45,748 nucleotides of DNA from Acidobacteriota bacterium (GTDB lineage: Bacteria > Acidobacteriota > Terriglobia > Terriglobales > Acidobacteriaceae). A program made the position numbers and the translations under genes. A model generated the notes under the pieces. The model searched no databases. It saw only the letters and a program-made list of their open reading frames with translations, and was not told the origin of the DNA. Positions within the stretch are counted from its first letter, which is position 1, and every line of letters begins with the position of its first letter. The DNA is taken from positions 1 through 45,748 of the forward strand of contig JAJYSV010000035.1 of assembly GCA_021793405.1 (NCBI GenBank). The letters are read 5' to 3'. Below, one piece after another: positions 1 through 45,748 of this stretch.

Positions 1-796
1 ACGTAATCGTATGGCCATTCAGATTCAACGTAACGTTGCTCGCTCCTATGGGGAAGCAGGTCCTCGCACTTGACACATCACTCGCCAAATAATACGTGCC
101 GGACTTCGTAAGATTCTGGCATGCGGTAAGAGCCGTGCCTGTTGTGCTGGATGAGTTAGCCGGTGTGACTGTGACAATGGCGCTGCCATTCACCGAGCCG
201 GCACTATTTGTCGCTGTCAGGAGATAGGACGTAGTTGCAGAAGGCTTCACTGTGGTTGGGCTAGTAGCAGCAACTCCATTTAAAGTTACTGTCGGACTCG
301 TTCCCGTCACTGTCCAGCTCAGCACAGAACTTCCTCCGGCGGAGACCGTCGCAGGAGATGCCACGAAGCTAGTGATCACCGGGGCTGTCGCCGCTGCTTC
401 CACTGTAACTGTAATACTTTTGCTGACTGTCCCACCGGCACCGACCGCAGTCAGAGTGTAAGTAGTCGTCGCGCTGATGGTGGTTGCGCCTGAATCACTG
501 GTGGTCGGGACGGATGCTGTTTGTGAACCATTCGATAAGGTGGCGGATGTTGCTCCTGTCAACGTGTAGGCCAGGTTGACGGTTCCTCCTGCCGCTACGG
601 TTGTGGGACTCGCCATGAAACTGATTGTAGGAGGCGTCGCAACCGGGGTGGATGATCTGAGCCAGTATGTGGACGCCCAGCTCATATTGCACGCAGACAC
701 AAGCAAGGCAGAAACGCAAAACAAGGTGAAGTAAATCGATTTACGAAAGTGTCTCACAGGAACGCTAAATCCATCCTGCATCTGTTTGATTGGCAT
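1..796 (-). CDS. Secreted lipoprotein with Ig-like repeats and start of a beta-helix domain (partial)
   Basis: An open frame of 265 codons runs off the left edge. The ATG at 794-796 has a GGAGAG ribosome site 5 nt upstream. Residues about 20-36 form a hydrophobic signal ending in a lipobox (V-S-A-C, Cys36), so the product is probably a lipoprotein. Two Ig-like beta-sandwich repeats follow (about 52-125 and 128-198), each with the pattern SPxTVxAGG...L..T/W near its start and TTTYxLTA near its end. After a Ser/Thr-rich linker comes a segment with ...GTYYLASDV...VTLNLNGHTIT, typical of the first coils of right-handed parallel beta-helix (pectate-lyase-like) proteins. The substrate cannot be told because the catalytic part lies outside the window. 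Role inferred: cell-surface adhesion or polysaccharide binding/cleavage. Confidence 0.75.
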   Translation of the reverse strand, partial: MPIKQMQDGFSVPVRHFRKSIYFTLFCVSALLVSACNMSWASTYWLRSSTPVATPPTISFMASPTTVAAGGTVNLAYTLTGATSATLSNGSQTASVPTTSDSGATTISATTTYTLTAVGAGGTVSKSITVTVEAAATAPVITSFVASPATVSAGGSSVLSWTVTGTSPTVTLNGVAATSPTTVKPSATTSYLLTATNSAGSVNGSAIVTVTPANSSSTTGTALTACQNLTKSGTYYLASDVSSARTCFPIGASNVTLNLNGHTIT

Positions 797-1870
797 GAAA
801 CTCTCCGTGTTCAATCGGTTAGGCCGTGGATACCAACAGACACACGTCGAGTGAGAGCGCTCATGGATAGCTTAGGAGAGCCATCCATGACCACATCGAG
901 CATGACTGCCAATTAGCCACGAACGGTTAAGGGCCAATTCGCAATGCCTTGCAAGGCGTTGCGAACGAAAACCGATGCGATTCGCCTCTAGCTTGTTTTT
1001 GGGAAGATATTTCTGGGCCAGGCCCGCACTTCGATCACTGCAGCACGATCCTCCATTGACAGGAACTAGACACGGGTGAGAATGGCGCGCTGGAATCAGT
1101 GACCAACAACGACGAGTGAGAAACGGGAATTCGGGTTCGCCAACAGATTTGAATCGTGTCTGGCGCACCTATCTGCAAGGTGGGAGCCATGCAACATACA
1201 ACAGTTCGCATAGGGGATACCTCTTCAAACAAATTAGTGCGACCTCTGAATTGCTGGATCGAGTGGGCGATTGGCTTGCAAGAAAAATATAGTTGTGCCA
1301 AAAATGACTGCACGCACTATGCCAATTCTTCTACTGTTTCCAGATCGTATAAGTGAGTTATTTGGTATTCCTAAAGTACTCGCATCACAGACGAAAAACG
1401 CGGCAATCGTGTTACTGCTGATTACTTCAATACCGTAAGGATTTCTATTTGGGAGTCTGCAATGCTGCAAAAGCTGCAGCATCGAGTAGTTTTTACGTGA
1501 CGCGACGTGCTCTCGAAGGGCCGGGATGATTGAGGATTTGTGGCGAGTGCACTGGAATCGACTCCGGCATCGGTCCGCAGGAATCGGACAGGGATTTCAA
1601 TCGTGCTGCGACGCGAACATGACTACAGTAACCCGCTGTTTCTCAGCGATTACATACCATGGTCACGCTATGTCACATTACTCGCTGAAGGTGAATCATC
1701 GCGGCATTTTCGAGCGACGAACTCCCTCCCACGCCTTCCCTGTCGAAGCTTCCCACGGCACGAAGCACGGCCACACCGCCTGCCAACCGAGTCGGCCCAG
1801 GCCGCCGGGTGAATCGCATCGACAGGCTATGGTGGAGGGAGATCGGTGCGTACGCTAGGGTCTGTGTGCA
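797..1870. other. Long intergenic region without a convincing gene
   Basis: About 1.1 kb lies between the left-edge lipoprotein gene and the atp terminator. All frames are broken into short pieces whose composition looks random: no ribosome sites, no hydrophobic segments, no recognisable domains. It holds a 28-nt near-perfect palindrome (938-965), and a hairpin at 1462-1482 (arms of 7, loop of 7) followed at 1488-1493 by a T-rich stretch that could be a weak terminator. It probably contains the promoter of the lipoprotein gene. Decayed coding sequence cannot be excluded. Confidence 0.5.
938..965. repeat. 28-nt near-perfect palindrome
   Basis: The two 14-nt halves are exact reverse complements except at one position (T945 opposite G958, which would still pair as U-G in RNA). 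The centre is GCCTTGCAAGGC with flanks TTCGCAA and TTGCGAA. There is no loop and no T-run, so it is more like an operator for a dimeric regulator than a terminator. It lies about 140 nt upstream of the start of the lipoprotein gene (796, minus). Confidence 0.6.
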
Positions 1871-1872
1871 GA

Positions 1873-1910
1873 AACGCAAACGGCCTCCCTGGCGGGAGGC
1901 TGTTTGCGTT
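1873..1910 (-). terminator. Strong hairpin terminator after atpE
   Basis: The inverted repeat has about 17-bp arms (1873-1889 and 1894-1910), a TGGC loop and one G-U pair. Core arms are CGCAAAC-G-GCCTCCC and its complement. It starts 15 nt past the atpE stop. The T-run on the minus strand is short (GTTTC). It is the obvious 3' end of the F0 operon. Confidence 0.75.
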
Positions 1911-1924
1911 GAACTTGATTTCCC

Positions 1925-2233
1925 TTACTTCACCTTGAACAGAATGATGGCAAAGGTAAACAGCGCCAAGGATTCAATGAAGGCCAGGCCAAGCACAAGG
2001 AACAGAAAAATTGCCGGCCGCGCTCCTGGGTTCCGCGCGAGCGCCAGGGTCGAAGATCCGACCGCGTAACCCTCGCCCAAACCGCAGAGCCCGGAGGCAA
2101 TCGCCATCGAGATGCCCGCGGCAATCGCCACCATGCTGGCATGGGACGAGTCGCCGCCACCGGCTTGTGCGAACGCCGGAACGGCCAGGCAAAGCACCGA
2201 CAGCGTCATGAAAACGTTTTGCATGGTACGCAT
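1925..2233 (-). CDS. atpE: ATP synthase F0 subunit c
   Basis: This is the ring-forming subunit of F0F1-ATP synthase, in the cytoplasmic membrane. The 102-residue product is longer than the usual 75-90 because it begins with a signal-peptide-like segment (cleavage probably after AFA, residue 22). Two transmembrane helices follow, joined by the polar loop A-R-N-P (about 66-69) that contacts F1. The essential carboxylate is Glu87 in the second helix (F-I-E-S-L). A second carboxylate, Glu54, sits in the first helix (G-L-G-E-G), at the position occupied by Gln in Na+-type rings such as that of Ilyobacter. It is the last gene of the atp cluster, 127 nt after atpB, and is followed by a hairpin terminator. 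An alternative start is the Met at residue 4. Confidence 0.95.
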   Translation of the reverse strand: MRTMQNVFMTLSVLCLAVPAFAQAGGGDSSHASMVAIAAGISMAIASGLCGLGEGYAVGSSTLALARNPGARPAIFLFLVLGLAFIESLALFTFAIILFKVK

Positions 2234-2360
2234 GTGTACGACTCCAATGCTTCCTTAAGATCTCCGCGAGTGAGTGAGAACGCCCGCCTTACTGGGTCCC
2301 ACACACTTCCCCGGGGTGGTGCTGCTGGAGCGGAAGCAGTCTCCAGCAAAACTTGAATCC

Positions 2361-3092
2361 TCAGTGCTCGTGCGCAATGGCATTTCCGATATAGATGGTT
2401 GCGAGCAGCATGAAAACATAGGCCTGAATCAGCGAAACGCCCAGATGCAGTCCAATAAAGATAACGGGCAGCGCGATGGGAAACAGCGCGAAAAAGATGA
2501 GAATCAACAAATCGCTGGCGAACATATTGGCAAACAGACGAATAGTGAGCGACAGAATGCGCGCGAGATGGGAAATCAATTCAATCGGCAGCATCAGCGG
2601 CGCAATCCACCACAGCGGTCCAAGAAACTGCTTGATGTATCCAACCTTGTGCGCCTTCAGGCCCTGCCAATGGTAATAGGCGAAGGTTAACAGCGCCAGA
2701 CCCAGCGGCACCACCGGGCTGGACGTGGGAGTGTCGACATCGGGCAGCAGGCCAATCAGATTGTTGACGAGGACGAAGAGCAAAAGCGCCGTCAAAAACG
2801 GCAGATACACTTTGTACTTTTCCCCAATGATCGGCTCGGTCTGACCTGTGACAAACTCTTGTGTCATTTCCGCCAGTTGCTGCGGTACGCCCGGCTTCTC
2901 CACTGCCAGCGTCAGCCGAACCAGAATGAAGAAGATCAAGAGCAACAGAAATCCCAATAGCTCCATCGTGAATGTGCCATCGATCGGCGCCGCAGGATTG
3001 ATCGGCGGATGGCCGATCCAATTCATCAGAGCCGTGACTGGGCCCGCCAATAAGTGGTTCAGGATTTGTGCAAAGAAATGTTGGAGCGGCAT
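2361..3092 (-). CDS. atpB: ATP synthase F0 subunit a
   Basis: This is the stator channel subunit carrying the two ion half-channels next to the c-ring. The 243-residue protein has five to six membrane helices. The family signature is in the fourth region, S-L-T-I-R-L-F-A-N-M, with the essential arginine at about residue 185. Glu171 and the polar pattern L-I-Q-A-Y-V-F near the C-terminus match the family. Length is normal. It lies 66 nt behind atpI and 127 nt ahead of atpE in one minus-strand unit. No F1 genes, and no b or delta subunit genes, are in the window, so the F0 and F1 operons are probably split. Confidence 0.95.
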   Translation of the reverse strand: MPLQHFFAQILNHLLAGPVTALMNWIGHPPINPAAPIDGTFTMELLGFLLLLIFFILVRLTLAVEKPGVPQQLAEMTQEFVTGQTEPIIGEKYKVYLPFLTALLLFVLVNNLIGLLPDVDTPTSSPVVPLGLALLTFAYYHWQGLKAHKVGYIKQFLGPLWWIAPLMLPIELISHLARILSLTIRLFANMFASDLLILIFFALFPIALPVIFIGLHLGVSLIQAYVFMLLATIYIGNAIAHEH

Positions 3093-3158
3093 GGTTCGTG
3101 CTTTCTTTTCAGGTTCTCTTCAGTCTAAATGTTTTAGGGAAAATTCGAGGTTCAGATT

Positions 3159-3641
3159 TTATGTTCCCGTTCGCGCCATCAGGCGGATGGACTCCACCGA
3201 CAAGGCCAACAAAGATACCGCCAACCCTGCCAGCAAGGCATAAATTGAGCCGTGCAAACTGTTTAGACTAGCATATAGGAGCACTCCCGCGACTGCCAAC
3301 CGCAGGAAAAACATAATCAGCACGCGGCCCATGGGAACGGGCGTGCGTCCCTCCTCCATCCGAGACATCATGGCGGACAGCAACTGCAGCCACTCCACAA
3401 GCCCGGTAGCTGAAATCGTCACGCCGATCACAAATGTCAGCCAGGTTCGCCAACCCAGCCACGCCCACAAAATCGGCGTCGCCACCAGGGCAACCGCGCC
3501 GGCGAGTCGCAGTGCGCGGCGCAGCGTGCGGCGAATATCCTCTTCATTGAACTGGATTGGAGCTGGCCCGGGCGGCGGATCGAGCTTGCCCGGCGGAGTG
3601 TTTTCGTTGCCCAGGGTCGGGATGTTCGTCTGTGTAGTCAT
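3159..3641 (-). CDS. atpI: AtpI-like F0 accessory membrane protein
   Basis: This 160-residue protein has a proline-rich soluble N-terminus (about 1-35) and then four predicted membrane helices (about 46-65, 67-90, 107-124, 130-152). Size, topology and position directly upstream of atpB fit the ATP synthase subunit I family, which helps assemble or stabilise the c-ring. Its start overlaps the atpZ stop by 4 nt (ATGA at 3638-3641), so translation is probably coupled. Sequence similarity in this family is weak; the call rests mainly on topology and context. Confidence 0.75.
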   Translation of the reverse strand: MTTQTNIPTLGNENTPPGKLDPPPGPAPIQFNEEDIRRTLRRALRLAGAVALVATPILWAWLGWRTWLTFVIGVTISATGLVEWLQLLSAMMSRMEEGRTPVPMGRVLIMFFLRLAVAGVLLYASLNSLHGSIYALLAGLAVSLLALSVESIRLMARTGT

Positions 3642-3892
3642 TGGTTATCCTTGCTGCGATTGGCAAGGTTTGCCATGCGAATGACCTGGATAAACCCCGC
3701 CGCAATCCCAAACGCGAGGCCCAGCATGGCGATCCAGGATTGATGCAGCTTGTGGTCCAGGAAGTCGCCGATGGCCCAGCCAATAATCGTCGCAAGCGGC
3801 AGCACCAGCGCAATCTGCAGAATAGTTTCTGCCTGCACCAACTCGCGCAGAGCGGTTTTGCGATTGGATTGCGGATTGTCGGGCGACGGCAT
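3638..3892 (-). CDS. atpZ: AtpZ-like small two-helix membrane protein
   Basis: This 84-residue protein has two hydrophobic helices (about 24-44 and 53-74) separated by a short charged loop (D-F-L-D-H-K). The pattern G-W-x-I-G-D-x-L-D is typical of the AtpZ family found at the head of atp operons, where AtpZ and AtpI have been proposed to form a magnesium or calcium channel or to aid c-ring assembly. A good ribosome site (CGGAGAA) precedes the ATG. It is first in the unit atpZ-atpI-atpB-atpE and overlaps atpI by 4 nt. Confidence 0.75.
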   Translation of the reverse strand: MPSPDNPQSNRKTALRELVQAETILQIALVLPLATIIGWAIGDFLDHKLHQSWIAMLGLAFGIAAGFIQVIRMANLANRSKDNQ

Positions 3893-4028
3893 GGCAGTTC
3901 TCCGGGAGGACCACGCTGTTGCGGCGATCCATTGCCAAGCCTACAACAACTGGGAAAGAAGGCAAACGGTTTGTTGCGGGTCGTGTCTTCGCAAGCACCA
4001 TATCCCGATTCGCAGTCGAGTCCACCCT

Positions 4029-5672
4029 CTATTTCTCACCTACGGCAGAACTGCTTTTCCTGCCGAACAGGCTCTTGGCCTTGCTGAGCAGGGTCGAGGC
4101 ATTGCGATGCATCAGACCTGTCACATCCGCGGTAATTACGGGATTGTTGGCGGTCCCGCTGACCAGCATGGGCACTCCTTCGGCGGGCTCTTTCGCCGAA
4201 TCGGGCCGCCCGAATTGATGCATTTTCGTCAGCAGCCCCACTCCCACCTTCCCCATTCCCCTCGCGTTCGTCACATGTGCGACCAGGCCGAAGCTCAGCA
4301 CGCCCGTGGGCGAAACGGTGCCGCTGCCCGTCGATTCACCCATTCCGTCGATCACGGAGTCGATCGCATCCACCACGATTCCGGCAGTACTCGCCTGGAA
4401 ATTCAGCTTCAGCGACTGGATCGACGTGGTGCTGCCAGTCTTGACGCCGCCCAATGCCGCAACCCCGGAAATTTTCGATCCCAGGTCGAAGCCGACCAGC
4501 TTAGTCTTGTCCAATTCCAGTGATCCGGCAATCACCAGAGCGTTCGCCGGGCCCGTGACACCGAGAGCCATCGTCAGCGTTCCACCCTTCAGTTGAGATC
4601 CATTCGGCAGCTTCACTCCAGCCGCCGTCATCAGCGACCCCAGTTCATCGATTGGCACGCTCTCCCCCGCCACTTTCAGATCGACCCACGGATCTTCGGG
4701 AATCAACCTGTAGATGCCGCTCAAGTGGATCGTTCCAGCGCCGAGACGGATCGCCGCCTGCTGCAACTGCCCGGTATTGTCATCCAGCTTATGTATGATG
4801 TTGTACGCCAGTTCGATCCGCTGAGGAGAGGGAGAGCCCGTTCTTACCAGCTGCAGGCGCTGCATGGCAAGGGTGCCGCTACTCCTCACGGTGTTCCCAT
4901 CGGAAGCCGCATGAGCAGCGATGTCCGCCAGCACCGAGACACCTGCATTTGGATCAAGGAATCCGGCCGCCATCGGGTCCAGATGCTGGATGCCGACTTG
5001 CACGTCGAATGCGGTCTTGGCGGCATTGTGTGGATCGATAGGCCCGAGATTTCCCTTCACCGATACGACACCGTCTCCCGGCACGGTTGCACCCATCTCA
5101 AACGGAAACTGCCGACCGAGAGAAAACTGCCTCACCGTCAGACGCAGGTGATCGTACACATGTAACGTCCCTTGCGCAGGCAAGGTCTCCACAACCGCGC
5201 GTCCATCTCGAATTGCGATCAAGCCCACCGCCGAATGGAACAATGCATCTCCGTCTCCGGAATCTTCAGTCAGGCTGGCCGCACTGCGACTAAGGCTGGA
5301 AAAGTTCCAGCGCCCATTGCCTCCCTGTACAAGATGAATCTGCGACGCTTCGATTTCAAAACCGCGCACATGAATTTCACGGTGAAAGATCAAGGACTTC
5401 ATATCGACGTCAATGCGCAATTCCCGTGCCGACAGAAACGGCGTGGTGCTGAATGCTGGATCATCCGCAATGCTCAGGTTGTTCGCCACCAAACTGCCAG
5501 AGACAAGCGCGAAGTGCAGGTTTCCCAGTTTCACAGTCCGTCCCAGTGCGGTGGACATCTTCGTCTCCAGCATGGGGCGGAAGGTGTTCGCGTCGACCAG
5601 AAACGGAATAGCTGCAATCGCAATCATCGCCAGAGCCAGACCCGCGGCAAGAATTTTCATCCAGCGCTTCAT
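4029..5672 (-). CDS. AsmA family protein
   Basis: This 547-residue protein begins with one N-terminal membrane helix (about 7-26) followed directly by the AsmA N-terminal module (V-D-A-N-T-F-R-P-x-L-E, then L-G-R-T-V-K-L-G-N-L). The rest is a long beta-rich region of the kind that forms a lipid-carrying groove in AsmA/YhdP/TamB relatives. These anchor in the inner membrane, face the periplasm, and are linked to phospholipid transport and outer-membrane homeostasis. The start has a good GGAGAAGAG site. It is divergent from lysS (180-nt gap) and 136 nt upstream of atpZ on the same strand. Specific function unknown. Confidence 0.8.
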   Translation of the reverse strand: MKRWMKILAAGLALAMIAIAAIPFLVDANTFRPMLETKMSTALGRTVKLGNLHFALVSGSLVANNLSIADDPAFSTTPFLSARELRIDVDMKSLIFHREIHVRGFEIEASQIHLVQGGNGRWNFSSLSRSAASLTEDSGDGDALFHSAVGLIAIRDGRAVVETLPAQGTLHVYDHLRLTVRQFSLGRQFPFEMGATVPGDGVVSVKGNLGPIDPHNAAKTAFDVQVGIQHLDPMAAGFLDPNAGVSVLADIAAHAASDGNTVRSSGTLAMQRLQLVRTGSPSPQRIELAYNIIHKLDDNTGQLQQAAIRLGAGTIHLSGIYRLIPEDPWVDLKVAGESVPIDELGSLMTAAGVKLPNGSQLKGGTLTMALGVTGPANALVIAGSLELDKTKLVGFDLGSKISGVAALGGVKTGSTTSIQSLKLNFQASTAGIVVDAIDSVIDGMGESTGSGTVSPTGVLSFGLVAHVTNARGMGKVGVGLLTKMHQFGRPDSAKEPAEGVPMLVSGTANNPVITADVTGLMHRNASTLLSKAKSLFGRKSSSAVGEK

Positions 5673-5805
5673 CGTCTCTTCTCCAGTAGCTCGATTCCGA
5701 GAAAACCGCCCCGTTCCACGCGGCTTCGGAGTCTTCCATCCGTGACTATGAGTCTCTCACCTGCGAGCGGGCACGCATCATCTCAAGCGAAACGCGCGCA
5801 ACATC

Positions 5806-5811
5806 TATACT
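5806..5811 (+). promoter_or_regulatory. Possible -10 element for lysS
   Basis: TATACT lies 42 nt before the GTG start of lysS, inside the divergent AsmA/lysS gap. No good -35 match lies 16-18 nt upstream, so this is weak. Confidence 0.3.
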
Positions 5812-5852
5812 GGCAAAGGAATCCACCGAGCTGACCCTAAAGGACCAACTGC

Positions 5853-7550
5853 GTGTACGAATCGGAATTTGAACAAAGCGTCTTCGATCTTCGCCGCGAA
5901 AAGCTCAAGCAGATCGAGGCCCTCGGCCATCCGGTCTACCCCAACAGCTTCGCAGCTTCGCACACTCTCACAGCCATTCGCGCCGAATATGACACCGCAA
6001 CCAGCGAGACACTGGAGAAAGATCGCGTCTCCGTTGCCGTGGCCGGGCGCATCATGGCCATCCGCGCGCAGGGCAAGGCCGGCTTCGCCGTGCTGCAACA
6101 AAATGGCGTCCGCCTGCAAATTTACGTTCGCATGGATGCCGTCGGCGAGCCGGGCTTTCAGCTCTACAAGCTGCTCGATATGGGCGACCACATCGGCGTC
6201 ACCGGCTATCTGTTCCGCACCCGCACCGGCGAGCTGACGGTCCACGTCGACACGCTGAAATTTCTTTCGAAAGCCATGCTGCCGCTGCCGGAAAAATATC
6301 ATGGCCTGGCCGATGTCGAGCTGCGCTATCGCCAGCGCTATGTCGATCTATTCATGAACGCCGACGTGCGCGAAGTGTTTGTCAAACGCGCCGCGGTCTT
6401 GCGCGCCATGCGCAAGTTTTTCGACGAGCGCGGATTCCTGGAAGTGGAAACGCCGATGATGCAGCCCATCGCGGGCGGTGCGGCGGCCAAACCGTTCACC
6501 ACGCACCACAATGCGCTCGACATCGATCTGTTCCTGCGCATCGCGCCGGAACTGTATTTGAAGCGTCTCGTGGTCGGCGGGCTCGACCGCGTGTATGAGA
6601 TCAATCGAAATTTTCGCAATGAAGGCATTTCCACCCAGCACAATCCTGAGTTCACCATGCTGGAGTTCTACCAGGCGTACGCCAATTACCACGACCTGAT
6701 GGACCTGACCGAAGAGTTGATTCCAACCATTGCGATGGAAGTGAACGGCACCACAAAAACCGTCTTCAATGATGTCGAAATCGATCTCAGCAAGTGGCAG
6801 CGGTTCACCATGCGCGAAGCGATCATCAAGTGGTGGCCGCCAGAAGCCGGCGATACCGCGAGCATGGAGATGTTTGACAGTCGCGAAAAGCTCGAAGGCG
6901 CATTAAACGCCGCCTTGGGAAAATTCCCGCCCACCACTCCTGGAACCGAAAACGAAATTTCGCTGATCGAGCCAGATGATCCCTATCAAGCCAGCGAAGA
7001 TGAAATTGCACCGGCAGGGCACTCCAGTTGGGAAACTGTGCAAAATCAGAGAGCAGCGATGCTTTTTAACTACGTAGGTCGCTGTCTTGTAGACGGTGAA
7101 GCGCTTGGTAAGGTGATTGCAGAACTATTCGAAGGTTTAGCTGAGGAGCACCTCATTCAGCCCACCATCATCTATGACTTTCCCCTTGCCGTCTCGCCGC
7201 TGTCGAAGCAAAAGCCAAACGAGCCGGAGTGGGTAGAGCGCTTCGAGTTCTATATTGGCGGCTTCGAGCTCGGGAATGCCTTCAGCGAATTGAATGATCC
7301 GGTCGAGCAGCGCAATCGATTCCTGCAGCAACTTGGCGAGCGCGAACGCGGCGACGCCGAGGCCCACGCCATGGATGAAGATTATGTCCGCGCTCTTAGC
7401 TTCGGTCTGCCGCCCACCGGCGGCGAAGGCATCGGCATCGACCGGCTGACCATGGTGCTGACCGGCTCCCGCTCGATTCGCGACGTGATCCTGTTTCCGC
7501 TCATGCGTCCCCAGGTCAAGCAGGCCGATGCGGACGCGATGTCCGAGTAA
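5853..7550 (+). CDS. lysS: Lysyl-tRNA synthetase, class II
   Basis: It charges tRNA-Lys with lysine in the cytoplasm. An N-terminal OB-fold tRNA-binding domain (about 50-150) precedes the class II core. Motif 2 is [16 protein letters not shown], and motif 3 is [12 protein letters not shown] near the C-terminus, with the F-x-F-x-I-G-G-x-E-x-x-N-x-F-S-E-L-N block in between. The start is GTG with AAGGA 8 nt upstream. At 565 residues it is about 60 longer than usual: an insertion lies at about 350-405, between the F-D-S block and the G-x-x-x-E-L-F-E block. A hairpin terminator follows the stop. Confidence 0.95.
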
Positions 7551-7566
7551 CTCCAAACCTGGGTGC

Positions 7567-7592
7567 CCCATGTCTCGCTTTTGAGACATGGG
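7567..7592 (+). terminator. Hairpin after lysS
   Basis: Perfect 10-bp arms (CCCATGTCTC and its complement) flank a 6-nt loop, followed by TTTGCTT. It begins 17 nt after the lysS stop. The T-run is short, but position and symmetry support a terminator. Confidence 0.65.
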
Positions 7593-7719
7593 TTTGCTTG
7601 GCCTCAGAAGACGTACAATCAGAGATGCACCGTGAGCCGGTTCCATGCCATGGATGCGCCGAAGTTGTAAACTCACTCGCCGCAGGCGAGCGATCGCACC
7701 CGATAAAGCAGGTACCCGC

Positions 7720-9186
7720 ATGGGATTTGACTTGGATTCGAGCCAGCGCCAATTGCTTGGCTATCGCCTCATCGATCGCATCGACGAATATTTTTCCAGC
7801 CTGAGGGACCGACCTGTGCAGCCGCCCGCCGGGCAGCGCAATGTTCTTCCTGTTCCCAAAGACCTCCCCGAAATCGGCGAAGATGCCACGGCAGTGCTCG
7901 ACGATCTTTGCTCCCAGATGATGGAGCAGGGATTTCATATTCCCAGCGCAAACTACCTGGGCCTGACCAACCCCACGCCGACCTATATGGCAGTGTTGGC
8001 AGAAGCCCTAGTCGCCGCACTAAATCCGCAACTGGCGTCGATGGCGCGCTCGCAATTGGCTTCCACCATCGAGCATCAGACGGTGGGCTGGATCGCGCAG
8101 CGTGTCGGCTGGAAGGCGGGCGAGTACGGCGGGACGTTCACTACCGGCGGCACCGAAGCGAATCTCAGCGCGATGGCCGTTGCCCTCACGCAACGTTACC
8201 CGCAAGTGGCGAATGACGGGTTGATCGGACTCGGCAAGCGGCCCGTCGTGTACGCGTCGTCAGAGGCCCATCATTCGCTTGAGAAATCTCTGGCCATTCT
8301 GGGTCTCGGCCGCAAAGCGTTGCGGCGAATTCCGGTCACAGAACGCGCGGAGATGAATCTACCCGCGCTGGAAGCGGCGATTGCGGCGGACCGTCAGGCG
8401 GGCCTGGAACCGTTGGCCGTCGTCGGCACCGCGGGAGCGACCAGCTCCGGCACCATCGATCCACTGCCTGCCTTGGCGGAGATTTGCCGCCTGCGGAATC
8501 TCTGGTTCCACGTGGATGGCGCGTATGGCGCGGCGCTCGTGTTCTCCAACCGGCATCGCGAATTGGTTCAGGGCATCGAACTGGCGGACTCCATTACCAT
8601 TGACCCGCACAAATGGCTGGCCATGCCTTTTGCCGCTGGTGTGTTTCTGACGCGTCATCCCGAACAATTGGAGCCGACCTTCGGCCTCGACACCAGCTAT
8701 CTGCCGCGCGCGGCGAACAGTTCCCTGCCCGATAATTTTCGGATTTCCGCGCAATGGTCGCGGCGCATGAACTCGTTGAAATTCTGGCTGACACTGCGTG
8801 TGCATGGCCGCCAGGCATATGAGGAGCTGATCGATTCGCAACTGCAACTGGCCGCGTACATGGAATCGCGCATTCTCGATACAAGAGTCTTCGATCTGGC
8901 CACTCCGCGACGTCTGACGGTGCTGAATTTTCGTGCCTCTGCCGCGCGCGAGCTTGCGCTTCCCGAAGAAGAGATCGCCCGACTGCATCATGCCATCGTC
9001 CAGGAGGTCACGCGGGACGGCAAGCAATGGATCTCGACCACGCGCGTCGCTGGCCGCAGCGTTCTGCGCATGATGATCATCAGCTACCTCACAGAAAAAC
9101 GACATATCGACGCGCTCGCGGTCAACCTGCAACAGGCAGCCAAAGTGGTCATGGAACGTTCCTTCGGCGCAACGCGTCCTTTGTGA
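7720..9186 (+). CDS. PLP-dependent decarboxylase (group II)
   Basis: This fold-type I pyridoxal-phosphate enzyme is of the aromatic amino acid/glutamate/tyrosine decarboxylase superfamily. With the ATG at 7720 it has 488 residues. The PLP-lysine is in I-D-P-H-K-W-L (Lys298), and the Asp that contacts the pyridine nitrogen is in H-V-D-G-A-Y-G (Asp266). The block F-T-T-G-G-T-E-A-N near 141-148 and the S-x-E-A-H-H-S motif are also present. An in-frame ATG at 7645 would add 25 residues rich in Arg that look non-coding, so the later start is preferred. It stands alone between the lysS terminator and a small secreted protein gene. The substrate cannot be read from the sequence. Confidence 0.88.
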   Translation: MGFDLDSSQRQLLGYRLIDRIDEYFSSLRDRPVQPPAGQRNVLPVPKDLPEIGEDATAVLDDLCSQMMEQGFHIPSANYLGLTNPTPTYMAVLAEALVAALNPQLASMARSQLASTIEHQTVGWIAQRVGWKAGEYGGTFTTGGTEANLSAMAVALTQRYPQVANDGLIGLGKRPVVYASSEAHHSLEKSLAILGLGRKALRRIPVTERAEMNLPALEAAIAADRQAGLEPLAVVGTAGATSSGTIDPLPALAEICRLRNLWFHVDGAYGAALVFSNRHRELVQGIELADSITIDPHKWLAMPFAAGVFLTRHPEQLEPTFGLDTSYLPRAANSSLPDNFRISAQWSRRMNSLKFWLTLRVHGRQAYEELIDSQLQLAAYMESRILDTRVFDLATPRRLTVLNFRASAARELALPEEEIARLHHAIVQEVTRDGKQWISTTRVAGRSVLRMMIISYLTEKRHIDALAVNLQQAAKVVMERSFGATRPL

Positions 9187-9284
9187 TCTTCCGTGCGAAC
9201 TTTTTCGACTGGAAACCACAGCGCCGCCGGGGTAATAATCAAGCCAAGTCGATTCTCCATTTGTACCCGAGGACTTCCCCCCGT

Positions 9285-9770
9285 ATGCGTGCGCCGACCC
9301 TGCTGAGTGTGCCCATCGTCTTCTTGTTGTTCTCCTCAGCCGCATGGGCAAAACATGCTTGCATCGCCCCCGACCAGGCACTCCAGCATGTCCACAAGAA
9401 TGTCTGTGTCGAAGCCCACATATACCGCGTCGTGAACGCGGGAGATGGAACCCATTTTCTGGATGTGTGTGGCCCTCAGACTTCCGACGCCGATTGCCAC
9501 TTCTTCCTTCTCAGTTCCGATGAGGACAAAAGCTCCACTGGGAGCCTGCAAAGCCTGGTCGGTCAAACCATCCAGATTCGCGGAACGATCCACACCATTC
9601 AGGGGCGAGCCGATATGGTGTACAGCAGCAAACAGCAGCTGCATGGCGGCAAAGAAAAATTTCATCCGAATCCGCAGCTGGTCACGGGATTCTCCGCGGA
9701 AACTGGCGGTCAGGCCTTCAGCGCGCACAATGGAGTCATGGGTCAGCGCGGCGTCCACTTCCATCATTGA
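9285..9770 (+). CDS. Small secreted OB-fold-like protein
   Basis: This 161-residue product has a clear signal peptide (hydrophobic about 7-20, cleavage after A-W-A, about residue 21). The mature part contains a short beta-rich domain: V-C-V-E-A-x-I-Y, T-H-F-L-D-V-C-G-P, V-G-Q-T-I-Q-I-R-G-T-I, then G-R-A-D-M-V-Y. This order of strands resembles a periplasmic OB fold. Three to four cysteines could form disulfides. The C-terminus ends in G-V-H-F-H-H, a possible metal site. The frame stays open upstream to 9027, but only the part from 9285 has the signal peptide and protein-like composition. Function unknown. Confidence 0.65.
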   Translation: MRAPTLLSVPIVFLLFSSAAWAKHACIAPDQALQHVHKNVCVEAHIYRVVNAGDGTHFLDVCGPQTSDADCHFFLLSSDEDKSSTGSLQSLVGQTIQIRGTIHTIQGRADMVYSSKQQLHGGKEKFHPNPQLVTGFSAETGGQAFSAHNGVMGQRGVHFHH

Positions 9771-9785
9771 AGCGATGCGAAGGGT

Positions 9786-10997
9786 TCACCAGAGCGGTCC
9801 GGCCTGCCGTCGCAGCTCTTTCAACGGATAGAGCGTGCCTCGCCACAGCACTCCGCCGCGCCATAGGACCAGAATCATCGAGCGCAGCAGTGTTCCTGCA
9901 AACAATAATGTCGCGATGGGAAACAGCGCCAGATAGGCGGGCGAAATGTTGGTCAGCCGCCAATAGCGCAGGTTGAGCAGCATCAGTGCAACCAGTGTCG
10001 CTATCCCGGCCCATCGCGTCGGCCCAGAAATCCACACCGCAGCAAACGGCGTCAGACAAAGAAGAAACATCCCGGCACACGCGGCCAAAAGCAGCGAGGT
10101 ACGAAAGCGGAACGTGGAATAAAGATTTTTCGTAAGGTTGTTCAAAATCCCCCACGCGCTTTCGGCCCACCGGATGCGCACCAGGTCTTTGCCGAACGCA
10201 ACCCGCTGCGCATACCCTTCCCGCTTCACTCGAAACCCCAGGCGCATGTCCTCCAACACCTCCATGCGCAGCTCCGTGTATCCTCCCAGCGCCTCATACA
10301 CAGGTCGGCGAATCAGATTGAACGCGCCCACGCCAATGTAGTCGTTTCGCGCCTTTGGGTCGGCAATCTTCCAAGCCCGGCCAGCCCACACGGAGACACT
10401 TTGAAAGAACCCAATCAGCATCTTCTCGGCAACTCCGTGGAGAATCAGCGTCGGATACAGCACCATGTGATCGCCGCCGCTTTTCCCGGCGTACTCGATG
10501 GCAAGCTGAATGGCGCGCGGATCGAAGATAACATCGGCATCGGTAAACAGTAGCCAGTCGGAGGTCGCACTGGCCGCCGCGACAGCCATGGCGTGCGGTT
10601 TCCCCAGCCAACCCTCGGGCAGCTCCTTGATATGCAGTACGCGCAGGCGCCCCTGCGATTCGGCCGCGGATGCAAGCGCATCCATCAAGCCGCCAGTGGC
10701 ATCCGTCGAGCGGTCATCTACTGCGATGATCCGGAGATTTGGATACTCGCTGGCCAGCAGGCTGCGCAGAGAATGCTCAATCGCCGCGCTCTCATCCTTC
10801 GCCGGGACAATGACAGTGACGGATGGCCACGTGGTCGAGCCATCACTCGCATCGTCAGTTCGCTTCAAAAGATTCGGAACCCGCGGAAGCATCCACAACG
10901 CCGGGATCACGCGGGAAAGCCACGCGGCTGCGATCAGCCATGCAAAGCAGGCGAAGAGAAATCGGCCATGAAAAAACAATGAATGGAACCAAGGCAT
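9786..10997 (-). CDS. GT2 family glycosyltransferase (HpnB-like)
   Basis: This 403-residue membrane glycosyltransferase starts with one N-terminal helix (about 13-37). The GT-A domain follows: S-V-T-V-I-V-P-A-K-D-E (59-69), V-D-D-R-S-T-D (93-99), the metal-binding T-D-A-D (152-155) and the acceptor-side V-L-E-D-M-R-L-G. Three to four C-terminal helices complete it. The E-G-W-x-G-K block and the overall layout resemble hopene-associated glycosyltransferase HpnB and related ceramide-type transferases such as HpnI. It lies about 10 kb from the main hopanoid genes, so a head-group role is inference; another lipid or cell-envelope sugar is equally possible. Its stop is 15 nt from the convergent small secreted protein gene. 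Confidence 0.8.
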   Translation of the reverse strand: MPWFHSLFFHGRFLFACFAWLIAAAWLSRVIPALWMLPRVPNLLKRTDDASDGSTTWPSVTVIVPAKDESAAIEHSLRSLLASEYPNLRIIAVDDRSTDATGGLMDALASAAESQGRLRVLHIKELPEGWLGKPHAMAVAAASATSDWLLFTDADVIFDPRAIQLAIEYAGKSGGDHMVLYPTLILHGVAEKMLIGFFQSVSVWAGRAWKIADPKARNDYIGVGAFNLIRRPVYEALGGYTELRMEVLEDMRLGFRVKREGYAQRVAFGKDLVRIRWAESAWGILNNLTKNLYSTFRFRTSLLLAACAGMFLLCLTPFAAVWISGPTRWAGIATLVALMLLNLRYWRLTNISPAYLALFPIATLLFAGTLLRSMILVLWRGGVLWRGTLYPLKELRRQAGPLW

Positions 10998-11063
10998 GTC
11001 TCTCTAGTATGCCGATTCTCAGGCGGCCTGGTTGCCTGTTTCCATCGAATTCGTCAAATCAGT

Positions 11064-12311
11064 TCAAGCCGCTACCATGTCCAGATCAGGCGCATAATGC
11101 GCGCCCGAAAAAATCAGGACGGCGGAAAAAATCAGTGTCACCAGCGTAATGGCTAACCCTTCGCGCAGCGAAGAATGGTCGGAGATCCATCCGATAATGC
11201 GTGGCGAAGGCGCATCGCCCAGTGCATGAATCAGGAATAGCTCGATGGCGATGGCGGTCGAGCGGATGGGTGCATCGACCGCATTGACAATGGCGGCATT
11301 CAAAGGCCCGGTGTTCAGAAACAACAGAAACTCCGCTACCGCCAGGGAAGGCACCATCGCGGCGCGTGGCCCGTAAAACGTGAGGAGCGCAAACGGCGCG
11401 GTCAGGAGAACGCTCCACGCGGAGAGCAGATATAGCGCAGCCTTGTTGCGGCGCAGCCACCGTTGCGCCAGCCATCCGCCAAACCAGGTTCCGGCGATAC
11501 CGTCCACAACCGTAATGGCTCCCAGAATCTGACTGGCGCTGGCCAACGAATGGTTCCCGTAGCGATAAAGAAACGTTGGCATCCAGACGGAAATTCCTCC
11601 CATCGTGAAGACCATCATCGCCATGCCGAGTGTTGCCGTCCAGTAGGCTGGGTTGCGGAGGAGGCCCGCAAGCGTGGCGCGATCCGGCTTGGTCGCCAGC
11701 AGTTCGGTAGCGCCTCGCGCAGGCTCACGCAGGAAAATCCAGACCAGAACAACAACCAGCAGACCGGGAGCGGCGGAAACATAAAATGGCGCGCGCCATC
11801 CATAGGCCTGCCCTAGCGTTCCGCCCAGGATGTAGCCCAACGCAGCACCAATGGGCAAGGAAAGATAGAAAATTGTCAGGATGCGATTGCGCTGCGCTGG
11901 CGGCCAATAGTCCGACAGCAGCGCGGGAGCGAAAATACAGAAGCTTGCTTCCCCAATGCCGACCAGCGCATGGCGCAGATACAACTGCCCAAAGGTGTGG
12001 ACGAACGCAGTGAGCAGCGTCAGCAAACTCCACAGCAGTGCTCCCGCAATGATAAGCGGCTTGCGTGGAAAGCGATCGCCCAGCCATCCAGTCAGCGGAG
12101 CGGCCAGCATGTAGGCAGTGAAAAACGCAAAGGTCAGCGCGCCGACTCTCTCATCGTTCACATGAAATGCCCGCTGGATCAGCGGTTGCACCCCGGCCAG
12201 CACGTAGCGGTCGGTGTAGTTCAGCAGATTCAGCGCGGTCAGCAGCGCCAGCGCGATCCAGGCAGCCGATGCTGGCAGTTGACCCGGCGTGTGCACTGTC
12301 TTGGCTGGCAT
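11064..12311 (-). CDS. MFS transporter, spinster-like
   Basis: This 12-helix major facilitator carrier of about 415 residues has the N-terminal N-Y-x-D-R motif at the end of the first helix and the helix 2-3 loop G-W-L-G-D-R-F-P-R-K, a good match to the MFS signature. It also has G-x-G-E-A-x-F-x-x-x-A-P in helix 4. These match the spinster-type (Spns) subgroup, in which lipid export has been described for animal members. An upstream TTG at 12350 would add 13 poor residues, so the ATG at 12311 is preferred. It lies 64 nt after the antiporter gene and 66 nt before the glycosyltransferase gene, all on the minus strand. Substrate unknown. Confidence 0.8.
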   Translation of the reverse strand: MPAKTVHTPGQLPASAAWIALALLTALNLLNYTDRYVLAGVQPLIQRAFHVNDERVGALTFAFFTAYMLAAPLTGWLGDRFPRKPLIIAGALLWSLLTLLTAFVHTFGQLYLRHALVGIGEASFCIFAPALLSDYWPPAQRNRILTIFYLSLPIGAALGYILGGTLGQAYGWRAPFYVSAAPGLLVVVLVWIFLREPARGATELLATKPDRATLAGLLRNPAYWTATLGMAMMVFTMGGISVWMPTFLYRYGNHSLASASQILGAITVVDGIAGTWFGGWLAQRWLRRNKAALYLLSAWSVLLTAPFALLTFYGPRAAMVPSLAVAEFLLFLNTGPLNAAIVNAVDAPIRSTAIAIELFLIHALGDAPSPRIIGWISDHSSLREGLAITLVTLIFSAVLIFSGAHYAPDLDMVAA

Positions 12312-12375
12312 GAGCCGCCAGCATATCAGGCCCAGAGTATTTTTCCGCAAAACAGGTTCGACGAATCAGAATTGC

Positions 12376-13509
12376 CTACTTGGCTGCGCGCGCGCAAATT
12401 GGTCCCAGAATGGCGAGAAACAGAACGTAGGCAGCAGCCAATGGTCCAAGTTTTGGCTCAAGCCCGGCGCCCAGAGATGCAATCACGATGGAGAATTCTC
12501 CCCGAGCTACCAAAACCGTACCCGCTCTGAATCGCTCGCGTTTGCCCATCCCGCCTCGCTGAGCCGCCCAGTAACCAGTTAAAACCTTCGTCAGTGCGGT
12601 AACGATGCCCAGCGCTGCCGCCAATCCCAATACAGACGTGAGGGATGCCGGATCGATCTGCATTCCAAAAAAGAAAAAGAACATGGCGGCAAACAGATCG
12701 CGAAGCGGAGCAAGAAGGCGATGCGATTGCTCTGCCAGCGGACCGGATACAGCGATACCGACAAGAAATGCTCCGATCGCCGCTGAGACTAGGAGTCGTT
12801 CCGCGATGCCGCCGATAAGCAGCACGGTGCCGAACGTCGTGAGCAGAACAACCTCCTCGGATTCATGCGCCACGAAGCGGCTCAACGATTGCCCATATCG
12901 CACGGCGATAAAAAGCACGAGACAGACTGTGGCGACTGCGATGGAAATGGAGATAGCCAGCCGAAGCGGACCCTCGCCTGTGATCAGCACGGCGACCAGC
13001 GGCAGATACACCGCCATGGCCAAGTCCTCTATCACCAGAACGGAAATAACCGTTGGAGTCTCCGGAAAGTCGAGCCGTTGCAGTTCTCCCAGAATCTTGG
13101 CGATGATACCCGAGGAGGAAATATACGTGACCCCGCCCAATAGCACGGCTGGCAGCAACTTCCATCCCAGAAGGAGTCCTGCAGCCAGGCCCGGCGGGAA
13201 GTTCAGCACCAGGTCGGCAAGGCCTGCCGGAAATCCGCTGCGCAGGGTTTTCGTCAGTTGCTCGCCCGTGTATTCCAGGCCCAGCATGAACAGCAATAGC
13301 AAAACGCCAATCTCCGCTCCAGTGTGGATAAAATTTGCACTGACGTTCAGCGGCACCAACCCGCCATTGCCGAAGGCCAGCCCAGCCAGCAGGTACAGGG
13401 GAATGGCCGAGAAACCCCAGCGGTTGGCGATGCGCGCCAAGATCGCCAGACCGATAACGGCGCTGCCCAACTCGATAAAACTGACAGACGCGTGGGCGGT
13501 GGAGACCAT
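12376..13509 (-). CDS. CPA2-type cation/proton antiporter
   Basis: This integral membrane exchanger of 377 residues has about 11-12 helices. It belongs to the Na+/H+ exchanger family (KefB/GerN-like): I-P-L-Y-L-L-A-G near the N-terminus, F-M-L-G-L-E-Y, the helix 4 region T-Y-I-S-S-S-G-I, the ion-binding V-I-E-D-L-A-M-A, and G-A-F-L-V-G. The C-terminus stops right after the membrane domain, so there is no TrkA/RCK regulatory domain of the kind KefB/KefC carry. It would move K+ or Na+ against H+. It is followed by the MFS gene and preceded by queF on the same strand. Confidence 0.85.
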   Translation of the reverse strand: MVSTAHASVSFIELGSAVIGLAILARIANRWGFSAIPLYLLAGLAFGNGGLVPLNVSANFIHTGAEIGVLLLLFMLGLEYTGEQLTKTLRSGFPAGLADLVLNFPPGLAAGLLLGWKLLPAVLLGGVTYISSSGIIAKILGELQRLDFPETPTVISVLVIEDLAMAVYLPLVAVLITGEGPLRLAISISIAVATVCLVLFIAVRYGQSLSRFVAHESEEVVLLTTFGTVLLIGGIAERLLVSAAIGAFLVGIAVSGPLAEQSHRLLAPLRDLFAAMFFFFFGMQIDPASLTSVLGLAAALGIVTALTKVLTGYWAAQRGGMGKRERFRAGTVLVARGEFSIVIASLGAGLEPKLGPLAAAYVLFLAILGPICARAAK

Positions 13510-13591
13510 GGGTCACGCTACAACATTCCTCTCCCTCAAGGGAAGGATGTTCTTCACCTCGGCGGCTATGCGCGGGAGGATGACGTTTCTC

Positions 13592-14008
13592 TTATTTCGA
13601 TTCTGGAAGTGGCCACCGTGCTTCCACGATGGTCGAGATACCGCCGCGCGGACGGAACTCTCCGCGCACCGTTGCCCAGACGGGATTGCATGCCCGGACG
13701 ACATCTTTTAACACCTGGTTCACGACGTTTTCCTGAAAGATTCCGAGATTGCGGTAGGAGAATAGATATTCCTTATAGGACTTCAGCTCCAAACATTTCT
13801 TTCGCGGCACATACCGCAAAACGATGTCGCCAAAGTCAGGCAGCCCGGTTTTTGGGCAGACGGACGTAAACTCCGGATCGTCGATGAGAATCTCATAGCC
13901 TGGAAACTGGTTCGGCCAGGTCTCGATTGCAGGGAACTTGTGATCGAGACCGGAGCGTGCATGATCTTCTGTATATCGTGGAAGACTTTGTTTGGCTGTC
14001 GAGGACAT
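13592..14008 (-). CDS. queF: NADPH-dependent preQ0 reductase QueF
   Basis: It reduces 7-cyano-7-deazaguanine (preQ0) to preQ1 in queuosine tRNA modification. The 138-residue product is of the short, YkvM-type class. The catalytic Cys51 and Asp58 sit in F-T-S-V-C-P-K-T-G-L-P-D-F-G-D, and the family motif E-L-K-S-Y-K-E-Y-L-x-S-Y-R-N is present. The frame is open upstream to 14125, but the extra 39 residues are Arg-rich and unlike the family, so the ATG at 14006-14008 is chosen. No other queuosine genes or preQ1 riboswitch were seen nearby. It is divergent from the membrane-fusion protein gene. Confidence 0.93.
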   Translation of the reverse strand: MSSTAKQSLPRYTEDHARSGLDHKFPAIETWPNQFPGYEILIDDPEFTSVCPKTGLPDFGDIVLRYVPRKKCLELKSYKEYLFSYRNLGIFQENVVNQVLKDVVRACNPVWATVRGEFRPRGGISTIVEARWPLPESK

Positions 14009-14208
14009 ATACCACGATTGTACGAAAATGCGGGCTCGAATTCTGCGCGATTGCCGCTGTACGTGCCGGATGCGCTGAACGCCAGATAGAACTTTGCGAC
14101 TCGCTCCGGAACATATACCCTGCAAGATACCCGCTCACCTGATGAATCGCACCTCCGGATTCCTGCGTCTTATATACTGATTCTTCTAAGAGATACCAAG
14201 ATTCCAAT

Positions 14209-15459
14209 ATGGCCCCTGCATCTCTACAAGACCCCGCCCGCAAACGCCGTAAAATTCTGCTCTTACTCGCTTTGGCGCTTCTGGTTGCGGCGTTGCTGCT
14301 GCACTACTCTACCCGCAGCGTCGTGCAGGTACGAATGGCAGCCGCACATCGGGGCGAATTGATCAGCACGTTGGCAACCAATGGCCAGGTGGAACCCGTT
14401 CACAATTTTGCGGCGTACAGTCCCATGGCCGGGACAGTGAAAGCCGTCTACGTGCATGAGGGAGAAAAAGTCAATGCAGGCCAACTCCTCGTCGCACTCG
14501 ATGATTCCGAGGCCCGTTCGCGGGTTGCCGCCGCACGCGCGGCCGTTCGCGGAGCCCAGGCGGCGCTGCAGGCGCTGCGGCACGGTGGTACGCGGAACCA
14601 GCAGATCACATTGTCCGGAAATATCGGCAAGGCGAAAGTGCAGCGCGACCAGGACGCAAGCACCCTGGCCACGCTGGAAAAATTGCAGCAACAGGGCGCC
14701 GCATCCACCAGCGAAGTCGACGCCGCGCGCCGGGCCGTTGCCGCCGACGATGCTGCCTTGAGCGTCATGGGCCAGCAGCAAACGCAGAGTTTTGCCCCCA
14801 TCGACCTGCAACATGCCATGGCTAATCTGGAGAATGCCCAGGCCGCATACGTGTCGGCGCTCGACACGCTGCGAAAGGAAAATGTGCGTGCCCCGTTCGC
14901 CGGAACCATCTACTCCGTATCCACCCGGACCAGCGATTTTGTGCAGGCGGGCTCACAATTGCTCCAGTTGGCCAACTTGAAACAGATTCAAGTCCATGCG
15001 TACTTCGACGAGCCCGAGATCGGGAGGCTGGCTGTCGGCCAGCCGGTAAAAATCGTCTGGGCTGCACTTCCCGCACGAGTCTGGCATGGGCGAGTGATTC
15101 GCACACCGAGCACGATCATCACTTATGGCACGCGAAATGTAGGCGAAGCGCTGGTTTCTGTCGACGATGCGGACGAAACTTTGCTGCCTAATACCAATGT
15201 CACCATCACCGTTACCCTGCAAGACCTGCGGAATGTACTGCTGGTTCCGCGTGAAGCGCTGCGCATCGATGACGGCGGGCTGGATTATGTGTTTCGCGTT
15301 GTCGATGGCCATCTGAAGCGAACTCCGGTAAAGATTGGCGCCCTCAACCTGACTCAGGTCCAAATCGTTTCCGGCCTCGATGAGAATACCGTCGTCGCTC
15401 TCACCGCGACAGATGGTTCCACTCTATCCAACGGTCTCGCTGTGCGGCGCGCGGAATAA
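14209..15459 (+). CDS. Periplasmic membrane-fusion (HlyD/MacA-like) adaptor
   Basis: This 416-residue protein has one N-terminal membrane anchor (about 17-33). Next come the split biotinyl-lipoyl domain (A-A-Y-S-P-M-A-G-T-V-K and later V-R-A-P-F-A-G-T-I-Y), a coiled-coil hairpin between them (about 95-215, Ala/Gln-rich), a beta-barrel domain (I-Q-V-H-A-Y-F-D-E) and a membrane-proximal domain. Such proteins join an inner-membrane pump to a TolC channel. A TPR protein gene follows after 3 nt and a TolC-type gene after that, but no RND or ABC pump gene is present, so its partner pump is elsewhere or non-standard. Confidence 0.85.
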   Translation: MAPASLQDPARKRRKILLLLALALLVAALLLHYSTRSVVQVRMAAAHRGELISTLATNGQVEPVHNFAAYSPMAGTVKAVYVHEGEKVNAGQLLVALDDSEARSRVAAARAAVRGAQAALQALRHGGTRNQQITLSGNIGKAKVQRDQDASTLATLEKLQQQGAASTSEVDAARRAVAADDAALSVMGQQQTQSFAPIDLQHAMANLENAQAAYVSALDTLRKENVRAPFAGTIYSVSTRTSDFVQAGSQLLQLANLKQIQVHAYFDEPEIGRLAVGQPVKIVWAALPARVWHGRVIRTPSTIITYGTRNVGEALVSVDDADETLLPNTNVTITVTLQDLRNVLLVPREALRIDDGGLDYVFRVVDGHLKRTPVKIGALNLTQVQIVSGLDENTVVALTATDGSTLSNGLAVRRAE

Positions 15460-15462
15460 CAT

Positions 15463-16491
15463 ATGGAATTTTTGGCTTCATCGCAATCGTTGCGTCGCGC
15501 CCTTGCCGCAGCAACATGGCTGGTTTGCGTCTGGGGTTTCAGCCTTACAATGCCGCACGCACTGCTGGCGTCGCCAACCACCCCAAGCCCAGAAGCATAC
15601 TCTTCCATTCACTGGGATTTAAAAACCGGACGCGCCAATGACGCCATTTCCTTGCTGCAAAACAAGCTCGCCAAAAATTCCACCGATGCCACCGCCCACC
15701 ATCTGTTATGCCGCGTCTATCTGCAGGAAGAACGATGGCCCGACGCGGAACAGGAGTGCGAACGAGCGGTGCAGCTTGACCCGAATAATAGCAACTATCA
15801 TCTCTGGTTGGGACGCGCCTATGGCGGCGCGGCGGCGCACACTTCCCTTCGAAGCGCGTATTTTCTTGCTAGAAAAGTTCATGCGGAATTTGAAACCGCG
15901 GTTCGGCTGGATCCAAAGAATCTTTCCGCATTATCGGATCTTGGCGAATATGATGTCGACGTCCCGCGATTCATCGGTGGCGGACTGGAACACGCGCAAC
16001 AGATCGCCCAACAACTGGCGCCCCTCGACGCATCTCGCTGCCACGAATTGCAGGCGAAGATTGCCGAGAAACAATCCGATTTTCCCTCGGCGGAAAAGGA
16101 GTGGAAGCTGGCCATTCAAACCTCACCCGATCCAGCGGAACAATGGATGAATCTGGCGGGCTTCTACGCAAACCGAAAAAACTTTTCCGCGATGCGACAG
16201 TCGATTGAAAACGGCGTGGCGGCTGATCCTGCCAAAGGCATCGCTCTGGTCCAGGCCGCGACTTTGCTGATCCAGAACCATCAAAACGTGCGGCAGGCGG
16301 AGCAGATGTTGCAGCAGTATCTTGCCTCGTCGCAACAATCGGCAGACGCGCCTGCGTTTCAGGTCGATGTACAGATGGGCAATTTGCTGGCATCGCAGGG
16401 TGACCGGGCAGGGGCGCAGCGGGAATATGCGGCCGCGCGCGCATTGGCCAGCAACTATGCGCCCGCGCAACAGGCGACATCCGGGGTTTGA
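15463..16491 (+). CDS. Secreted TPR repeat protein
   Basis: This 342-residue protein has an N-terminal signal peptide (hydrophobic about 13-36). TPR-like helix pairs run through most of the rest, for example A-x-x-L-L-C-R-V-Y-L-Q-E-x-R-W-x-D-A-E-Q-E-C-E-R-A at about 79-103, followed by L-D-P-N-N, then A-V-R-L-D-P-K-N. TPR proteins are protein-binding scaffolds. It sits 3 nt after the adaptor gene and about 120 nt before the TolC-type gene, so it probably serves the same envelope complex. Specific role unknown. Confidence 0.75.
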   Translation: MEFLASSQSLRRALAAATWLVCVWGFSLTMPHALLASPTTPSPEAYSSIHWDLKTGRANDAISLLQNKLAKNSTDATAHHLLCRVYLQEERWPDAEQECERAVQLDPNNSNYHLWLGRAYGGAAAHTSLRSAYFLARKVHAEFETAVRLDPKNLSALSDLGEYDVDVPRFIGGGLEHAQQIAQQLAPLDASRCHELQAKIAEKQSDFPSAEKEWKLAIQTSPDPAEQWMNLAGFYANRKNFSAMRQSIENGVAADPAKGIALVQAATLLIQNHQNVRQAEQMLQQYLASSQQSADAPAFQVDVQMGNLLASQGDRAGAQREYAAARALASNYAPAQQATSGV

Positions 16492-16610
16492 GCCCGCCGA
16501 TTTCCGCGCACAGAATGCAACCGGCTCAAATCTCGACGACGACACCCATTTAGAATCAGATGGGATGCGCATCGTCCAAAGGCAACGGACGTAACAGGAG
16601 CAATCGCAAC

Positions 16611-18089
16611 TTGAAACGAATCCTCACCGTGCTGGCAACGGGATTTTTCCTGGCTGCGGCAACCCATGCCCAGACTCCGGATGCCCCGCTGCCGAATGCG
16701 CCTGTCGCGACAGCGGTCTATTCCACTCCGTCGCCGGCGGATTCAACTTCGCGCATGGTGGCGTGGAACACGTCTGGATCAGCCACCGAGAACGCGGCAG
16801 CCACACCCACGCCCGGCGAAGTGTCGCTCTACACCGTTGTCGATCTGGCATTGCGCAACAGCAAAACCGTCCGCATGGCGGAGGCAGATCAGCAACAAAC
16901 TTTGGCCGCCTGGATGCAGACGCGCGACATCTATATCCCAAACTTTTCGGTGGGCTCCGGCCTCGGGTACTCCTACGGCTTCCCTCTCGGCAACCCCACG
17001 CTTTTCAACGTCCAGTCGCAGTTCATGTTGTTCAGCTATTCGCAACGCGATTACATCCGGTCCGCCCACGCCGCAGCCAAGGCGGCCACGCTGAGCCTGA
17101 AAGATGTGCGCCGACAAGTTATTCTCGACGCCGCTGTGAATTATGTTGAGCTGAGCAAAACCCTAGATGAAATACAGGCGCTGCGGCAGGCCCTTGCGTA
17201 CACTGACACGTTGGTTGGGGTCGTCGAAGACCGCTTGAATGCCGGCCTGGAAAACAAGATGACCCTGACTCAGGCGCAGTTGACCCGCGCGCAAATTCAA
17301 CTCCGGAAAATCCGCCTGGAGGATCATGCGGATGAGTTGCGTCAGCATCTATCCGGCCTGACCGGTCTCGATGCGAATGGCATCACTCCATCTCCATCGT
17401 CGGTTCCGGCTTTGCCCGATCTGGATTTTCAGGGCCTCGTCTCGAAAGAAAACGAGTCGCCCGCCGTTCAGGCTGCGATTGCTACCGCCGATGCAAGAAT
17501 GTACAACGCATGGGGAGACGAAAAACAGAACAACCGCCCAAGCGTAATGGGCGTATTCCAATACAGCCGATTCTCCAGCTTCAACGGTTATCAAAACTAC
17601 TATCTTGCTTTTGAAGCGAACAATATCGCTCTCGGCGTCCAGGCGACATGGCCCCTTTTTGACCGGACCCTGAAAGATAAGGCGCAAGAATCGGCGGCGA
17701 TCGCAAGCCACGAACGTCAGCGGGCCGAACTTGCCAAAATTCAAAACGATGAGGGAAATCTTGCGCTGTGGCACAGTCTGCGCGAACTGGAAGCGCAGGA
17801 GCAAGTGGCCGATCTCCAGCAGCAGCTTGCACAGGACACTCTCGCCTCCATCGTGACGCGGATGAATCAAGGCGCGGCCAACGGACAGCCGGTCCCGCCC
17901 CAGCAGGCCGATCAATATCGTGTTGAGGAACGAACCCGCTTTGTGGGCCTGGAAGATGCTCAGTTCGACGTTACTCGCGTGAAACTCGATCTGCTAAGCG
18001 CCGTGGGAGGCCTGGAAGACTGGGCAAAACAGAGCGCGCAACCCGCAGCCGGCTCCGCCGAGGTTGAGTCTTCATCCTCATCTCATTGA
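16611..18089 (+). CDS. TolC-type outer membrane efflux protein
   Basis: This outer-membrane channel protein has 492 residues. The chosen start is TTG at 16611, preceded by AGGAG at 10 nt and immediately followed by a normal signal peptide (K-R-I-L-T-V-L-A-T-G-F-F, cleavage near A-T-H-A-Q). The in-frame ATG at 16560 would put 17 polar residues ahead of it. The mature protein has the two long helical repeats of the family: L-A-L-R-N-S-K-T-V near 75, Q-A-Q-L-T-R-A-Q near the middle, and A-x-x-E-R-Q-R-A-E-L-A-K-I in the second half. It would complete an export path with the adaptor encoded upstream. Confidence 0.85.
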   Translation: MKRILTVLATGFFLAAATHAQTPDAPLPNAPVATAVYSTPSPADSTSRMVAWNTSGSATENAAATPTPGEVSLYTVVDLALRNSKTVRMAEADQQQTLAAWMQTRDIYIPNFSVGSGLGYSYGFPLGNPTLFNVQSQFMLFSYSQRDYIRSAHAAAKAATLSLKDVRRQVILDAAVNYVELSKTLDEIQALRQALAYTDTLVGVVEDRLNAGLENKMTLTQAQLTRAQIQLRKIRLEDHADELRQHLSGLTGLDANGITPSPSSVPALPDLDFQGLVSKENESPAVQAAIATADARMYNAWGDEKQNNRPSVMGVFQYSRFSSFNGYQNYYLAFEANNIALGVQATWPLFDRTLKDKAQESAAIASHERQRAELAKIQNDEGNLALWHSLRELEAQEQVADLQQQLAQDTLASIVTRMNQGAANGQPVPPQQADQYRVEERTRFVGLEDAQFDVTRVKLDLLSAVGGLEDWAKQSAQPAAGSAEVESSSSSH

Positions 18090-18225
18090 GATCACAACAG
18101 CGTTGCCGCCAGACAGATCTCTTCAATCGCATCCGGATAGGAAAGACGACCAGAGGAACCCTGTCCGCCAGCCATCGGAAAACGGCACTGCTGGACCTTC
18201 AAGTGGTAAAATTAAGCTTGAATCT

Positions 18226-19701
18226 ATGCCTCTAAAGACAATTTTTCTTAACCCGCCCTCCTTTCAGAACTTTGATGGTGGCGCCAGTTCGCGCTGGCCC
18301 GCCACCCGCGAAATTGAATCCTACTGGTACCCTGTCTGGCTAGCATATCCAGCGGGCATGCTGGAAGGTTCGCGCCTGCTCGATGCCCCGCCGCACCATG
18401 TCACCGCGACGGAGACTATCGAAATCTGCAAGCAGTACGAGTTTCTGGTGCTCTTCACCAGCACTCCCGGCTGGCAGGGCGATCAAAAACTGGCGGAAGC
18501 CATCAAGGCAGCAAATCCCTCGATTCGCATCGCATTCGTCGGGCCGCCGGTCACGACATCGCCGGACCGCGCCCTGAACGAGTGCCCGGTGATCGACTTT
18601 GTTTGCCGCCGCGAATTTGATTTCTCAGTCGTCGAGTTTGCCAATGGCAAACCGCTGAATGAGATTCTCGGCATCAGCTACCGCAACAACGGCGAGATCG
18701 TGCACAATCCCGATCGCCCGCAGGTTGAAGACCTGGATGCCATGCCCTGGGTTACCGATGTCTACGCCCGCAACATGGACGTGACGAAATATAACGTTCC
18801 CTTCCTGCTGCATCCGTATGTGTCGCTCTACTCCACACGCGGCTGTCCGGCCCAATGCACATTTTGTCTCTGGCCCCAGACCCTCAGCGGGCACGCCTGG
18901 CGGAAGCGTTCGACCGATGATGTTGCCGCGGAAATGGCCCACGCGAAAGAACTTTTCCCGCACGTGAAAGAGTACTTCTTCGACGACGACACGTTCAATA
19001 TCCAAAAGGCGCGCACGGTCGAGTTGTGCGAGAAGCTAAAGCCTCTGAATCTCACATGGTCCTGCACCTCCCGCGTCACTACAGATCGCGAGACATTGAA
19101 GGCGATGCGTGAAGCCGGCTGCCGTTTGCTCATCGTGGGCTTCGAATCGGGCGATCCGCAGATTCTGAAGAACATCAAGAAAGGCGCCACGGTGGAACGC
19201 GCACGCGACTTTGCGCGCGATTGTCACGATCTCGGCCTGACCATCCACGGCGATTTCATTCTTGGCCTGCCCGGCGAAACCAAGGAGTCCATCCGCAACA
19301 CGATCAGTTTCGCCAAGTCGCTCGATGTCGAAACAATTCAGGTTTCCATTGCGCATGCGTATCCGGGAACAGAGTTTTATGACTACGCCAAATCGAACGG
19401 CTTCATCATCAACAACGGCGCCATGGTCGATGAAGAGGGTCATCAACTAGCCCACGTCGAATACCCCGGCCTGCCCACGGAATACATTCTGGAAATGGTG
19501 CATCGCTTTTATGACGAGTATTATTTCCGTCCCAAAGCGGCATGGCGCGTGGTCAGCAAGGCAATTGCGAATCGCGATCTGCCCCGCTTGTATGTGGAAG
19601 CGAAGGCCTTTCTGAAATTGCGCGCGCAACGCAACCGCGTGGTGGCAAAGAGCAAACGGGACAAGGCTGCGCTGGCGGCGACGCAACAAGTGGGAGCCTG
19701 A
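18226..19701 (+). CDS. hpnJ: Hopanoid radical SAM protein HpnJ
   Basis: This is a B12-binding-type radical SAM enzyme of 491 residues. The N-terminal half is a cobalamin-binding-like domain starting with the family-typical K-T-I-F-L-N-P-P-S-F-x-x-F-D-G-G-A. The 4Fe-4S cluster motif is C-P-A-Q-C-T-F-C (Cys207, 211, 214), followed by F-D-D-D-T-F and G-L-P-G-E-T. HpnJ is required for the cyclitol-ether head group, converting a glucosamine-type hopanoid to the cyclitol form. The ATG at 18226 is chosen; the 54 residues read upstream are low quality. It is on the plus strand, apart from the other hpn genes, 136 nt after the TolC-type gene, and ends in a strong terminator. HpnI and HpnK are not seen here. 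Confidence 0.88.
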   Translation: MPLKTIFLNPPSFQNFDGGASSRWPATREIESYWYPVWLAYPAGMLEGSRLLDAPPHHVTATETIEICKQYEFLVLFTSTPGWQGDQKLAEAIKAANPSIRIAFVGPPVTTSPDRALNECPVIDFVCRREFDFSVVEFANGKPLNEILGISYRNNGEIVHNPDRPQVEDLDAMPWVTDVYARNMDVTKYNVPFLLHPYVSLYSTRGCPAQCTFCLWPQTLSGHAWRKRSTDDVAAEMAHAKELFPHVKEYFFDDDTFNIQKARTVELCEKLKPLNLTWSCTSRVTTDRETLKAMREAGCRLLIVGFESGDPQILKNIKKGATVERARDFARDCHDLGLTIHGDFILGLPGETKESIRNTISFAKSLDVETIQVSIAHAYPGTEFYDYAKSNGFIINNGAMVDEEGHQLAHVEYPGLPTEYILEMVHRFYDEYYFRPKAAWRVVSKAIANRDLPRLYVEAKAFLKLRAQRNRVVAKSKRDKAALAATQQVGA

Positions 19702-19731
19702 GGGCTTCGCCAGTCGGGCTCGATTTCATCC

Positions 19732-19765
19732 ACGCGGTCAGCCCCGAAAAAGCTGACCGCGTTTT
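19732..19765 (+). terminator. Rho-independent terminator after hpnJ
   Basis: An 11-bp perfect stem (ACGCGGTCAGC, 19732-19742, with 19752-19762) encloses a 9-nt loop and is followed by TTTTCTTTG. It is a textbook intrinsic terminator 30 nt after the hpnJ stop, separating hpnJ from the DMT pair. Confidence 0.9.
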
Positions 19766-19843
19766 CTTTGGTAGCCAACAGCACTTGAGCCTAACCTGAA
19801 CCGCGGGTTGAGGATTTTCGCCATCGCATTCTCGCAATCCACC

Positions 19844-20308
19844 ATGACGTTTCGCCGCTATTTGATCCTGGGCGCTGTGATGCTCTGCGCATCGGTGGGC
19901 GACACATTCTTGAGTGCCGGTATGAAGCAGGTTGGACCCGTGTCCCTGCATCATCTGCTCACCCTCTTGGTTGCCCTGAAAAATCCATGGGTTTTTAGCG
20001 GCATACTTTTTCTCGTTGTGTTTTTTGCCGCTTATTTGACAGCGCTCTCCTGGGCCGACCTGACATTTGTTCTCCCCGCCACTGGTTTTGGCTACGTCAT
20101 CATTGCGCTGCTGTCGAAGTACTGGCTGCAGGAAACTATTTCACCTGCGCGATGGATCGGCATTCTGCTCATTACCCTGGGAGTCGGTTTCGTCACGCAA
20201 GGCCCCTCCTACACGAATCACACCCATCCGGATCCGCGCGAGGCGGTCGCGGTTCCTGCCGGTACCGGCGAACGTACCGCAACACAGAAAAATGGGCGTT
20301 CGGCATGA
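19844..20308 (+). CDS. Half-size DMT/SMR-like membrane protein, first of a pair
   Basis: This 154-residue protein has four predicted helices (about 5-25, 40-62, 64-86, 93-112) and a 35-residue polar tail. Topology and length match SMR/EamA half-transporters, including the lipid flippase pair ArnE/ArnF. An acidic residue sits in the first helix (S-V-G-D20), where SMR proteins carry their key Glu. The motif A-L-S-W-A-D precedes helix 3, and E-T-I-S-P-A-R-W-I-G-I precedes helix 4, as in EamA domains. The chosen start is the ATG; a TTG at 19808 would add 12 residues. Its stop overlaps the next start by 4 nt, which suggests a heterodimer. Substrate unknown. Confidence 0.7.
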   Translation: MTFRRYLILGAVMLCASVGDTFLSAGMKQVGPVSLHHLLTLLVALKNPWVFSGILFLVVFFAAYLTALSWADLTFVLPATGFGYVIIALLSKYWLQETISPARWIGILLITLGVGFVTQGPSYTNHTHPDPREAVAVPAGTGERTATQKNGRSA

Positions 20309-20694
20309 ATCTCTCTGGGGAAGCTTCAGTCTGGGCGATGATTGGCGTGATCGTGCTGCTGGCTACGACAGGCGATGTCCTGATTGCCGGGGCCATGCGT
20401 CAAATCGGAGATTTTGACGTAATCCGCAGCCATTCCGGCCTTAAGGGAGCCATCCTGGCCGTATTGCGCAATGCGCGGTTTTTTTTCGGCGTACTCTGCA
20501 TGGCTCTCAGTTTCTTCTCGCTCCTGTTCGCGCTCAGTTGGGCGGACGTCAGCTTGGTCGCTCCCGCATCGGCGGCTCTCACATTCATCACGAACGCCTT
20601 CGCGGCGAAATGGATATTGAAAGAGAATGTGGACGGTCGTCGGTGGCTCGCGGCGGTATGTGTGTGTACCGGCGTATTTTTTCTAAGCCGTTAG
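20305..20694 (+). CDS. Half-size DMT/SMR-like membrane protein, second of a pair
   Basis: This 129-residue, four-helix protein is paralogous to its upstream neighbour: both have T/V-G-D in helix 1 (Asp24 here), then G-A/M-M-x-Q-I/V-G, A-L-S-W-A-D before helix 3, and R-W-L/I-x-x before helix 4. It lacks the polar tail of the first protein. The ATGA overlap (20305-20308) indicates coupled translation. Small paired DMT proteins usually work as antiparallel or heterodimeric carriers. Placement between hpnJ and hpnE suggests a hopanoid or lipid-linked substrate, but that is inference. It converges on hpnE with only 14 nt between the stops. Confidence 0.7.
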   Translation: MNLSGEASVWAMIGVIVLLATTGDVLIAGAMRQIGDFDVIRSHSGLKGAILAVLRNARFFFGVLCMALSFFSLLFALSWADVSLVAPASAALTFITNAFAAKWILKENVDGRRWLAAVCVCTGVFFLSR

Positions 20695-20710
20695 AAGAAT
20701 CGGATTCTTC
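20694..20710. terminator. Small palindrome between convergent stops
   Basis: GAAGAATC and its exact complement are separated by one base, exactly between the stop of the second DMT gene and the stop of hpnE. There is no T-run and no room for a loop without opening inner pairs, so its use as a bidirectional terminator is uncertain. Confidence 0.3.
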
Positions 20711-22163
20711 ACGGGAATAGCCGCATCAGCCCCTTGGCGGGCAAATCTGGTTGCAGATATTTCTGCGGGCGTCCGGACGCTTGCGTCAAAGCCTCCGCCG
20801 CTAGATAGCCGCTACGCACCGCACCCTCCATGGTCGAAGGCCAGCGGGTGTTAGTCCAGTCCCCTGCTAAGAAAAGTTGCGGCCACGCAGTGGTTGGCCC
20901 CGGCCGGTACGCATCGATCCCAGGCGTGACGGAAAACGTTGCCCGCACCTCTTTGACGACCGCAGCCTTGACCAGCTTCGCCTCTCGCACCACTGGAAAG
21001 AATTCTGCCAGCTCCCGCAATGCCAGATCGAGTATCTCCTGACGTGACTTTGTCACCAGCGACTTGGACGCGCTCACCACCAGCTCCAGATAACTTCCTG
21101 AACCCTCCGCGCGTCGCTGCGGCTGCAACAGAGATTTGTTGTACATCCATTGGATCGTGGTGTCGAGCAGAACCGCATGTTCCAGTTCCGTAATAGTGCG
21201 ATCGAACCAGAGATGAATGCCCGTAATCGGCGAATGCTGAAAGTGTTCTAGTTGCCCGGCGAGCTTTTCTTTCGCGCCATCTGTCCGCGCCGGTAATTGC
21301 GGCAACAGTTTCCGCACGGACTCAAACGGAACCGCCAGCACCACGGCGTCCGCCTCGATGCTTCCACCTTCATATTGAATTAGCCAACGGCGACTTTGGT
21401 CGTCATATTCAAAGCCGCCAACGCCTGCACGCAAGCGTACTTCGCCGCCATGAGATTCGATAAATCCGAGCGTATGCCCATACAGTTCGCTCAGCGGAAT
21501 GGTTGGCACTCCCATCCACCCGGCCTGTGCTGACTGCATAAACGATGTGCGGAATACCATCCCCGCATACTGCACCGATATACGATCCAGGTCCTCATTC
21601 AGGGCACTGACCAGTACGGGATTCCAGAAGTGATCGATGGCGCGCCGTGTTTGCCCATGCCGAGCCAGCCAGTGTGCGAAATTCTCTCCGTCATCTGCGG
21701 GCACGCCTCGCAGGAAGGCAATCATTCCGCGGCTAACGGCAAGTTTGTCCGCCATCGACAGTGCAGAAGCGCGAAGAAAGGAAACTGCAGTATGCAGCGG
21801 TGCCGGCAAGAATTGTGGACGCAGCACACTCCGCCGGCCGCCCGGCTCAAGAAATGTAATTTGATCGAACCAGCGAATCTCGTCGGCAACCCCCAGTTGA
21901 CGATAGAAGGCGATGAGGTTGGTGCAGCAGCCCAGAAGTACATGCTGGCAGTTATCGACGACTTCTCCGGTGCCGGGATGTTCATAGGAAGATGCGCGTC
22001 CGCCGACATATGGTCGCCGCTCGACAAGGTGAACGCGATACCCGGATTCCACCAGCGCGCATGCGGCCGACAAGCCGGCAAGACCGCCGCCGACCACAGC
22101 AACATCGCGAATCTTCGGGGAGCGGTTTCGATCATCCGTGTCGAATTGGGCCGGAGTCATCAC
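20709..22163 (-). CDS. hpnE: Hydroxysqualene dehydroxylase HpnE
   Basis: This FAD enzyme of the amine-oxidase/phytoene-desaturase family converts hydroxysqualene to squalene, the last of the three Hpn squalene steps. The dinucleotide-binding motif V-A-V-V-G-G-G-L-A-G-L-S-A-A starts near residue 21, and E-R-R-P-Y-V-G-G-R-A-S-S follows. The C-terminal FAD contact is L-F-L-A-G-D-W-T-N-T-R-W-P-S-T-M-E-G-A-V-R-S-G. At 484 residues the length fits the family. It is the last gene of the minus-strand hopanoid run, 16 nt after hpnD. Confidence 0.92.
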   Translation of the reverse strand: MMTPAQFDTDDRNRSPKIRDVAVVGGGLAGLSAACALVESGYRVHLVERRPYVGGRASSYEHPGTGEVVDNCQHVLLGCCTNLIAFYRQLGVADEIRWFDQITFLEPGGRRSVLRPQFLPAPLHTAVSFLRASALSMADKLAVSRGMIAFLRGVPADDGENFAHWLARHGQTRRAIDHFWNPVLVSALNEDLDRISVQYAGMVFRTSFMQSAQAGWMGVPTIPLSELYGHTLGFIESHGGEVRLRAGVGGFEYDDQSRRWLIQYEGGSIEADAVVLAVPFESVRKLLPQLPARTDGAKEKLAGQLEHFQHSPITGIHLWFDRTITELEHAVLLDTTIQWMYNKSLLQPQRRAEGSGSYLELVVSASKSLVTKSRQEILDLALRELAEFFPVVREAKLVKAAVVKEVRATFSVTPGIDAYRPGPTTAWPQLFLAGDWTNTRWPSTMEGAVRSGYLAAEALTQASGRPQKYLQPDLPAKGLMRLFP

Positions 22164-22179
22164 AAATATGTGCGATCTT

Positions 22180-23127
22180 TTAACTCGCCTGTGCGCTGCG
22201 CAAGCGAAACGCCATCCACAATCCGCGCAATAGAATCCATATCTTCTCCATCGTCGGCACCTTCACTTTCGACGAGAACACCTGGTACTGTTGACTCTCG
22301 ATGCGCTGCAACAAGCGACTGTAAATTGTGACCAGCACCCACAGCGCCGCCCGGCTGTCCGCGGAGATGAGCGGCAACAGACTCTCCGCCGCCGTGTAAT
22401 ACTGGCGCGCGCGCGACGCTTCCAGTTCCATCAATGCGCGTTCATCCTGTGTCAGGGGTCGATTGCCGCGAATCGAAGATAGTTCCTCCACGGTAACGTG
22501 ATGGCGTTCCAGATCGTCGAGCGGAAGATAGATCCTGCCCCGTTCCGCATCCTCGCGCACATCGCGCAAAATATTCGTCAACTGAAATGCAATTCCCGTT
22601 TGCTCCGCCAATTGCTCCGCGCGCGGATCGCTGTAGCCGAAGATGCGAATGCAAACCAGGCCCACGACAGAGGCAACGAAATAGCAATATCGATACATAT
22701 CTTCGAAGGTTTGATAGGTTGCAAGTTGGCTGTTCACGGATGCCCCCGTGGCGGACTGGCCGTCATGTTCCGGCAGAGCAGTCAAATCCATCATGGTTCC
22801 CCGCACCAGTTGATCGAGCAGTTCCGTGGAAATGCTGAAGCGTTGTTGCGTATCGCGCAAGGCGACAAAAACAGGATTGTCCGTGGACCCACCTGCCGCC
22901 GCGCGATGCCATTCTTCCAGCCACAGCTGCATCGCTTGGAGTCGCTCTTCGCCGGGCAATCGCTCATCGTCCGCCAGGTCGTCCGCATGGCGCATAAAGG
23001 CATAGACGGCGCACATGGCAGCACGCTTCGGCTTCGGCAACACGCGAAAAGCATAGTAGAAGTTTTTTGCCTCGCGGCGCGCGATGGCCTCGCAGGCCGC
23101 ATACGCTTGTTCAACGGAAGAACTCAC
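22180..23127 (-). CDS. hpnD: Presqualene diphosphate synthase HpnD
   Basis: This trans-isoprenyl diphosphate synthase-like enzyme joins two farnesyl diphosphates to presqualene diphosphate. Both Asp-rich motifs are present: H-A-D-D-L-A-D-D (Asp49, 50, 53) and N-I-L-R-D-V-R-E-D in the second half, followed by G-R-I-Y-L-P. The 315 residues fit the family. Its start overlaps the hpnC stop (ATGA, 23124-23127), and hpnE follows by 16 nt. HpnD is told from HpnC by its order and by the closer match to phytoene/squalene synthases (R-x-L-P-K-P-K-R-A-A-M). Confidence 0.92.
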   Translation of the reverse strand: MSSSVEQAYAACEAIARREAKNFYYAFRVLPKPKRAAMCAVYAFMRHADDLADDERLPGEERLQAMQLWLEEWHRAAAGGSTDNPVFVALRDTQQRFSISTELLDQLVRGTMMDLTALPEHDGQSATGASVNSQLATYQTFEDMYRYCYFVASVVGLVCIRIFGYSDPRAEQLAEQTGIAFQLTNILRDVREDAERGRIYLPLDDLERHHVTVEELSSIRGNRPLTQDERALMELEASRARQYYTAAESLLPLISADSRAALWVLVTIYSRLLQRIESQQYQVFSSKVKVPTMEKIWILLRGLWMAFRLRSAQAS

Positions 23128-24095
23128 GCAGCCTGCCTCGCGGTGAGTTTGGCTGCAAACGCGCGCAACAGCAATGCAGCCTTGCGCGGCTTCGAGATGA
23201 CCGGTCGAGAGCGCAGCACGTCGTAGTTCTGGCTTGCGATGGCGCGCAGAATCTCCTGGCCGCCGCTGCTGAACAATTGCAGATCGACGGCGAGTTCTCG
23301 GTCGACCCGATCGAGCAAGGGCAGCCCCTGGACAAACAGTTGTTGCGCATACGCAACCTCGTATTCCATCAGATTGCGAAATTCCGGAGTGAAGCGCTGG
23401 TCATGAATTTGCTGCTCAGTCACGCCGAATCGTTCCATATCGACCAGCGGCAGGTAGATGCGGTTGCGACGCCGATCGTCTTCCCGCACATCCTGCCAGA
23501 AGTTGGCGAGTTGAAGCGCAGTGCAGGTGAAATCCGACAGCGGAAACAACTCCGGTTCGCGATACCCGCAGGCATACAGAACCAGGTGCCCAACCGGGTT
23601 CGCAGAGTTGCGGCAATAGCCGAATAGATCCTCCATGGTCCGATAGCGAGCGACGGTCTGATCCTGACGAAATGCAACCAGCAACGCGGCGAAAGGCTCT
23701 TTGGGAATATTGCAGACACGAATGGTCTCCGCCAGCGCCACGAAGACAGGGTGACGCGTCATTCCGCGATAGCAGGCGTCGAGTTCCCGATTCCAAAAAT
23801 CCAGCAGCGCCAGCGACTGCTGCGGATTTCCCACTTCATCTCCCAAGTCATCGGAGATGCGGCAGTAGGCGTAGATACTTTGAAAATGCGGACGCAGCCG
23901 CTTCGGCAAGAACCACGTGGCCACATGAAAATTCTCATAGTGAGACTCGGCCAATTCACGACAGAATCTCTGCGCCTCCGTCAGACTCGGCGCATGCTCG
24001 GGCATCCGGTATTGCGCCGGAAGTTTTTCCCACGCCGCTGCCAATATCTCTTCGATATTTCTGTTTGGCGCCGTAGGTGGGCCACTAACGCTCAT
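23124..24095 (-). CDS. hpnC: Hydroxysqualene synthase HpnC
   Basis: It converts presqualene diphosphate to hydroxysqualene. The 323-residue product has D-D-L-G-D-E (Asp82, 83, 86) and W-Q-D-V-R-E-D-D, the metal-diphosphate sites of the squalene/phytoene synthase family. H-Y-E-N-F-H-V-A-T-W-F-L-P-K-R is typical of HpnC. The ATG at 24095 has an AGGG site 6 nt upstream; an upstream TTG at 24122 is less likely. The start lies inside the end of the preceding dehydrogenase gene (11-nt overlap), and the stop overlaps hpnD, so the genes are tightly coupled. Confidence 0.92.
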   Translation of the reverse strand: MSVSGPPTAPNRNIEEILAAAWEKLPAQYRMPEHAPSLTEAQRFCRELAESHYENFHVATWFLPKRLRPHFQSIYAYCRISDDLGDEVGNPQQSLALLDFWNRELDACYRGMTRHPVFVALAETIRVCNIPKEPFAALLVAFRQDQTVARYRTMEDLFGYCRNSANPVGHLVLYACGYREPELFPLSDFTCTALQLANFWQDVREDDRRRNRIYLPLVDMERFGVTEQQIHDQRFTPEFRNLMEYEVAYAQQLFVQGLPLLDRVDRELAVDLQLFSSGGQEILRAIASQNYDVLRSRPVISKPRKAALLLRAFAAKLTARQAA

Positions 24096-25149
24096 GTGGA
24101 CCCTCGCCGGGGTGTATCGCAATTTTGATGTCTTCGGCGTGGCGCATCAGCCGCCGGAACACCGGAACCAGTTCTTCCAGCGGCGCTCCGCCTGTCAGAA
24201 ATTTATTGCTCTGGAAGCGGCCGCTGGCGATCCACTCGAACGCGCGGCGGCATACCGACGGCCGATGATGAAAGCTCGCCCGCAAGGTGAGATTGTTGTA
24301 ATGCAGGCGATTGGTATCGAGTTCCACTTTGGTGCCGGCCGCGCAACCGCCGAAAAAATTGACTACACCGCCTTTGCGTACCATTTCCACGGCCCACTGC
24401 CAGGTCATCGGCAACGCCACGGCTTCGATTACTACATCCGCGCCCCGTCCCTGCGGCGTCAGCGCTCGCACTGCGGCGACCACGTCCTCTGTGGCTGTGG
24501 TCTGGACGACCTGGCGGGCCCCGAAAGAGCGCGCCAACTCGACCTGCTCGGCATGTTTTACCACCGCGATCACATCGATATTCGTCAGCGATGCCATGTG
24601 AATAAACATCAGTCCTATCGCACCAGCGCCAATCACTACCATCTGGTCTTTTGGCCGAGCGGCAGTCTCATCCATGCCCTGCAGCACGCAGGCAAGCGGC
24701 TCTGTCATGGCGGCATGGTCGAGCGGCACATTCGGAGGAACAAGCAGGGTATTCCTGGCGACGATACGCGCGGGGATGCGCATGTACTCTGCATAGGCGC
24801 CGTTGTTGAACAGAAGATCGTCGCAGAGGTTTTCCTGTTCGCGCCGGCAAAAATAACATTCCCCGCACGGCGCCGAATTGATGGCGACAACGCGATCCCC
24901 ATTCCTGAACGTCGTGACTCCAACGCCCACATGTGAAACGACCCCGGCCATTTCATGCCCGAAAGGAACGGGCGGCCGCAACATTTTCTTGTGATAGCCG
25001 CGACGAAATACCTTCAAGTCGGTCCCGCAAGTAAGGGCGGCGGCAACACGCACAACAATCTCCCCAGGACCGGCTTGGGGCACGGGCAGTCGTACAATCC
25101 GCACATCTTCTTTGCCGTACAAGACGGCCGCGTTCATTTCATCAGCCAT
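24085..25149 (-). CDS. Zinc-dependent MDR dehydrogenase (second of two)
   Basis: This medium-chain alcohol/polyol dehydrogenase-type enzyme has 354 residues. Catalytic zinc ligands are Cys41 (T-C-G-T-D) and His65-Glu66 (G-H-E). The structural zinc site is Cys95, 98, 101 and 109. The nucleotide-binding fold starts at V-I-G-A-G-A-I-G in the middle. Its 3' end overlaps the hpnC start by 11 nt, so it is translated as part of the hopanoid operon. It is only a distant paralogue of the dehydrogenase encoded upstream. Likely roles, by inference: reduction of ribosylhopane to bacteriohopanetetrol, or oxidation/reduction of the sugar-like head group. A housekeeping sorbitol/threonine-type role cannot be excluded. 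Confidence 0.85.
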   Translation of the reverse strand: MADEMNAAVLYGKEDVRIVRLPVPQAGPGEIVVRVAAALTCGTDLKVFRRGYHKKMLRPPVPFGHEMAGVVSHVGVGVTTFRNGDRVVAINSAPCGECYFCRREQENLCDDLLFNNGAYAEYMRIPARIVARNTLLVPPNVPLDHAAMTEPLACVLQGMDETAARPKDQMVVIGAGAIGLMFIHMASLTNIDVIAVVKHAEQVELARSFGARQVVQTTATEDVVAAVRALTPQGRGADVVIEAVALPMTWQWAVEMVRKGGVVNFFGGCAAGTKVELDTNRLHYNNLTLRASFHHRPSVCRRAFEWIASGRFQSNKFLTGGAPLEELVPVFRRLMRHAEDIKIAIHPGEGPHER

Positions 25150-25230
25150 AAAAGTCTTTTGCGAACTCTATCGTTATTCGATTCGAAACGTATTTTTGTT
25201 CCTGTTCGATTGAAAGGAAACGTGAGACAG

Positions 25231-26337
25231 CTACGGTTGAATCACAATCTTCATGGAGTCCGGCTTCGGCTCGGACGCGAACGCGATGGCTTCCGCCGCC
25301 TGCTCCAGCGGAAAGCGATGGGAGATCAACCGAGTGAGATCGAAGTGGTCGGTGTAGCCGTTCAATACCAACTGAGAGGCTTCCTGCTGAACCTCCGCGG
25401 AAGAACTGTAGGAACCTATAAGAGACTTCTCGTCCATGCAAATCGCAGATGGATCGATACTAACTTCGCTGCGCTGCGTGGCCGCAAACAGCAGCACACG
25501 GCCGCCGAAACGCACCGCCTCCATCGCCGTGCGAATCAGCGCATTGCCCGCCACAGCAACAATTACAACATCCGCGCCACGACCTTCCGTCAGGCTTTTT
25601 GCAATGGCGATTGGATCTTCTTTGTCTGCACGGATGGGGTGATGCAGATCGAATTGCGCGGCGGCTTGATGGCGCGAAACGTACAGGTCCGAAGTCAACA
25701 CCGTCGCGCCGGTTCGCCTTGCCAGCGCGGCCAGCAAAATTCCGATCGACCCCTGTCCGATCACCAGTACGGTCTCGTCGGCGGCAAGACGCAGATTGTG
25801 AATCGCCTTAAAGCATGTATTTACCGGCTCAATCCACAGCGCCTGTTCAAACGGCACGTGGTCGGGAATAGCAATTAGCCCGCGCTCCACAATCCAGTCC
25901 ATCACGCGAATGTATTCCGCGAAGCCGCCGCCAGACGGCTCGAATCCGGCCGTACAACCGACGCGCTTGTACGTATCGCATTGCGAGTATGTCTTTTTGC
26001 GGCAATAGTAACAGCCCTTCCCGCAAGGAACATGATGGAAGGCCATGACTCGGTCGCCGACCTTCCAGCCAGTTACTTTATCGCCGACGGCGGCAATGAC
26101 TCCAGCCATCTCGTGGCCAAAAATTCTAGGAGCGGCATGGGAGCCTGAATGAATTTTCTTCAGGTCCGTGCCGCAAATGCCGCAGCTGTGAATGCGTACC
26201 AGGACTTCGCCCGGACTAATGGCCGGAACGGGCACTTCCTCCACGCGAATATCGTTGATACCGCGATAGACGGCCGCTTGCATGGTTGCCGGCACGTCTC
26301 TGATCGTCAAGGTTTCTGTATCTGTCACAGTGATCAT
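25231..26337 (-). CDS. Zinc-dependent MDR dehydrogenase (first of two)
   Basis: This 368-residue medium-chain dehydrogenase has catalytic zinc ligands Cys55 (G-I-C-G-T-D) and His75-Glu76, and structural zinc ligands Cys105, 109, 112 and 120. The dinucleotide fold contains V-I-G-Q-G-S-I-G. The ATG at 26337 comes 1 nt after the hpnG stop, with a GGAG-like site inside the end of hpnG; the 25 residues that can be read upstream are within hpnG in another frame and are rejected. The tight junction ties it to HpnG, which releases adenine to leave ribosylhopane, whose reductase has to my knowledge not been assigned to a gene. It is a strong candidate for that step; the evidence is context only. Confidence 0.85.
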   Translation of the reverse strand: MITVTDTETLTIRDVPATMQAAVYRGINDIRVEEVPVPAISPGEVLVRIHSCGICGTDLKKIHSGSHAAPRIFGHEMAGVIAAVGDKVTGWKVGDRVMAFHHVPCGKGCYYCRKKTYSQCDTYKRVGCTAGFEPSGGGFAEYIRVMDWIVERGLIAIPDHVPFEQALWIEPVNTCFKAIHNLRLAADETVLVIGQGSIGILLAALARRTGATVLTSDLYVSRHQAAAQFDLHHPIRADKEDPIAIAKSLTEGRGADVVIVAVAGNALIRTAMEAVRFGGRVLLFAATQRSEVSIDPSAICMDEKSLIGSYSSSAEVQQEASQLVLNGYTDHFDLTRLISHRFPLEQAAEAIAFASEPKPDSMKIVIQP

Positions 26338-26338
26338 T

Positions 26339-27016
26339 TTATTCCGCTTGCTCCAAAACGTAACGTAATGCCTGGCAGATTCGTTGGGACGCCTGCGATG
26401 CCTGTTTGCCAAGCCGGACAGCCGTTGGAATCAGCCAAGGACGTAACGCAATATACACGGTAAACGAAGATTCGCGAATCCCGCCAAGCTCATCGGTAAA
26501 GAGGTTCAGGTCCGGCAACTTGTCCCAGGCCTCATCGCTGATCGCTCGCAAGGTTCGAAACGGCAGGCTGCGCGCCTGTGCGAACCTCGCGACCGTCGCT
26601 GCCTCCATATCGACCAGGTCTGCATTCCAGCGATCCGCCAGGCTCGACTTTTCGACGGCATTGACCACATGGTCCGTAGTCACCAGAATCCCCCTACCAT
26701 CTTTGCATTCAAATCGCTCGCCCGTCTTGGCGTCGATGACGGTGCCCGGCCAATAGACCGTATCGGCTGCCATCCCACCACGCAGGGCTCCGGCATATCC
26801 AACCGAAATGACGGATTGTATCGGGCCTCTGGACGCTGCCAGCTCGAAAGCGAGCGTCACGCGCTCACCCCCCATGCCCGCACAGACGACAATCGCCCGA
26901 TCGCATTCCCAGATGCTCGTGCCTTCGCGATCTGAGACAGCACGGCTCGGCCAGTCGCGCACAAGCGGCGCAACTTCGCGCGGCAGCGCGGCGAGAATTG
27001 CGATGCGCCCCTTCAT
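26339..27016 (-). CDS. hpnG: Adenosylhopane nucleosidase HpnG
   Basis: This protein of the purine nucleoside phosphorylase/MTA-SAH nucleosidase fold has 225 residues. The family layout is visible: I-A-I-L-A-A-L-P-R-E at the N-terminus, V-C-A-G-M-G, V-I-S-V-G-Y-A-G-A-L, D-M-E-A-A-T-V-A (the ribose-binding M-E pair) and R-A-I-S-D-E-A (catalytic Asp). HpnG removes adenine from adenosylhopane to give ribosylhopane or its phosphate. Start and stop are both coupled: 4-nt overlap with hpnA and 1 nt to the following dehydrogenase gene. Confidence 0.9.
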   Translation of the reverse strand: MKGRIAILAALPREVAPLVRDWPSRAVSDREGTSIWECDRAIVVCAGMGGERVTLAFELAASRGPIQSVISVGYAGALRGGMAADTVYWPGTVIDAKTGERFECKDGRGILVTTDHVVNAVEKSSLADRWNADLVDMEAATVARFAQARSLPFRTLRAISDEAWDKLPDLNLFTDELGGIRESSFTVYIALRPWLIPTAVRLGKQASQASQRICQALRYVLEQAE

Positions 27017-28008
27017 GAGTTGGGGGCATACCCGTGGATGCGAAACCAGTCGATGGCGGCGTGCAGCGCTCTGTCCACCGGAAGCACCTGATAGCCCAAA
27101 TCTCGTTCCGCCTTGGCCGAGCTGGCAAACATTTTCTTCTTTCCCATGCGCACGGCTTCCACGGTGGCGCGCGGCTCACGTCCACGAATGCGGCCCGTAA
27201 TCCATTCGTCAAAAAATGCAAACGTCATCGCTACGGAATGTGGCACCCGCATCGTGGGGGAAGGCAAACCCGTCATGGCCGCCATGCGATCCAGAATCTG
27301 CTTCAACGTGAGATTTTCACCCCCTAAAATATAGCGTTCTCCCGGCGTGCCGCGCTCGAGCGCAGCGACATGCATGGCCGCCACGGCCTGCACGTCCACC
27401 AGATTCAGACCGGTATCCACGTAGGCTGGAAATTTTCGATTGAGAAAATCCACCACGATACGGCCCGTCGGTGTGGGCTTGGCATCATTCGCTCCAATCG
27501 GCGTGGTCGGGTTCAGAATGACGACGTGTTGGCCCAGCAGTGCCGCCGCAATCGCTTCCTGCTCGGCCAGAAACTTCGAACGCTTGTAGTGGCCGATCAT
27601 GTTGTCGATCGACACAGGAGTATCTTCATTGACGACCTCGCCATCCGAGCGAAAACCCATAGTCGCAACACTGGAGGTATAGACAACGCGGCGCACGCCC
27701 GTTTCTCCCGCCAGTCGCAGTAGCGCTTTCGTTCCTTCGACGTTTGCCGCGTACATCGTCTTTGGATCGGGCACCCAAAGCCTGTAGTCCGCCGCAACAT
27801 GGACCAGCGCATCACAGCCGACCAGCGCGCCGCGAAGATTCTCCGGTTGCAGCAGGTCGCCCCGTACCAACTCCGCGTTCAGACCTGCGAGATGCTCCGT
27901 GCGGCTGGTTGTCCGCGTCAGCAAGCGCAGATCTGCGCCCGCGGCGTGGAGCGACTGGGCGACATGGCTCCCGACAAATCCAGTAGCTCCGGTGAGGAAG
28001 ATGCGCAT
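27013..28008 (-). CDS. hpnA: Hopanoid-associated NAD-sugar epimerase HpnA
   Basis: This extended short-chain dehydrogenase of 331 residues has the Rossmann motif T-G-A-T-G-F-V-G at 7-14 and the catalytic pair in Y-K-R-S-K (Tyr and Lys), with S-S-V-A-T-M ahead of it for the catalytic Ser/Thr. The sequence matches the dihydroflavonol-reductase-like HpnA family found in hopanoid clusters; its exact reaction is not settled. It opens the sub-operon hpnA-hpnG-dehydrogenase-dehydrogenase-hpnC-hpnD-hpnE, with a 225-nt gap upstream that probably holds a promoter. Confidence 0.9.
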   Translation of the reverse strand: MRIFLTGATGFVGSHVAQSLHAAGADLRLLTRTTSRTEHLAGLNAELVRGDLLQPENLRGALVGCDALVHVAADYRLWVPDPKTMYAANVEGTKALLRLAGETGVRRVVYTSSVATMGFRSDGEVVNEDTPVSIDNMIGHYKRSKFLAEQEAIAAALLGQHVVILNPTTPIGANDAKPTPTGRIVVDFLNRKFPAYVDTGLNLVDVQAVAAMHVAALERGTPGERYILGGENLTLKQILDRMAAMTGLPSPTMRVPHSVAMTFAFFDEWITGRIRGREPRATVEAVRMGKKKMFASSAKAERDLGYQVLPVDRALHAAIDWFRIHGYAPNS

Positions 28009-28090
28009 AATGAAGGGCGATCGAATCCGAACAGCGTCCCAGTCAGTCTAGAGCAAATCATTGGGCAGCGGAGACGGATGTTGAAGGAGG

Positions 28091-28130
28091 TCATTCTGAC
28101 CGAAGCATAACGGAGTGAAGAATCCAGAGA
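28091..28130. repeat. Dispersed-repeat-like element
   Basis: A 40-nt segment in the gap upstream of hpnA has the form TCATTCTGACCGAAGC...GGAGTGAAGAATCC, with inverted ATTCT/AGAAT ends. From memory it resembles a short palindromic repeat scattered in intergenic DNA of Acidobacteria and some other soil bacteria. No second copy was found in this window, so the call is tentative. Confidence 0.35.
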
Positions 28131-28233
28131 ATATTGGCGGCACTTGCATGGCCATCACTCTCCGGCTTCCTGCTGTGCTCAGAACCACACTGGTTTATTT
28201 TGCGTGCGGTATTTTTAAAACTTTGGAATTTGC

Positions 28234-28671
28234 TTAGTCCAGCGCTTCGGCCTGAATGCCGATATTTTTCTCACCGGTGGCCTTCTTTTCCCAATATCGC
28301 TGCACCCAGGCTTCCCAGCTTTTCCCTGCCGCGGAATCGCGCCCTGTAAACGCCAGGCCGGCAATCTCAGAATACGGAATCGACACGCGCTCCGATGTAT
28401 CTTTCGGCATGATGCGCACAATTGATCGATGCAGCGCGGGTGCAGGCCTGCGATCGAAGATGTATCCCTCAATGCGGCCGCCGGTTTTCAGCGTGATGGT
28501 CACATCCCCGCGATACCCAAACGCCTGCTCCAGCGCGGCGCGAGTTTCTTCCTCGGTCGCCATTGCTGGAATCCATCCTTCCAGCACCTCGTGCTCTGCT
28601 CCCGGTGCGACTTCCATCGCATCAGGATTGGTCGCTGCATTCACAGGCGGATTCGAATGGGACTCCGTCAT
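28234..28671 (-). CDS. Small Sm/SH3-like protein coupled to hpnH
   Basis: This 145-residue soluble protein has no signal peptide. After an acidic, disordered N-terminus (1-37) comes a compact region at about 46-112: a short helix (E-E-T-R-A-A-L-E-Q-A-F), then strands G-D-V-T-I-T-L-K-T-G-G-R-I-E-G-Y-I-F-D, S-I-V-R-I-M-P and R-V-S-I-P-Y-S-E-I-A-G-L-A-F-T-G-R-D. This order is like an Sm/SH3-type small barrel. A Trp-rich helix (S-W-E-A-W-V-Q-R-Y-W) follows. Its ATG overlaps the hpnH TGA (28668-28671), so it is made with HpnH. I do not recognise a named family; regulation or binding in hopanoid synthesis is inference only. Confidence 0.75.
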   Translation of the reverse strand: MTESHSNPPVNAATNPDAMEVAPGAEHEVLEGWIPAMATEEETRAALEQAFGYRGDVTITLKTGGRIEGYIFDRRPAPALHRSIVRIMPKDTSERVSIPYSEIAGLAFTGRDSAAGKSWEAWVQRYWEKKATGEKNIGIQAEALD

Positions 28672-29792
28672 ACGCGCGTTTCCTCCATCGCCCTGGCTGG
28701 TAGGTCAATCTTGACCAGAGGATTGTGCGCATGCACCGGCTGTACCGGCTGATTCAGCAAGTCCAGCGCGGTACGGTCTGGATACAGTGTCATGGTCGCC
28801 TTCACGGTCGCCCATAGTCCTTTCAGCGAGCCAAAGGTGAAGTTCACTCCGGAAGCTTCATATCCAGAATGGACCATGCAGTTCGCACATTTTGGATTTC
28901 CGGATTCAGTCCCGTAATGGCCCCACTCCGTTGCTTCCATCAATTCGGGGAAGGTGTCCGCGTAGCCATCCTGGAGCAAATAGCAGGGCTTTTGCCAGCC
29001 AAACACGTTATAGGTCGGCATGCCCCATGGGGTGCAGGCAAAGTCGCGCTTGCCCATCAGAAATTCCATGTACATCGGCGATGCGTTGAAGCGCCAGCTC
29101 TTCTTGCGATTAGCGAGAATTGCACGGAAAAGCCGACGGGAACGGGCACGACCGAGGAAGTGCTTCTGGTCAGGAGCCTTCTCGTACGTATAGCCCGGCG
29201 CCACCATCATCGACTCCACGCCCGCCTGCATCATCTCGTCGAAGAACGCGCGCACGCTATTCGGGTCCGCCCCATCGAACAGAGTTGTATTCGTAGTGAC
29301 GCGAAAACCCTTCGCTACAGCCTCGCGAATCCCCTCGATCGCCTTGTCGTACCCGCCTTCCAGGCAAACGGAAAAGTCATGATGCTCCCTCTGTCCGTCC
29401 ATGTGTACAGAGAAAGAAAGGTATTTGCTTGGCTTGAACAGGTGCAATTTTTCCTTTAGCAGCAGCGCATTGGTGCACAAATATATGTATTTCTTTCTCT
29501 CAACCAATCCTGCAACTATTTCCCCTATCTGCGGATGCAGAAGGGGTTCTCCACCTGGAATAGAGACCATCGGAGTCCCACATTCGTCCACCGCGCGGAA
29601 GCATTCCTCGGGCGTCAACTGCTTTTTCAAAATATGCGCAGGGTATTGGATCTTTCCACACCCGGCGCAGGCAAGGTTGCAGCGGAACAGAGGCTCCAGC
29701 ATCAGAACCAGGGGATAGCGTTTGCGGCCGCTCCAGCGCTGGCGCAACACGTAGGTTGCCACCGTCCACATTTGTGAGATTGGCACTGCCAT
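28668..29792 (-). CDS. hpnH: Adenosylhopane synthase HpnH (radical SAM)
   Basis: It adds a 5'-deoxyadenosyl group to the side chain of diploptene, making adenosylhopane, the first C35 hopanoid. The 374-residue product has the radical SAM cluster motif C-N-L-A-C-A-G-C (Cys38, 42, 45), the G-G-E-P motif near 80, and later conserved cysteines (C-T-P-W-G, C-Y-L-L, C-A-N-C-M-V-H-S-G-Y-E) typical of HpnH. It sits 69 nt after shc and overlaps the small Sm-like gene by 4 nt. Confidence 0.95.
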   Translation of the reverse strand: MAVPISQMWTVATYVLRQRWSGRKRYPLVLMLEPLFRCNLACAGCGKIQYPAHILKKQLTPEECFRAVDECGTPMVSIPGGEPLLHPQIGEIVAGLVERKKYIYLCTNALLLKEKLHLFKPSKYLSFSVHMDGQREHHDFSVCLEGGYDKAIEGIREAVAKGFRVTTNTTLFDGADPNSVRAFFDEMMQAGVESMMVAPGYTYEKAPDQKHFLGRARSRRLFRAILANRKKSWRFNASPMYMEFLMGKRDFACTPWGMPTYNVFGWQKPCYLLQDGYADTFPELMEATEWGHYGTESGNPKCANCMVHSGYEASGVNFTFGSLKGLWATVKATMTLYPDRTALDLLNQPVQPVHAHNPLVKIDLPARAMEETRV

Positions 29793-29861
29793 TCAGACTC
29801 TCCTTGTTCCTTGCTATTTATCTTCCCACGCATTCAGAGAAGGTGCCGCGCTTATTTCCAG

Positions 29862-31889
29862 TCAACTTGCCTGCCTCAGGTCTTCGGCCTGCCTGGCTCG
29901 ACGATACGTGGTCAGCGCCAGCAGGGGAAAATAATTGCGGTACATGTGATACGACAAATAAAAAACTCGCGGAAATCCCGTTCCCGTGAACTGCTCTTCC
30001 GTCCACGACCCATCCGATCGCTGTTGCTGCAGCAACCAGCGTATTCCCTTGGCGACAGAATCACTGCGAACATCTCCAGCCGCCAGCAAGCCAAGAATGG
30101 CCCACGCCGTTTGAGAAGCAGTGCTGACTCCAACCCCGCGCTGGGTTGGATCGTCGTAGCTCGCGCAACTCTCGCCCCAGCCTCCGTCAGGATTCTGTAC
30201 CATGCGAATCCATTCCGCTGCCTGCAGAATCTGCGGTTCGTGATCCCACACGCCCATCGCCTCTAATCCGCGCAACACCAGAAAGGTCCCGTACAGGTAA
30301 TTCACTCCCCATCGCCCAAACCAGCTTCCGTCTGACTCCTGCTCGCGATAGATAAACTGGATCGCCTTCTCCACCCGCGGATCCTGCCGGGTGACGCCGT
30401 AGCTCGCGAGCATCTCCAGAATGCGCCCAGTGATATCGACGGTCGGCGGATCGAGCATGGCATTGTGATCGGCGAACGGAATATGCTGGAAAATCATCTT
30501 CGTGTTGTCTTTATCGAAGCTGGCCCAGCCTCCGTTCTTGCACTGCATCGCCCAGATCCACTGGATCGCCCGCTGCGTGACATCGTACTGATATCGCTCA
30601 CGAGGGTTTTCGACTTTGTTCAGCGCCAGCAGCACCTGCGCCGAGTCGTCCACATCCGGATAAAACTCATTATTGAACTCAAAGTACCAGCCGCCCGGCT
30701 CCACATGGGGAACCTTCACAGACCAGTCGCCCTTGTGCCGTACCTCCTTGGACAATATCCAGTCGGCAGCCTTCAGCAGGCGCGGATCACGACTGGGAAC
30801 ATCCGCTTCTCCCAGTGCGAAGATCGCATACGCGGTGTCCCACACAGGCGACTTGCAGGGCTGCATGCGAAACGTGGCTTCGCTTTTTCCTGGGACACCC
30901 GGTTCTTCAATTCCTAGCTTTTCGAATTCATCTAATGCGCGAATCACCTGCGGGTCGTCCAGCGAATGGCCCTGACACCGCAACGCGATGACGGCATTCA
31001 AAATTCCCGGATAAATCGCTCCCAGACCATCCGACATTTCCAGCCGCTGAAGCATCCACTTCTCCGCTCGCTTCAGCGCAATCGCGCGTAACGGTCGTAC
31101 ATGGATGCGTTCGCACCAGTGAATCATTCGATCGAAGACAAGGAAGAAATTGCGCCAGCTAAAAATCCGTTTATTCCAGTGCAGGTGCAGATTCGCATGC
31201 TCACGCCCACCGACAAACAATTCCTGAATCCCCTGTTCCGCAGGGAGCTTCTTAAATGGCTTCTTCGCATACGCAATCGAAAGCGGCACCAGCATCGCGC
31301 GCGACCACGAGGAAATTTCGTACAGATTGAAATAAAACCACTTCGGAAACAAGACAATTTCCGGCGGGATGGCGGGAACGGCGTTGTAATCGTACTGGCC
31401 GAAGAAGCACAGATACAGCTTGGTGTAGGTGTTGACTTCGGTCGCGCCGCCGTGCGCTAAAATCCACTCGCGCGCTTTCTCCAATAAGGGATCATCAGCG
31501 GACCAGCCCATGAGTTTCAGCGCGAAATACGCCTTCACGGTGGCGCTGATATTGGATGGACCGCCGGCATAAATGTTCCAGCCGCCGTCTGCGTTCTGGT
31601 GTCGCAGGATCTGCGTAATCGCCCGCCGCATCCGGCCTTCATCTCCAGTGCCGAACAGCCTATGCAGCATAATGTAGTCGGACTCCAGCGTCGTGTCCGC
31701 TTCCAACTCGCCGCACCAGTAGCCGTCAGGATGCTGCTGCGACAGCAGGAGTTCGCGCGAGGAGGCAATCGCGTGTTCGACCTCATCCAGGCTCGCGTCC
31801 ACCCTTCCGAATCGCACGGCAACGGGTTGTTTAACTTGTGAGAGTGGATTCATCAATGAATACAGAATCTCTTTCTGTTCAGATCCCAT
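29862..31889 (-). CDS. shc: Squalene-hopene cyclase
   Basis: This monotopic membrane enzyme folds squalene into hopene/hopanol. The 675 residues match the family. The proton-donating D-x-D-D motif is D412-V-D-D415, in F-Y-P-D-V-D-D-S-A-Q. Several QW repeats (for example Q-N-x-D-G-G-W, Q-x-P-D-G-G-W-G-E, Q-x-S-D-G-S-W) stabilise the alpha-alpha barrels. The start could also be the Met at residue 13 (31853), because the first ATG lacks a clear ribosome site. A promoter-like pair lies just upstream. hpnH follows by 69 nt and ispH precedes by 88 nt. Confidence 0.96.
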   Translation of the reverse strand: MGSEQKEILYSLMNPLSQVKQPVAVRFGRVDASLDEVEHAIASSRELLLSQQHPDGYWCGELEADTTLESDYIMLHRLFGTGDEGRMRRAITQILRHQNADGGWNIYAGGPSNISATVKAYFALKLMGWSADDPLLEKAREWILAHGGATEVNTYTKLYLCFFGQYDYNAVPAIPPEIVLFPKWFYFNLYEISSWSRAMLVPLSIAYAKKPFKKLPAEQGIQELFVGGREHANLHLHWNKRIFSWRNFFLVFDRMIHWCERIHVRPLRAIALKRAEKWMLQRLEMSDGLGAIYPGILNAVIALRCQGHSLDDPQVIRALDEFEKLGIEEPGVPGKSEATFRMQPCKSPVWDTAYAIFALGEADVPSRDPRLLKAADWILSKEVRHKGDWSVKVPHVEPGGWYFEFNNEFYPDVDDSAQVLLALNKVENPRERYQYDVTQRAIQWIWAMQCKNGGWASFDKDNTKMIFQHIPFADHNAMLDPPTVDITGRILEMLASYGVTRQDPRVEKAIQFIYREQESDGSWFGRWGVNYLYGTFLVLRGLEAMGVWDHEPQILQAAEWIRMVQNPDGGWGESCASYDDPTQRGVGVSTASQTAWAILGLLAAGDVRSDSVAKGIRWLLQQQRSDGSWTEEQFTGTGFPRVFYLSYHMYRNYFPLLALTTYRRARQAEDLRQAS

Positions 31890-31915
31890 CGAAACCAGAC
31901 TGACAGCATGGATCT

Positions 31916-31943
31916 TTCATAACTCAAAAGTGGTCGCCGTCAA
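31916..31943 (-). promoter_or_regulatory. Candidate sigma-70 promoter upstream of shc
   Basis: Read on the minus strand: TTGACG (31943-31938), a 16-nt spacer, then TATGAA (31921-31916). Matches are 5/6 and 4/6. Transcription would start about 20 nt before the first shc ATG. It lies in the ispH-shc gap, so shc could be expressed apart from ispH. Confidence 0.42.
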
Positions 31944-31977
31944 GCGAAGCCAGCAGGCTGCTTCGAAGTGGGATCGC

Positions 31978-33018
31978 CTACAAACTGACGGGGGTTGTCT
32001 GCTCTGGCGCTGCCCCGATGGCGCGAACAATCTCCGGCGGCAGGCCGAAGCGAACATTTTCCGGCATGACCTCCACCTCTTCGACGTCGCCGAAACCATT
32101 CCGTTGCAGATAATTGATGACATCCTGCACCAGAATCTCCGGCGCGGATGCGCCGGCCGTCACGGCCACCGTTCTGGCATGTTCCAACCATTCCGGGCGA
32201 ATCTTTTCGGAATCGTCGATCAGATACGCGACCGTATCCAGATTGCGGGAAACTTCGACCAGCCGGTTGGAATTCGAACTGTTGTTCGATCCCACCACTA
32301 GAACCAGGTCCGCCTGGTGGGTCACGTTCTTCACCGCCACCTGACGATTTTCCGTCGCATAGCAGATGTCCTGCGAATGCGGCCCCAAAATACTTGGAAA
32401 CTTCGCCTTCAGAGCGTGAATAATGTCCCGCGCTTCATCCAGGCTCAGCGTGGTCTGGGTCAGATAAGCCACACGCTCAGGATTGGGCACCTCCAGCGCA
32501 GCCACCTCTGCCACAGTGGAAACCACCTGCGTCTCCTCCGGAGCCTCACCCAGCGTGCCTTCAATCTCGTCATGATCGCGATGACCGATCAGCACCAGAG
32601 AATATCCCTGGCGAGCGAACTTGACCGCCTCCACATGAACTTTGGTCACCAGCGGGCAGGTCGCATCGATGACCTTCAGCTTGCGCTGCTTACTGATCTC
32701 CCGCACCGCCGGCGAGACGCCGTGTGCGCTATAAATGACGCGAGCGCCTTCCGGAACCTCATCGATATCATGGACAAAAATCGCGCCCTTTTGTGCTAAA
32801 TCATTAACCACAAATCGATTGTGGACAATCTCACGACGAACATAAATCGGTGCGCCGAAAGTTTCCAACGCAATCTGCACCACGTCGATGGCGCGTACAA
32901 CCCCTGCGCAAAATCCGCGCGGTTTCAGCAGCAGGATACGACGGTCAGTATCGTGGGCGGAGGGAGTTGTCGTTGTGTTCTGAGCGATAGCAGTCACCTC
33001 GTAAGTATACCGTTCCAT
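31978..33018 (-). CDS. ispH: 4-hydroxy-3-methylbut-2-enyl diphosphate reductase
   Basis: This iron-sulfur enzyme performs the last step of the MEP pathway, giving IPP and DMAPP. The 346-residue product has the three cluster cysteines at Cys37 (G-F-C-A-G-V), Cys121 (D-A-T-C-P-L-V) and Cys219 (D-I-C-Y-A-T). Substrate histidines are His66, His99 and His149, and the proton-relay Glu is Glu151 (H-D-E-I-E-G-T). The ATG at 33016-33018 is used; the 24 residues readable upstream look non-coding. Its place directly ahead of shc links isoprenoid precursor supply to hopanoid output. Confidence 0.95.
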   Translation of the reverse strand: MERYTYEVTAIAQNTTTTPSAHDTDRRILLLKPRGFCAGVVRAIDVVQIALETFGAPIYVRREIVHNRFVVNDLAQKGAIFVHDIDEVPEGARVIYSAHGVSPAVREISKQRKLKVIDATCPLVTKVHVEAVKFARQGYSLVLIGHRDHDEIEGTLGEAPEETQVVSTVAEVAALEVPNPERVAYLTQTTLSLDEARDIIHALKAKFPSILGPHSQDICYATENRQVAVKNVTHQADLVLVVGSNNSSNSNRLVEVSRNLDTVAYLIDDSEKIRPEWLEHARTVAVTAGASAPEILVQDVINYLQRNGFGDVEEVEVMPENVRFGLPPEIVRAIGAAPEQTTPVSL

Positions 33019-33100
33019 ATCGGGATCGGCTAGCGGAATCCGCCATATTTTTTGCACCAGGTTCGTAGCACCCCTGGCGGGGAGACGCATTAAAACAGAA

Positions 33101-34270
33101 TCAGCAGATCGATGGGTTGCCGAGTCTTAATATTTCTCTTCTCAAGCGCCAGAGTTCCATCGTTGCCCAAATCGAAAGCACCGCGATGCAAGCCGGCGGG
33201 CCAAGTCTGACTAAATGGGATGCAGGTGCCACGCGATACGCCAACAGAATTTCGGACAACACTGGCAAAACCAATATCGTTGCGTACGCTATGACTTTGC
33301 CAAGCCAGTCAGGAAACAGCCCCACCCATGGAAAGTTCATTGGGTAATGCTCTGCCATCAATATCCGAGATAATTGCCGCAAGTGGCTAATAAAAAAGAG
33401 AAGCAATAAGCCGACAATGATCGGAGCTGCCCAACTGACAGTGGCTGAGTCAATTCGTAATGAAGAGACCTCTAAGTCATTTTTCTTCTCCGCTTCACGT
33501 CTCGATGCGAGATAGCGCATTGCGTCTCCTGGCTGCATACCTGCGATTTCCGGATAAACCCGCAATGAATCAGGGAGGCATTGGCTGCCCTTTATCAACT
33601 GAGACGCATACGAAAGGCTTTTCAGCCAAGTTTTCCCAAAATAGGCGGTCGCAGAAATTCCGGAAATATACGCAACTCGCAGGGAACTCAATATTTGCTC
33701 TCCGTCCTGACGTCGAATTGAAAGTACAAGGAACGAAGTTACAGGAAATCCTGTCGGCTTACCGTTAAGCAATTGAAACTTCAGTGCCGGATTCATATCG
33801 GGTTGGGAGCCGAGGCTGATGGCAGTAACGGTATCCGTGGAATCAACCTTCAGGGCAGGGCTGGAGGTATCAAGCTGCCTAAGCGGACCAGGATAATCAA
33901 GTACTACTCGAGCGAAGGTTATTGTCTGTTCCCGTTCAGTAAGTCGGCAGAATGTGCCAAGCGATCCTCCTGCGTTTATCGTGTCAGCCCACATCGGCAC
34001 GATAAAAGAAACACGATCTGCAACGCGATAGCCCTTCTGACGTAGCATTTCGACCATTTGTGTCTTTTCTTTTTGCTCGTCTTGCGTAAGCGACGAGTAG
34101 ACATATTCAAAGTAGTCATTCGGCGATAGACGTGAATATCGAGCGAGCTCGTTTTCGGCGGCTAAATACCTATGGGCCCGATCCGGAGCGATGGAAAAAA
34201 CAATTATCGCAGCACAAGCCAACACTAAGAGATTGTGCAGAAATCTGGTCGACTTCAAACTCTCAGTCAT
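33101..34270 (-). CDS. Unrecognised membrane protein
   Basis: This 389-residue protein has one N-terminal hydrophobic helix (about 12-28). A large polar domain of about 250 residues follows, probably outside the cytoplasm, with sections such as Y-F-E-Y-V-Y-S-S-L-T-Q-D-E and V-A-D-R-V-S-F-I-V-P. Three hydrophobic helices complete it (about 280-298, 322-345, 354-372) with a basic tail. I do not recognise the family. GC is about 45% over several stretches, lower than ispH and recN on either side, and codon use is less GC-biased, which suggests horizontal acquisition. It lies 33 nt after recN and 82 nt before ispH on the same strand. Confidence 0.7.
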   Translation of the reverse strand: MTESLKSTRFLHNLLVLACAAIIVFSIAPDRAHRYLAAENELARYSRLSPNDYFEYVYSSLTQDEQKEKTQMVEMLRQKGYRVADRVSFIVPMWADTINAGGSLGTFCRLTEREQTITFARVVLDYPGPLRQLDTSSPALKVDSTDTVTAISLGSQPDMNPALKFQLLNGKPTGFPVTSFLVLSIRRQDGEQILSSLRVAYISGISATAYFGKTWLKSLSYASQLIKGSQCLPDSLRVYPEIAGMQPGDAMRYLASRREAEKKNDLEVSSLRIDSATVSWAAPIIVGLLLLFFISHLRQLSRILMAEHYPMNFPWVGLFPDWLGKVIAYATILVLPVLSEILLAYRVAPASHLVRLGPPACIAVLSIWATMELWRLRREILRLGNPSIC

Positions 34271-34303
34271 ATTCTGTGGCCCTAGCCGTACTATCCTGTC
34301 CGT

Positions 34304-35995
34304 TCACTGCGCGCTGCTTTTCAGCATCTGATCCGCGTGCTTCAAGGATGTCTCTGTCACCTTGGCCCCGCTCAACATGCGAGCAATCTCCTGTCGTCGC
34401 TGCTCGCTGGAAAGATGCAGAACGCTGGTTTTCGTGCGCCCGCCGTGCTCCTGTTTCTCTATCCGATAATGCTGATCGGCAAACGCTGCGATCTGCGGCA
34501 GATGAGTAATACAGAGCACCTGCTGCCCCCGCGCCAGCGTTTTTAGCTTTTGCCCGACCGCCTCCGCCGCGCTGCCGCCAATCCCAATATCGATTTCGTC
34601 GAACACCAGGGTGCGCGGCAACTGCGTCTTCTTCCCCTTCGCGGAGGCATTCGCGCTCTCTTCCACGCTCACCTTCAACGCCAGCAGCACGCGCGACATT
34701 TCTCCGCCCGAGGCAATCTTGTCGAGCGCCTTCAGCGGCTCTCCAGGATTGGTCGCAATGCGAGTTTCGATCGAGTCCCAGCCATGCCCGGTCCACGCGG
34801 ATTCCTCGCGCTGCGCGGTCACCTCAATCTGAAACCGCGCTTTCATGGCCAGTTGATTGATCTCCGTCTCGGCGCGTTTCGTCAGCCGCTTGGCGGCGGC
34901 ACTGCGCGCCGCAGTAAGTGCTTCCGCAACAATTTTGTACCCGTTCGCTGCCTCGGCCAGTTGCGCCATCAAGTCCGCCAACAGTTGATCGCGATTTTCA
35001 ATTTCATCCAGCTTGCCGCGCACCTGCTCGCCATACGCAATCACCTCGCTCACGTTGGCGCCATATTTCCGCTTCAGCCGATCCAGCATCGCCAGCCGAT
35101 CTTCGATCTCCTCCAGCCGCTCCGGAGACGCCTGAATCTTCTCGGCGAATTCCCTCGCCTGCTCCGCCAGATCGCCCACCGTCGCGCGCGCCGCTGTCAA
35201 TTGCTGCACCGCTTCTTCCCAGCGCGAGTCATAGCGCAGCAACTCTTCCATCTGCTTCAGTCCGGCCCGCAATGCAACTTCCGCGGATGTCGCCGATTCA
35301 TACAGCACATCGTGCACGCCCATGGCGGCGGCGTAGAGTTTTTCCGCGTTCGCCAGCACGCGCTTTTCCGCGGTCAGCGTTTCCTCTTCGCCTGGTATAA
35401 GTTGCGCCTGATCGATCTCCCGCGCCTGAAAGCGCCACAGGTCGGCCATGCGCAGGCGGTCCTGTTCATCGCTTTGCAGTGCGGCCAGCTTGCCGCGCAG
35501 ATTCGACCATGCGGCGTAGGCCGCGCTCACAGGCTCTGAGAAAATTCCCGCGCTGCGATCCAGCAAGCTGCGTTGTTGCGCCTGATCGAATGCGCCGAGC
35601 GAATCGCTTTGTGCGTGGACCAGGGCCAGCTCCGGCGCCAACGCGCGCAGCACAGAGACCGTAGCTGGCTGATTGTTCACAAACACCCGGGCCTTGCCGC
35701 CGCTCGTAATTTCTCGCCGCAGAATGATTTCTTCGCCGACTGCATCCAATCCATTGGCATCGAGAATTTCCAACGCGCCCGGAGTCGCCTCAAACACGCA
35801 CGCGACCAATGCGCGTTCCGCGCCGTGCCGAACAATTTCCGTCGACGCTTTCTCTCCTAAGAGGAGCGCCAACGCATCTATAAGAATGGACTTACCCGCG
35901 CCCGTTTCTCCGGTCAGCAAATTCAGGCCGGGGCCGAAGGCAACAGTGACGTTGTCCACAACGATGTAATTTTCCGCGCGCAGTTCGAGCAGCAT
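34304..35995 (-). CDS. recN: DNA repair protein RecN
   Basis: This SMC-like ATPase acts early in double-strand break repair, holding broken ends. The 563-residue product has Walker A G-E-T-G-A-G-K-S at 29-36, long Ala/Glu-rich coiled coils through about 150-400, the ABC signature A-S-G-G-E-M-S-R-V, and Walker B L-V-F-D-E-I-D-I-G-I-G-G. The ATG at 35993-35995 begins the family-typical M-L-L-E-L-R-A-E-N-Y-I-V; the 33 residues readable upstream are dropped. It is divergent from tolQ with a 106-nt shared gap. Confidence 0.95.
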   Translation of the reverse strand: MLLELRAENYIVVDNVTVAFGPGLNLLTGETGAGKSILIDALALLLGEKASTEIVRHGAERALVACVFEATPGALEILDANGLDAVGEEIILRREITSGGKARVFVNNQPATVSVLRALAPELALVHAQSDSLGAFDQAQQRSLLDRSAGIFSEPVSAAYAAWSNLRGKLAALQSDEQDRLRMADLWRFQAREIDQAQLIPGEEETLTAEKRVLANAEKLYAAAMGVHDVLYESATSAEVALRAGLKQMEELLRYDSRWEEAVQQLTAARATVGDLAEQAREFAEKIQASPERLEEIEDRLAMLDRLKRKYGANVSEVIAYGEQVRGKLDEIENRDQLLADLMAQLAEAANGYKIVAEALTAARSAAAKRLTKRAETEINQLAMKARFQIEVTAQREESAWTGHGWDSIETRIATNPGEPLKALDKIASGGEMSRVLLALKVSVEESANASAKGKKTQLPRTLVFDEIDIGIGGSAAEAVGQKLKTLARGQQVLCITHLPQIAAFADQHYRIEKQEHGGRTKTSVLHLSSEQRRQEIARMLSGAKVTETSLKHADQMLKSSAQ

Positions 35996-36101
35996 GGGAC
36001 TCCGGGGAACGAGCGCAGCATACCATGAATCCAGATAGCAACCTACGAATCCACATCGCGACTTGGAGCAATCGGAAAGCGCCGGTACACTCAAACTAGC
36101 T

Positions 36102-36905
36102 ATGAACGCATTGTCCGTTCTACTTCTTTTTCTATTTCAGACGCCCGACGCCACCCAGTCGGCGCAACCGGTCGCGCAACCCCTCGGCGGCAGCGCCCTG
36201 CTCGACATTGGCCACAACCTCGGCCCAGTGGCCATCGCCGTGTTGGCCATCCTGCTCATCGGCAGCCTGCAGTCGTGGAGCATCATCCTGGGAAAATGGT
36301 CTTCGTTCCGTCGGGCCAGCGCGCAGAGCAAGCGATTTTTGCGCGCCTTCCAGAAAGCCGACCGGCTCCAGGATATCGCCGCCGTCAGCGAGCAATTCAA
36401 GCCCAGCCCTCTGGTGCAGGTCTTTGAAGACACCTACGAGGAATATCGACATCAGATGGATGACTCCGGCCAGATCCGCAACCTGAAGGCGCTGGAGCGA
36501 ACCGCGCAAACGGCTGCGAGCGAGGCGCTCACCTCCATGGAAACCCGCATGACGTGGCTGGCGACGATCGGAAATGTTGCCACCTTCGTCGGCCTGTTCG
36601 GAACCATCATGGGAATTGTCGACGCATTCCACGGCCTGGGAACCTCCGGTGGAGCAACATTGCGCGCGGTCGCGCCGGGCATCTCGGAGGCATTGATTAC
36701 CACAGCCGCGGGTATCTTTGTCGCGGTGCCCGCAGTCATGGGGTACAACCAGCTGACCAGCCGCCTGCGAGAATTGGCCGCTCGCCTCGATGACTTCGGT
36801 CGCGAGCTGCTAAATACGATGGAGGAGATTCAAGCCAGCCCTGTTGCAGCGCCTCCGGAAGAGTACAGCCGTCAGCGGGAGGTTCCACGTGGCCTACACC
36901 GCTAA
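36102..36905 (+). CDS. tolQ: TolQ/ExbB-type proton channel subunit
   Basis: This inner-membrane motor subunit of Tol-Pal uses the proton gradient to energise the envelope during division. The 267-residue product has an N-terminal hydrophobic stretch and spacer, a helix at about 41-62, and the family core with two helices: G-N-V-A-T-F-V-G-L-F-G-T-I-M-G-I-V-D-A-F near 150 and A-P-G-I-S-E-A-L-I-T-T-A-A-G-I near 190. The ATG at 36102 is chosen over an upstream TTG at 36063. It overlaps tolR by 17 nt and opens the tol-pal operon. Confidence 0.92.
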   Translation: MNALSVLLLFLFQTPDATQSAQPVAQPLGGSALLDIGHNLGPVAIAVLAILLIGSLQSWSIILGKWSSFRRASAQSKRFLRAFQKADRLQDIAAVSEQFKPSPLVQVFEDTYEEYRHQMDDSGQIRNLKALERTAQTAASEALTSMETRMTWLATIGNVATFVGLFGTIMGIVDAFHGLGTSGGATLRAVAPGISEALITTAAGIFVAVPAVMGYNQLTSRLRELAARLDDFGRELLNTMEEIQASPVAAPPEEYSRQREVPRGLHR

Positions 36906-37317
36906 AAACGGCCATACGCAAACGGCCCTGTCCGATATCAACATCACTCCTCTTGTCGATGTGGTGCTAGTGCTACTTGTCATCTTTATGATCACCGCAC
37001 CGGTATTGCAATCCGGAATTCAAGTGAATGTGCCGCGCACCAAAACGGTCAAGCAGATCACGCAGCAGCGCACGGTTGTCACCATCGACCGTGAACAGCG
37101 TGTATTCCTCGACGACAAGCCGGTCAATGTGAATGATCTGCCGGCGCTGCTGCAGGAAAAAAATGGCGCCAACCCGGCCAACCGGGTCATCTATCTGCGC
37201 TCCGACGAACGGGTACCCTTCGGTGCCTTTGCATCCGTTATGGATGCGGTGAAACAGGCGGGGATCACCAACGTCAGCATTGTCACGCGGCCCGTACAAA
37301 GCCCATCTGAGCCATAA
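36889..37317 (+). CDS. tolR: TolR/ExbD-type motor subunit
   Basis: This protein of 142 residues has one membrane helix (about 22-42). The motif S-D-I-N-I-T-P-L-V-D-V-V-L-V-L-L-V-I-F-M contains the proton-carrying Asp24. The periplasmic part has the usual V-T-I-D-R-E...L-R-S-D-E-R-V-P-F-G strands. The start is a GTG with a strong GGGAGG site 7 nt upstream, inside the end of tolQ. Together with TolQ it forms the stator that drives the TonB/TolA-like protein encoded next, 6 nt downstream. Confidence 0.92.
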   Translation: MAYTAKNGHTQTALSDINITPLVDVVLVLLVIFMITAPVLQSGIQVNVPRTKTVKQITQQRTVVTIDREQRVFLDDKPVNVNDLPALLQEKNGANPANRVIYLRSDERVPFGAFASVMDAVKQAGITNVSIVTRPVQSPSEP

Positions 37318-37323
37318 CTAACG

Positions 37324-38127
37324 ATGCCATTCATTCACGAGACATGGGATCAGCACGAGCCGGTTGTCGGCTCCTGGTTTGGCTCGTTCGCACTCCATCT
37401 AGGTCTGGGCGGAGCGATTTTTCTCTCGACCTTTTACCTGCACCTGTTTCATGAAGATCACTGGGGCCAGATCAGTTCCGGTCCCACCATCAACGCCACG
37501 CTGGTTTCCTCCGCGCCCTCGTTGCCGCTGCCGAATCCGGAGATCACGAATAATTCCGTCCTTGCGACGCAGACGCCGAGTCCAGCCCCGCTGCCTCCCT
37601 TGCCCAAGGCCGAGGTAGTTCCCGAAGAAAACGCGATTCCCATTCTCGCCAAGCCGAAGCGCATCACGAAACCGGCCACCGAGTCCCATCCCAAGCCGCC
37701 AAAGTATGTGCAGCCACCCAAGCAACAGAACCGCGCCGCTTACGGCGAAGCAGCTCCGTCCAGCATTCCCATGTCCAACCCCAGCGCAGCGGATAAAAGT
37801 GTCGTCGTCCAGAACGGCGATTTCGGCGCGCGCTTTGGATGGTACGTCGACATTATTAAACGGACCGTCGCCCAGAACTGGTATAGCCAGCTGGCCGATC
37901 CAAAAGCGTCCATGGGCCATTCTGTAGTCGTCACCTTTGTCGTACACCGCGACGGCTCTATCAGCGATCCGCGCATCACTCAATCCAGCGGCGTCCCTTC
38001 GCTCGATCTATCGGCCATTCAGGCAGTCGAGCGCGTCAGCGCCTTTGGCCCGTTACCAGCCGGATATTCCGGTAGTTCTGTCTCCGTCGCCTATACCTTT
38101 ACGTACGATCAGAGCACCCTTCGTTGA
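37324..38127 (+). CDS. TonB/TolA-like energy transducer
   Basis: This 267-residue protein spans the periplasm. It has one membrane helix (about 20-43), then a long Pro/Lys-rich stretch (about 65-150, with P-K-P-P-K-Y-V-Q-P-P-K) and a TonB/TolA C-terminal domain (about 160-267) containing I-K-R-T-V-A-Q-N-W-Y, V-V-V-T-F-V-V-H-R-D-G-S-I-S-D-P and S-S-G-V-P-S-L-D-L-S-A-I-Q-A-V. The position between tolR and tolB assigns it the TolA role; by sequence the C-terminal domain is of the general TonB type. It couples motor movement to the TolB-Pal complex. Confidence 0.85.
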   Translation: MPFIHETWDQHEPVVGSWFGSFALHLGLGGAIFLSTFYLHLFHEDHWGQISSGPTINATLVSSAPSLPLPNPEITNNSVLATQTPSPAPLPPLPKAEVVPEENAIPILAKPKRITKPATESHPKPPKYVQPPKQQNRAAYGEAAPSSIPMSNPSAADKSVVVQNGDFGARFGWYVDIIKRTVAQNWYSQLADPKASMGHSVVVTFVVHRDGSISDPRITQSSGVPSLDLSAIQAVERVSAFGPLPAGYSGSSVSVAYTFTYDQSTLR

Positions 38128-38259
38128 TTTTTTTCTAAAATTGCCTTCAGAAACCGGCACAATTGACAACAATGGGCAAAACTGGAAAAGCGTTGACGGC
38201 ATGACCAGCTAGTTTCATGAACTTCAAATTGCAACCCCCACGTTTCAATGGAGTGCACA

Positions 38260-39606
38260 ATGGAAGCTTCCCCAAATCGTTGCCGTAAGCAAGCCGCCCT
38301 TCTCTTTTCCATCCTGTTTCTGGCTACCACGCTCGCCAGAGCACAGGATTGGGTCCATACTGGGACGAACCTCGGAGCACCCAAAATCCGGCTGGCGGCA
38401 GCCGACTTCAAAATGGTGGGCAACGATGCGGCGCTCAGCACTGCCCAGCTTACCTTCAATCAAGTCCTCTATGCTGATTTGACCAATGCCGGCATCTTCG
38501 ACATGGTTTCGAAAAGCCTGGCTCCCGCTGTGATGCCCGGCTCTCCGCAGGAAATCAATCTTTCCCAATGGAGATCTCCTCCCGCTAACGCCGCCATGGT
38601 GGCGTTTGGCGCGATCAATGTGCAAAACGGTCGCGAGATCGTCTATGGCTGGTTGTTCGACGCGAAAAATACCCAGTCTCCCCAGGTGTTGGGCCAACAA
38701 TACAATGAGGCGGCAACGCCGGACACGGCTCGCCACATCGCCCATGAATTTGCCGACGCCATCATTGCCCGGCTCGGCGGCATCCCGGGGATCGCGGAAA
38801 GCAAAATCTATTACATCTCGGACCGCAGCGGAAATAAAGAGGTCTGGGAGATGGACTACGACGGCGCCAATCAGCACCAGGTCACCCATGTCAGCTCGAT
38901 CTGCCTGTCGCCCCGCATCTCTCCGGACGGCGGCCGCCTGGCCTTCGATGAACTTAATTCTCACGGCAGCAACATTCGCATCTACTCGATGAGTCTCCAC
39001 CGCATGGTCAGTTTCCCCATCCATGATGGAACCGATTTTTCGCCAGCGTGGGCGCCCGATGGCAACAATTTGGCCTTCTCTTCCTCGCGCAGCGGCGATC
39101 CGGAAATCTGGATCTCCTCCGCCAGCGGCTTCGGATTGCGCCGCGTCACCGCGTATCGCGGCCCGGATGTTTCTCCGGTTTTCAATCCAAAGACCGGCAC
39201 GCAAATCGCGTGGATCAGCGGTCGCACCGGCCTGCCGCAGGTCTACATCATGGAATCTGACGGCACCAACGTGCAGCGGATGACCGATGGCGGTTATGCG
39301 ACCTCGCCCGCATGGTCGCCGAATGGCCAGTTCCTTGCCTTCGCATGGGCGCGCAACTATGGACCCGGCGCTCCTGGCGGTCAGGATATCTACGTCATGG
39401 ATATCGCCAGCCACCGCTGGATTCAGCTCACGCATGATATTGGCCGCACCGATTTTCCATCGTGGTCGCCCGATGGCCGTCATATCATTTTTCAACGCAC
39501 TGTCGGCGGTCACAGCGAGATCTGGACCATGCTGGCCGACGGTACCGGACAACAGGCGTTGACCAAAGTTGGAAATAGTCGCATGCCTAATTGGAGCTGG
39601 AAGTAG
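38260..39606 (+). CDS. tolB: Tol-Pal system beta-propeller protein TolB
   Basis: This periplasmic protein shuttles between Pal and TolA. With the ATG at 38260 (GGAG 6 nt upstream) it has 448 residues; an ATG 12 nt earlier is possible. A signal peptide ends at A-R-A-Q. The N-terminal domain (about 30-165) is followed by a six-bladed propeller with PD40-type repeats: S-P-R-I-S-P-D-G-G-R-L-A-F, S-P-A-W-A-P-D-G-N-N-L-A-F-S-S, S-P-A-W-S-P-N-G-Q-F-L-A-F and F-P-S-W-S-P-D-G-R-H-I-I-F. An open frame spans nearly the whole gene on the opposite strand; it is a codon-bias shadow. Confidence 0.93.
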   Translation: MEASPNRCRKQAALLFSILFLATTLARAQDWVHTGTNLGAPKIRLAAADFKMVGNDAALSTAQLTFNQVLYADLTNAGIFDMVSKSLAPAVMPGSPQEINLSQWRSPPANAAMVAFGAINVQNGREIVYGWLFDAKNTQSPQVLGQQYNEAATPDTARHIAHEFADAIIARLGGIPGIAESKIYYISDRSGNKEVWEMDYDGANQHQVTHVSSICLSPRISPDGGRLAFDELNSHGSNIRIYSMSLHRMVSFPIHDGTDFSPAWAPDGNNLAFSSSRSGDPEIWISSASGFGLRRVTAYRGPDVSPVFNPKTGTQIAWISGRTGLPQVYIMESDGTNVQRMTDGGYATSPAWSPNGQFLAFAWARNYGPGAPGGQDIYVMDIASHRWIQLTHDIGRTDFPSWSPDGRHIIFQRTVGGHSEIWTMLADGTGQQALTKVGNSRMPNWSWK

Positions 39607-39691
39607 TCTCACGTGGAAGAAATCATAATCGTTCGCAGTTTTTTCGTTCTACACTAAACCACAAAGATCCAGTTTTTTGAGGAGAGGATTG

Positions 39692-40432
39692 ATGAAAAAC
39701 TATAAGAAGAATTCTGCGCTGGCTTCCGCGGCGCTTGTTGCTTTCTTGATAACCACTGGCTGCCATCATAAGGAGGCCGCCGCGCCACCACCACCGCCCC
39801 CCCCTGCGGAAACCGCGCCCGCTCCTACGGCCAACATCACCGTCACGCCGAACTCCATTGCTCCCGGTCAAAGTGCGGTGCTGAACTGGACCACGACGAA
39901 CGCGACTGATGTCTCGATCGACGGCATCGGCGCTGTGGAAACCAGTGGCACCAAGACGGTCAGTCCCACTGAAACTGCCACCTATCATCTCGTTGCGCGC
40001 GGCGATGGCGGATCGACCGATGCCACGGCAACGCTGACTGTCACGCAACCGCCACCACCACCGGCGGCGCCCCAACAGCTCACCGAAGCCGAGTTCGAAC
40101 AGAATGTCAAGCCGATCTTCTTCGACTATGACGCCTACAGCGTTCGTCCGGACGCGCAAGCGGTCATCAGCCAGGATGCATCGTTTCTGCAGTCGCATCC
40201 AGATGCCAAGATTCTGATCGCCGGCTATTGCGACGATCGCGGGTCTTCGGAATACAACCTGGCGCTGGGTCAGAATCGCGCCAATGCCGCCAAGACTGCT
40301 TTAACCCAGGCGGGCATCGATGCCAGCCGCATTCGCACCATCAGCTACGGCAAGGAAAAGCAATTCTGCACCGAACAAAACGAGTCTTGCTGGCAGCAGA
40401 ACCGTCGAGCTCAGTTCAGCCTGGACCAGTAG
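39692..40432 (+). CDS. pal: Pal-type OmpA-like lipoprotein with an extra Ig-like domain
   Basis: This outer-membrane lipoprotein binds peptidoglycan and TolB. It has 246 residues and a good GGAGAGG site before the ATG. The lipobox ends at Cys24 (T-T-G-C). A run of prolines (about 32-38) leads to an Ig-like module at about 48-118 (S-I-A-P-G-Q-S-A-V-L-N-W ... T-E-T-A-T-Y-H-L-V-A), then a second Pro stretch and the OmpA C-terminal domain (about 133-246) with I-F-F-D-Y-D-A-Y, G-Y-C-D-D-R-G-S-S-E-Y-N and G-Q-N-R-A-N-A-A-K. Ordinary Pal goes directly from linker to OmpA domain, so the Ig-like module is unusual. Confidence 0.9.
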   Translation: MKNYKKNSALASAALVAFLITTGCHHKEAAAPPPPPPPAETAPAPTANITVTPNSIAPGQSAVLNWTTTNATDVSIDGIGAVETSGTKTVSPTETATYHLVARGDGGSTDATATLTVTQPPPPPAAPQQLTEAEFEQNVKPIFFDYDAYSVRPDAQAVISQDASFLQSHPDAKILIAGYCDDRGSSEYNLALGQNRANAAKTALTQAGIDASRIRTISYGKEKQFCTEQNESCWQQNRRAQFSLDQ

Positions 40433-40603
40433 AACGGAGCTAGTCCGGAGGAAACGTTGGACGCATCAAAGTCAAGCGGCAGCACTGAGCATGTGCAACA
40501 TTCCATGCCGTGCTGCCGTACGCTTTGAAACCTCCGGCGTCGATGCCGTACACTTTTCTTGATACAGAATTCCGGCGCAGATTGCGTCTAGAACAGGTGT
40601 CGC

Positions 40604-41548
40604 ATGCGTAATTTTTTTCGAGTTTTTGTGATTGTTGCTTGCATTTTGGGCTTCTCCGCCGCCCGCGGCGCCCTCGCCGCCAACCGAGACATGATCGCCC
40701 TGCAGGCGCAGGTCCAGCAGATGCAGGAAATGATCGTGAGCATGCAGCAGTCCAACGACGAGCGCTACGCTGTCATGCACAACCTGGTGCAGCAGACATC
40801 CGACAGCGTCGGGAAAATTGCCGCCCAAATGAATTCCCTGCAAAAGGCTGCCCAGGAGCAGCAAGGCGCGCAGGGAAATTCGCTGCAGCAACTATCCGGC
40901 CAGATGCAGTCCATGAACGACTCGCTCGACGAGTTGCGCGCCCGTCTCGACAAGATGAGCAAGACCCTAGATACCATGCAATCGCAACAGCAGACCCTGG
41001 CCGCCGGTCAGCCGATGCAAACCGGACAAACCGGACAGTCGGCACAACCAGGCCAGCCGGGACAGCCAGGCACCGGCTCCGATCAGACCCAGAGCGCGCC
41101 CGCCGCTCAGCCTCCTGCCCCGCAGGCGCCGCCGCTCGATCAGCTCTATCAGTCCGCCGCCAGCGACTATAACGCCGCAAAATATAACCTCGCCAGCCAG
41201 GAATTTGCCGATGTCATCAAGTTCTATCCGCAAAGCACCCAGGCCGGAAATTCTCAGTTTTATTTAGGCGAGATAGATTACCGCGCGGGAAATTACAAGA
41301 GCGCGATCGACAATTACGATGCCACGAGTTCCCAGTATCCTGGGAACTCTAAAGCGCCGACCGCTCAGCTCCGCAAGGCTCAATCCGAGCTTGCTCTGGG
41401 GCAGCGCGAGGCGGGTATCCGCGATTTACGCTCTCTCATCAATCGCTATCCGCAGACACCGGAGGCCATGCAGGCGCGCAGCAAATTGAACGGGATGGGC
41501 GTCCGCATCTTCGCGAAGCCTTCCGCCGCGCATGATGCGCATGAATAG
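40604..41548 (+). CDS. cpoB: Tol-Pal associated protein CpoB (YbgF)
   Basis: This periplasmic protein coordinates Tol-Pal with peptidoglycan synthesis during division. The 314-residue product has a signal peptide (cleavage near A-L-A-A), an N-terminal Gln-rich coiled coil (about 30-130) with heptad-like L/M spacing, a Gln/Pro/Gly linker (about 130-180) with several T-G-Q and Q-P-G repeats, and C-terminal TPR motifs (Y-N-A-A-K-Y-N-L-A-S-Q-E-F, Y-R-A-G-N-Y-K-S-A-I, Y-P-Q-T-P-E-A). It is the last gene of the tol-pal run, 171 nt after pal. Confidence 0.88.
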   Translation: MRNFFRVFVIVACILGFSAARGALAANRDMIALQAQVQQMQEMIVSMQQSNDERYAVMHNLVQQTSDSVGKIAAQMNSLQKAAQEQQGAQGNSLQQLSGQMQSMNDSLDELRARLDKMSKTLDTMQSQQQTLAAGQPMQTGQTGQSAQPGQPGQPGTGSDQTQSAPAAQPPAPQAPPLDQLYQSAASDYNAAKYNLASQEFADVIKFYPQSTQAGNSQFYLGEIDYRAGNYKSAIDNYDATSSQYPGNSKAPTAQLRKAQSELALGQREAGIRDLRSLINRYPQTPEAMQARSKLNGMGVRIFAKPSAAHDAHE

Positions 41549-41601
41549 AGAATCAACCACAAAATCCATTGCAACGGTCCGCGAGAAGCATCCGACCACT
41601 T

Positions 41602-41814
41602 ATGACACAAAACCCCGCTTCTCATCCCGACGCAGATGAACAAAAGGGCACAGTCGAAGACGATTCCCAGCACGCGGCTGGCGATGCGCCCAAGTCGCAG
41701 GAATCCATGGCTGGCCAGTTGGGCCATCGCAATCGCGACGACATGGCGAAGGACAGCGATTCCGATTTTCCCGAACCTGGCTCCAGCCCGGAACACAGTG
41801 GCCAGCGCAAATAA
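41602..41814 (+). CDS. Small acidic hydrophilic protein
   Basis: This 70-residue product is rich in Asp, Glu, Ser, Gln and His, with no signal peptide or hydrophobic stretch, so it is probably disordered and cytoplasmic. The second half (M-A-G-Q-L-G-H-R-N-R-D-D-M-A-K-D-S-D-S-D-F-P-E-P-G) looks like a conserved motif rather than random sequence. The ATG at 41602 is preferred over an upstream one at 41569. It lies 53 nt after cpoB and 38 nt before the TauE-type gene. Function unknown. Confidence 0.55.
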   Translation: MTQNPASHPDADEQKGTVEDDSQHAAGDAPKSQESMAGQLGHRNRDDMAKDSDSDFPEPGSSPEHSGQRK

Positions 41815-41852
41815 CGTGAGATGGCCCTCCTGAGTATCCCGCTCATAGCGCG

Positions 41853-42590
41853 ATGAACGCCGTCACTCTGTACGTCCTCATCGTCGTGTTTCTTGCCACA
41901 ATGATTCGATCCACCTTCGGATTCGGCGAGGCGCTGTTTGCGGTTCCCCTCCTCGCGCTCCGCATCCCTCTCGCAATCGCGACCCCGTTGGCTGTGCTTG
42001 TTTCTATCACTATTGCCATCGTCGTTGTGGCGCAGGATTGGCGGCATATCCATCTGCGCAGCGTAGGCGGCCTGCTCGGATCGACCGTTCTCGGACTTCC
42101 TGTGGGCCTGCTGCTGCTGCGAACTGGGAAACCTCAGATCGTAAAAACTGGACTCGCTGTCATTCTGCTTGCCTTTTCGGCCTATTCGCTCCGCGGTCGA
42201 ATGCCGCTCAAGCGACGAGATGACAATAAATTGTGGCTGCTTGGCTGCGGATTTTTTGCCGGCCTCCTTGGGGGCGCCTACGGAATGAACGGACCTCCCT
42301 TGGTGCTCTACGGCGCAATGCGCCGCTGGTCGGCCCAGCAGTTTCGCGCAACTCTGCAAGGATATTTTTTGCCGGCCAGCATTCTCGGCATGAGTGGCTA
42401 CTGGCTGGCTGGCCTATGGGTAGCCGCAGTGACCCACTATTATCTGCTGTCGTTACCCGTGATTCTGCCCGCAATTTGGCTGGGCAGAATTCTCAACGGC
42501 CGCATGTCTGGAGAAGTATTTCTCAAGTACGTGTACCTCGGCCTTGGAATCATTGGCGTGGTGCTATTGATCCAAGCAATACGCGGATGA
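41853..42590 (+). CDS. TauE/SafE family anion exporter
   Basis: This 245-residue membrane protein has about eight helices arranged as two repeats. The family pattern is visible at the N-terminus (F-G-F-G-E-A-L-F-A-V-P-L-L-A) and again in the second half (F-F-A-G-L-L-G-G-A-Y-G-M-N-G-P-P-L-V-L-Y). TauE/SafE proteins export sulfite, sulfoacetate or related organic anions. No sulfur-metabolism genes lie beside it, so the substrate is open. Confidence 0.85.
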   Translation: MNAVTLYVLIVVFLATMIRSTFGFGEALFAVPLLALRIPLAIATPLAVLVSITIAIVVVAQDWRHIHLRSVGGLLGSTVLGLPVGLLLLRTGKPQIVKTGLAVILLAFSAYSLRGRMPLKRRDDNKLWLLGCGFFAGLLGGAYGMNGPPLVLYGAMRRWSAQQFRATLQGYFLPASILGMSGYWLAGLWVAAVTHYYLLSLPVILPAIWLGRILNGRMSGEVFLKYVYLGLGIIGVVLLIQAIRG

Positions 42591-42762
42591 ACTCCAACCT
42601 CTAGCAACGCTCGGCGGCCTGTTCTCCGTTACTTTTCGCTTTCCAAACTTCTCCTCCGGCATTACTCTTGGTGGCACATCCGTTCCATTCCTGCGGCGGG
42701 GAAATTCAATGTTCCAGAAGCTGATTGCAACTCGAAACCACCTGACCCTCACCATTCTCCCG

Positions 42763-42786
42763 CTCCTGTCAGGAGTCGTCTTTTTT
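42763..42786 (+). terminator. Possible terminator after the TauE-type gene
   Basis: A short CTCCT-GTC-AGGAG hairpin is followed after 3 nt by a run of six to seven Ts. The stem is only 5 bp, so this is weak. The rest of the 42591-42819 gap shows only the AGGAG ribosome site of the next gene. Confidence 0.35.
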
Positions 42787-42819
42787 GCGCACGGCGCCCA
42801 TAGGAGAAGGAAGTAGAAC

Positions 42820-43494
42820 ATGGATCGCTACCTCGCAACCGACCGTACCCAACTGAAAAGACTTCCGAAGCGCGGCGTATATGACAAAGCACAGGTCCAC
42901 GCCATTCTGGACGAAGGTTTTCTGTGCCATGTCGGATTCACGGTTGAACAACAACCTTGTGTCATTCCCACTGGGTATGTGCGTGCCGGCGAAAAAATTT
43001 ACATCCATGGCTCCGCTGCCAGCCGAATGCTGCGCACGCTCGATCAAGGAGTCAATGTCTGCGTGACCGTCACCCTGGTGGATGGATTAGTGCTGGCGCG
43101 CGCTGTATTCCATCACTCAATGAACTACCGTTCAGTGGTCATCATGGGCACCGCACAGTTGGTAGCAGACCGAGACGAGAAGATCGATGCGTTGCGACGC
43201 TTCACCAACCACATCGTTCCCGGCCGATGGGACGAGGCGCGACAGCCCAACGATCAGGAATTAAAAGCGACGGCTGTGCTGGTTGTACCGCTCAATGAAG
43301 TCTCCGCGAAGGTACGCACCGGCCCACCCATCGACGAGGAAGAAGACTACGCGTTGCCCATCTGGGCCGGTGTGGTACCGCTTGGGATGCGTCTGGAAAA
43401 GCCGCTCCCGGACCCGCGCAATCTCCCCGCAGGTCCCGCGTTTGACGCCACCAGACTCACAAGGTTTTTCAAGCCTGTCGCCGGTATCAATTAG
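42820..43494 (+). CDS. PNPOx-like flavin-binding protein
   Basis: This 224-residue protein has the split-barrel FMN-binding fold of the pyridoxamine-phosphate-oxidase-like/NimA group. Evidence: L-x-E-G-F-L-C-H-V-G-F near 30-40, I-P-T-G-Y-V, Y-I-H-G-S-A-A-S-R, C-V-T-V-T-L-V-D-G-L-V-L-A-R, and S-M-N-Y-R-S-V-V-I-M-G in order. Members reduce nitroimidazoles or bind flavin or F420-like cofactors. The ATG has a clear AGGAG site. It ends at a strong hairpin shared with the convergent gene. Confidence 0.82.
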   Translation: MDRYLATDRTQLKRLPKRGVYDKAQVHAILDEGFLCHVGFTVEQQPCVIPTGYVRAGEKIYIHGSAASRMLRTLDQGVNVCVTVTLVDGLVLARAVFHHSMNYRSVVIMGTAQLVADRDEKIDALRRFTNHIVPGRWDEARQPNDQELKATAVLVVPLNEVSAKVRTGPPIDEEEDYALPIWAGVVPLGMRLEKPLPDPRNLPAGPAFDATRLTRFFKPVAGIN

Positions 43495-43531
43495 GCCACG
43501 AGCAAAACTGGCGCCAGGGAATCTTGACTAC

Positions 43532-43573
43532 CCCATCCTTGACGGCGTCTATGCTTCCGCCATCAAGGATGGG
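43532..43573. terminator. Bidirectional hairpin between convergent genes
   Basis: The 11-bp outer stem (CCCATCCTTGA and its complement), one mismatch, and a 4-bp inner stem (GGCG/CGCC) enclose a 10-nt loop. It lies between the PNPOx-like gene (plus) and the secreted lipocalin-like gene (minus). No T-run is seen, but strength and position support a transcription stop for both. Confidence 0.65.
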
Positions 43574-43611
43574 AGGCCGTAAAAGACTGCATCACACTAT
43601 TCATGCGCTAG

Positions 43612-44391
43612 TTATTCCTTCATGTAAACAGCAGTTTCCGGCTGATTCACACTGACTGGACTGGATACTTCTGTCAGCGTTTTTCCATCATTCGATACCG
43701 TGTACATACCCTTTAAAATCGGCTTCCCATCCATTTTCTCAACAATGGCAAAGGAATCGTTTCCCGTTCGATTCGCCGCAATCGTCAGCCCCGGTGGGAC
43801 CGTTGGACCCACGGGAGCATAATCTTTCCCATCGAATTTCATGTCCAGCTTTGCCTTGATGTCCGGCAATATCCAGGTAATTCCATCCGGGCCATTCGCC
43901 GCAAACTCGACTTCGCGCGACGTACTACTTGTTAACTTTTCGCTTTTCCACGTTCCCATTAAGCCAGATGTTCCCGCAGTCCGCGTGTAGGTCTCGACAT
44001 CGTGAAACGGTTTGCCGTCGGGACTCGTACCGGTCGAGGTGATGGTCAGGGTCTTGCCATCAGGGGATACCTTCATCGAGTCGGTGTCCACCAGGATTCC
44101 CTTGCGATGATATGTGACGACCCATGTGGATGGTCCGGCATGCTTCCACACAGCAACGTCGTGAAAGAACGTGGTATATGGATGGCCGTCGGTCTTAAAC
44201 GTGTAGCTCTCGACCGCAGTGGTCTCTCGGATCATGCCGTCCGAAGCGGGCGAATACTTCAGGGTGTCCCCGGTCAAATGGCTCTTGGCCTGGTCTAGTT
44301 TCCATTTCCCCACAAAAGGGCTCTGGGCGCTTGCGAGCGTGCAAGTCCCGACGAAGACCAACAAACAGGCGGATACGATCCAACGCTTCAT
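43612..44391 (-). CDS. Secreted lipocalin-like repeat protein
   Basis: This 259-residue product has a signal peptide (cleavage after A-S-A, about residue 22). The mature part contains two similar beta-rich halves, each opening with a G-x-W-K motif (F-V-G-K-W-K-L-D-Q-A-K-S and L-M-G-T-W-K-S-E-K-L) and containing S-P/N-D-G-K-T-L-T. This resembles lipocalin-like domains common in secreted proteins of Acidobacteria. Lipid or small-molecule binding is possible but not shown. It has a GGAGGAA ribosome site and a good sigma-70-like promoter upstream. Confidence 0.7.
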   Translation of the reverse strand: MKRWIVSACLLVFVGTCTLASAQSPFVGKWKLDQAKSHLTGDTLKYSPASDGMIRETTAVESYTFKTDGHPYTTFFHDVAVWKHAGPSTWVVTYHRKGILVDTDSMKVSPDGKTLTITSTGTSPDGKPFHDVETYTRTAGTSGLMGTWKSEKLTSSTSREVEFAANGPDGITWILPDIKAKLDMKFDGKDYAPVGPTVPPGLTIAANRTGNDSFAIVEKMDGKPILKGMYTVSNDGKTLTEVSSPVSVNQPETAVYMKE

Positions 44392-44480
44392 TGTATGGTT
44401 CCTCCAGGTAGCGTCATCCGGAGACTGGATGCGAGGACTCGGGGGACAGTGGCGCGTACAGGCCCCATCTGATCGAAGCG

Positions 44481-44509
44481 ATTATACCCACCACTCATAG
44501 GGCTGCGAA
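44481..44509 (-). promoter_or_regulatory. Sigma-70-like promoter for the lipocalin-like gene
   Basis: Read on the minus strand: TTCGCA (44509-44504, 4/6 to consensus), a 17-nt spacer, and a perfect TATAAT (44486-44481). The predicted start gives an untranslated leader of about 80 nt. It lies in the 196-nt divergent gap with the alpha/beta-hydrolase-like gene. Confidence 0.5.
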
Positions 44510-44587
44510 GGGAATTTTTCTTCGCGCCCACTGGAATACAGCAGTTCTGGCATACGCGCGCTCTCAATTTGCGATAGAGTCGATTTT

Positions 44588-45625
44588 GTGGCGAAGCATC
44601 GAGAGGAACCCCAGCCTGCCGTCGAAAATCATGATCTTTTCCGATCTCGGCGAGACCAAAACGCCGGCATGGCCCACCAGCATGAGAATCAGTTAAACAG
44701 CGCCGAAGTGGTAAGCGGACGCTGGCTGGTAAAGGCAATTCTCATCGTGCTGGCTCTTGCAGGCATCGCCCTTTATCTCACCGTTTGTCTTCTCTTCTAT
44801 CAAGGCCAGTGGCAGTTCACATTTTTTCCGGTCCAGGAAACCACCGCCAATCTCGCCTCAGCCGCTGCCAAAAGCGGCCTGCCAATTACAAATGTGCGGT
44901 TCGACACCACCGAACAAGGAGTCGAGCAGTTGGATGGCTGGTGGATTCCGGCGGGAAGTGCCGGCCACACTCCATCCCCCTCCCTGTCACCCGCGGTTTC
45001 AGAAATGGTCCTGCTATTTTGTCCCAATGGCCGCACCGACTTACCGGAAAATGTCGCGGCGTTCCAGGCCTTTCACGCGCTCGGCATTCCAGTCTTTGCC
45101 TTCGACTATCGCGGCTTCGGCGCCAGCCAGCCCGTCCATCCCTCGCAGCAGAAAGCCTACGCGGACGGCATTGCTGCATTGAACTACCTGACTGGAATGC
45201 GCCACATCCCTGCGGATCGCATCGTCGTCTACGGAGAAGGCGTGGGAGCCGCGGTGGCGACAACTGTGGCGCAGCAGTCGCCGAAGATCGCAGGAATCAT
45301 TCTTGAGAATCCGCAGCCCTCGTTCACCCAGGAAGTGAAACGCGAGCAACATATCCACCTGCTGCCCATGTGGCTCGTCTTCCAGGATCGGTTCGAGATT
45401 GCACACATTGTGCCGACCTTGAAAATGCCCAAGCTGATCCTCGTCACCTCCACGTTGCCGGAGTATCCTTCAGGCGCCGCGAAGATCTACGATGAGGCCA
45501 TTCCCCCAAAGCGGTCCTCGCAAATCGACACGCCGCGCGGTGTGCCGCCGTTCACACAGCCGCAGTGGCGCACGGCCGTAGGAAATTTCCTGAATACCGT
45601 GGCCACGCCCTCCGCCGCACACTAG
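44588..45625 (+). CDS. Alpha/beta-hydrolase-fold membrane-anchored protein without catalytic Ser
   Basis: This protein of up to 345 residues starts at GTG 44588 or at the ATG at 44669. One membrane helix lies at about 48-70, and the rest is an alpha/beta-hydrolase domain: F-D-Y-R-G-F-G-A-S at the oxyanion-hole side and D-R-I-V-V-Y-G-E-G-V-G-A at the nucleophile elbow. The elbow should be G-x-S-x-G, but the Ser codon is GGC (Gly218). No His stands where the catalytic His is expected near the C-terminus. It may be a non-catalytic relative. The stop codon TAG is made of a TA dinucleotide plus the first base of the insertion sequence, so the native C-terminus may have been cut. Confidence 0.72.
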   Translation: MAKHREEPQPAVENHDLFRSRRDQNAGMAHQHENQLNSAEVVSGRWLVKAILIVLALAGIALYLTVCLLFYQGQWQFTFFPVQETTANLASAAAKSGLPITNVRFDTTEQGVEQLDGWWIPAGSAGHTPSPSLSPAVSEMVLLFCPNGRTDLPENVAAFQAFHALGIPVFAFDYRGFGASQPVHPSQQKAYADGIAALNYLTGMRHIPADRIVVYGEGVGAAVATTVAQQSPKIAGIILENPQPSFTQEVKREQHIHLLPMWLVFQDRFEIAHIVPTLKMPKLILVTSTLPEYPSGAAKIYDEAIPPKRSSQIDTPRGVPPFTQPQWRTAVGNFLNTVATPSAAH

Positions 45626-45748
45626 AGCATTTTCTGTTTTACTGTAAACCGTTGATGGGGAGTCTGAACCAAGCTTGCGCATTGGCGGGCGTGATGCATG
45701 GCAGAGCATCAGCGATGGCCTGATCGAGGGTTTCTTTAGTTCGTGCCT
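45625..45748 (-). mobile_element. End of an IS630-like insertion sequence
   Basis: An element end is inferred at a CTAG site (45622-45625), with GAGCATTTTC as the terminal bases. The IS630 group inserts at TA. The inverted-repeat partner is outside the window, so the exact border is not proven. Confidence 0.55.
45639..45748 (-). CDS. C-terminus of an IS630-family transposase (partial)
   Basis: The last 35 codons of a minus-strand frame enter from the right edge and end at TAA (45639-45641). The pattern T-L-D-Q-A-I-A-D-A-L-P-C-I-T-P-A-N-A-Q-A-W-F-R matches the C-terminal end of IS630-type DDE transposases, which usually finish ...A-x-x-W-F-x-x-x-G-Y. The catalytic residues lie beyond the window. 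Confidence 0.6.
   Translation of the reverse strand, partial: ARTKETLDQAIADALPCITPANAQAWFRLPINGLQ

Follow-up and report, generated by a model that had tools for sequence, protein, structure and literature searches.

A pair of zinc-dependent dehydrogenases in acidobacterial hopanoid clusters: candidates for the reduction of ribosylhopane to bacteriohopanetetrol

The hopanoid gene cluster in the 45,748-nt stretch of acidobacterial DNA analysed here (the window) includes two zinc-dependent medium-chain dehydrogenases, MDR1 and MDR2, which lie between hpnG and hpnC and whose linkage to hopanoid genes persists across families of Acidobacteriota. We tentatively propose, with a probability of about 40%, that MDR1 and MDR2 form a lineage-specific module for the C35 hopanoid side chain that reduces ribosylhopane to bacteriohopanetetrol; they are unlikely to be the general answer for ribosylhopane reduction. 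The evidence on their role is gene order and motifs. Hopanes serve widely as molecular fossils, and the acidobacterial linkage supplies two concrete candidate genes for the step from ribosylhopane to bacteriohopanetetrol and predicts unrelated enzymes for this step in bacteria without the pair.

The hopanoid cluster of the window

The minus strand of the window carries a run of hopanoid genes in the order ispH, shc, hpnH, a gene for a 145-aa protein, hpnA, hpnG, MDR1, MDR2, hpnC, hpnD and hpnE. Matches above the NCBIfam cut-offs were found for Shc, HpnH, HpnA, HpnC and HpnE. The genes discussed below are:

29862..31889, minus strand: shc, squalene-hopene cyclase
28668..29792, minus strand: hpnH, radical SAM adenosylhopane synthase
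28234..28671, minus strand: gene following hpnH, for an uncharacterised 145-aa protein without a hit in Pfam or NCBIfam
27013..28008, minus strand: hpnA, NAD-dependent sugar-epimerase-like, 477 bits, 4-nt overlap with hpnG
26339..27016, minus strand: hpnG, nucleoside-phosphorylase-like, 83.1 bits against TIGR03468, below the cut-off of 187.1
25231..26337, minus strand: MDR1, zinc-dependent medium-chain dehydrogenase, 368 aa, predicted NAD-type, directly after hpnG
24085..25149, minus strand: MDR2, second zinc dehydrogenase, 354 aa, predicted NADP-type, 81 nt after MDR1
23124..24083, minus strand: hpnC, squalene synthase HpnC, with an uncertain start codon in an ORF reaching to 24122
22180..23127, minus strand: hpnD, 252 bits, under the cut-off of 278.6
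20709..22163, minus strand: hpnE
18064..19701, plus strand: hpnJ, B12-binding radical SAM protein beyond hpnE, 756 bits, above the cut-off

Given its low TIGR03468 score, the name hpnG rests on context and gene order. A relative of the 145-aa protein, detected with its own profile, is encoded just after hpnH in 28 of 80 HpnH loci (some scoring merely 57-103 bits), including loci titled Planctomycetota, Nitrospira and Verrucomicrobia, and the protein is a possible partner of HpnH. Some 10 kb from hpnE, a glycosyltransferase gene (9786-10997, minus strand) resembles HpnB weakly (157 bits, cut-off 379).

The sequence-only reading had placed the start of MDR1 1 nt past the hpnG stop, and the coordinates agree: the single base 26338 separates the hpnG stop codon (26339-26341) from the MDR1 ATG at 26337. 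This gap depends on the choice of start, because residues 1-18 of MDR1 are poorly conserved in the alignment and residues 1-10 have low confidence in the predicted structure. An alternative in-frame ATG at residue 19 (near 26283) marks the beginning of the conserved core, and the listed ORF reaching 26412 is a longer version with a TTG start. As for the ribosome site claimed inside hpnG, a GGAG is indeed present at the end of that gene, but it lies 13 nt ahead of the ATG, which is a long spacing.

Both domains of the zinc-containing MDR family, ADH_N and ADH_zinc_N, were found in MDR1 above the gathering score (PF08240, 95.3 bits, cut-off 23.5; PF00107, 65.5 bits, cut-off 31.8), together with the zinc ligands and the structural cysteines. 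The claim that the zinc ligands are intact extends well beyond the window: C52, C55, H75, E76 and E170, as well as the structural cysteines C105, C109, C112 and C120, do not vary across the 66 aligned rows, a set in which a few genomes are present twice, fetched with different ORF starts. The structural lobe of the window MDR1 contains one additional residue, giving C-x3-C (2 of the 66 rows) where C-x2-C is usual. MDR2, about 35% identical to MDR1, also matches both Pfam domains (PF08240, 91.8 bits, cut-off 23.5; PF00107, 87.3 bits, cut-off 31.8), and the predicted structures of MDR1 and MDR2 have mean pLDDT values of 92.0 and 91.9, respectively.

Conservation of the linkage in Acidobacteriota

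We searched 396 acidobacterial genomes for MDR1 (E <= 1e-60) and HpnH (E <= 1e-50), scoring at most five best first-look candidates per genome. There were 66 MDR1 matches, or 65 after setting aside genome G095, and 99 genomes with HpnH (98 over the cut-off). MDR1 and HpnH occurred together in 59 genomes, HpnH only in 40 and MDR1 only in six. The match in G095 (L073) was rejected as an MDR1 orthologue, being 38% identical, lacking MDR2 and branching outside the MDR1 group; it is nonetheless counted among the 66. HpnH was not detected in three genomes whose MDR1 has hpnA and MDR2 as neighbours, namely G107, G203 (84% complete) and G258 (88% complete); this may reflect either true absence or incompleteness.

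Among the 40 HpnH-positive genomes with no MDR1 match at E <= 1e-60, assembly gaps may account for G007, G234 and G265. The contig of G265, in which MDR2 is present, ends some 520 nt past hpnA, so that the absence of MDR1 is probably due to such a gap; in G007, neither dehydrogenase was found despite the presence of HpnH.

In the family of the window (f1), the next hopanoid gene upstream of MDR1 is hpnG in all 45 MDR1-bearing genomes, and the same holds for both such genomes of f2 and the only one of f50. The distance from the hpnG stop to the start of the MDR1 core in these three families does not exceed 202 nt, with the exception of L023 (563 nt) and L048 (684 nt). Family f29 has hpnA upstream of MDR1, with hpnA-MDR1-MDR2 kept together in 13 of 13 genomes and the two dehydrogenase genes overlapping by 4 nt in 12 of them and by 16 nt in one; hpnG adjoins MDR1 in none of the 13, and three of them showed it 2-7 kb downstream. 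The stretches fetched around MDR1 in f39 (three genomes) and f84 (one genome) contain no recognised hopanoid gene.

Of 50 named HpnH-positive genomes, 21 match MDR1 at E <= 1e-50. These comprise 17 of the 18 acidobacterial-titled records, one MAG titled Arcobacter, Nostoc, Calothrix and one match of 34%, that of Baaleninema (L128/G399), which was rejected. In the 18 non-cyanobacterial loci, three of which (L200, L201 and L215) repeat loci L181, L194 and L172, hpnG is directly upstream of MDR1 in 13, including Bryobacterales, Solibacteraceae and Acidoferrales records. Of the remaining five, L203 has a 188-aa ORF between hpnG and MDR1, and the other four are truncated stretches or showed no hpnG. 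MDR2 immediately follows MDR1 in 17 of the 18, the last stretch being cut. The Arcobacter-titled MAG (L197, locus L216) has hpnA-hpnG-MDR1-MDR2 in the acidobacterial order, and its title is probably wrong. All three acidobacterial loci with hpnG in range among the 80 HpnH loci (L172, L181 and L194) have hpnG-MDR1-MDR2. A survey of hopanoid clusters for adjacent hpnG and MDR genes, the check that the sequence-only reading had named for its proposal, thus found the linkage to be kept both in the family of the window and in most of the named loci, and the adjacency of hpnG and MDR1 is more than chance.

The linkage also survives where the cluster is broken. The cluster of G123 is in three pieces, shc-hpnH-ug3-hpnA, hpnG-MDR1 and MDR2-hpnC-D-E, the two-gene unit hpnG-MDR1 lying some 50 kb from hpnA. 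Where MDR2 does not adjoin MDR1, all 16 fetched stretches show it immediately next to hpnC and hpnD (15 genomes with MDR1 elsewhere and G265, in which MDR1 was not found), with hpnE present as well in 15 and an hpnJ homologue in nine. After the cluster breaks up, each half of the dehydrogenase pair stays with hopanoid genes.

Co-occurrence and cofactor fingerprints of the pair

In a test of 30 genomes, MDR2 was found in all 25 that have MDR1 and in one of the other five (G265). A tree of 56 rows places the sister pairs, that is, the MDR1-MDR2 pairs found away from hopanoid genes (see below), in one MDR1 group (support 100/99) and one MDR2 group (96/97); the hopanoid-linked MDR2 rows form one group (95/93) and the MDR1 backbone is without resolution.

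NAD(H) binding is usually marked by an acidic residue where the second Rossmann strand ends, and this position in MDR1 (D217) is D in 65 and E in one of the 66 rows. In MDR2, position 198 is K in 22, R in nine and N in eight of 39 rows, and position 199 is mostly R (27 rows) or H (ten rows); 37 of the 39 combine one of K, R and N at 198 with one of R and H at 199. Residues of this basic type at these positions are the usual sign of NADP(H) binding. The two fingerprints are therefore opposite, predicting an NAD-type MDR1 and an NADP-type MDR2, and a reduction with NADPH would fit MDR2 better.

The two enzymes share a lysine (K60 in MDR1, K46 in MDR2), present in 66 of 66 MDR1 rows and 39 of 39 MDR2 rows, at the position of the proton-relay histidine of liver alcohol dehydrogenase, a residue that is not a defining feature of the MDR superfamily as a whole. 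Two paralogues from the same genome, those in which the motif is readable, have histidine there.

Limits of the distribution

Most acidobacterial clusters without MDR1 have the order shc-hpnH-hpnA-hpnG. In 16 such loci that bear hpnG (14 checked gene by gene), neither MDR1 nor MDR2 was found beside hpnG. Unrelated MDR genes occur in L116 (between hpnA and hpnH, 112 bits) and L096 (upstream of shc, 150 bits). Another of the 16 loci, L097, belongs to genome G064, which has an MDR1-MDR2 sister pair elsewhere, apart from this MDR-free hopanoid cluster.

Outside the phylum, 21 of the 80 HpnH loci searched with our own profiles bear hpnG and are not titled acidobacterial, and none of them has MDR1 or MDR2 beside hpnG; cyanobacterial loci account for 16 of them, and their hpnG genes, which score weakly (67-93 bits), may encode other nucleosidases. 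Six plasmid loci make up the sample of Pseudomonadota (L220, L221 and L223-L225) and Actinomycetota (L222, Streptomyces); hpnG was found in five of them and MDR1 or MDR2 in none, including the hpn locus of Methylobacterium bullatum (L223). A general ribosylhopane reductase would be expected in every genome with HpnH, and MDR1 was found in 59 of the 99 acidobacterial ones. We therefore rejected MDR1 as a general ribosylhopane reductase, since it was not found in the other 40 and does not lie beside hpnG in the other phyla sampled; non-orthologous enzymes possibly reduce ribosylhopane in bacteria without MDR1.

Sister MDR1-MDR2 pairs also occur in G213, G327 and G368, genomes in which neither HpnH (E <= 1e-50) nor shc (E <= 0.001) was found. 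The presence of the sister pair away from hopanoid genes in these three genomes and in G064 suggests that its activity may be broader.

In all three f39 loci (L068, L069 and L070), a gene resembling those for proline dehydrogenase, as judged from its sequence, lies upstream of the pair, close to it in two and about 1.6 kb off in L068. The copies are 70-73% identical to that of L070, and two of the three genomes are without detectable HpnH or shc. Calothrix and Nostoc (L217 and L218) encode a solo MDR1 homologue, 42-43% identical and sharing the D-x-K-K motif; the 1.5 kb fetched on each side contained neither MDR2 nor any hopanoid gene that we could recognise.

Proposed role and alternatives

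The sequence-only reading took MDR1 for the enzyme that reduces ribosylhopane. Its linkage to hpnG, its intact zinc sites of the polyol-dehydrogenase type and a step that lacks an established enzyme speak for this, and MDR1 is a fair candidate. That reading left MDR2 unaccounted for, and it sits poorly with the NAD-type fingerprint, with the 40 HpnH-positive genomes that gave no MDR1 match, with the absence of MDR1 beside hpnG in the other phyla sampled and with the sister pairs outside hopanoid loci. In the reading that we prefer, a two-dehydrogenase module would have been recruited into the hopanoid cluster of Terriglobia, Bryobacterales, Acidoferrales and their relatives, and the substrate of the pair, which we infer along with the direction, would be the C35 side chain that derives from ribose and is released by HpnG. 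The ring-opened aldehyde of ribosylhopane would be reduced at C-35, yielding bacteriohopanetetrol. MDR2, with its NADP-type fingerprint, seems no less likely than MDR1 to catalyse this reduction; MDR1 would be an NADH-linked reductase or a partner re-oxidising a side-chain hydroxyl, and the pair may carry out more than a single step. The linkage of hpnG and MDR1, the co-occurrence of MDR2 (25/25), the invariant zinc ligands and a polyol-type fold argue for such a module. Against it stand the genomes with HpnH and no MDR1, the separation of hpnG from MDR1 in f29, the sister pairs, bacteriohopanetetrol production by Chloracidobacterium thermophilum, which lacks ug2 (see below), and an NAD-type MDR1 for a reaction that is reportedly NADPH-dependent in an extract. 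An elaboration that we consider very doubtful is a redox relay resembling the polyol pathway, with MDR2 reducing ribosylhopane with NADPH and MDR1 oxidising a side-chain hydroxyl with NAD, so setting the stereochemistry or a keto intermediate, both enzymes coming from a subfamily of zinc dehydrogenases in which lysine replaces the relay histidine.

Several other explanations compete with the module. MDR1 might reduce ribosylhopane with NADH (or NADPH) and need no partner, as its position as the closest neighbour of hpnG in f1, the two-gene unit in G123 and the intact zinc sites would suggest; D217, the constant company of MDR2, the f29 gene order (0/13) and the sister pairs in genomes without detectable HpnH or shc make this unlikely. 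The pair might instead act after bacteriohopanetetrol, oxidising a hydroxyl with NAD+ and reducing the ketone with NADPH to alter the stereochemistry or to provide a keto intermediate for the head group, with ribosylhopane reduced elsewhere, as in bacteria without the pair. The opposite fingerprints and the co-occurrence would be explained, as would the HpnH-positive genomes without MDR1 and the presence of HpnJ in the window and of its homologue in nine of the 16 MDR2-hpnC stretches, but the nearest neighbour of MDR1 is hpnG or hpnA, which act before bacteriohopanetetrol or at an unknown step, and we consider this quite unlikely.

HpnA, an NAD-dependent epimerase-like protein, has itself been suggested as the reductase (PMC5462960), in which case the dehydrogenases would do something else. 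Its gene adjoins hpnG or hpnH in many loci, among them MDR1-free acidobacterial and many cyanobacterial ones; yet, according to evidence cited in the surveyed passages of the same paper, Burkholderia cenocepacia does not require it for bacteriohopanetetrol and some producers have no hpnA, which leaves HpnA a rather improbable answer. The pair might, finally, serve as a general dehydrogenase module, of the polyol or amino-acid type, and reside in the hopanoid cluster without acting on hopanoids. Sister pairs away from hopanoid genes, the proline-dehydrogenase-like gene in the f39 loci, the three genomes without detectable HpnH and shc, and the solo homologues of Nostoc and Calothrix in short stretches with no recognised hopanoid gene would all be accommodated, but the linkage persists across families and each half keeps to hopanoid genes after break-up, and we find such a module highly improbable.

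Comparison with known clusters and enzymes

The linkage of hpnG with the dehydrogenases has been in print since 2017 under the names ug1 and ug2. The acidobacterial clusters A and C of Sinninghe Damste et al. (2017; PMC5462960) share with the window the gene orders hpnA-hpnG-ug1 and ug2-hpnC-D-E; in the passages surveyed, the gene after hpnA in Acidobacteria is named hpnG and ug2, about 350 aa long, is described as a Zn-binding alcohol dehydrogenase. By position, MDR1 is most likely ug1; likewise, MDR2 is most likely ug2 and the 145-aa protein ug3. Those passages of PMC5462960 give no function for ug1, do not call it a dehydrogenase and do not tie ug1 or ug2 to ribosylhopane; they propose hpnA for the reduction step and note that C. 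thermophilum makes bacteriohopanetetrol with ug2 missing. The earlier statement that the step has no assigned gene still holds in a 2025 paper, whose surveyed passages call the enzyme converting ribosylhopane to bacteriohopanetetrol "not yet established" (PMC12583986). The titles, abstracts and open passages that formed the scope of our survey included none naming a ribosylhopane reductase, and none was found to propose these dehydrogenases for that role.

Two specific assignments were rejected on score: L-threonine 3-dehydrogenase (tdh, TIGR00692; 151.2 bits for MDR1 and 146.2 for MDR2 against a cut-off of 458.35) and scyllo-inosose 3-dehydrogenase IolM (NF041097; 147.2 and 155.8 bits, respectively, against 450). 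Fold searches (Foldseek E-values as low as 2.7e-33; VIA Z as high as 40.8) returned many near-equal polyol and alcohol dehydrogenases and no pointer to a substrate. MDR1 and MDR2 resemble the polyol and threonine MDRs (sorbitol, ketose, butanediol and L-threonine 3-dehydrogenases) in fold, zinc-ligand positions and the GxGxxG coenzyme motif, and are 20-31% identical to the nearest solved structures among the rows listed, which are polyol, threonine, butanediol, ketose and other alcohol dehydrogenases; they differ from structures 4cpd and 4ej6 in having lysine rather than histidine at the relay position. Bodlenner and co-workers are said to have described, in 2015, an extract of Methylobacterium organophilum that reduces ribosylhopane in an NADPH-dependent manner, which is the same reaction as the one proposed here for the MDR pair.
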